Of a DNA stretch of 37,988 nt, positions 1 to 37,988 are shown piece by piece; the first letter of the stretch is position 1; every line of letters starts with the position of its first letter. Location of the stretch: positions 1 through 37,988 of the forward strand of contig JAPLDU010000026.1 of assembly GCA_026391255.1 (NCBI GenBank). The letters run 5' to 3'. The notes under the pieces are model-generated. The model was not told the origin of the DNA and ran no database searches. It saw only the letters and a list, made by a program, of their open reading frames with translations. The translations under genes and the position numbers were made by a program. The DNA is from Bacteroidia bacterium. GTDB taxonomy: Bacteria; Bacteroidota; Bacteroidia; Bacteroidales; JAPLDU01.

Positions 1-1064
1 AAGAGAACTGAAAGGTTCTCGGTGAGAAAAATACCACACAGAATTGGAATGAGCAGTTCCTTGTGGATGATGATGGCAAAAACAGCAATGATCCCGCCAA
101 GTGCAAGGCTGCCGGTATCTCCCATGAAAACCTGTGCAGGAAAGGAATTATACCACAGAAAACCAATTGTAGCGCCAATAAATGCAGCAATAAAGACGAC
201 CAGCTCTCCTGAATTTGGAATATACATGATATTCAGATAATTAGCTATCACAATATTCCCGGATACATAAGCCAGTATGGCGAGGGTTATACCTATGATG
301 GCCGAAGTCCCGGCAGCCAGCCCGTCAAGTCCGTCGGTTATGTTAGCTCCGTTTGAAACAGCGGTAATTATGAAAATGACAACGACAATAAATAAATACC
401 AGGCCCAGGTCTTGCTGTGCTGCCCGATAAACGAGACAAACAGCTGATAATCCAGTTCATTGTTTTTTACGAATGGAATTGTGGTTTTAGTAGATTTCAT
501 CTCGTTAGAGAAATAGAATTTTTCGTTCACTGTTTTACCGGCACCCTCAGTGACTTCTGAATGTTCATCAGGTTTATGATGTACTTTTTCTCGGATGACA
601 ATATCATTGTTCAGGTACATGGTAAGACCGATGATCAGACCCAGTCCTATTTGCCCGATAATTTTGATCTTACCTTTCAGCCCTTCTTTCTTGTTCTGGA
701 AAACTTTTATGTAATCATCGATCAGACCAATAAATCCAAGCCATACAGTAGTTATTAGCATCAGTATGATGTATACATTACCTATCCTGGCAAACAATAG
801 TGTCGGAACCAGAATGGACGCCAATATGATTATCCCGCCCATGGTGGGTGTACCTTTCTTCTGAGCCTGCCCGTCGAGATTAAGCTCTCTTATCGTTTCA
901 CCAATCTGCTTTTTTAACAAAAAGTTAATTATTCTTTTTCCGATCAGAAGTGCGACGATCAGCGAAAAGATCATTGCCATTCCTGCCCTGAAGGAATAAT
1001 AAGAAAACAGTCCCGTACCGGGAATATTGAATTTATGCAGGTATGTAAAAAGGTAATATAGCAT
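1..1064 (-). CDS. mraY: Phospho-N-acetylmuramoyl-pentapeptide-transferase MraY (3' end off the window)
   Basis: MraY is an inner-membrane enzyme that transfers phospho-MurNAc-pentapeptide from UDP to undecaprenyl phosphate, giving lipid I. I translated the minus strand from the ATG at 1064-1062; the frame stays open to base 1, giving 354 codons without a stop. Family motifs appear in order: [20 protein letters not shown] (aspartate pair), [15 protein letters not shown] and [17 protein letters not shown]. The rest is hydrophobic segments. Between about residues 135 and 190 lies a hydrophilic stretch ([10 protein letters not shown]...[18 protein letters not shown]) not present in E. coli MraY; an insert here is, as far as I know, usual in Bacteroidota. 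It starts 20 nt after the murE stop, so it is very likely co-transcribed. The C-terminus is missing only because the window ends. Confidence 0.97.
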
Positions 1065-1084
1065 ATACTCTGATTTTCAGTTTA

Positions 1085-2566
1085 TCAATTTATTATTTGC
1101 AGATTTTTCCTTATCTCCTCATGGTCATCAAAATGATGTTTAATTCCGCTGATTTCCTGGTAGGTTTCATGTCCTTTTCCTGCTACCAGGATGATGTCGT
1201 TTTTCACAGCCATCATGCAGGCAGTTTTAATGGCTTCAGAACGGTTGACAATTACAGCAACTTTCTGTTTTCGGGAGATATCAATACCTTTCATCATTTC
1301 TTCAATGATCTCTGCGGGATCTTCACTCCGGGGATTGTCAGAAGTAAGAATGACCAGGTTACTCATTTCAGCCGCTATCTGAGCCATGACGGGCCTTTTT
1401 GTCCTGTCCCTGTCACCTCCGGCGCCGGTAACAGTGATTACCCGTTCATCTCCCCTGCGAATCTGGCTGATGGTAGAAAGAACATTCCTGATAGCATCCG
1501 GTGTATGGGCATAATCCACGATAGCAATTATACCCTCAGCAGAATATAATGTTTCAAAGCGTCCGTCAACCGGCACTAAGCTGCTCATCAAAGGCAGTAC
1601 TTCCTCCGGTTTCTGACCGTCAATTATTGCAATGGCAAATACAGCCAGGAGGTTGTAGGCATTAAACCCACCAATGAATCGTGTCCAGGTTTCTTTATCA
1701 TTAATAACCAGTGACATTCCATTGAAATGATGCTCAAGTATCCTGCATTTGAAGTCAGCATCAGTTTTCAAGGCATAGCTGATTTTCCTGGCTTTTGTAT
1801 TCTGAATCATAACAGAACCATTCCGGTCATCAATGTTCGTAAGGGCAAAGGCATCAGAAGGCAGGTCGTCAAAAAACTTCTTTTTGGCCTTCAGGTATTC
1901 ATCAAAAGTCTTGTGATAATCAAGATGATCGTGTGTCAGATTGGTAAATACGCCACCTGTGAAATTCAGGCCTGCGATCCTCTTCTGAACTACTGAATGA
2001 GAAGAAACTTCCATAAAGCAATATTCGCAGCCTGCCTCAACCATCTCATTTAATAAAAAATTTATCTGCAGAGGATCAGGAGTGGTATGTGTCGCAATAC
2101 TTGTCATACCTGCGACATAATTACAAATGGTTGAAATGAGCCCGGCAGTGAAGCCTAATTTGGTGAATAAACAATATGATAGAGTGGCTATGGTGGTTTT
2201 TCCGTTGGTTCCGGTCACACCTATCAACTTTAATTTTTCAGACGGATGGTCATAATAACTTGCGGCAATCAAAGCAAGGGCGGTATTGGTATCATTCACT
2301 CTTACATAGACCACTCCGGGGTCTTTCACTGCAGGCATTTGCTCACACACAACAGCAACTACGCCATTTGATACCGTCTGTGAAATATATTGATGGCCGT
2401 CAGTAATGGTTCCGGGCACAGCAATAAATAAATCGTCTTTCCCTGCCTTACGGGAATCGAAGCAAACCTGATTAATGTATATATCAGTGTTGCCGGTCAC
2501 TTCATCGACCTTCAGATCTTTTAATAATGACGATAATAATTTCACAATAGAATTTATTTTATTCAC
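1085..2566 (-). CDS. murE: UDP-MurNAc-tripeptide synthetase MurE (meso-DAP type)
   Basis: Cytoplasmic ATP-dependent Mur ligase adding the third residue to UDP-MurNAc-L-Ala-D-Glu. The 493-residue length is normal. The ATP-binding loop TGTNGKTT is at residues 118-125, a GAGGDRDRTKRP segment marks the start of the C-terminal domain, and DNPRSEDP is at about 410-417. The DNPR form is the one associated with meso-diaminopimelate specificity, which fits a Gram-negative host. GKGHE at about 463 is the late Mur-ligase signature. The start ATG lies 3 nt after the ftsI stop, indicating tight coupling; mraY follows 20 nt after its own stop. Nothing looks truncated or odd. Confidence 0.97.
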   Translation of the reverse strand: MNKINSIVKLLSSLLKDLKVDEVTGNTDIYINQVCFDSRKAGKDDLFIAVPGTITDGHQYISQTVSNGVVAVVCEQMPAVKDPGVVYVRVNDTNTALALIAASYYDHPSEKLKLIGVTGTNGKTTIATLSYCLFTKLGFTAGLISTICNYVAGMTSIATHTTPDPLQINFLLNEMVEAGCEYCFMEVSSHSVVQKRIAGLNFTGGVFTNLTHDHLDYHKTFDEYLKAKKKFFDDLPSDAFALTNIDDRNGSVMIQNTKARKISYALKTDADFKCRILEHHFNGMSLVINDKETWTRFIGGFNAYNLLAVFAIAIIDGQKPEEVLPLMSSLVPVDGRFETLYSAEGIIAIVDYAHTPDAIRNVLSTISQIRRGDERVITVTGAGGDRDRTKRPVMAQIAAEMSNLVILTSDNPRSEDPAEIIEEMMKGIDISRKQKVAVIVNRSEAIKTACMMAVKNDIILVAGKGHETYQEISGIKHHFDDHEEIRKNLQIIN

Positions 2567-2569
2567 AAG

Positions 2570-4687
2570 TTAACCAAGAAATAATTTTATCCGGTCGCCT
2601 TTACGTATCCTTGTTCCTTCGGGAAGAGACTGGTTCTTTACTTCACCCCTGCCGCTTACCTGTACTTCAAGTCCTGCATTCTCCAGGATATAAATAGCGT
2701 CCCGTGCTCCCATCCCTTTCACATTGGGCACTGAACCATCGATACGAATATTTTGCTTTTTATATTCAATCACCCTGCCGGATGCGTTGGTTGCAATCCA
2801 GTTACTACCGGAACTCTCCGGTTTAGTGACAACTGATAATGATTTTAATACATTATCAATATCCCATTTGTAGCCGGATTTAGCCAGGGGAGGAGTATAA
2901 GCTGATGAATCTGCTTCTTTATATAAATCAAAACTACAGGCATATATCCTGTCTGCAATTTCCTTAAAAACCTCACCGGCTATGATAGCCCCGTAATACA
3001 CACCCATCGTGGGGTCATTTACAACTACAATACAGGAGTATTTTGGATTGTCAGCCGGAAAATATCCTACAAAGGAAGACTGGTACTTTTTTGAATTTTC
3101 GTAACCTGTCGAACCCAGGGCAATTTTAGCTGTGCCGGTTTTCCCGGCAATTTTAAGGTTATTGTCTTTCAGATTTTTGGCAGTTCCGTTCTGCACTACT
3201 CCTTCAAGCAATTTCTTTACTTTGCCTAATGTCTCTTTTGAGCAGATATTTGGGTTGATTACCTCGGTATCAAATTTTTTAACAATCGTTCCCTTGTTTT
3301 TCAAGCATTTGACAAAACGGGGTTTTACCATAATCCCATTATTGGCTACAGAATTGTAGAATGTCAGTAATTGCAAAGGAGTAATCCGTAATTCATAACC
3401 AATTGACATCCATGGAAGAGTAATTCTCGACCAGGATTTATCAGTTGGCGATTTGATATAAGGAGTTCCTTCACCTTTTAAATCAAGTCCCAACCTGGTA
3501 TTCAGGTTCATAGCATAAAGGTGGTCGACAAATTTCTGCTGCTTGTCCTCGTAAAACCTTTTAATGATGGAGGATACACCAACATTGGAAGAGTTCTCGA
3601 ATATTTTCTGAACTGAAATTTTTCCGTAGCCGCCTTCATGGCTGTCTTTCATTTCCTTGCCATAATAATTAATCGTGCCATCACGCGTATTGAAAGTATC
3701 ATTCAGATCAATGTACCCATCTTCAAGGGCAATCATCAGAGAAGCCAGTTTAAAAGTTGAACCTGGCTCAGTACATCCCTCATTACCAAATGCATAATTA
3801 TAATATTCCTGGTATTTCCCCATGGTATCGGTCAGGTTGGCAATTGCCCTTATTTCGCCACTGGCGACTTCCATTACTACTGCTGTACCATGGTGAGCTT
3901 TATGTTTTTCCAACTGTTTTTGTAAGGCTGAATTGGCAATATCCTGGAAGTTAATGTCAATGGTTGTTTCCACATCCAGGCCGTTTTTAGGTTCTATATC
4001 ATCCGGACTGTTCACCGGCATCCAGATATCTTTTGAAAGTTTCTGCATAAGACACATACCTTCTTCCCCTTTCAATATTGTGTTATAAGCACCTTCAAGT
4101 CCCAGCAGGCCATTGCCGTTATCATCAGTTTTTCCAATGGTGCGTGATGCCAGGCTGTTAAACGGAAATATTCTTTTGGTATGTGCATTATAAACCAGGC
4201 CACCTTTATTCTGTCCAGTTCTCAGTATCGGGAATTTCATCACCTGTTTCAGCTCTGCATAAGAGAATTCCTTTTTGAGGAACATTTGTTCCTTCCTGTT
4301 AAACTTACTGTAGAGTTCTTTTTTGTAATCGAGAGTCGATTTATCAGGAAGGATTTTATGCAGGCAAACGGCCAGAGAATCAACCTTACGGGACAATGAA
4401 TCAGATTTATGATTAAAATAAGGTTCCAGTGTTTTAACCCTCATATCAATGGCTATTTCATACCAGGTGACTGAGGTACTGAGTATTTTACCAGTCGCAT
4501 CACAGATATCACCCCTTGTGGCCGGAATCTCCCTCAAGGCATAAGTGACCATATTGGCTTTCTTCCATTGATCTTTCTCAAGTATCTGTAACTGAAGAAT
4601 ACGACCGATGATAACAAGCGCAAACAAAATAACAAAGACATAAACAGCAAATACCCTGTATATAACTTTATTATTATCGCCGGCCAT
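2570..4687 (-). CDS. ftsI: Septal peptidoglycan transpeptidase FtsI/PBP3 with a C-terminal PASTA domain
   Basis: Class B penicillin-binding protein that cross-links septal peptidoglycan. An N-terminal membrane anchor (about residues 10-33) is followed by a dimerisation region containing ATRGDICD. The transpeptidase domain holds all three active-site motifs: STFK at 310-313 (nucleophile Ser310), SSN at 366-368 and KTG at 516-518. Residues about 650-705 form one PASTA domain (VPNVKGMGARDAIYILENAG). E. coli FtsI lacks PASTA, but a PASTA tail is common in Bacteroidota and Gram-positive homologues. The gene starts 5 nt after the ftsL-like stop and ends 3 nt before murE. The 705-residue length suits the PASTA-bearing subgroup. 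Confidence 0.96.
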   Translation of the reverse strand: MAGDNNKVIYRVFAVYVFVILFALVIIGRILQLQILEKDQWKKANMVTYALREIPATRGDICDATGKILSTSVTWYEIAIDMRVKTLEPYFNHKSDSLSRKVDSLAVCLHKILPDKSTLDYKKELYSKFNRKEQMFLKKEFSYAELKQVMKFPILRTGQNKGGLVYNAHTKRIFPFNSLASRTIGKTDDNGNGLLGLEGAYNTILKGEEGMCLMQKLSKDIWMPVNSPDDIEPKNGLDVETTIDINFQDIANSALQKQLEKHKAHHGTAVVMEVASGEIRAIANLTDTMGKYQEYYNYAFGNEGCTEPGSTFKLASLMIALEDGYIDLNDTFNTRDGTINYYGKEMKDSHEGGYGKISVQKIFENSSNVGVSSIIKRFYEDKQQKFVDHLYAMNLNTRLGLDLKGEGTPYIKSPTDKSWSRITLPWMSIGYELRITPLQLLTFYNSVANNGIMVKPRFVKCLKNKGTIVKKFDTEVINPNICSKETLGKVKKLLEGVVQNGTAKNLKDNNLKIAGKTGTAKIALGSTGYENSKKYQSSFVGYFPADNPKYSCIVVVNDPTMGVYYGAIIAGEVFKEIADRIYACSFDLYKEADSSAYTPPLAKSGYKWDIDNVLKSLSVVTKPESSGSNWIATNASGRVIEYKKQNIRIDGSVPNVKGMGARDAIYILENAGLEVQVSGRGEVKNQSLPEGTRIRKGDRIKLFLG

Positions 4688-4692
4688 GGCTT

Positions 4693-5064
4693 CTAATTTT
4701 TGATTTTGATTTTCTTGGGCGGAACATCAGGTTGAATTAAACCCAGCTTACGATCGTTAACAAGCCTTGCTACATTTGACTGATTACATGTTGAAAGTAA
4801 TATTCTCTGAATTTCGATCGATTCAGTTCTTATATCTTTTACCTCTTTCTGAAGTTTTGCAATGTCCCTTACTACTTTCTCGGCATGATAACGGTTTGCG
4901 ATATATACCATACCCAGAAATGCAATGAAAAACAGAAACGGCAAATGGGTGACAAATACATCCCTTGTCAGTATGCTTCCATCCAGAATATCTCTGAACA
5001 GGCTTTTCTTTTTAGCCTGTTTGGTCTGAACTTCCTGATTGCCGGTTTGCTGCTCTTCTTCCAT
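4693..5064 (-). CDS. ftsL: FtsL-like bitopic division protein
   Basis: 123 residues: a charged cytoplasmic N-terminus (about 1-38), one transmembrane helix (about 42-58, HLPFLFFIAFLGMVYIANRY), then a helical segment with heptad-like spacing (about 60-92, KVVRDIAKLQKEVKDIRTE) and a Lys-rich tail. This bitopic coiled-coil layout, together with the position between rsmH and ftsI in a dcw cluster, identifies it as the FtsL equivalent that bridges FtsB/FtsQ and the FtsWI synthase. Sequence conservation in this family is poor, so the assignment rests on topology and synteny. Unusually, 194 bp of repeat-rich DNA separate it from rsmH upstream. Confidence 0.85.
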   Translation of the reverse strand: MEEEQQTGNQEVQTKQAKKKSLFRDILDGSILTRDVFVTHLPFLFFIAFLGMVYIANRYHAEKVVRDIAKLQKEVKDIRTESIEIQRILLSTCNQSNVARLVNDRKLGLIQPDVPPKKIKIKN

Positions 5065-5258
5065 AACTAAAATAGTTCTTAAAGTTAAAAGTTATAAAGT
5101 TTATAAAGTCTTAAAATACAATTAATTACGATTATTAAATGTCTTAAATATTGATAATTATAATTACCTGATTATTAATATTTTGCGTATAGTTTTATAC
5201 TTTTCACTTTACGAACTTTATAAACTTTACGAACTTTACGAACTTTACAAACTCTGAT
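5065..5258. repeat. AT-rich intergenic insert in the dcw cluster with 9-bp tandem repeats
   Basis: This 194-bp interval separates rsmH from ftsL. On the plus strand, 5206-5250 is five head-to-tail 9-mers of the form ACTTTACGA (second unit ACTTTATAA, fifth ACTTTACAA). At 5081-5110 a related motif lies in the opposite orientation (AAAGTT...TATAAAGTTTATAAAG), so the ends can pair imperfectly across an AT-rich centre. The same motif recurs at 11759-11794. There is no coding potential. It could form an imperfect hairpin in the mRNA between rsmH and ftsL; no clear promoter was seen. Confidence 0.75.
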
Positions 5259-6161
5259 TTATACTCTTTCTCCTATTCTCAGTTTTGCACTTCTTATCCT
5301 GTTATTTTCCAGAATTTCTTCTTCTCCCGGTACAATGACTCCTCTGTTAACCGGTTTAAAAGGCGAAAGAAGGTTACCGAAAAAGTCCTTTCCTGCAAGG
5401 CCTTCAAAATTTCCGTATTTCAGAAAATTCTTTACTAATTTATCTTCCAGAGAATGATATGAAATCACCACTAATCTGCCTCCGGCAGCAATTGCATCTA
5501 TTGTCTGAGACAAAAAATCCTTTAAAGCTCCGATTTCATCATTTACCTCAATCCTCAATGCCTGGAAGACTTTGGCCAGAAACTTATTTTCCTGTCCTCT
5601 CGGGATAAATTCCCTGATCATTTCCACCAGTTGGAATGAAGTATCTGCCTTTCCCGATGCTCTCCTGTGAATAATGGCAGATGCCAGCCTTGATGCTCCC
5701 GGCAGTTCTCCATAGTTTCTGAAAATACGGACAAGTTCCTCAGCCGGCCATGTATTGATTATTTCTCCAGCAGTAAGAGGACTGCCGGGGTTCATCCTCA
5801 TATCAAGGGGCTGGTCGGTGCGAAAAGAGAAGCCTCTTCCGGCGGTATCAAAATGATGTGAACTGACTCCAAGATCTGCTATGATGCCATCCACAGGTAT
5901 GAGTTTCAAATAATCAAGATAATTGATCATATACCTGAAATTCCCGTGAATAAAGGTAAACTGAGGATGGTCAGGAATATTGATTACAGCATCGGCATCC
6001 TGGTCAAAAGCCACCAATCGTCCGTCGCCCAGTCTCTGCAGTATTCCCCTTGTATGAGTGCCTCCACCCATGGTTACGTCCACATATGTACCACCGGGCT
6101 TAATATTTAGTCCATCAATGCCAAGTACCGGAAATGCCGGCCGGTGATAGGGAGTGTTCAT
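5259..6161 (-). CDS. rsmH: 16S rRNA (cytosine(1402)-N(4))-methyltransferase RsmH (MraW)
   Basis: SAM-dependent methyltransferase modifying C1402 of 16S rRNA in the decoding centre. The 300-residue length is typical. The SAM-binding start reads TYVDVTMGGGTHTRGIL (about residues 26-42), followed by LVAFDQDADA. GIIADLGVSSHHFD (about 95-108), RGFSFRTDQPLDMRM, the KVFQALRIEVNDE segment and VVISYHSLEDKLVK are all RsmH hallmarks. The ATG overlaps the mraZ stop (TAATG), indicating translational coupling. The gene is in its usual place, second in the dcw cluster. Confidence 0.96.
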   Translation of the reverse strand: MNTPYHRPAFPVLGIDGLNIKPGGTYVDVTMGGGTHTRGILQRLGDGRLVAFDQDADAVINIPDHPQFTFIHGNFRYMINYLDYLKLIPVDGIIADLGVSSHHFDTAGRGFSFRTDQPLDMRMNPGSPLTAGEIINTWPAEELVRIFRNYGELPGASRLASAIIHRRASGKADTSFQLVEMIREFIPRGQENKFLAKVFQALRIEVNDEIGALKDFLSQTIDAIAAGGRLVVISYHSLEDKLVKNFLKYGNFEGLAGKDFFGNLLSPFKPVNRGVIVPGEEEILENNRIRSAKLRIGERV

Positions 6162-6628
6162 TAATTCTCGTTTAAAAAATAATCGCTTTCATTTCCAAGA
6201 ATATTTTTGGTCATTTCTGCAAAATCCTCATCACTCATCCTCGATTGTGCATGAGTATCCGGATTCCATATCTTTATGAGCGAAGCCTGTCCCGAGAAAA
6301 TCATTTCTTTCCTGATCCCTGCATATTCTAGCATTTCCTTTGGTATGCTAATCCTGCCAATGTCAGACAGGCTGATATTTGCGATCTCTTCAAAGTACCT
6401 GGATAAATATGCACTCTGGTAAGGATTGTCCTGTGTAAATTTTTTCTTGATCTTTAAAGCTCTTCTTTCCCATTCATGAACAGGATACAGGTTAAGGCAC
6501 TTCATAAAGGGATCCTTCTCAATAACAAGCTTTATATCCTCACCCAATTCCTTTTTCAAAGGTGCCGGCAAAACACAACGGTACTTTTCATCGAGAAGAA
6601 CCGTATATTTGTTCGTGAATATTGGCAT
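6161..6628 (-). CDS. mraZ: Transcriptional regulator MraZ
   Basis: First gene of the dcw cluster. MraZ is an AbrB-fold, ring-forming DNA-binding protein that represses its own operon in E. coli. The 155 residues contain two SpoVT/AbrB-like halves: YTVLLDEKYRCVLPAPLKKELG (about 8-29) and ISLSDIGRISIPKEMLEYAG (about 86-105). The second holds the D-x-x-G-R-hydrophobic-x-(I/V)-P core; the first has YRCVLP in the equivalent place. Its stop overlaps the rsmH ATG. A 10-bp tandem repeat at 6682-6704, about 55 bp upstream of the start, is a possible operator. Confidence 0.95.
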   Translation of the reverse strand: MPIFTNKYTVLLDEKYRCVLPAPLKKELGEDIKLVIEKDPFMKCLNLYPVHEWERRALKIKKKFTQDNPYQSAYLSRYFEEIANISLSDIGRISIPKEMLEYAGIRKEMIFSGQASLIKIWNPDTHAQSRMSDEDFAEMTKNILGNESDYFLNEN

Positions 6629-6681
6629 ATAAATAAAATATTTGGGTTTGTAAATATATTAAGTCTTACATTATATTCCAA

Positions 6682-6704
6682 AATATTACACAATATTACA
6701 CAAT
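6682..6704 (-). promoter_or_regulatory. Tandem repeat upstream of mraZ, possible operator
   Basis: On the plus strand AATATTACAC occurs twice in direct succession and is followed by AATA; on the mraZ strand this reads TATTGTGTAA twice. MraZ proteins elsewhere bind closely spaced short direct repeats upstream of mraZ, so a helically phased repeat here is a reasonable autoregulatory site. The motif differs from the GC-rich MraZ boxes of other phyla, so the assignment is inference from position only. Confidence 0.35.
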
Positions 6705-6718
6705 AGAATTTTAACACA

Positions 6719-6761
6719 TTGTTAATAAGTGATTATATTTTGTTAATAACTTTGTTAATAA
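6719..6761. promoter_or_regulatory. Three perfect TTGTTAATAA repeats between mraZ and the aminolipid genes
   Basis: The 10-mer TTGTTAATAA occurs at 6719-6728, 6740-6749 and 6752-6761, all in the plus orientation, with start-to-start spacing of 21 and 12 bp (about two and one helical turns). The second and third copies bracket TAACTTTG (6747-6754), which matches the Bacteroidota -7 consensus TAnnTTTG, though no well-spaced -33 TTG was found. The 6629-6920 gap is very AT-rich and divergent, so the sites could serve either flanking transcript. Confidence 0.35.
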
Positions 6762-6920
6762 TTGTTGACAATATTTTAATAAAATTGCATTTTGCTTATT
6801 ATCTGAATGTTATAATGTTGATTTTTTTAGCTTTCATTTTTTAATTTGTTAATTATTTTATATTAATCCGGAACATTTTTAAAATATGCTGATTACATTC
6901 TGTTACATAATGACTCTGGT

Positions 6921-7790
6921 ATGATTGGGAAAGATCAGGATAAAGCACAGCAATTAGTTGATATAAAAGATGTTATTAAAGAAAAGAATCCTGGTTTGTA
7001 CAAAATGCTTCCGGGATTTGTTTTCTGGCTTTTAAAGAAGATCCTGCACCAGGATGACATCAATTATATTTTAACTCATTTTAAGGATTACCAGGGTGTT
7101 GATTTTCTTGAGAATGCACTTAAATATATGAAAGTCAGTTACAAGGTTACCGGTTTGGATTGTTTATCTGATGATAATAAATATGTTTTTGTAGCAAATC
7201 ATCCTTTAGGCGGACTTGAAGGAATGGTATTGGCTTATATCACCGGCAGAAAATTCGGGAAAATTGTACTGCCAGTCAATGATATATTGCTGTATCTCAA
7301 TAATTTAAAACCATTATTCATCCCTGTTAATAAGACAGCAAGCAGTACCAGGGAAGCAATTAAGAAATATAGTGAAATATACAGTTCTGATGTACAAATA
7401 ATTATGTTTCCTGCAGGATATGTATCGAGACGTTCCGGTGGTTTGATTAAAGACAACTTCTGGGAAAAAAGCTTTTTGAAAAAAGCTATTGAACATAAGC
7501 GTTTTATCGTACCAGTTTATGTAAAAGCAAGGAATTCGAACTTATTCTATACCATTGCCAACCTGAGAAAATTTTTGGGAATTAAAGCGAACATTGAAAT
7601 GTTTCTTTTGCCCCATGAAATGTTCAGCAGAAGTGACCTTCCGTTTAAAATAATTTTCGGGAAGCCGGTTCATTATGATTTTTTTTCCGGTCAATTCAAA
7701 CTTGCCGATTGGACTGATAAAATCAGACAATACGTATATACGCTTGATAATATTGACGTTAAATCATTTGAAGAATTAAATAAATCCTGA
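6921..7790 (+). CDS. Lysophospholipid-type O-acyltransferase, aminolipid synthesis (GlsA-like)
   Basis: 289-residue PlsC-superfamily acyltransferase. The acyltransferase motif I reads NHPLGGLEG (His94, Glu100), with one more residue between His and the acid than in the usual NHx4D. The FPAGYVSRR segment (about 160-168) matches the FPEG/FPAG motif, and VPVYVKARNS follows. It is immediately followed by an N-acyltransferase of the OlsB/hemolysin-like family. In Bacteroides this pair (GlsB N-acyltransferase, GlsA O-acyltransferase) makes glycine lipids, and related pairs or fusions make ornithine lipids. I infer that this enzyme esterifies the second acyl chain onto an N-acyl amino acid. The amino acid cannot be told from sequence. 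ATG at 6921; 55 nt to the next gene. Confidence 0.82.
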   Translation: MIGKDQDKAQQLVDIKDVIKEKNPGLYKMLPGFVFWLLKKILHQDDINYILTHFKDYQGVDFLENALKYMKVSYKVTGLDCLSDDNKYVFVANHPLGGLEGMVLAYITGRKFGKIVLPVNDILLYLNNLKPLFIPVNKTASSTREAIKKYSEIYSSDVQIIMFPAGYVSRRSGGLIKDNFWEKSFLKKAIEHKRFIVPVYVKARNSNLFYTIANLRKFLGIKANIEMFLLPHEMFSRSDLPFKIIFGKPVHYDFFSGQFKLADWTDKIRQYVYTLDNIDVKSFEELNKS

Positions 7791-7845
7791 AAAGAAATTT
7801 TTCAGCCAGTTTACCGTATTATCCTATAATTAAGTTGAAAGTCTG

Positions 7846-8781
7846 ATGAAACCAATCATTTCTCCGGTTCCCAAAGAACTACTTGAAACTGAACTTACTG
7901 ACGATAAATTTGTAAGGCCGACAAATAATATATCCAACCGGATTTATATTATTTCGGGAAACGATTCACCATCTGTCATGAGAGAAATAGGACGATTGCG
8001 TGAACTCACATTCAGAAATGCCGGTGGTGGATCAGGAAATGAGATTGACGTTGATGAATTTGATTACGGCGATCACGCTTACCAGCAGTTAATTGTCTGG
8101 AATCCAAAAGAAAAGGAAATTGTCGGCGGTTACAGGTTTATCAAATGCCGGCATGCAGCTATTGACAAAGATGGCAAACCTATTCTGGCTACCAGTGAAT
8201 TATTCGAATTTTCCGATGATTTCAGAAATATTTATTTTGATCAATCCATCGAATTAGGCAGATCATTTGTCCATCCTTCTTACCAGTCTTCAAGGACCGG
8301 ACGTAAAGGTATTTTTGTCATGGATAACCTGTGGGATGGTATTGGTGCAGTGCTGATAAATAATCCAGACATTCACTACTTATTTGGCAAAGTGACCATG
8401 TATCCTCATTTTCATGTATTTGCACGAGACCTGATCCATTTGTTCATTAACAGGTACTTTGCTGATCAGGCAAACCTTATTATTCCTAAGTTCCCGGTAA
8501 ATTATCATAATGAATTAAGTGCACTGGAAGAAGTACTTCACGGGAAATCATATAAGGATGATTACAGGTTGCTCTCCAAGGCAGTCAGGTCTTTGGGTGA
8601 AAACATCCCCCCTCTGCTTAATTCATATATGAATTTGTCTCCAAGCATGAAATCATTTGGTACTTCCATCAATCAACATTTTGGAATGGTTGAAGAGACG
8701 GCAATACTTATCACTTTAAAGGATATATATTTCGATAAGATTTTTAGGCATGTAAAAGATTATAAAGCCCCGGGCAGGTAA
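7846..8781 (+). CDS. Acyl-ACP-dependent amino-acid N-acyltransferase, OlsB/GlsB-like (GNAT fold)
   Basis: 311 residues of the autoinducer-synthase/GNAT-like family that includes OlsB. Recognisable blocks are REIGRLRELTFRNAGGGSGNEIDVDEFDYGD (about 46-76), VGGYRFIKC, ELGRSFVHPSYQ (about 144-155) and a C-terminal SLSPSMKSFGTS segment. The family transfers a 3-hydroxyacyl chain from ACP to an amino-acid amine, here probably glycine, ornithine or a similar substrate. It lies 55 nt downstream of the O-acyltransferase in the same orientation, so both steps of aminolipid synthesis are encoded together. The two-gene order O-acyltransferase then N-acyltransferase is seen directly; the product identity is inference. 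Confidence 0.83.
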   Translation: MKPIISPVPKELLETELTDDKFVRPTNNISNRIYIISGNDSPSVMREIGRLRELTFRNAGGGSGNEIDVDEFDYGDHAYQQLIVWNPKEKEIVGGYRFIKCRHAAIDKDGKPILATSELFEFSDDFRNIYFDQSIELGRSFVHPSYQSSRTGRKGIFVMDNLWDGIGAVLINNPDIHYLFGKVTMYPHFHVFARDLIHLFINRYFADQANLIIPKFPVNYHNELSALEEVLHGKSYKDDYRLLSKAVRSLGENIPPLLNSYMNLSPSMKSFGTSINQHFGMVEETAILITLKDIYFDKIFRHVKDYKAPGR

Positions 8782-8787
8782 ACATTT

Positions 8788-8896
8788 TGAAAATCTGAAG
8801 ATTTGAAGATTAAGCCTTATTCGAAAAATAAAAATCATTAGGAGAATTTATATGTTATAAACATTTCCAAATCCTCAAATTTCCAAATCTTCAAAT
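8788..8896. terminator. Imperfect inverted repeat between convergent genes
   Basis: The gap between the plus-strand N-acyltransferase and the minus-strand purF-like gene holds a left arm rich in AATCTGAAGATTTGAAGATT (8791-8811) and a right arm AATCCTCAAATTTCCAAATC (8870-8889) followed by TTCAAATT. These pair imperfectly and reach the purF-like stop codon. No strong GC stem with a T-run is present, so termination function is only plausible. The arms are made of short GATTTG-type tandem units. Confidence 0.4.
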
Positions 8897-10776
8897 TAAT
8901 ATGCTCTTTCCTTTTTCCCCTCAATATAATTGATGTAAGAAGTATTCACCACCTTATTCCCGCCCGGTGTGGGATAATTACCGGTGAAATACCAGTCGCC
9001 GGTATGCCCGGGACAGGCAACATGTAAATTGTCCACAGTCTGATAAACAATGCAGACTTCTGACTTGCATCCATCCGGTTTCAGCAATTCGGCTATCTTG
9101 CGGGATACCTGTTCATAGGTAAATGGCTGATAGATCATTTTTACATAATTGACTATCTTTTCTTTAGGCAAATTTTCCTGGCTTTTTGATTTATGGTATA
9201 CTTCATTGATCACTGACTGAAGTTTATTTTCTTTCAGAAGTTCAATGGCCGCATTGAAAGCCACGAAATCACTCAGCCTGGCCATATCAATCCCATAACA
9301 ATCGGGGTACCTGATTTGGGGTGCTGACGAAACAATGACTATTTTCTTTGGTTCCAGGCGATCCAGTATTTTCAGGATACTCTGTTTTAAGGTTGTACCC
9401 CTGACGATTGAATCATCAATGATTACCAGGTTATCAGTTCCTTTCCTGATTGTATCGTAAGTAATATCATAAACATGTTCTACCATGTCGTTCCTACCCT
9501 TGTCCTGTGCAATAAAAGTCCTGAGTTTGGCATCTTTTATTGCGACCTTTTCGACCCTGGGTCTTTTGAGAACGATCTCCTGTAAATCTTCATCACTAAG
9601 ATCTTTCCAATGTGAAACTATTTTTTCCTTTTCAGCTTTAAGCATTTTATATTCAACACCTTTCAACATACCGTAAAAGGCAATCTCTGCAGTGTTGGGT
9701 ATGTATGAAAAAACAGTATTGTCCACATCCTGATCAATGGACTCCATAATAGCAGGAACAAGAAGTTCCCCGAGTTTTTTCCGTTCCTGGTAAATATCTT
9801 TATCACTTCCCCTTGAAAAATAAATCCTTTCAAATGAACAGGATCTTTTTTCCTGGGCTTCTCTTACATTCGTTTCGGTAATTCTTCCATCTTTCTTGAT
9901 TATCAATGCATTTCCTGGCTGTAATTCTTTAACGTCCTCACAAAGGACATTAAAAGCTGTCTGGATAACAGGTCTTTCCGACGTTACAACAGCTACTTCA
10001 TCATCATGGTAATAAAATGCTGGCCTGATACCCCATGGAACACGTAAAACAAATGCATCTCCATGACCAACAAGTCCGGCAATGGTATATCCTCCGTCGA
10101 AATCACGGGTCGATTCCCTCAGTATCCGGGCAATATCTATTTTATGTTCCAGCTCCTTTGGTTCAACAAAACCTTCATGGATCAGTCTTTGGTTTTCGTT
10201 ATCCAGGTAATGACCAATCTTTTCGAGGATTGTTACAGTATCAGAATAATCCCTTGGGTGCTGACCAAGCTTAACCAGTTTGTTAAATAATTCATCAACA
10301 TTGGTCAGGTTAAAGTTCCCCGCCAGCATAAGGCTTCTGGAACTCCAGTTATTCGCTCTGATAACAGGATGCACATTTTCAATACCGTATTTACCATAGG
10401 TACCGTACCTGACATGACCAAGGTAAAGCTCTCCGGCAAATGGAAGATGTTCCTTTGCCCAATGCGGATCAGCCACAAGGTCATGGCTTTTATGTTCTAT
10501 CTTATTAAAATGAGAGTATATTTTGCTGAATACATCCCTGATGGGTTCCGGCTGGTTGGTGCGTTCGCGGTGCATGTAATTTACTCCCGGTGCCATGTCA
10601 AGCTTTATATTTACCACCCCTGCACCATCCTGGCCCCTGTTATGCTGCTTTTCCATGAGCAGGTATAGTTTCTGCAGTCCATACATCCAGGTATGATATT
10701 TCAGATGATAATACTCCAACGGTTTAAGTAACCTCACCAGTGCAATACCACATTCATGTCTGATAGCATCAGTCAT
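8896..10776 (-). CDS. PurF-like amidophosphoribosyltransferase (long Bacteroidota paralogue)
   Basis: 626 residues combining an N-terminal Ntn-hydrolase glutaminase with a C-terminal phosphoribosyltransferase domain. HECGIAL places the presumed nucleophile at Cys9, so a short propeptide would need to be removed. EKQHNRGQDGAG (about 43-54), LGHVRYGT and AGNFNLTNVDEL are PurF glutaminase motifs. The PRPP loop VIIDDSIVRGTT is at about 451-462. Typical PurF is about 470-510 residues; here extra sequence is spread through the protein, including the glutaminase domain and a C-terminal extension. Bacteroidota commonly carry such a ~630-residue form, and whether it is the pathway enzyme or a paralogue cannot be told from this window. 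A transketolase remnant and a promoter-like site lie just upstream. Confidence 0.85.
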   Translation of the reverse strand: MTDAIRHECGIALVRLLKPLEYYHLKYHTWMYGLQKLYLLMEKQHNRGQDGAGVVNIKLDMAPGVNYMHRERTNQPEPIRDVFSKIYSHFNKIEHKSHDLVADPHWAKEHLPFAGELYLGHVRYGTYGKYGIENVHPVIRANNWSSRSLMLAGNFNLTNVDELFNKLVKLGQHPRDYSDTVTILEKIGHYLDNENQRLIHEGFVEPKELEHKIDIARILRESTRDFDGGYTIAGLVGHGDAFVLRVPWGIRPAFYYHDDEVAVVTSERPVIQTAFNVLCEDVKELQPGNALIIKKDGRITETNVREAQEKRSCSFERIYFSRGSDKDIYQERKKLGELLVPAIMESIDQDVDNTVFSYIPNTAEIAFYGMLKGVEYKMLKAEKEKIVSHWKDLSDEDLQEIVLKRPRVEKVAIKDAKLRTFIAQDKGRNDMVEHVYDITYDTIRKGTDNLVIIDDSIVRGTTLKQSILKILDRLEPKKIVIVSSAPQIRYPDCYGIDMARLSDFVAFNAAIELLKENKLQSVINEVYHKSKSQENLPKEKIVNYVKMIYQPFTYEQVSRKIAELLKPDGCKSEVCIVYQTVDNLHVACPGHTGDWYFTGNYPTPGGNKVVNTSYINYIEGKKERAY

Positions 10777-10829
10777 CGTATGAATTTATTTTTTCAGTTA
10801 TTTTTAATTTTTGTAACAATACAGGTCAT

Positions 10830-11006
10830 TTAGAATGAAGGACGGGAGAAAAATATGCCGGGAAATGCTTCTTTGAAAAGATTGAGACAAACAGAAGAAG
10901 TAATATCGGTAACGGGGGCAACCACCCCATGATTTCTGAATCCTAATTCACGCAAGCCTTCCCCAAATCCAAAACGGGTAGCTTTCTGCTGTTTAAGTTC
11001 AAACAT
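10830..11006 (-). pseudogene. Remnant of the transketolase C-terminal (Pyr-domain) gene, 58 codons
   Basis: The frame from the ATG at 11006 encodes 58 residues. Residues 8-54 (KATRFGFGEGLRELG, then VVAPVTDITSSV and LFKEAFPGIFFS) resemble the start of transketolase pyrimidine-binding domains, whose family pattern is TR-x-x-(F/Y)G-x-x-L-x-ELG...VVAL-x-ADL-x-x-S...F-x-x-x-FP-x-RFF. In the family this is followed by GIAEQN; here the similarity ends at FFS and a stop follows after RPSF. The conserved aspartate of ADL appears as D in PVTDI. The rest of the gene is absent, so I read this as a 3' deletion remnant. It is not disrupted internally and could still be translated as a leader peptide. It ends 53 bp before the purF-like ATG. 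Confidence 0.62.
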
Positions 11007-11026
11007 CTGGGTGATAAATATCACGA

Positions 11027-11034
11027 CAAAAGTA
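11027..11034 (-). promoter_or_regulatory. Bacteroidota -7 element (TACTTTTG) before the transketolase remnant
   Basis: On the minus strand TACTTTTG matches the consensus TAnnTTTG exactly. About 20 bp further upstream lies only a T-rich stretch (11051-11058 region), not a clear TTTG. Transcription would begin near 11020, about 14 nt ahead of the remnant's ATG and about 245 nt ahead of the purF-like start. It is the best promoter candidate I see for the purF-like gene. Confidence 0.45.
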
Positions 11035-11146
11035 CATCAAATTCCTGAGTATAAAAAACAGTTTCAATTTCTGATCAGCATCTTTTGCTCATCTTGCGTT
11101 AATATTTAAACGCTTAAGACGCCATAGTCACAATTTCTGAATTCTT

Positions 11147-11713
11147 TTAGCTTCCGAGGATAAGGAACAGTGAACTTCCGATTCCAATTCCTGAAATCAG
11201 GAGGTTAATATCACGCATCCTGATATTAAAGACATTAACAAGTACTGAAATCACAAGACAAATGACAACAGTTACCAGCAGTTCGCCCCATTCTAGTCCC
11301 AGATTATATGCAAATGTAATAAGGCCATGATTTCCGGGAATCCCGGAAGATAATGTTCTTGCAAGAATAAGCGATGCTGACAATGAAAACAGGATAACCA
11401 GGAAGTACCTGGCTAAATGTTGCCTGGCTGAAGGGTTATCGCTCTTCTGGAAAATATTTAACAATGAAGCAAGAAGGATTAAGCATGCCGGCAGATAAAC
11501 AATAGCAAGAGGAATGGGTTTGTTATCAAATATTTGAAAAAAAATGAGTGACAACAGATCACCTGCAATAAAAGCGGTAAACAATACCAGCAGCTTTTTC
11601 CACAACTTATACGAATAAACTGAAAATACTACCGTTATTAATAGGATGTTAACATAACCTGAAGCCGAAGAGATATGCTTAAAACCAAGCTGGAAATAAT
11701 CCTGAAACATCAT
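11147..11713 (-). CDS. HupE/UreJ-like membrane protein with degenerate metal-site motifs
   Basis: 188 residues, strongly hydrophobic, with five to six predicted transmembrane segments. It follows the HupE/UreJ layout: an N-terminal FQLGFKHI segment, WKKLLVLFTAFIAGD, and a late FAYNLGLEWGELLV that matches the family's F-N-L-G-x-E-x-G-Q-L-L signature. In typical members TM1 carries GYDHILF and TM2 carries TAF-x-x-GHS; here these read GYVNILL and TAFIAGD. The presumed metal-binding Asp/His positions are therefore changed. HupE/UreJ proteins are linked to nickel or cobalt handling, but this copy may have lost that role. It is divergent from a DUF6702-like gene, a known neighbour of HupE genes in Bacteroidota. 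Function uncertain. Confidence 0.6.
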   Translation of the reverse strand: MMFQDYFQLGFKHISSASGYVNILLITVVFSVYSYKLWKKLLVLFTAFIAGDLLSLIFFQIFDNKPIPLAIVYLPACLILLASLLNIFQKSDNPSARQHLARYFLVILFSLSASLILARTLSSGIPGNHGLITFAYNLGLEWGELLVTVVICLVISVLVNVFNIRMRDINLLISGIGIGSSLFLILGS

Positions 11714-11726
11714 ACTGATTTTCTGA

Positions 11727-11734
11727 CAAAGGTA
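11727..11734 (-). promoter_or_regulatory. -7-like element (TACCTTTG) before the HupE-like gene
   Basis: On the minus strand TACCTTTG matches TAnnTTTG and lies 13 bp before the ATG at 11713. The -33 position shows only a TTT tract. The predicted start would be within a few bases of the ATG, giving a very short leader, so the call is tentative. Confidence 0.3.
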
Positions 11735-11758
11735 AAATTTTGTACTTTTACTAAAATC

Positions 11759-11794
11759 TGAGTTTGTAAAGTTTATAAAGTTGAAAGTTAAAAG
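11759..11794. repeat. Second copy of the 9-bp tandem repeat family
   Basis: TGAGTTTGTAAAGTTTATAA followed by AGTTGAAAGTTAAAAG matches the reverse complement of 5199-5257 in register: the same TCwGAGTTTGTAAAGTT start and GAAAGT end, but fewer internal 9-mers. It lies in the 225-bp divergent gap between the HupE-like and DUF6702-like genes. Confidence 0.6.
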
Positions 11795-11863
11795 GAATAA
11801 AAATTTTAATAATTAATATATCCTGTTGCCTGATGATTGATACCGGATATGTTTTCTTATGGC

Positions 11864-11897
11864 TTACAGTCTAAAAGCCTACAGCCTAAAGGTCTGA
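11864..11897. repeat. Short dispersed motif TACAGTCTAAAAGCCT with an adjacent variant
   Basis: TACAGTCTAAAAGCCT is followed at once by the variant TACAGCCTAAAGGTCT. Related sequence occurs at 30565-30589 and, inverted, at 37302-37326, always between genes. No function is evident. Confidence 0.45.
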
Positions 11898-11938
11898 GTA
11901 TTTACAATTTTTTAAATAATAATAATTTAAGGTAAAAG

Positions 11939-12445
11939 ATGATGGGGATTATTGGTGTGATATTAATCCATTTATTAACGGCTTCATCAATGACGCATCC
12001 CCTCCATTTATCAGTGACTAATCTTGATTTCAACAACGAATCAGGAACATTTATCGTGGCCGTAAAATTTTTTACTATGGATTTGGAAGATGTGGTATTA
12101 ATGCAAAGCAATGAAAAACTGAATCTTGGAAAACAGGACGAATTAAAAAACAGCGCTGAATTGATCAATACCTATTTTTTAAAAAATTTTGGTATAATAT
12201 TTGATAATCAATCATATAGAAAAGCAGAACTAAAATATAAAGAGAAAAAAAATGTTGACGATTCAACCTGGTTATATTATGAATTCAGCAGACCGGCAAA
12301 AAGTAAATCAATGACCATCAATACATCATTGTTATTTGACCTGTTTCCTGACCAGACTAATCTCGTCATCTTAAAATACCTTGAGAAGAACGACGGCGCC
12401 GAACTGAACAAGGATAATAAGTCGTACACTTTTTATTTTGAGTAG
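11939..12445 (+). CDS. DUF6702-like exported protein
   Basis: 168 residues. A hydrophobic N-terminus (about 1-18) resembles a signal peptide, followed by the family-like opening MTHPLHLSVTNLDFNNESGTFIVAVKFFTMDLED, a central region with KNFGIIFDNQSY, and a LLFDLFPDQTNLVILKY segment near the C-terminus. DUF6702 proteins are small secreted or periplasmic Bacteroidota proteins commonly encoded beside HupE/UreJ genes; the divergent neighbour here fits. The molecular function of the family is unknown to me. The TAG stop lies 4 nt before the ATG of the next gene, so the two are probably one transcript. ATG at 11939 or 11942 are equally possible. Confidence 0.65.
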   Translation: MMGIIGVILIHLLTASSMTHPLHLSVTNLDFNNESGTFIVAVKFFTMDLEDVVLMQSNEKLNLGKQDELKNSAELINTYFLKNFGIIFDNQSYRKAELKYKEKKNVDDSTWLYYEFSRPAKSKSMTINTSLLFDLFPDQTNLVILKYLEKNDGAELNKDNKSYTFYFE

Positions 12446-12449
12446 GCTG

Positions 12450-15062
12450 ATGAGGAAAATCATACTAAATATTTTATTTATTCTGATTTGTCTGCCTGTA
12501 TTTGCCACACATAACAGGGCCGGCGAAATTACTGTCAAATATATCAGTCCGTTAACTTATGAGATCACCCTTACTACCTATACATACCGTTTAAGTCCGG
12601 CTGACCGTCCCCAGCTTGAGGTTAGCTGGGGTGATAATACCACATCAATTGTTAACAGGCATGATAAAATTCTGCTTCCCGATTTTTACAATCAAAACAT
12701 CTATTATGGAACTCACACATTTCCCGGACCGGGCATTTACCAGATCATGATGCAGGATCCAAACAGGAACCTGGGGATTGGGAATATTCCCAACTCGGTG
12801 AATATTGTCTTTGCTATAAAAACCACCCTTATCATCAATCCAGTTCTTGGGGAAAACAGTTCTCCCATTTTACTAAAAGCTCCCATTGACAAGGCCGCTC
12901 TTCATCACATTTTTATACACAACCCTGAAGCATTCGATCCCGACGGTGACAGTTTATCATACAAACTTACAACATGTTTAGGAGAGAACGGAGTACCTAT
13001 TGCCGATTACACCATTCCACCTTATGATCATAAGTTTTATGTAGATTCCATTACCGGTGATCTTGTCTGGGACTCACCCACACAGGTTGGTAAGTACAAT
13101 GTTGCCATGCTCATTCAGGAATGGAGAAAGGGACAAAAGATCGGAACCATTGAACGTGATATGCAAATTGAGGTGTACGATGCTGATAATAATCCTCCTG
13201 TAATAGCTCCTATGAAAGATACCTGTGTTGAAGCGGGTACTTTGCTCCAATTCCCGGTTTCGGCTACTGACCCTGACGGGAATTTCATCAATTTAACGGC
13301 AATCGGTGGCCCTTTTCATTTTCAACCCGATTCTGCTATATTAATTCCGGGCATTAACCTCCCCGGGCATGCCACTGCTACTTTCAAATGGCAGACAGAT
13401 TGCTCCGATGTGAGAAAACAACCGTACCAGATAGGATTCATCGCCGAAGACACACTTACCAGTCTTCAACTCGTGGATATTAAAAATGTGGATATCACAG
13501 TTGTTTCACCTGCTCCCAAAAACCTTGCATTACAACCTACCAATAATTCCATTCTCCTGACCTGGGATCATTGTATATGTCCAAAAGCTAACGGATATGA
13601 GATTTACCGGCATGAAGACAGTATCGGATATTCACCCGGTTATTGTATTACCGGAGTACCTGCATCGACAGGTTATGTCAAAATCGGTGAAGTTTCCGGG
13701 CTGAATAACATCTCATTTAACGACAATAATAATGGTCTTGGGTTAGTACAAGGCATCGAGTATTGTTATATGGTTGTGGCTACTTTTCCTGACGGAGCCG
13801 AAAGTTATCCTTCCGAAGAACACTGCACACATCTTGTGAGGGGAATACCTGTCATTACTAATGTAAGTGTTAAAACTACCAGTAAAACCAACGGGTCTAT
13901 GTATATTGCATGGTCGAAGCCATCCCAGCTTGATACCATTGCCCTACCAGGTCCGTATGTATATCTTATTTACAGATCAAATGATTACTGGGGTAATTCG
14001 CTTCATCCGATTGATTCCCTTTACCTGAAAGGTCTTAACGACACTATCTATAATGATACTTTGCTGAATACCCTTGAATCGCCATATAGTTATAAGATCG
14101 AACTATATGAGAATCAACCCGACTATCGCATTCTTATCGGCGCACCACAAGTGGCATCCTCAGTATTCGTCAGCATTGCTTCAGGTGACAATCAGCTTGC
14201 TCTTCATTTTAATGAAAATGTTCCCTGGATTAATACAAAGTTCGTGATTTACAAAATGAACAATCTCACCGGTCTGTATGACTCCCTTGGAATTTCCGAC
14301 AGTCTGGGCTATGTGGATATTAACCTTAAAAACGGCCAGAATTATTGTTACAAAGTCAAAAGCATCGGTAATTATACCATCAGCGGACTGATTGATCCGA
14401 TAATAAATTATTCACAGGAAGCCTGTGCTGTACCATTAGATACAGTGCCACCGTGTCCCATTGAAGTAAATTTAGCGGAACATTGTCCTGAATATATGAA
14501 TATCCTGAACTGGGTAAATCCGAATACCTGGTGCTGCAACGATGCAATCAGGTATAACATTTATTATTCCCCAACGTCAAATGGCACACTGAATCTGATC
14601 GCAAGCATTGATTCCGTGTCACAAACAACATTCTATCACGTATTTAATGAAAATGTTATTTCAATTGCCGGATGTTATGCTGTAACAGCAATTGACTCGT
14701 TTGGAAACGAAAGCAAGAAGGTGAAGGTTTGTATAGATTCCTGCGCATCTGATTACAGACTTCCCAACGTATTCACACCGAATAACGATGAGTTTAACCA
14801 ATTATACCAGCCAGTTTTCCCATATCATTTTATTGAGAAAGTAGATATGAAAATTTTCGATCGTTGGGGAATATTGGTCTTTAAGACAGAAGACCCTAAT
14901 ATTAACTGGGACGGCAGATACCTCAAAAACAACAAACTGGTTACTGAAGGAGTATATTATTATGTTTGTGATGTTTATACCATTCGTCTTTCCGGTTTGG
15001 AGCATACCACACTTGTTGGATTCATCCATGTATTTACTGGAGGAAAAAAATCGGGGAAATAA
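12450..15062 (+). CDS. Secreted multi-domain protein with CHU_C / T9SS type B sorting domain
   Basis: About 870 residues. I place the start at the ATG at 12450, just before the signal peptide (MRKIILNILFILICLPVFA), rather than at the in-frame TTG at 12438 inside the upstream gene. The mature protein begins THNRAGEITVKYISP, a common opening in gliding-motility-associated proteins. PKD/cadherin-like segments with DPDGDSLSY and SATDPDGNF motifs follow, then two or more fibronectin type III-like domains. The last ~95 residues (RLPNVFTPNNDEFNQLY, KIFDRWGILVFKTED, NWDGRYL, EGVYYYVCDVY) are a typical CHU_C domain. Such proteins are exported by the type IX system. No PorP/SprF gene is adjacent. The individual role is unknown; adhesion is a guess. 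Confidence 0.9.
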   Translation: MRKIILNILFILICLPVFATHNRAGEITVKYISPLTYEITLTTYTYRLSPADRPQLEVSWGDNTTSIVNRHDKILLPDFYNQNIYYGTHTFPGPGIYQIMMQDPNRNLGIGNIPNSVNIVFAIKTTLIINPVLGENSSPILLKAPIDKAALHHIFIHNPEAFDPDGDSLSYKLTTCLGENGVPIADYTIPPYDHKFYVDSITGDLVWDSPTQVGKYNVAMLIQEWRKGQKIGTIERDMQIEVYDADNNPPVIAPMKDTCVEAGTLLQFPVSATDPDGNFINLTAIGGPFHFQPDSAILIPGINLPGHATATFKWQTDCSDVRKQPYQIGFIAEDTLTSLQLVDIKNVDITVVSPAPKNLALQPTNNSILLTWDHCICPKANGYEIYRHEDSIGYSPGYCITGVPASTGYVKIGEVSGLNNISFNDNNNGLGLVQGIEYCYMVVATFPDGAESYPSEEHCTHLVRGIPVITNVSVKTTSKTNGSMYIAWSKPSQLDTIALPGPYVYLIYRSNDYWGNSLHPIDSLYLKGLNDTIYNDTLLNTLESPYSYKIELYENQPDYRILIGAPQVASSVFVSIASGDNQLALHFNENVPWINTKFVIYKMNNLTGLYDSLGISDSLGYVDINLKNGQNYCYKVKSIGNYTISGLIDPIINYSQEACAVPLDTVPPCPIEVNLAEHCPEYMNILNWVNPNTWCCNDAIRYNIYYSPTSNGTLNLIASIDSVSQTTFYHVFNENVISIAGCYAVTAIDSFGNESKKVKVCIDSCASDYRLPNVFTPNNDEFNQLYQPVFPYHFIEKVDMKIFDRWGILVFKTEDPNINWDGRYLKNNKLVTEGVYYYVCDVYTIRLSGLEHTTLVGFIHVFTGGKKSGK

Positions 15063-15119
15063 TAATGATTTAAATATTTCAGATAAATTAGTATGTACAT
15101 TATTGTAAAACAATATTTT

Positions 15120-16331
15120 ATGGCGGTCAGGATTTTTACGATTCTGATATGTCTGTCAGCACCATTTGCCACATTTTGCCAGCAAAACGGAGAATATGAC
15201 GATTACTTTGCCGGACTGGCATCCCTTGAATATAAAAACTACGATCATGCGATTGGTGATTTCACAAAAGCGCTGGAAACAAACAAGAATGAGTATTCTG
15301 TTTATTTGAACAGGGCAGAGTCATATTACAGTTTACATAAATTTGATCTGGCAATAACAGACTTCAGAAAAGCAGACCAACTGAGGCCGGGAGTAGCAAC
15401 ATACCGTATTGCCTGTTGTTATGCAGCACTGGGAAACACAAAAGAAGCAACTGCCAGCCTTGAAACCCATCTCAGATCTGAATATAAACTACCTGAAAGT
15501 AAGATAAAACTGGACAAATCATTCACCGGAATTGAAAATTCTGCCGAATGGAAGAACCTGTGGTTAAATGACTGGTACAATAAACAGGAGCAGGCCCTTG
15601 CAGATGCTAATTATCTACTGAGTAACAAAAAATATAATGATGCCCTGGAAACTCTTGATAACCTGCTCTCGCAAAAGAAAAAATTTTCAGAGGGATATTA
15701 CCTGAGAGCAAAGGTATTTGAGCTTCTGAACGATGATAAAAATGCTTTGACTGATTACTCTGAAGCCATCAATAACAATAAAAATAACCCTGGATATTAT
15801 ATTGACAGGGCAAAATTGTACATCCGTCTTGAAAAATATCAGCAGGCTCTGGCTGATCTGAATAAAGCCCTTGACCTTGAACCACTCAATATTCACTTAT
15901 ATCCTGATATTGCCATGGTACAAAGTAAGATGAAGGAGTACAAAAAAGCCATTGTTAATCTTGAATTATATCTGAAATTCTTTGACCATGATGACGCCTG
16001 CCTTTGCCAGGCTGGAGTTTGCCGTTTTGATCTTCAACAATATGATGCAGCTATTGAATATTTTAATCAGGCACTGGAGCTGAACAAAGGTGTTGCAAAG
16101 TATTACAACAGCAGAGCATATGCTTATTCAATGAAGAATGATTACAAAGATGCAGAAAATGATTTTTCCATGTCGCTCGACCTTTTACCTAAAGACGCCA
16201 CTGTTTATTATGGCCGGGGCATGGTAAGACTGCTTCTGGAAAAAAAGAATGATGCATGTAAAGACTTTGAAAGAGCGGCTAACCTTGGAAATAATGATGC
16301 CGTAAAACAGTTGGAAATAAATTGCCACTGA
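15120..16331 (+). CDS. Exported tetratricopeptide-repeat protein
   Basis: 403 residues from the ATG at 15120, chosen over the ATG at 15093 because it places a clean signal peptide (MAVRIFTILICLSAPFATFC) at the N-terminus. At least eight TPR units follow, with recurrent hallmarks such as YDHAIGDFTKALE, FDLAITDFRKA, KNALTDYSEAI, YQQALADLNKALDL and YDAAIEYFNQALEL. It lies 57 nt after the CHU_C gene in the same direction, so it may be co-transcribed. TPR arrays of this type act as protein-interaction scaffolds; a periplasmic partner is likely but not identifiable. It converges on fmt with a gap of only 21 bp. Confidence 0.88.
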   Translation: MAVRIFTILICLSAPFATFCQQNGEYDDYFAGLASLEYKNYDHAIGDFTKALETNKNEYSVYLNRAESYYSLHKFDLAITDFRKADQLRPGVATYRIACCYAALGNTKEATASLETHLRSEYKLPESKIKLDKSFTGIENSAEWKNLWLNDWYNKQEQALADANYLLSNKKYNDALETLDNLLSQKKKFSEGYYLRAKVFELLNDDKNALTDYSEAINNNKNNPGYYIDRAKLYIRLEKYQQALADLNKALDLEPLNIHLYPDIAMVQSKMKEYKKAIVNLELYLKFFDHDDACLCQAGVCRFDLQQYDAAIEYFNQALELNKGVAKYYNSRAYAYSMKNDYKDAENDFSMSLDLLPKDATVYYGRGMVRLLLEKKNDACKDFERAANLGNNDAVKQLEINCH

Positions 16332-16352
16332 TCCTGATGCAGAATTTGCTTA

Positions 16353-17342
16353 TCATTGAATGAAATAATTCTCTATTTTAAAACCTCTCAGAAAATCCTT
16401 TATTGACATTCGTTTTTTACCTGAAATCTGCAACTCTTTTATATTCAGGTATCCATCTTTTGTTGTAATATTCATAAAGGTTTTACCATCTGTCAGAATG
16501 GTTCCGGGTTGATGGCCGTGATGTTCGGACGATTTATCAGTTTCAAATATTTTTAGCAGCAAGCGTGTTCCTTTATTGTCAGTAATTTCGGTAAAGGCTG
16601 CAGGGTCAGGCGATAATCCCCTTATGAAGTCATAAACAGCTGCAACATCTTTTTTCCAATCAATCCTGCAGTCACTTGTAAATATTCTTGGCGCTGTCTT
16701 CAGTTCATTTTCAACAGAAAAATACACAGTTTGATCTTGCCGAGGATAATCACCTGATTTTATTGCATTTAATGTTTTTACCAACAGATTGGCTCCATGA
16801 ATCATCAGTTTATCATGCAAACTTCCTGCATATTCCTTTTCAGAAATATCTACTGCTTCCCGATAAATAATTTTGCCTGTATCAATTTGTTTCTCAATAA
16901 AAAAAGTGGTCACACCTGTTGTTATTTCGCCATTGATAATCACATGGTTGATGGGTGCAGCACCCCGGTAGTCGGGCAATAGAGAGGCATGCAAATTAAT
17001 AGTTCCTTTCGGGGGCAATGTAAAAACCTCTTCAGGGAGCATCCTGAAAGCGACAACTACGAAAAGATCCGCTTTAAGATCACTTAATTGCATGATAAAC
17101 TCCGGTGACCTGAGCTTTTCCGGCTGTAAAACCTGCAGATTTAATTCAACAGCTGTTTTTTTTACTTCAGACTGATGCAGGTGCAAACCTCTGCCAGCCG
17201 GTCTGTCAGGTGCTGTAACCACACCAACGACATTAAAACCTGCATCAGCAATAACCCTCAGGCAATATGCCGCAAACCCGGGAGTTCCAAGAAAAACAAT
17301 CCTGAACAAAGGATCATTATTATTTACTGCAGTTTCAATCAT
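16353..17342 (-). CDS. fmt: Methionyl-tRNA formyltransferase
   Basis: Formylates initiator Met-tRNA using 10-formyl-tetrahydrofolate. Key blocks are FRIVFLGTPGFAAYCL near the N-terminus, NLHASLLPDYRGAAPINHVIINGE carrying the catalytic Asn-His region of formyl transferases, GVTTFFIEKQIDTGKII, and the C-terminal OB-like domain (YDFIRGLSPDPAAFTE). I choose the ATG at 17342, because it begins 1 nt after the lptD TGA (TGATATG), over an in-frame ATG at 17360 inside lptD. This gives 329 residues, close to the family's ~315, with a short N-terminal extension before FRIVFLG. Translation is probably coupled to lptD. Confidence 0.95.
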   Translation of the reverse strand: MIETAVNNNDPLFRIVFLGTPGFAAYCLRVIADAGFNVVGVVTAPDRPAGRGLHLHQSEVKKTAVELNLQVLQPEKLRSPEFIMQLSDLKADLFVVVAFRMLPEEVFTLPPKGTINLHASLLPDYRGAAPINHVIINGEITTGVTTFFIEKQIDTGKIIYREAVDISEKEYAGSLHDKLMIHGANLLVKTLNAIKSGDYPRQDQTVYFSVENELKTAPRIFTSDCRIDWKKDVAAVYDFIRGLSPDPAAFTEITDNKGTRLLLKIFETDKSSEHHGHQPGTILTDGKTFMNITTKDGYLNIKELQISGKKRMSIKDFLRGFKIENYFIQ

Positions 17343-17343
17343 A

Positions 17344-19980
17344 TCATTGTAAATTATCAAACCAGCTTTTTTGTTTCTGGTACTTCAGATCTTTTAAAAC
17401 GGAGGCTTTTACATTAATTGAAAAACTGTACATCTGGTGAGCGCCAAATGGCACCCAGTTGAACTTCATTTCCCAGCAATGTAAGTCACGATAAATATCC
17501 ACCGTAGTATAAGTCATTTTTTTGCTGTCGAAATCATAACCCGAAGAAAATCCGATCTTCCATTTGGGAGTGAGGTTGACATCACCTGAAAATCGCATAG
17601 TCTGAGTCACCTTGGAGACATAAGCCGGTTTTGTATAATTCCAGGAATAATCTACCCGGATTGACCATGGAATATTTATATCAAAATAATCAGGATTATA
17701 ATCATTATTAGCAGATTGCGGAATATTTTGGTTTGATTGGCCGGTTGTACCGGTCTGGTTTTGCTTATCATTGCTCTTTTTCTTTTCCGGCGCTTTCATT
17801 GAAAAACCCAGTGACAGATTTGCATCAGTCAACCTTCCGAAGCTTCTGTTTTTATCATACTCAAATTGATTGATCCTCCTGCCGGCACTATCAATGGCAT
17901 AAGGATCAAGAGTACCGCCAAATGTGATGTTCAGGTTTTTAAATAAAGTGGTTCGTCCGTTAATAGTTACCGGCGACCAGTTCATTGAATCTTTAAAAAC
18001 ATCATAAGATGTTGATATCGAAAAACTTTCAAGTATCTTTATTTTCTTTTCCTCATTTACTGTGTCATTGGGTGTCTTTACCTTCATTTCAAGGTTATTC
18101 CCCAGGTTTAAAGAAACAATTCCGTATTTTTTTGCTGAAATAGGGCCACCATAAATGCCCTGATCAAAAATGGAATATTTCTGTGTATTTCCCAAGGTAT
18201 CTGACTGAACAGTCTTATAATAAGCGGGATTATCTCTTCCCATACCTGGTTTAAAAGCGAAACTTATTGTCGGATTAAAAACATGCCTGATAGCTTTGAT
18301 CTTCGAATTTCTGAACAAATACATACCATAAAAAGTCGGGCTGATGCTCAGGTTTAGTGTAGGTGTAACTTGCTGAGCGTATATCAATGAATGAACTGTA
18401 TTAGTTACCACGCCTCTTGAAATAGTGTCAGTTCCACTGATATGTGTCTGACCATACCACGTTTTATTTATATGACTGGAGTACAACCAGCCGGTGTAAT
18501 CTACTTTTGGTGTAAGTGTAATAAATTTTAAAAGTTTAAAATTTGCACTTACCGGTATATCATGCTGAAATCCATTATTGAAATCTTTTATTGTTGTTTT
18601 CTTGAACAGAAGCGAGTCGTATGTACTGAGCCTGTTATCGAGTTTAGAACTATATGATACCTCAATATTCTCGTACCATTTAAAATCGGAAGTCTTTCCT
18701 TTGGTGCGGAACGGATATTGCCTGTTCATATTAAAAGTGAGCGAAGGTAAAGTAAAATCGATGGTTTTGTCAAGGCTATTCTGGGTGTGACGCAGATTGG
18801 CGGAAAAATTGAAAATATCTCCCCAGTGTTTACTGAAAGAAATACTCGATGATTTGGTATTGCTTAAGTAAGAACCTGAGTTATAGGTATTGTTATGATC
18901 AAAAGCAGTGGAACTGATATTTACATTAGCCGAAAAGGTACGGGTAGGATTTGCCTTTGAATCCTGTATATGCGACCACATCAATGAAAAATCTTTAGAA
19001 GTGGAATAACCTCGTAAGCCCTTTTCACCAAAAATATTACTGTAATATTGTGCATCAAGGTAACCGTTAAATACATATCTGTCTTTATAATTTGAATGCA
19101 TCTTCAAACCCCAGGTGCCTTTTGAATAAATGTCAGCTCTGGTTTGTAAATCAGCATAATCACTCAATGCAAAATAATATCCGCCATTACGAAGAAAAAA
19201 ACCCCTGTTGGTTTCTTCTCCGTATTCCGGGATCAGAATACCCGATGAGTTTTCCCTTTTATTAGGGAAAAAGCCAAACGGAATACCAATCGGAGTCGGA
19301 ACATCAGCAATGACAAGATATGCCGGACCTGAAATTATCTTGTCTTTGGGAATTACTTTTGCTTTGGTGAGTGCTATATAGTAATGCGGATTTTCAAGGT
19401 CGCAGGTAGTATATTTACCATTCCTGATATTTACAATATCCGTGGATTCCTTTTTGGTCACTTCACTGTGAAGAAATCCCTGTTGCTGCTTGGTAAAACC
19501 ATTAATTATATACGCTTTCTTTGTCTTGAAATTGTAATACATTTCCGATGCATCAACAACATCATCACCTTCCTTGTAATGAGGTTTCCCACTGATTTTA
19601 CCTGTAGAATCGGGTCCTCCCCTTGCATATAATTTATTGTTGCCAAGATCAATCTCTATATAATTGGCTTTAAGTTCAATATTTTTATAGTTGATTTGTG
19701 CATCTCCGTATAGATACATCATCTTACTGTTAACCATAAAAATAATGGAGTCTTTTGCTTTATAATCTATGGGTGAATCAACCGTATCGGTTTTAGGTTT
19801 ATCCTTTGCCCGTGAGGCAAGCGAATCGTTTACAGCTTTCATCCTGCTGTTAAAACGATCTGTTGATCCGGTTCCCTGAAGAGCTTTGTTATCAGGTTCT
19901 GAAACCTGACCATACCCGGCAGAAATCAGCACAGGAAACCAGATAAATATCGCAACTATTTGAATTAATTTGGAATACAA
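17344..19980 (-). CDS. lptD: LPS-assembly outer-membrane protein LptD (Bacteroidota type)
   Basis: 878 residues with a signal peptide (about 1-24, ending SAGYGQ). An N-terminal OstA/LptA-like beta-jellyroll (about 75-200: MYLYGDAQINYKNIELKANY, MYYNFKTKKAYIINGF) precedes a long region rich in alternating hydrophobic/polar strands typical of a 26-strand barrel. PTPIGIPFGFFPNKRENSSGILIP (about 235-258) is the signature segment linking jellyroll and barrel in this family. LptD inserts LPS into the outer leaflet with LptE. It is divergent from the amidase gene (132-bp gap) and coupled to fmt downstream. A Gln/Asn-rich stretch near residue 745 is a likely loop. Confidence 0.9.
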   Translation of the reverse strand: MYSKLIQIVAIFIWFPVLISAGYGQVSEPDNKALQGTGSTDRFNSRMKAVNDSLASRAKDKPKTDTVDSPIDYKAKDSIIFMVNSKMMYLYGDAQINYKNIELKANYIEIDLGNNKLYARGGPDSTGKISGKPHYKEGDDVVDASEMYYNFKTKKAYIINGFTKQQQGFLHSEVTKKESTDIVNIRNGKYTTCDLENPHYYIALTKAKVIPKDKIISGPAYLVIADVPTPIGIPFGFFPNKRENSSGILIPEYGEETNRGFFLRNGGYYFALSDYADLQTRADIYSKGTWGLKMHSNYKDRYVFNGYLDAQYYSNIFGEKGLRGYSTSKDFSLMWSHIQDSKANPTRTFSANVNISSTAFDHNNTYNSGSYLSNTKSSSISFSKHWGDIFNFSANLRHTQNSLDKTIDFTLPSLTFNMNRQYPFRTKGKTSDFKWYENIEVSYSSKLDNRLSTYDSLLFKKTTIKDFNNGFQHDIPVSANFKLLKFITLTPKVDYTGWLYSSHINKTWYGQTHISGTDTISRGVVTNTVHSLIYAQQVTPTLNLSISPTFYGMYLFRNSKIKAIRHVFNPTISFAFKPGMGRDNPAYYKTVQSDTLGNTQKYSIFDQGIYGGPISAKKYGIVSLNLGNNLEMKVKTPNDTVNEEKKIKILESFSISTSYDVFKDSMNWSPVTINGRTTLFKNLNITFGGTLDPYAIDSAGRRINQFEYDKNRSFGRLTDANLSLGFSMKAPEKKKSNDKQNQTGTTGQSNQNIPQSANNDYNPDYFDINIPWSIRVDYSWNYTKPAYVSKVTQTMRFSGDVNLTPKWKIGFSSGYDFDSKKMTYTTVDIYRDLHCWEMKFNWVPFGAHQMYSFSINVKASVLKDLKYQKQKSWFDNLQ

Positions 19981-20112
19981 ACCAGATATACTATTTTTGT
20001 CTTTTATTTAGTTTTTTACCCGAACTGGTAAAGATGAAAAGAAAATATTGATTGATGTGCGGTGACAACTGAAGAATAATCTTATTTTTCACATTCACTA
20101 TTTTTTTCACGA

Positions 20113-21381
20113 ATGTCGGAAAAGCAATTAATAATTCGCCTCATGACAATATCCAGGTTATTTACTGATAATCATTACCGAACAACAAACAAACGGATCA
20201 AATTATTATTTCTTGTTGTTTTCTTTTTTATCCTTATTATTCCTGGTATTTATTCACTAAATAGTGATAAGTTCGTTGTGGTAATTGATGCCGGTCATGG
20301 TGGGCATGATCCCGGAACAAGAGGCCAGCTTGCCCAGGAAAAAAATATCACCTTAGCCATTGCCCTGAAAATTCAAAAGTTAATCATTAATAATCAGCCT
20401 GATACAAAAGTTATTCTGACACGAAGTACCGATGTTTTTATTCCCTTATATGAAAGAGCGGGAATTGCCAATAAAAATAATGCTGATCTTTTCATTTCCA
20501 TTCATGTAGATGGGATTAAAAATCATTCTATTACCGGAACCTCCTCCTTTGTGATGGGATTACATAAGACCGATGAAAACTTTGAAGTCGCAAAACGTGA
20601 GAACTCCGTTATATCCATTGAGGATAATCATACTACACAATATGAGAACTTTGATCCTAATTCCGCTGAATCATATATCATTTTTAGCCTGATCCAAAAT
20701 AAGTACCTCGAACAAAGCCTTTCATTGGCTACAAAAATCCAGAATCAATTCAGAAACAGTTACAGCCGGGTTGATCGTGGAGTAAAACAAGCCGGATTCC
20801 TGGTACTGTGGAAAACAACGATGCCAAGCGTTCTGGTGGAGACAGGCTTCCTTACGAATCCTGACGAGGAAAAATACCTGATGTCGGAAGCAGGCCAGGA
20901 ATTTATAGCAGAATCAGTATATAAAGCTTTTGTTGATTACAAAAACGAGATTCAGAGTAAAACTATTATCAATCATATGGTTGATAAACCCAAAAGTGAT
21001 ACTTTTGTTGAAATTAAAAAACCGGGTTCTCAAAAAATTGCAGAGGTTAAGAGAGACTCAATTAAACAAGAAACTTCAAATATCAGTAAAACATTACCTC
21101 TGCCTGAAGAGAAGAAAATTAATAGCAATTTGGTATGCTATAAAGTTCAAATTGCTTCATCACCAAAAAAATTAGGTACAGATCCAAAACTGTTTAAGGG
21201 AATAAAGAATGTTGAAGAAAATTATTATGATGGTAGCTATAAGTACACCATAGGTAATGAAACCAATTATGATAAGATCAATATATTGCTTAAAACTACC
21301 CGAAGGACTATTCCCGATGCTTTTGTTATTGCAATAAAAAATGGGCAGAAAATCCCATTGAAGGAAGCCCGTAAACAATAA
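20113..21381 (+). CDS. N-acetylmuramoyl-L-alanine amidase (Amidase_3) with SPOR-like C-terminal domain
   Basis: 422 residues. A hydrophobic segment (about 29-47) acts as signal or anchor. The catalytic domain carries the zinc ligands and acid in the usual places: DAGHGGHDPGTRG (His62), Glu76 in the QEKNI segment, FISIHVDG (His131) and VLVETGFLTN (Glu243). It cleaves the amide between MurNAc and the stem peptide. After a linker rich in Lys/Ser (about 272-338), residues about 339-416 form a small SPOR-like domain (YKVQIASS...PDAFVIAIKNGQKIPL). The next gene ends in a clearly related domain. The start is ATG at 20113; an alternative ATG at 20143 is possible. Confidence 0.93.
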   Translation: MSEKQLIIRLMTISRLFTDNHYRTTNKRIKLLFLVVFFFILIIPGIYSLNSDKFVVVIDAGHGGHDPGTRGQLAQEKNITLAIALKIQKLIINNQPDTKVILTRSTDVFIPLYERAGIANKNNADLFISIHVDGIKNHSITGTSSFVMGLHKTDENFEVAKRENSVISIEDNHTTQYENFDPNSAESYIIFSLIQNKYLEQSLSLATKIQNQFRNSYSRVDRGVKQAGFLVLWKTTMPSVLVETGFLTNPDEEKYLMSEAGQEFIAESVYKAFVDYKNEIQSKTIINHMVDKPKSDTFVEIKKPGSQKIAEVKRDSIKQETSNISKTLPLPEEKKINSNLVCYKVQIASSPKKLGTDPKLFKGIKNVEENYYDGSYKYTIGNETNYDKINILLKTTRRTIPDAFVIAIKNGQKIPLKEARKQ

Positions 21382-21418
21382 AAATAAGGTGTAACTTTAC
21401 ACTGAAAAATATCAGATT

Positions 21419-22666
21419 TTGAAAATAAAAAAAGAAATAATTATTGGTTTAGTTGTTATCGCCTCACTTTGTTTATTGGTTGTGGGATTTAATTTTCTGA
21501 AGGGAAGACTCATTTTTCAGAACAATCGTATTTATTATGCCGTATACAATAAAATAGGAGGATTGATTACTTCCAGTCCTGTCCTGATCAACGGCTTCAA
21601 AATTGGACAAGTTAATGATATTCATTTTCATCCTGATAAATCCGGAAGGTTGGTAGTTGCGCTGCTTTTGAACTCCGATATACAAATTCCGGAAAATTCA
21701 ATCGCTAAAATATACAGCCTTGACCTTATGGGAACAAAAGGCATTGAGATTACCTTTTCCGACTTACACGGCTATCTGCATCCCGGTGATACTCTTAAGA
21801 CATCTATTGAAAGAGAACTGAAAGAAGAAGTAAATGCCCAGATGATTCCTTTAAAGAATAAAGCCGAAGAACTAATGAGTACTTTTGATTCTCTTCTTAC
21901 AGCTTTCAATAGTGTATTTACTGACAGTGTAAGAGAAAATCTTAAAAAATCGTTCTTTAGTATTCGTCAGGCTGTTCAAAACATCAGCCAGACAACCGGA
22001 GCAGTCAATAGTCTTGTTATAGGCCAAAGCAGCAGGATAGCCGATATTTTCACACAAATACACAATATAACTGAAGCTATTAGTAATAGCAGTAAAGACA
22101 TATCAAAAATAATAAGTAACTTTTCTTCCATAAGCGATTCACTGACTAAAATCAATTTTACCACTGTAATAAGGAATACAAACAGTACACTTATTTCCCT
22201 GAACGAAGTCATTTCGAGGATTAACAGGGGCGAAGGTACCATTGGCCTGCTTGCTAAAGACGATCAGTTATATCACAACCTACAGAATTCGTCGGCAGAA
22301 CTTTACAAGTTACTGCAGGACATCAGGGAAAACCCCAAAAAGTATCTTCATTTTTCACTGATCAGTTTTGGAAAAGATAAAAAACAGAAAGATATTTCAG
22401 CTAATCAGTCTGACGCTAAACTTCAGCACGATTCTTTCTACTCAATTCAGATTATGTCAGGTAAGACATTTATTCCTTCCGATTCTCCTGTTTTTACAGG
22501 ATTAGACAGTGTTTTTGTTTTTAACAATAACGGTTATTTCAAGTACCTCACGGGATATACACATAACATAGACAGCATTTATTCTATTAAATCAAGGATT
22601 AAGTTGCTTTTCCCTGATGCTTTTATTGTATCTTTCAAAGAAGGCAAACAAGTTCCTTTATTCTGA
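21419..22666 (+). CDS. MCE/MlaD-domain lipid-transport protein with SPOR-like C-terminal domain
   Basis: 415 residues from a TTG start at 21419; no in-frame ATG or GTG exists between the upstream stop at 21392 and this codon. An N-terminal transmembrane helix (about 5-25) precedes one MCE domain (about 36-115: YYAVYNKIGGLITSSPVLINGFKIGQV, LMGTKGIEITFS). A long helical region (about 130-320) with coiled-coil character follows. MCE proteins of this type bind lipids between membranes as part of Mla-like transport. Unexpectedly, residues about 337-415 (FYSIQIMSG...PDAFIVSFKEGKQVPLF) match the C-terminal domain of the amidase encoded just upstream. No ABC partner genes are in the window. Confidence 0.88.
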   Translation: MKIKKEIIIGLVVIASLCLLVVGFNFLKGRLIFQNNRIYYAVYNKIGGLITSSPVLINGFKIGQVNDIHFHPDKSGRLVVALLLNSDIQIPENSIAKIYSLDLMGTKGIEITFSDLHGYLHPGDTLKTSIERELKEEVNAQMIPLKNKAEELMSTFDSLLTAFNSVFTDSVRENLKKSFFSIRQAVQNISQTTGAVNSLVIGQSSRIADIFTQIHNITEAISNSSKDISKIISNFSSISDSLTKINFTTVIRNTNSTLISLNEVISRINRGEGTIGLLAKDDQLYHNLQNSSAELYKLLQDIRENPKKYLHFSLISFGKDKKQKDISANQSDAKLQHDSFYSIQIMSGKTFIPSDSPVFTGLDSVFVFNNNGYFKYLTGYTHNIDSIYSIKSRIKLLFPDAFIVSFKEGKQVPLF

Positions 22667-23163
22667 CCATCCTAAGGTATTTTCAAAGTAATGATTAAAA
22701 GCCGTTCAGACTACTTAACTGCCAAGATATCCTGATAAATGAAAGGTTTTTACTTCACTGAAATCAATGCTGTTATTATTTGCAACAATCACGGGTACGT
22801 ACCCCAGGGCAAGCCCTGGACCCAAAGTTCCGCAGCAGAGCTACGGGGTATTTACCCTCCGACTTTGTCGGGATGATTCGACTTAAAATTTTCACTTCAC
22901 TTTGTTCCTGAAAATTTAGTCTCATGAATAAAATTAGGTTGTAAAGTTTCAATGTAATTAATCAAAAAACTGCATTGAAATAACTTTCATATTTTCCCTT
23001 CAGTCCTCAGTTAAATATAGATATTCTCAAATCGCATTTTAATAAGTACATCAATACCGGCACTATTGTTCAGTTTAATATTTTCCATGGGGTGAACCAT
23101 ATGGCACTGATTCATTAAGAATCTCAAATTCTTCAGCAGATATTTGCTGAATTTATGAGAAAA
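22667..23163. repeat. Intergenic region with copy 1 of a ~220-bp dispersed repeat
   Basis: No gene is visible in this gap. 22800-23020 aligns with 32829-33045: shared blocks include ACCCCA(G/A)GGCAAGCC, TTCCG...GCAGAG, the TTCCTGAAAATT(T/C)AGTCT block near 22905-22922, and CTTCAGTC...AGTTA near 22999-23013. Within it CCAGGGC-AA-GCCCTGG and CCGAC-TTT-GTCGG can form small hairpins. Both copies lie downstream of minus-strand genes. Confidence 0.6.
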
Positions 23164-23196
23164 GAAAAGCCCGTCTCACAAAGAAACGGGCTTTTC
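23164..23196. terminator. Strong bidirectional intrinsic terminator
   Basis: A perfect 11-bp inverted repeat, GAAAAGCCCGT (23164-23174) and ACGGGCTTTTC (23186-23196), has an 11-nt loop and is flanked by T-rich sequence on the minus-strand exit side. It lies 20 bp beyond the stop of the large minus-strand T9SS gene, which it most likely terminates. It can also stop plus-strand transcripts. Confidence 0.9.
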
Positions 23197-23215
23197 ACTA
23201 ATATTTATCTTATCA

Positions 23216-26200
23216 TTATTTTGTAACAGTCATACTTTTAATTCCGGTAAATTCATCCGTAATCAGTTTATAATAATATACTCCTGATGCAAGGTTTTCA
23301 TTGACAGAAACCTTATGCAGACCGGCTTTCATATCATTGGAAATCACTGTGGATATTTGTTCACCGGCAACATTATAAATAATCAGATCAACATGAGAAT
23401 CCTTTGGAAGGTTAAAACTGATTTCAGTCACATCCCTGAAAGGATTAGGAGTATTCTGGTACAATTCAGACATAACACTCTGGTTAGAGTAGGTAGCCAG
23501 TTTACCAACCACACTGATTGCATCGGTAGTGAAATATTGGTTACCTTCAGTCCAGCTGATAACATTAACATTTTCTTCAGTATTGGTTGACTGACGCCAT
23601 ATTTTAATAGTATAAACACTGCCATTCGGACATCCTTCATTATCCTGTGTAATAGCATCATCACCAAATATTGCAATAGCCATATTAGATGAAGTAAATG
23701 TACCAGATCCGACCAGGGTATTACCGGAAAACACACCAATTTCATCGCCAATCTCAGGTAATTTATCCCAGGCATTCAATGGAATACACAGAGTCATATC
23801 ATTGCCGGTATTAAAGTTGCTGATAAAATGAATATGTGTTTCTTCCCAGGGCGCATTTTTATCGATCTGGTCAGGAGTATTTGCTAAATAATATAAAGTA
23901 CAGGCTGTACTTACTTTAATTTTATATCCTTTACCAGGATTCATAGTAACTATCTGATTGATTCCGTAAAATGGCCACCAAACTTTCCCATCTTCGTCTT
24001 TAACAATAACAACATTTGAATAAATCCCTGCCAGTTCAGTAGTAATAGCGTCCGGATTCCTCCTGAGATATCCAATAAAATTATAACCTGCAGTCAGGCT
24101 GATAGGTGTCGACTGGGCATGTACGGCACTTCCGGTAAGATTAAGTACAGCCGGGCCACTCATTTTATACTGATATCCCTGACCAACATGCAAATTACCA
24201 ATCTGATTAATAGGTGTCGGTATCGCCCACCAGAATACATTGCCTAATTGATCTTTAACTATGATCAGGTTAGCAATAACATCAGCATCAGCAGTCATGA
24301 TCGTTTGAATATTACCAGTAATATTCAGATATGTAGAGAACATTCCCCAACCGGTTCTCATTGGGATATCCTGATTTTCAGTATTAGTAACGACAACAGC
24401 ATCACTGGCTGAGCAACCGTGAAGCGTAACTGTAACAGAATAAGTCCCCACATCAGGTGTATTATAAGTCTGAGTTGTAGCGCCTGAAGACCATAAATAA
24501 GCATCATAACCAGCGCCGGCATCAAGTATCAGTGTTTCAGGAAATAATGTATTAATAGTATTTAAAAATGGATTATATGCAGTAAGATCAGTTACGAATG
24601 TGTAGTTAGTAGTTGAATTAACACAGCCATGAACATCAGTGTATGTATAAGTAACAGCATATGGTAATACATTGGCAGTGGAAGGGTTAAAACTGGCTGT
24701 TCCATTATGGTGATCCGTTAACATACCAGCAACAACCGGAGAAATACTGTAAGAACCGCTTGCACCAGAAGGGTTACCTGTCAAATTCTGAACAGAACTG
24801 TTAAGACAAACTCCGGAGGCTAATCCTGAGAAGGTAGGTGTAGGTAAGAACCAGGTATGAATGGTATCGGTACGTGTATCATTTCCGTGAGCTACGTCAT
24901 AAGCATAACTAACATTACTGGTGAAAATATAAGTTCCTGCAGCAGCCAGATTGGCTGTTGTGGCAAATGTATGATTAATGGAAGAGCTAACATTGAAATC
25001 TGCAGCAAGAGTAATGGTTTCAGTAATCACAGGACCTGCATTTACAGAATATGAAACATTGATTGGAGTACCCATTGAAATTACATCACCTGAAACATTG
25101 GTAATAGTAATATTAACAGGCTCATTTGCTGAATGGTATCCTAAACAGGCTTCTACAGGAGTGACTAAAGCTGTAACTCCAAGGTCGCTTGCATTCACTC
25201 TCTTCAGCATTACATCATCAAGCATCATATATTGTGCATCAATCGTCAAATTTCCGGTTGCTTTAAATCCAAAATAGTAAGTTCCTGTTGCCGGAGCCAC
25301 AAATTTCTGCATTGCGTATGCATAGTTTCCATTAGTAACCACATTATTGAGGTTAACAAGTAAAGTGTTCATTGAAGCAGCATTCTGACCGGTGCCATAA
25401 TAAACATCCATATTCTTGGCGGTTGCCCAAGCCGGCCAGGTAGCATACCAGAAATTCATTTCATAAGTCTGACCTACCGTCAAATTGAAACATTTTGTAA
25501 ACAACCAGTCGTTACCGCTTCCAAAAGCATATGCATAAGCATAGGCACTAATTCCGGTATGTGAATGACCGGCATCCCATAACCATGAATTACCGTCATT
25601 ATTGGCATTCTGTATCAACCAGTTTCCTGTGGAAGTAACTTCAGTTTCAAAACTGGTAAAATAAACAGAACTGAGGTTATCATAAATATTATTAACAACA
25701 TAGCCATTATAATAATCATTTGTTGCATCACCGTCACCTGTCAAAACTACCCATGCGTTGATTGTTCCACCAGCAGTAAAATCTTCTGTATTGTTAAACT
25801 GAATATTGACAGTAGTCATTGATCCGATAGCCGGAGTAGTATACAATTTGGACATAATGGGCCCTGAATTCTTTTGATAGTAAACCCAAAAGTTGGAAAT
25901 AGGAGATGTTCCCCAGTTTTTAACCTGAACTGTAACATGATCACTTGCAGTAAGATCACAACTAGTAACAGGAGCAACAATTTTCTCAAGTGAGGCATCT
26001 AATGGAAGTTTCTGGCGTAATATCAGGTTATCGATGTACGAAATATTTCCGGAGTACGCATTTGAAGCCTGGAGTGCAAGTTCGAAAGTAGTTCCGGCAT
26101 AAGCACTCAGATCATATCTCAGATTTTTCCAAACCGGAAGACCATAGGGTGATGGAATAAAATCTGTAACACCATTAATATCACTGATAGCAACTCCATT

Positions 26201-28339
26201 TACCAGTACATGGAACCATGTATACCCGGGCCCATCCACATATTCCTGCTTCAGACTGAATAACATTTCAAGGCTTGAAAGGCCTGTAGCATCCACCAGA
26301 CAGGTAGTGGCTGAAGCAATATGGCTTGCATTATCAGTCCAGGCTTGTGATGAAGTTGTACCGGTGGATGATGACCCGCCAATCCATGTTGAACCATCTA
26401 AACCTTTCATAACAAGAGCACCACCTGCAACTACTGTTGGTGAAGCAGCAGTACCATTACTCAATCCCAAATTGGCAGGAGTTCCGCTAAAGTTTTCAGT
26501 ATAGGGGAAAGAATTAATAGGACTTACACCTGTATTAGTCAGTGTAAATGTCTGTGTATTATTACTTAATGTGTAATTATGGCTGAGAACAATTGTATAA
26601 GGCCCGGCTGATAAATTAGCAAGCGTTGCAAAAGTATGGTTAAATGTAGCAGCGGGCATCAGGTTACCTACAGTTACTAACTCAGTAACAGGCGGGTTAG
26701 CGTCTATTGCATAACTCACATTAAATGTTCCTGTAATAGAACTGGTACCAGTATTTTCAAGTTGGATGGTGACCGGTTCTGCATTGTTCAGATTGCAACC
26801 TCCTAATACCGGAGTTAACCAGGTAATGCTCATACCGACAGGATTGGAACAGTTGTATATATTCACATTATCAAAAGCAAATCCCTGGTGGTCATTATTA
26901 TTAGCATCAGAACCAAATACAAAACGTAATTTAACATTCGGCATTCCACCGGTTCCATTGAGCAAATAATTTGCTGAAACCCAACCTATGGTGCTGTTCC
27001 AGCAATTTGTAGAACCAGTCCAGCTTAATCCCGAGGCCGATCCGTTATACCAGTTTCCCGGATCACCAATCGAACCTAATGTAGTCCAGGAAATGCCGCC
27101 ATTAGTTGAATATTGTAAAGCAGCTCCATCAAAATTAGTTTCGGCATCAGCCCAAATATCAAAAGTAATTTCCGGACAAGCAACAGTAGTAAAGTCGAAA
27201 CATGGACTTTCCACCCAGGATTGTTCACTATTGTTATACCATCCATTCAGGTTGGTCTTATAAAATCCATCACCTGCAGATTTATAAGCAGGTAAATAAA
27301 CGTATGGTGGAACTCCTACGTCCCAGCTTGAATTTGAACCACCGGCCAACCATGAGCCATTTCCGCTGTCAAAATCCTGCAAATAAGGAAAGGTATTTAC
27401 GACACCATATGAATATACAGTCAGGTAAGAAGTATTATTAGTATTGTTTGCATCGCCTGTAATATTGGTCCAGGCAACAATATTATATGCCTTATGTATG
27501 CTAAAGTTCTCAGCTATGGGAAAAGTATAAGAATATGTACTACCGGCAGGAAGACCAACAGTAAGGTTCACTGAGTGAACTGGACCACCATCAATGGTAT
27601 ATTTAACATCAAATATTCCAACCGGATTAGTACCATAATTTTTCACAAGAACCTGAACATGTTCATTCGATCCCAGTCCGCAACCTGAAACAGGAGCTGT
27701 AATTGCCATAACACCAAGATCAGTAACCGTTCCCGGTTTTTCATGAATGATCAGGTTATCTATCAAAGCGGCATCTCCAAATCCGGGGACGCTGGCATCG
27801 TTATATTTACAACTTGATTCCAGTGTAATGGTAAATGTTGTGCCGGCATAAGCGCCTAAATCAAAATATTTTGTTTGAAAAGGGTCACTTTCCTGTGTAC
27901 CGGGATTAAAATTAATTACTGAATTTTCATCGGCTACAGGAGTACCGTTTATCAGCACCCTAAACCAGCTGTAAAGCGGTGAATAGCTATAGGTTTGTTG
28001 CAAATCCAGAACTAATTCAGGATGAGTCATCACACCAGCATTAACAGTGCAAGATACTGCTGAAGCCTGATGTAAAGTATTATCAACCCATGCATTGGTA
28101 GATGTAGTAGTTGAAATTCCGCCAGTCCAGCCTGAAGCACCGCCTCCGGTCAGTATTAATTCCTGGTTTGCATAATAAGCTGACGACTGTGAGGATGAAT
28201 TCAGAGTGAAATAAACACTGCCATTGGTGTTAAAATTCTCTGTTACCGGTGGTATGATCGGGCACTGAGCTGTTACATACAATCCTGATAACAAGACTAA
28301 TAAACTTATCACTAAAACTTTTTGTATCAAGTTTCTCAT
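23216..28339 (-). CDS. Very large secreted surface protein with T9SS type A sorting domain
   Basis: 1707 residues with signal peptide (about 1-24, ending VTAQ). Four beta-jellyroll (MAM-like) domains alternate with four CARDB/Ig-like domains: jellyrolls at about 34-200, 315-497, 611-776 and 891-1047; CARDB-like at about 206-308, 503-601, 781-883 and 1051-1162. The first and third jellyrolls are clear duplicates (LGAYAGTTFTITLES / LSAYAGTTFELALQA). Ig/PKD-like segments follow (1165-1320), then two copies of a Trp-rich unit (1326-1412 and 1413-1488) sharing IVKD-x-x-G-x-V-(F/W)WW and G-(Q/K)-GY-x-(Y/I)-K, a further domain (about 1500-1612), and a type A sorting domain (1625-1707: YQNTPNPFRDVTEISFNLP, LASGVYYYKL). 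It is probably anchored at the surface as an adhesin; no enzyme domain is visible. Confidence 0.92.
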   Translation of the reverse strand: MRNLIQKVLVISLLVLLSGLYVTAQCPIIPPVTENFNTNGSVYFTLNSSSQSSAYYANQELILTGGGASGWTGGISTTTSTNAWVDNTLHQASAVSCTVNAGVMTHPELVLDLQQTYSYSPLYSWFRVLINGTPVADENSVINFNPGTQESDPFQTKYFDLGAYAGTTFTITLESSCKYNDASVPGFGDAALIDNLIIHEKPGTVTDLGVMAITAPVSGCGLGSNEHVQVLVKNYGTNPVGIFDVKYTIDGGPVHSVNLTVGLPAGSTYSYTFPIAENFSIHKAYNIVAWTNITGDANNTNNTSYLTVYSYGVVNTFPYLQDFDSGNGSWLAGGSNSSWDVGVPPYVYLPAYKSAGDGFYKTNLNGWYNNSEQSWVESPCFDFTTVACPEITFDIWADAETNFDGAALQYSTNGGISWTTLGSIGDPGNWYNGSASGLSWTGSTNCWNSTIGWVSANYLLNGTGGMPNVKLRFVFGSDANNNDHQGFAFDNVNIYNCSNPVGMSITWLTPVLGGCNLNNAEPVTIQLENTGTSSITGTFNVSYAIDANPPVTELVTVGNLMPAATFNHTFATLANLSAGPYTIVLSHNYTLSNNTQTFTLTNTGVSPINSFPYTENFSGTPANLGLSNGTAASPTVVAGGALVMKGLDGSTWIGGSSSTGTTSSQAWTDNASHIASATTCLVDATGLSSLEMLFSLKQEYVDGPGYTWFHVLVNGVAISDINGVTDFIPSPYGLPVWKNLRYDLSAYAGTTFELALQASNAYSGNISYIDNLILRQKLPLDASLEKIVAPVTSCDLTASDHVTVQVKNWGTSPISNFWVYYQKNSGPIMSKLYTTPAIGSMTTVNIQFNNTEDFTAGGTINAWVVLTGDGDATNDYYNGYVVNNIYDNLSSVYFTSFETEVTSTGNWLIQNANNDGNSWLWDAGHSHTGISAYAYAYAFGSGNDWLFTKCFNLTVGQTYEMNFWYATWPAWATAKNMDVYYGTGQNAASMNTLLVNLNNVVTNGNYAYAMQKFVAPATGTYYFGFKATGNLTIDAQYMMLDDVMLKRVNASDLGVTALVTPVEACLGYHSANEPVNITITNVSGDVISMGTPINVSYSVNAGPVITETITLAADFNVSSSINHTFATTANLAAAGTYIFTSNVSYAYDVAHGNDTRTDTIHTWFLPTPTFSGLASGVCLNSSVQNLTGNPSGASGSYSISPVVAGMLTDHHNGTASFNPSTANVLPYAVTYTYTDVHGCVNSTTNYTFVTDLTAYNPFLNTINTLFPETLILDAGAGYDAYLWSSGATTQTYNTPDVGTYSVTVTLHGCSASDAVVVTNTENQDIPMRTGWGMFSTYLNITGNIQTIMTADADVIANLIIVKDQLGNVFWWAIPTPINQIGNLHVGQGYQYKMSGPAVLNLTGSAVHAQSTPISLTAGYNFIGYLRRNPDAITTELAGIYSNVVIVKDEDGKVWWPFYGINQIVTMNPGKGYKIKVSTACTLYYLANTPDQIDKNAPWEETHIHFISNFNTGNDMTLCIPLNAWDKLPEIGDEIGVFSGNTLVGSGTFTSSNMAIAIFGDDAITQDNEGCPNGSVYTIKIWRQSTNTEENVNVISWTEGNQYFTTDAISVVGKLATYSNQSVMSELYQNTPNPFRDVTEISFNLPKDSHVDLIIYNVAGEQISTVISNDMKAGLHKVSVNENLASGVYYYKLITDEFTGIKSMTVTK

Positions 28340-28375
28340 AGCTGAAAGATTTTATTTATTAAAAAAGCTAATATA

Positions 28376-28383
28376 CAAACTTA
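28376..28383 (-). promoter_or_regulatory. -7 element (TAAGTTTG) before the large T9SS gene
   Basis: On the minus strand TAAGTTTG matches TAnnTTTG, about 37 bp before the ATG, giving a leader of about 30 nt. The -33 region has no clear TTTG at 19-21 bp spacing. The surrounding 28340-28636 gap is very AT-rich and shows no other gene or structured element. Confidence 0.4.
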
Positions 28384-28636
28384 TTTTATTTCAATTATTA
28401 TTGGAAAGACAAAAATTCTTATAATCCTGCAAAGGAAATAATTTAAACTTACAAAAAAACATGGAAAAAAATATATACTATTAAATTTCAAATCGTTATA
28501 TCAGACTAATTTTTGTTTTTATAAATTTATGTTATTTTTTCAAAAATACATATTTTTATTTACAAAACAAAATATATCAAATTTCGAATACTTATATAAA
28601 AAACCTTTAGAAATATTAAGTTCCAATAATCAATAT

Positions 28637-29827
28637 CTAGCTAACTACTTGTTTAACAAGGTCAGCCGCTTCTTTTAAAGTGATTGCAGAAAAAACCTTC
28701 AATCCGGAGTTATCAATTAATTCTTTTGCTTCACTGGCATTGGTACCCTGGAGTCTGACAATGACCGGAACATTAATACTTCCGATTGATTTATAGGCAT
28801 CAACCACACCCTGTGCCACCCTGTCACAACGTACTATTCCACCAAAAATATTGATCAGAATTGCTTTTACATTATTGTCCTGTAATATGATACGGAAACC
28901 TGCTTCAACTGTCTGTGCATTTGCGGTTCCACCCACATCAAGAAAATTTGCCGGATCACCTCCGGATAACTTAATAATATCCATGGTTGCCATAGCCAAC
29001 CCGGCTCCATTGACCATACATCCTACATTTCCATCCAGTTTCACAAAGTTAAGATTATGTTTTCCTGCTTCCACTTCCGTAGGATCTTCTTCTGAAAGAT
29101 CTCTCAGAGATATATAATCAGGATGGCGAAATAATGCATTATCATCAAGAATGATCTTGGCATCAGCAGCAAGTATCCGATCGTCAGCCGTTTTAAATAA
29201 AGGATTTATTTCAATCATCGAAGCATCACTGTTCTCAAAAGCATGGTATAACAGCGGGACAAACTTCACCATCTCTTTAAATGCTTTACCTGATAAACCA
29301 AGGTTAAAAGCAATCCTGCGTGCCTGATAACCCTGAATCCCGAATTTTGGATCAACTTCTTCCCTGAATATCAAATGAGGTGTTTTTTCAGCAACAGCTT
29401 CAATATCCATTCCTCCTTCGGTAGAGTATAAAATCATGTTTCTGCCCCTTGCACGATTGAGTAATACGCTCATGTAAAATTCTTTCGGTTCGCTCTCACC
29501 TGCATAAAAAATCCCCTGTTCGACAAGGACTTTATGAACAATCTTACCTTCAGCACCTGTCTGATGTGTAATCAGATTCATACCCAATATTTTACCTGAC
29601 AATAAGCCAACCTCATCAATTGTCCTGGCAATTTTTACACCTCCGCCTTTTCCTCTTCCTCCGGCATGAATCTGTGCTTTAACAGCCCAGGTATCAGTCC
29701 CGGTTTCCTTTTGCACTCTTAAGGCCGCTTCAGTTGCCTGTGCGGGAGTTTCAGCCATGTAACCAACCGGTACTGATACATTGAAGCTCTTTAAAATACC
29801 TTTTGCCTGATACTCATGAATATTCAT
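28637..29827 (-). CDS. sucC: Succinate-CoA ligase (ADP-forming) subunit beta
   Basis: 396 residues, close to the usual ~388. The N-terminal ATP-grasp domain starts MNIHEYQAKGIL and includes VKAQIHAGGRGKGGGVK (about 49-65) and MIEINPLF (about 209-216). The C-terminal CoA-ligase domain carries GCMVNGAGLAMATMD, NFLDVGGTA, INIFGGIVRCD and RLQGTNASEAKE. It converts succinyl-CoA to succinate in the TCA cycle with SucD. The alpha subunit gene is not adjacent; the neighbours are a T9SS gene and a divergent methyltransferase, so sucD must lie elsewhere if the enzyme is complete. Confidence 0.97.
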   Translation of the reverse strand: MNIHEYQAKGILKSFNVSVPVGYMAETPAQATEAALRVQKETGTDTWAVKAQIHAGGRGKGGGVKIARTIDEVGLLSGKILGMNLITHQTGAEGKIVHKVLVEQGIFYAGESEPKEFYMSVLLNRARGRNMILYSTEGGMDIEAVAEKTPHLIFREEVDPKFGIQGYQARRIAFNLGLSGKAFKEMVKFVPLLYHAFENSDASMIEINPLFKTADDRILAADAKIILDDNALFRHPDYISLRDLSEEDPTEVEAGKHNLNFVKLDGNVGCMVNGAGLAMATMDIIKLSGGDPANFLDVGGTANAQTVEAGFRIILQDNNVKAILINIFGGIVRCDRVAQGVVDAYKSIGSINVPVIVRLQGTNASEAKELIDNSGLKVFSAITLKEAADLVKQVVS

Positions 29828-30004
29828 ATAACCATTACATCAAAAATTAAGACTCCTAAAACAACAGGAAGTCCAATACTGTTTAAAATATTACTCATTG
29901 AAATACTTAAAAAATCGAGGTTTCGAATGTATGGTATTTTGAACTGTCCACAAATTATTATAGTTTATTTTTTCGTTCTTTTGGAAAATTTAACAATTTA
30001 TTAA

Positions 30005-30550
30005 ATGAGGAAGTTAAAAAACAATGAATTAGCAAGAATTTCGATACAGGATTATCAAGCATCAGATAAAACACCGCTGATCATAGTTCTTGACAATATC
30101 AGAAGTATGAATAATATTGGCTCAATATTCCGGACATGTGATGCATTCAGGGTTGAATCACTTTATTTGTGTGGAAATTCTGCCACACCACCACACAGAG
30201 ACATTCACAAAACTGCCCTTGGCGCTACTGAATCAGTCAATTGGAAATATTTTATAAGTACTTCGGAAGCAATTCGTCAACTTAAAATTGATGGATATAC
30301 AGTAATATCCATCGAACAAACTGATGGAAGTACAGAGCTACAGGACGTTTGTATAAGCAAAGTATCCAGATATGCTCTTATTTTTGGAAATGAGATAAAA
30401 GGAGTTGATGATGCTATTATTGACATGAGTGATTCCTGCATGGAAATACCTCAGTTTGGAACTAAACATTCACTTAATGTTGCCGTAAGTGCAGGAATAA
30501 TTATCTGGGAATTGTATAATAAAATAAAAGCGGCTCATCAGGAAAAATGA
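30005..30550 (+). CDS. SpoU/TrmH-family RNA 2'-O-methyltransferase
   Basis: 181 residues, the compact SPOUT form with no N-terminal RNA-binding extension. All three knot motifs are present: motif 1 LDNIRSMNNIGSIFRTCDAF (about 29-48), motif 2 ALIFGNEIKGVDDAII (about 122-137) and motif 3 MEIPQFGTKHSLNVAVSAGI (about 144-163). The family transfers methyl from SAM to a ribose 2'-OH in tRNA or rRNA; the target cannot be told. It diverges from sucC (177-bp gap). Its last codons and TGA stop sit inside a 16-bp terminator stem. Confidence 0.93.
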   Translation: MRKLKNNELARISIQDYQASDKTPLIIVLDNIRSMNNIGSIFRTCDAFRVESLYLCGNSATPPHRDIHKTALGATESVNWKYFISTSEAIRQLKIDGYTVISIEQTDGSTELQDVCISKVSRYALIFGNEIKGVDDAIIDMSDSCMEIPQFGTKHSLNVAVSAGIIIWELYNKIKAAHQEK

Positions 30551-30562
30551 GCCGCTTTTATT
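30523..30562. terminator. Bidirectional terminator overlapping the end of the SPOUT methyltransferase gene
   Basis: A perfect 16-bp stem, AATAAAAGCGGCTCAT (30523-30538) and ATGAGCCGCTTTTATT (30547-30562), with an 8-nt loop. The U-tract is provided by the stem's own A/T flanks on both strands. It encodes the C-terminal KAAHQ region and contains the TGA at 30548-30550. It lies between convergent genes and can serve both. Confidence 0.9.
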
Positions 30563-30564
30563 CC

Positions 30565-30589
30565 TACAGTCTATAAGTCTGTAACCTGG
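30565..30589. repeat. Dispersed motif TACAGTCTATAAGTCT
   Basis: The same family as 11864-11897 and 37302-37326. It sits between the terminator and the stop of the convergent lipoprotein gene. Confidence 0.4.
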
Positions 30590-30599
30590 CTAACCTGAA

Positions 30600-32420
30600 T
30601 TATTTAACTATTTCTTTAAACTTCGGATTATCAAAGAACTTAAAAAATTCCATATCTGTTTTAGCCTTACCTGCCAGAGTAGAATCTTTATCGACGGCCT
30701 GTTTTAAATTGGTAAACACACCATTCTCATTCTGCTGGCGGGAAGCAGTGACAGCATAGAGATAATAAACCATAGCATCTTTATCTTTTATATTATCCAA
30801 AGTAGTTGATGCACCGCTTAAATCTCCTGAAAGCAGTCTGGCAAGTGCACTGTTAAAAGTCTGCTCGCTTCCGAAATGCTTGATTGCTTCAGCATAATTA
30901 CCATTCTTTATTGAAATAATACCAAGATTATAATCAGGTTCTTTTCCTGCTGACAAACCAGCTTTAAACAAACTTTCAGCGTCTGTAAAATTACCTCCCA
31001 TTAATGTTGCAACACCCAGGTTATTTAAAACAATATTGTTGCCGTCAATTTTCTTAGCATCTTCAAGAGCTGCCTTTGCTTCAGGAATTTTATTCTGTTT
31101 CAGGTAAACAACACCCAGGTTGTTTTTTCCACGCCAGTCATCCTTATAAATTTCTGACATTGATTTATAAATCTGTGCTTTTTTGTTAAGATCATCTGTT
31201 AATTTTGCTGCATACATGAATTCAGCAGGGTTCAGAGAATCTGGTTTGGACGTAGCAAGACGCAGGATAGTCTCATCAGATTTACCGATTATGTCAGCAT
31301 TAAGATTGAATTTTGACCTGCGGAGTTTGGGTAGTATTTTATCAGCAATTTCCTTAAAAGTGGCAGAAATATTTTTGATTTCTTTATTACGAACTTCAGG
31401 ATCAGAATACATCTGAAGAACACGCAGCACCAGATCTTTATCTTTTATATCAGATTTCTGCATCAATTCTTTAAAACCATCCCAATCTTCAGTGATTACT
31501 TTTTCAGAGATAAGGGCTTTAATGGCTGCAGCTTCATCGGCCAGTTGCTGTTTGGTTTTTTTAACCGGCTTTTTACCTTTCACTTTTTTCTCTTCTTTCA
31601 TGGTTTGCCCGATGAAACCTGTAGCTGAACCGCCGCGGCTTTTTGAAAGTTTATCGTTTAATGTCCATGGACCGTCAGGTGAAGCAAAAGACGTCACATC
31701 AATACCTTTCAACTGAAGACTATCCTTCCTTTCTTTGGACTTCTGAAGGAACAGTTTCATTGCATTGATATCATCTTTCTTCAGTTCGGTTGGTTTAATA
31801 TCCGATTTCTGGATTGGGTACATGATATCAGCCTGCCTCGAAACCGGAATATTTCTCTGGAACTCATCATTCATCGGATCATAGCTTCCGCCTTTTTTAT
31901 TTAAATCTTTAACAGTACCAAAAATAGTTTTCCCTTCCAGCCGGACTAGACGTGGAGTTGCAATTATACCATCTGCCACTTTATATGTACCCAGGTCAAC
32001 AGTCTTATCCTTATAAGATGCTGAGACCTTTACCGAGACCGTTGAAACCTTCATATCATCGGAATAGGCGAATTTATCAGATATGCTGAAGCCTCCACCA
32101 TTCTCATAATTAATTACTTTCCCATCATTTGCCTGAACTTTCTCACCTTGTAATTTTATCGATTTCAGGTTCTTTTCCCCATTTTCGTATTTCAATACAG
32201 GCACAACATTAACAGTCACTTTTTTAGCAAAATACTTTGGAGGAATATTGCCATTTATGCTGATATCGACGTTATCTGCATGCATTTCAAGCATCTTCGG
32301 GGTTGCCTCCAATTTGATCAATTGGGCATTTTTCTGCATTTTACTCAGACCACTGCATCCCGTCAATACTAAAAATGTTGCAAGTAACCAGACAAGATTT
32401 CTAAAATTCACTTTTTTCAT
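30600..32420 (-). CDS. TPR-containing lipoprotein
   Basis: 606 residues. The N-terminus has a lipoprotein signal with lipobox LTGC (Cys22). The N-terminal ~200 residues are beta-rich, with KKVTVNVVPVLKYENGEKN and a repeated GGGF/SDKFAYSDDM region, resembling a conserved Bacteroidota family that I recognise only loosely. A Lys-rich stretch (EEKKVKGKKPVKKTKQQ, about 275-291) separates it from helical repeats, with clear TPRs at about 425-530 (GKNNLGVVYLKQNKIPEAKAAL and NLGVATLMGGNFTDAESLF). Probably anchored at the outer membrane as an interaction scaffold; no specific function can be assigned. A palindrome overlaps its probable transcription start. Confidence 0.85.
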   Translation of the reverse strand: MKKVNFRNLVWLLATFLVLTGCSGLSKMQKNAQLIKLEATPKMLEMHADNVDISINGNIPPKYFAKKVTVNVVPVLKYENGEKNLKSIKLQGEKVQANDGKVINYENGGGFSISDKFAYSDDMKVSTVSVKVSASYKDKTVDLGTYKVADGIIATPRLVRLEGKTIFGTVKDLNKKGGSYDPMNDEFQRNIPVSRQADIMYPIQKSDIKPTELKKDDINAMKLFLQKSKERKDSLQLKGIDVTSFASPDGPWTLNDKLSKSRGGSATGFIGQTMKEEKKVKGKKPVKKTKQQLADEAAAIKALISEKVITEDWDGFKELMQKSDIKDKDLVLRVLQMYSDPEVRNKEIKNISATFKEIADKILPKLRRSKFNLNADIIGKSDETILRLATSKPDSLNPAEFMYAAKLTDDLNKKAQIYKSMSEIYKDDWRGKNNLGVVYLKQNKIPEAKAALEDAKKIDGNNIVLNNLGVATLMGGNFTDAESLFKAGLSAGKEPDYNLGIISIKNGNYAEAIKHFGSEQTFNSALARLLSGDLSGASTTLDNIKDKDAMVYYLYAVTASRQQNENGVFTNLKQAVDKDSTLAGKAKTDMEFFKFFDNPKFKEIVK

Positions 32421-32441
32421 AAAGACATCTTTTTAAATAAT

Positions 32442-32469
32442 TTCCTCAAAAATTGAGGAAGCAAAAATA
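32442..32469 (-). promoter_or_regulatory. -7 element and 19-bp palindrome before the TPR lipoprotein gene
   Basis: On the minus strand TATTTTTG (plus 32462-32469) matches TAnnTTTG. Immediately downstream, TTCCTCAA-AAA-TTGAGGAA (32442-32460) is a perfect 8-3-8 palindrome covering the expected start point, 21 bp before the ATG at 32420. The position suits an operator or a 5' hairpin on the message. The -33 region is only T-rich. Confidence 0.45.
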
Positions 32470-32619
32470 AAAATATTTTCAGATAATAAAAAGACATATA
32501 ATTAATAACATACTTTAGATATTTGGAATATAGGCAGATGAAGTTTCCTGGTATAACAATTTAATAAATAGTTTATGCTTTCTGAAACACAATTGTCCGG
32601 TAATAATGACAAAACAAAC

Positions 32620-32770
32620 CTTAGGTTCCTCGCTACACTTCGCTTCGCTCGGAACGACAAGCATTTATGGGTGGAAGAGTGGGGTTACTGGATGCAAAGC
32701 CTCCAGTAACCCCACTCCCTTATAAATCCACAGAACATCTTGTCATTCTGAGCGAAGCGAAGAATCTCAA
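32620..32770. repeat. Nested palindrome with a 16-bp perfect hairpin core
   Basis: The core arms GAGTGGGGTTACTGGA (32677-32692) and TCCAGTAACCCCACTC (32702-32717) are perfect complements with a 9-nt loop. Outside them, TTCGCTTCGCTCGGAACGAC on the left (about 32639-32658) is the inverse of GTCATTCTGAGCGAAGCGAA on the right (about 32742-32761), with mismatches. The outer sequence resembles a GAGCGAAGCGAAGAATCT-type dispersed repeat I associate with many bacterial genomes. No ORF or transposase is linked. Confidence 0.8.
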
Positions 32771-32828
32771 ACATTTTAGCCAGACATCAGTGTTTCTGGA
32801 AAGTTCCTTTCTGACAAAATCATGCGAA

Positions 32829-33045
32829 GAACCCCAAGGCAAGCCATGACCTCAAATTCCGTCGCAGAGTCATGGGTCAATTACCTTCCAGGTTCACAGA
32901 AATGTGAGAAGGGAAATTTTCAGTTTATCTCGTTCCTGAAAATTCAGTCTAACAGATAAATATCAGATCGGCAACTATTTACTTCCGAGACTTAGGTAGA
33001 AAATGAAATTCCCCCCGATATTCTCTTCAGTCAGGAGTTATCTGA
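32829..33045. repeat. Copy 2 of the ~220-bp dispersed repeat
   Basis: Aligns with 22800-23020 in the same orientation: ACCCCAAGGCAAGCC at 32831-32845, a central GTCGCAGAG block, TTCCTGAAAATTCAGTCT at 32933-32950 and CTTCAGTCAGGAGTTA at 33025-33040. The copies are clearly diverged, with indels in the centre. It ends 25 bp before the stop of the prolyl oligopeptidase gene. Confidence 0.6.
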
Positions 33046-33069
33046 TTCAACAGGGCGATGAGTTTTATA

Positions 33070-35193
33070 TCAATAAGAGGGGGTAAAATTCATATTGTAA
33101 AAGGCAAATGACCAGAGATCAGCCATTTCATCAATAATTTTGGAAGTGGGTTTACCTCCTCCATGCCCTGCTTTACTGTCAATCCTGATCAAAACTGGAT
33201 TTTCACCTTTGTATTTATTTTGAAGAGTGGCAATATATTTAAATGAATGAGCCGGTACAACCCTGTCGTCATGGTCGGCCGTTGTTACCAATACTGCCGG
33301 ATAATTAACCCCTTCTTTAATGTTGTGCAAGGGCGAATATTTCACCAGGTTATCAAAGCCCTGCTTATCTTCACTTGAGCCGTAATCACCTTTCCATGCC
33401 CAGCCAATTGTGAATTTATGAAACCTGAGCATATCCATCACACCAACCTGAGGGATAGCAACTGCAAAAAGATCCGGTCTTTGGTTGATTACCGCACCTA
33501 TCAGCAATCCGCCGTTTGAACCCCCCTGAATAGTAAGCCTGGCGGGAGAAGTGTACTTCTCTTTGATCAGGTATTCGGCAGCAGCAATGAAATCATCAAA
33601 TACATTTTGTTTATTCAGCTTTGTACCAGCTTCATGCCACTTCTCGCCATATTCACCGCCGCCTCTGAGGTTTGCAAGAGCAAAAACTCCCCCGTTTTCC
33701 AGCCATATCATCCTCGATACGCTGAAATAAGGAGTTTCACTGATATTAAATCCACCGTATCCGGTCAATAATGTCGGGTTCTCCCCATTCAGTTCAATGC
33801 CTTTTTTATGTACAATAAACATGGGAACTTTTGTACCGTCCTTGCTTGTAAAGAAAACCTGGTGAGTCTCGTAATTATTCACATCAAAACTCACCTCAGT
33901 TTTCATATATTCCTGTGATTTATCGGAAGCTATATCGTATTTAAAAATGATGCCCGGGTTAGTGAATGAAGTAAATGAGTAAAATGCAATATTATCAGCC
34001 TTTTTACCATTGAATGCTGACAATGTTCCAATACCGGGAAGAGTGATATTATATTTAAATTTCCCGTCGATAGCATATACTTTCACCTCACTGCAGGCAT
34101 CCTTCATGTAAACTGTTATGATTTTATCTCCGGCTAATGAACAGGATTGAAGAACATTCTCACTTTCAGGAATAATTGTTTTCCAGTTTGCTTCGGCAGG
34201 ATTATTCAAATCAATAGCTACCAGTTTGTATCTTGGAGCATTCTTGTTTGTCTTTACCAGCAAAGTACTGCCAATATTATCAATAACACCATATTCATAA
34301 TCAAAACCGTCTGCTAATTTGACGAAATTCTGCTTTGGATTATTTATTTCTTTATAATACAATGAGTTATTGTCTGAAGTTTCACTTTCGTAAATAATCA
34401 GGTATTTTTCGTCTTCGGTTGTTTCAGCACTGAACATCCGTGAAGGAAGATTTCTGTTCTCAAAAACCAGAACATCATCGTCCTGCTTAGTGCCGATCTT
34501 ATGATAATAAACTTTCTGAAATTCATTTTTCTTAGTTAGACCGGTATTATCTTTTGGTGCATCGTACCTGCTGTAGTAAAAACCATCACCACACCATGCT
34601 ATTCCTGAAAATTTAACCCAATACAAATGATCAGCCAGGTCATTCCCACTAATAATATCTCTTACCAATATTTCATTCCAGTCAGACCCTGACCTGGCAA
34701 TGGAATATGCAATTTTCTGCCCGTCTTTTGAAACATTCATCCCGGCCAAAGCAACAGTTCCGTCAGTTGAGAATTTATTCGGATCAAGCACCACCCTGGA
34801 CTCTTTTGCATCAATACTTTCCTTGGTGTACAGTTCACTCTGGTTCTGCAATCCTTCATTCTTGTAATAAAAAATCCGTCCTCCTTTTTTGAAAGGGGCG
34901 GTTATCTTGGGAAAATTCATTATTTTAGTCAGTCTTTCCCTGATTTTATCACGAAATGGAATCTGTTTCAAATAGTTGGTAGTTACCTCGTTTTCTGCTT
35001 TCACCCAGGCCATTGTCTCGCTGGAGTTATCATCTTCGAGCCACCGGTAAGGATCTGCTATTTTTATACCAAAATAATTGTCAACTGTATCACATTTTTT
35101 GGTCATGGGATAAGCGACTTTTATCCCTGGTAATTTTGTTTGTGTACAGGATAAAATGACTAATAATACCGGGATCATCAACAATTTATTCAT
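33070..35193 (-). CDS. Prolyl oligopeptidase (S9A) lipoprotein
   Basis: 707 residues. A lipoprotein-type signal ends in LSC (Cys16), suggesting a periplasmic or surface lipoprotein. The N-terminal ADPYRWLEDDNSSET motif is typical of S9A, followed by a seven-bladed propeller region (about 85-425). The catalytic alpha/beta hydrolase domain contains LTGYGGFNIS, NLRGGGEYGEKWHEAG, GGSNGGLL with nucleophile Ser559, ADHDDRVVPAHSFK carrying the catalytic Asp (about 640-643) and SKAGHGGGK with His677. It cleaves short proline-containing peptides after Pro. It looks intact and is transcribed alone; its 3' flank is the repeat at 32829-33045. Confidence 0.96.
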   Translation of the reverse strand: MNKLLMIPVLLVILSCTQTKLPGIKVAYPMTKKCDTVDNYFGIKIADPYRWLEDDNSSETMAWVKAENEVTTNYLKQIPFRDKIRERLTKIMNFPKITAPFKKGGRIFYYKNEGLQNQSELYTKESIDAKESRVVLDPNKFSTDGTVALAGMNVSKDGQKIAYSIARSGSDWNEILVRDIISGNDLADHLYWVKFSGIAWCGDGFYYSRYDAPKDNTGLTKKNEFQKVYYHKIGTKQDDDVLVFENRNLPSRMFSAETTEDEKYLIIYESETSDNNSLYYKEINNPKQNFVKLADGFDYEYGVIDNIGSTLLVKTNKNAPRYKLVAIDLNNPAEANWKTIIPESENVLQSCSLAGDKIITVYMKDACSEVKVYAIDGKFKYNITLPGIGTLSAFNGKKADNIAFYSFTSFTNPGIIFKYDIASDKSQEYMKTEVSFDVNNYETHQVFFTSKDGTKVPMFIVHKKGIELNGENPTLLTGYGGFNISETPYFSVSRMIWLENGGVFALANLRGGGEYGEKWHEAGTKLNKQNVFDDFIAAAEYLIKEKYTSPARLTIQGGSNGGLLIGAVINQRPDLFAVAIPQVGVMDMLRFHKFTIGWAWKGDYGSSEDKQGFDNLVKYSPLHNIKEGVNYPAVLVTTADHDDRVVPAHSFKYIATLQNKYKGENPVLIRIDSKAGHGGGKPTSKIIDEMADLWSFAFYNMNFTPSY

Positions 35194-35545
35194 AAAACAA
35201 GATTTAAATTTACTACTATGAACTTACAACAATTTAATCTCCGTAAAAATATATATTATCCAATTTAATTTATTGATTTTATTCTTACAGACCAAATCAA
35301 TCGGTATAATCCTCAAATTATCAGGCAAAATATATTCAAAATCAGGCTGAAAGAATGACAAGCTGTTTTGAATTTATTAATATCTCAAATTTTGCCATAT
35401 TTTACTTTGTACCCACCCCTAACCCCTCCCTGCTAGCCTATTCTTTATACATAAAATATTATCATGCTATAAATCTGATAAATATGTTGATTGTTCATTC
35501 TTATTTCTTATCTTCTTTTGCTCGCCCAAAATAAGCAAAAGGGCG

Positions 35546-35628
35546 CCACGAACGAGAATACAACATGCACTTTTCACACAGGCTTACGCTATCAGGTCTG
35601 TGCATGTTGTATTCCGCACCGTTCGTGG
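35546..35628. repeat. Palindromic module A inside the TIR element
   Basis: Outer arms CCACGAACG (35546-35554) and CGTTCGTGG (35620-35628), and inner arms GAATACAACATGCAC (35556-35570) and GTGCATGTTGTATTC (35600-35614), are perfect complements around a 29-nt loop. Just upstream, CTTTTGCT and AGCAAAAG (about 35516-35541) form another small hairpin. Confidence 0.85.
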
Positions 35629-35781
35629 ACAGCCAACGCACGATGGCTTTCATGGTTAGCTTTTCCAAATTAGAGATTAATTTACATTGTCAATATTCTT
35701 ATATAATTTACAAAGTTCAATATTGAATGATTTATTCAAATCACATTGAGCAGATTGGTTTCCGCCTCAGATTAATTTGCG

Positions 35782-35990
35782 TAGAATTCAAAGAAAATTT
35801 GTGTGCGAAGGAACTGGCAAGCAGCCCACGAGTACCGGCGGAGGAATTAATATTTATAGGAGCATGCAAATTCCGGTACGGTTTGGGCTGTGTGAAGACA
35901 AATTTTCTGTAGAATTCAGCAAATTCATCTGCAGCGGTGACTTTTCTTTGATTACTTTCTTTTGGTAGTTGCAAAAGGAAGTAATAATCA
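35782..35990. repeat. Palindromic module B inside the TIR element
   Basis: Nested arms pair in order: AGAAAATTTGT (35792-35802) with ACAAATTTTCT (35898-35908), CAGCCCA (35822-35828) with TGGGCTG (35884-35890), and GTACCGG (35832-35838) with CCGGTAC (35873-35879). TAGAATTC flanks both outer ends (35782 and 35910). Further right, TTGATTACTTTCTTTTG and CAAAAGGAAGTAATAATCAA (about 35948-35991) form a second hairpin. Confidence 0.8.
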
Positions 35991-36152
35991 ATATTTTAGA
36001 TTATGTATAAAAAATGTGTATAAAGAGTAGACTTGCTAGCAGGGAGGGGACGAAGGGGAGGGTATATAAATTAATATTATACATTAATAATCAAACACTT
36101 AATAAAACTCAAAACAGATTCTGAAACAATCATCATAAAGTATAATAGCAAA

Positions 36153-36184
36153 TTTGTCAGTTAAAAATATTGGCAGTAAATTTG
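36153..36184 (+). promoter_or_regulatory. Bacteroidota-type promoter for the lemA operon
   Basis: TTTG at 36153-36156, a 20-bp spacer, then TAAATTTG at 36177-36184 match the -33 TTTG / -7 TAnnTTTG consensus exactly. Transcription would start near 36191, leaving a leader of about 50 nt before the lemA ATG. It is the best promoter match in the window. Confidence 0.75.
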
Positions 36185-36241
36185 ACGGTTGAGTCTTCTT
36201 AAATTATAAAAAAAACATTCAGGAACTTAAAATCAAGAGAA

Positions 36242-36832
36242 ATGAAAAAAGCTTGGATTGCTGTTATTATCATTGTTGTATTACTGATCATTATTTACTC
36301 GTCGGTAAAAGGAACTTACAACGGAATGGTGACTAAAGGGGAAGAAGTCACCTCGCAGTGGGGAAATGTACAGTCAGTGTATCAACGCAGGGCTGATTTG
36401 ATCCCTAACCTTGTCAATACTGTAAAAGGATATGCAACACATGAACGGGAGACGCTTACGGGAGTTATTGAGGCCAGGGCAAAAGCTACCAGTGTAACGA
36501 TTAACCCTGGTGAACTTACCTCGGCCAATCTGCAGAATTTCCAGGAAGCACAGGCAGGTATCTCATCTGCATTATCAAAACTGATGGTTGTGGTTGAACG
36601 TTATCCGGATCTTAAAGCAAACCAAAACTTCCTTGAATTACAATCACAACTGGAAGGAACTGAAAACAGGATTTCTGTTGAAAGAAGAAAATTCAATGAA
36701 GTGGCAAAAGATTACAATGTGTATATCAAAAGCTTCCCTAAGAATATTTTTGCAGGTATGTTCGGATTTGAAAGCAAGCCTTATTTTGAAGCAGAAAAGG
36801 GAGCAGAAAAAGCGCCGAAGGTTGAGTTTTAA
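36242..36832 (+). CDS. lemA: LemA family protein
   Basis: 196 residues. One N-terminal transmembrane helix (about 4-21) is followed by a short lead-in and the conserved LemA helical domain: YNGMVTKGEEVTSQWGNVQSVYQRRADLIPNLVNTVKGYA (about 27-66), then HERETLTGVIEARAKAT and a C-terminal FNEVAKDYNVYIKSFP segment. LemA proteins are membrane-anchored four-helix-type domains of uncertain biochemical role. The gene is followed 18 nt later by a TPM-domain gene and then a secreted TPM-domain gene, a common triad in Bacteroidota. A well-formed promoter lies about 60 bp upstream. Confidence 0.95.
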   Translation: MKKAWIAVIIIVVLLIIIYSSVKGTYNGMVTKGEEVTSQWGNVQSVYQRRADLIPNLVNTVKGYATHERETLTGVIEARAKATSVTINPGELTSANLQNFQEAQAGISSALSKLMVVVERYPDLKANQNFLELQSQLEGTENRISVERRKFNEVAKDYNVYIKSFPKNIFAGMFGFESKPYFEAEKGAEKAPKVEF

Positions 36833-36850
36833 ATATTTGATAATCTTGCT

Positions 36851-37288
36851 ATGAAAGCCAAAACATTCTTTAAACCTGAAGAACTCATCCTGATTACCGA
36901 TGCCATCAGGGAAGCCGAGCTGAATACTTCGGGTGAGATTCGCGTGCATGTAGAAAGCAGTTGCAAGGGTGATGTTCTTGACAGGGCAGCGCATATTTTC
37001 CAAAAGCTGAAAATGCATAAGACCGCTTTAAGAAATGGGGTGCTTTTTTATTTTGCAGCCATGGATAAGAAGTTCGCTATCCTTGGTGACATTGGCATTA
37101 ATGCTAAGGTATCGCCTGATTTCTGGAATGATGTAAAAGAAATTATGAAGGGAGATTTTGCAAAGGGAAATCTGACAGAAGGACTGGTTCAGGGAATCCT
37201 GATGGCCGGCCAGCATTTAAAACTTCATTTTCCTCATAGTGAAAATGATGTGAACGAATTACCAGACGAAGTTTCTTTCGGAAAATAA
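36851..37288 (+). CDS. TPM-domain protein, no signal peptide
   Basis: 145 residues forming one TPM (TLP18.3/Psb32/MOLO-1) domain: FFKPEELILITDAIREAELNTSGEIRVHVESS (about 6-37), FQKLKMHKTALRNGVLFYFA and KKFAILGDIGINAKV. There is no export signal, unlike the next gene, so it appears cytoplasmic or peripheral to LemA. Some TPM domains have acid-phosphatase activity and others do not; activity here is unknown. It is translated 18 nt after lemA and probably shares its transcript. Confidence 0.9.
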   Translation: MKAKTFFKPEELILITDAIREAELNTSGEIRVHVESSCKGDVLDRAAHIFQKLKMHKTALRNGVLFYFAAMDKKFAILGDIGINAKVSPDFWNDVKEIMKGDFAKGNLTEGLVQGILMAGQHLKLHFPHSENDVNELPDEVSFGK

Positions 37289-37301
37289 TTCATCAGGTAT
37301 T

Positions 37302-37326
37302 CAGACTTTAGGTTTTTAGACTGTAG
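37302..37326. repeat. Inverted copy of the dispersed TACAGTCTA motif
   Basis: CAGACTTTAGGTTTTTAGAC followed by TGTAG; its reverse complement starts CTACAGTCTAAAAACCTAAA, matching 11864-11897 and 30565-30589. It sits in the 104-bp gap between the two TPM genes. Confidence 0.45.
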
Positions 37327-37392
37327 ATTTTTACAAAATAATCTGAATAATTATTCTGTTAACCGACTAATAAATATCCAATATATTTTAAA

Positions 37393-37988
37393 ATGAAATT
37401 AATGAAATCAATTGTATCGTTATATCTGATATTCATGGTATTCTCTGCGTTCTCAGCAGGTGAATTCCCAGATCCCATGAAACCTCCCAGGTTAGTGAAT
37501 GATTTTGTCAATTTCCTCTCCCCTGTTGAGCAGGCGAAGCTGGAACAAAAACTGATCAGTTTCAGCAACCAGACGTCAACCCAGATATCTATTGTTACAG
37601 TTAAATCTTTAAATGGTTATGACGTAGATGAATATGCTGACCGACTGGCAGAAAAATGGGGAATAGGCACCAAGGGTAAGAACAATGGAATAATCATTTT
37701 GGTAAAGCCTAAATCAGCCGGTGAAAAAGGAGAAATTTCCATCCAGATAGGATATGGTATGGAAGGAGTAGTAACGGATGCTGTTTCTAAAAGAATCATT
37801 GAACGGGAAATATTACCAAATTTCAAGTCAGGTGAGTACTTCAAAGGACTCGACCAGGCCGTAAATACATTGATTTCATTGACAAAGGGAGAATTTACTG
37901 CTGATCAATATGTAAAAACCAGGCATGGAGAAAATGCAACCAGGTTTTTTCCATTCATCTTATTGATCTTTTTCTTTTTGTTATTCAT
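37393..37988 (+). CDS. Exported TPM-domain protein (3' end off the window)
   Basis: Translated from the ATG at 37393; open to the window edge, 198 codons. A signal peptide (MKLMKSIVSLYLIFMVFSAFSA) precedes a TPM domain: VNDFVNFLSPVEQAKLEQKL, QISIVTVKSLNGYDVDEYADRLAEKWGIG, NNGIIILVKP, and IQIGYGMEGVVTDAVSKRII (about 118-137). This is the classic YgcG-type arrangement. A hydrophobic stretch starting near residue 188 (FFPFILLIFFFLLF) begins a membrane anchor, beyond which a Gly-rich tail is usual. It is the third gene of the lemA cluster. Confidence 0.93.
   Translation, partial: MKLMKSIVSLYLIFMVFSAFSAGEFPDPMKPPRLVNDFVNFLSPVEQAKLEQKLISFSNQTSTQISIVTVKSLNGYDVDEYADRLAEKWGIGTKGKNNGIIILVKPKSAGEKGEISIQIGYGMEGVVTDAVSKRIIEREILPNFKSGEYFKGLDQAVNTLISLTKGEFTADQYVKTRHGENATRFFPFILLIFFFLLF

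Follow-up and report, generated by a model that had tools for sequence, protein, structure and literature searches.

MCE proteins are described as inner-membrane components of lipid transport in a published survey of their architectures (PMC5561183), and in Veillonella parvula the MCE protein MlaD reaches the outer membrane by means of a helical region and a C-terminal beta-barrel (PMC10665443). One question that such proteins raise is how lipid delivery to the outer membrane is kept in step with remodelling of the wall and with constriction. The Bacteroidota are reported to be without the beta-barrel MlaD solution (PMC10665443). SPOR domains recognise glycan strands without stem peptides, which are the product of amidases (PMC6895207). 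RlpA Q270 (equivalent to FtsN Q251) is a highly conserved glycan contact and mutation of FtsN Q251, S254, W283, R285 and I313 lowered septal localisation, although S254A was tolerated (PMC6895207).

The window analysed here, a stretch of 37,988 nucleotides from a genome of the order Bacteroidales, contains an amidase gene followed directly by an MCE gene, and both encoded proteins end in a SPOR-like domain. The features of the locus are as follows:

17344..19980, minus strand: LptD-type LPS-assembly outer-membrane protein, divergent upstream of the amidase (PF19838 LptD_2, E 3.8e-159)
20113..21381, plus strand: N-acetylmuramoyl-L-alanine amidase, Amidase_3 (PF01520, E 1.9e-52, 178 bits, residues 56-272)
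21127..21378, plus strand: SPOR-like C-terminal domain of the amidase, with Gln at 21148-21150 and Lys (of YKY) at 21241-21243
21382..21418, plus strand: intergenic gap of 37 nt between amidase and MCE gene, from the ORF coordinates
21419..22666, plus strand: MCE/MlaD-type protein gene (PF02470, E 2.5e-12, residues 38-113; TIGR00996, E 9.7e-19)
about 21437-21499, plus strand: N-terminal membrane helix of the MCE protein, a hydrophobic segment read from the sequence
21530-21757, plus strand: MCE domain of the MCE protein
about 21806-22378, plus strand: long predicted helical region of the MCE protein, read from the sequence
22421..22663, plus strand: SPOR-like C-terminal domain of the MCE protein, with Gln at 22448-22450 and Lys (of FKY) at 22541-22543

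The catalytic domain of the amidase has the zinc-ligand motifs DAGHGG, QEKN, SIHVD and VETGF (by eye, with His, Glu, His and Glu as the respective ligands). In the arrangement of its catalytic and SPOR domains the protein agrees with Bacillus subtilis CwlC (Amidase_3 with C-terminal SPOR), but it differs in having a single SPOR-like domain (two in tandem in at least one relative, L122:2006-3310), a gram-negative host and an adjoining MCE gene. The MCE protein scored 47.3 bits against PF02470, for which the cut-off is 25.1, and it shares with type I MCE proteins such as E. coli MlaD an N-terminal membrane helix and a single MCE domain; its helical region is longer than in these, a SPOR-like domain is added at the C-terminus, and its gene lies beside an amidase gene and not beside mlaEF. 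The resemblance to Veillonella parvula MlaD (PMC10665443) consists in an inner-membrane MCE protein with an elongated helical region and an extra distal C-terminal domain, but this domain is of a peptidoglycan-binding type in the window protein and an outer-membrane barrel in Veillonella. The amidase and MCE genes are probably carried on one transcript, and their order and close spacing recur in many relatives. The start of the window MCE gene at 21419 is apparently a TTG codon (proposed), and several relatives have ATG at that place.

The first-pass annotation had claimed that the last ~78 residues of the two proteins are one small domain, and this was borne out, with a domain of ~80 residues in which 23/74 positions were identical (31%) in an ungapped pairwise alignment (45.8 bits, E 2e-13). 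Every motif it had listed was present in both tails (amidase/MCE: YKVQI/YSIQI, FKGIKNV/FTGLDSV, GSYKYTIG/GYFKYLTG, PDAFVI/PDAFIV, IPL/VPL). Small corrections to it are that the amidase tail extends 7 residues beyond its IPL motif and that the domains lie at 21127-21378 and 22421-22663. When the whole amidase was compared by tblastn with its own 4.08 Mb genome, it matched only its own gene and, at E 5.1e-6, the MCE tail. Profiles of 29 MCE tails and 27 amidase tails, aligned independently, matched with a probability of 99.9% (E 2.7e-37), and the MCE core, used as negative control, gave 0.2%. Given the pairwise, tblastn, motif and profile evidence and the low value of the control, the match between the tail sequences is far beyond chance. 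With a tail identity of only 31%, the idea that one window gene had recently been copied from, or converted by, the other was rejected; the best identity found for the window MCE tail was 38%, to an amidase tail of another genome.

Scanned in isolation with Pfam and NCBIfam, neither window tail had a SPOR match, and weak matches to other families (e.g. KRR1 KH and ribosomal protein S2) were put down to chance. At the level of the family the result was different: in an alignment of 53 tails taken from relatives, 27/53 members individually matched PF05036 SPOR at E<=1 (best 3.1e-7). Of ten MCE fusions, the highest-scoring one reached 16.7 bits against a PF05036 cut-off of 21, and certain other proteins carrying the domain exceed this cut-off. 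Comparison by hhalign with a set of classical SPOR domains (E. coli FtsN, DamX, DedD and RlpA together with three SPOR domains from the same genome as the window) gave 87.5% (E 3.6e-6) for the MCE tails and 93.2% (E 2.9e-7) for the amidase tails. When searched against PDB sequences, the 53-tail profile had the SPOR domain of CwlC (1X60) as its best match (E 0.02), but with a profile of MCE tails only 1X60 ranked fifth (E 0.092), and this search is therefore weak evidence by itself.

Each tail was also modelled confidently with AlphaFold2 (pLDDT 94.0 for the amidase and 92.2 for the MCE tail), and both models have the RNP-like fold of SPOR domains, with a four-stranded sheet and two helices. 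Comparing the models with the PDB by Foldseek placed 1X60 at the top for each, with modest E-values (amidase tail: E 1.5e-2, TM 0.56/0.60; MCE tail: E 1.4e-3, TM 0.66/0.69, prob 1.00), and the DedD SPOR domain was also among the matches (6ZTG, prob 0.97 with the MCE tail). The tails resemble classical SPOR domains (PF05036: CwlC, FtsN, DamX, DedD, RlpA) in predicted fold, in profile similarity and in the glutamine and basic positions of the glycan-binding face, and differ from them in the motifs FKG, YKY and PDAF and in lying below Pfam SPOR detection. Together, the PF05036 matches, the predicted folds and the profile comparisons indicate that both tails are members of one divergent Bacteroidia subfamily of SPOR domains. 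The SPOR-like fold assigned by the first-pass annotation is thus upheld by structure prediction, in which the models were compared through their PDB matches, and by family-level profiles; a profile search on the isolated window tails with Pfam SPOR does not recover it.

The positions corresponding to FtsN Q251, S254, W283 and R285 were located by profile alignment. They are occupied by Gln, Ser, Tyr and Lys in the window MCE tail and by Gln, Ser, Ser and Lys in the window amidase tail. The key glutamine is kept in 96% of the amidase tails and in 70% of the MCE tails, the remaining MCE tails (about 30%) having Cys, His, Leu or other residues instead, and because of this glycan binding may have been lost, or function changed, in several clades of MCE tails. 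One core tyrosine is invariant across the MCE tails, and the proline of the FPDAF signature is found in 94% of them as compared to 33% of the amidase tails.

Genomes were searched at three taxonomic levels (order, class and phylum). Among 60 genomes of the window's order, one per family, an MCE match was found in 54, mostly with an adjoining SPOR-tailed amidase, and just six full-length MCE proteins carried the tail. In the larger set of 393 genomes of the order, tailed MCE proteins, each confirmed with the tail profile, were found in at least 42 genomes from 14 families, a count that comes from searches and is a lower bound. Two cultured species are among the carriers, Balneicella halophila DSM 28579 and Breznakibacter xylanolyticus DSM 6779. 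The non-random sample of 121 unique adjoining amidase-MCE pairs contained 44 pairs with both tails, 72 with an amidase tail only, 5 with neither and 0 with an MCE tail only. Wherever the MCE protein of a full-length adjacent pair was tailed (44/44), the amidase was tailed as well, but this co-occurrence is statistically uninformative since 116/121 amidases were tailed anyway. The neighbour survey spoke against the double tail as a general feature of such pairs, as most carry the tail on the amidase alone, and since most MCE neighbours of SPOR-tailed amidases are without a tail, the MCE tail is not essential to the pathway.

In the class as a whole the amidase tail is widespread. The SPOR subfamily is common outside the order too, with matches to the MCE-tail profile in 198/295 genomes of the class, some of them from the window's order. 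In a follow-up of these matches, none of the 24 MCE genes adjoining tailed amidases, nearly all outside the order, had a tail. Phylum-wide, among 396 genomes, no MCE-SPOR match spanning the tail was found outside the window's own genome at E<=1e-90, a threshold at which distant fusions could be missed. Among the genomes searched, those with an MCE tail all belonged to the window's order. Apparent MCE tails in a genus outside the order (g65) were wrong, the second matches being tandem copies of the amidase. Three loci of one genus outside the order (L104, L105 and L106) have tandem duplicated SPOR-tailed amidases followed by a tail-less MCE gene.

Presence of the tail was clustered in a tree of 122 MCE cores: the 35 tailed proteins required 7 changes as compared to 30.6 in shuffles, and 33/35 of them fell within one group of 41 rows (support 89). 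A single clade of MCE tails was not rejected, either on the tail tree, which has 88 columns only, or on the core tree (p-AU 0.381 in both). One early fusion of the MCE tail in the order, followed by losses and divergence, is the likeliest history; the tail may have come from the neighbouring amidase or from a different SPOR protein. In one genome (G052, L009:1-660) a short MCE domain, truncated by the contig start, leads almost directly into a SPOR-like tail; the next gene downstream is a full-length MCE gene without a tail, and the amidase is on a different contig.

The genome is 97.5% complete. In it the window amidase was the sole Amidase_3 gene found, and no Amidase_2 gene was found. MlaE and MCE are each encoded by three genes. 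Two of the MlaE genes are each near an MCE gene, and the third, on contig C79, adjoins mlaF; no MCE gene lies alongside this pair in the 3.6 kb covered and no MCE match was found on that contig. Because no MCE gene lies beside it, this mlaEF pair could serve the window MCE protein and is a candidate partner for it. Of the 89 loci that gave a match, most had an LptD-like ORF next to the amidase and in the opposite orientation.

What was observed of the tails (their homology, fold family and conserved contact positions) and of the genes (their order and distribution) is compatible with a mechanism that we regard as rather probable, in which denuded glycan made by the amidase would hold both the amidase and an MCE lipid conduit at sites of wall remodelling. 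The amidase would remove stem peptides from the glycan strands and be retained on the denuded product by its own SPOR domain. The MCE protein, anchored in the inner membrane and presumably paired with mlaEF, would form a ring and helical conduit like other MCE proteins, putatively as a hexamer, and the SPOR domain at the distal end of this conduit would grip the denuded glycan left by the neighbouring amidase. In this way the conduit would be placed or braced where the wall opens, most likely at the division site if localisation is septal, and the supply of lipids to the outer membrane may then track wall remodelling. Shared targeting and a coupling of this kind had already been proposed in the first-pass annotation. 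An extended form of the mechanism, of which we are inclined to be doubtful, would make this a trans-periplasmic lipid conduit specific to Bacteroidales that is addressed or gated by the product of a neighbouring enzyme and couples lipid flow, perhaps including LPS assembly via LptD, to wall opening in constriction.

The MCE tail could instead be a static anchor that braces the distal conduit to peptidoglycan anywhere, replacing the barrel of Veillonella MlaD and having no link to division or to amidase sites. Its place at the far end of the conduit is that of the V. parvula MlaD beta-barrel, which is reported absent from Bacteroidetes (PMC10665443), and loss of the glutamine is tolerated in MCE tails; however, the specificity of SPOR domains for peptide-free glycan (PMC6895207) would make the MCE protein follow amidase activity, and the contact positions are retained in both window tails. 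We consider such an anchor unlikely. A slightly less likely alternative is that the MCE tail has been repurposed as a protein-protein or oligomerisation module that binds the amidase, LptD or other Lpt parts, or another MCE subunit, and not glycan. RNP-like folds frequently mediate protein contacts, and such a role would fit the loss of the glutamine in several clades where the core tyrosine stays invariant, but the window MCE tail retains Gln, Ser and Lys at contact positions, and the domain is also found on OmpA-type and lipoprotein-like proteins, which fits wall binding. Very improbable, finally, is an evolutionary by-product, in which the 3' end of the amidase gene was partly duplicated, fused to the neighbouring gene and kept with little function. 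The adjacency of the genes makes local duplication an easy source and the tail was probably lost or diverged in some lineages, but its retention across at least 14 families with the FPDAF signature and the invariant tyrosine argues against this, and at 31% identity the window tails are not a recent copy.

No description of an MCE-SPOR architecture was found in the literature searched, including the article text of the survey of MCE architectures (PMC5561183), and the one paper that mentions both MCE and SPOR lists them separately. The impression of the first-pass annotation that such proteins had not been described is consistent with this, and an earlier record as a rare architecture is still conceivable. 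The survey relied on Pfam cut-offs (PMC5561183), so most MCE tails would have been invisible to it, and the architecture is in general easily missed because Pfam SPOR detects neither window tail. With the natural MCE-SPOR fusion, a physical connection of lipid transport to peptidoglycan processed by an amidase can be put to the test in at least two cultured species, and the fusion also exposes a large Bacteroidia SPOR subfamily that is often overlooked by standard Pfam annotation.

Many further proteins of the class that are secreted or outer-membrane-like also end in a domain of this SPOR subfamily, of which a single genome can have up to 9 matches (loci L225, L236, L241, L243, L248-L250, L253, L229 and L245-L247). 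One lipoprotein-like family (L058:382-1983 and L064:737-2446) combines a conserved FYPFSGPD.LYANAFFP region with a tail of this subfamily, and Pfam recognises no family in its main body. Downstream of the MCE gene in the window, a secreted protein of 1707 residues is encoded on the minus strand (23216-28339), and its C-terminal end resembles a sorting domain of type IX secretion (PNPF...GVYYYKL...K).
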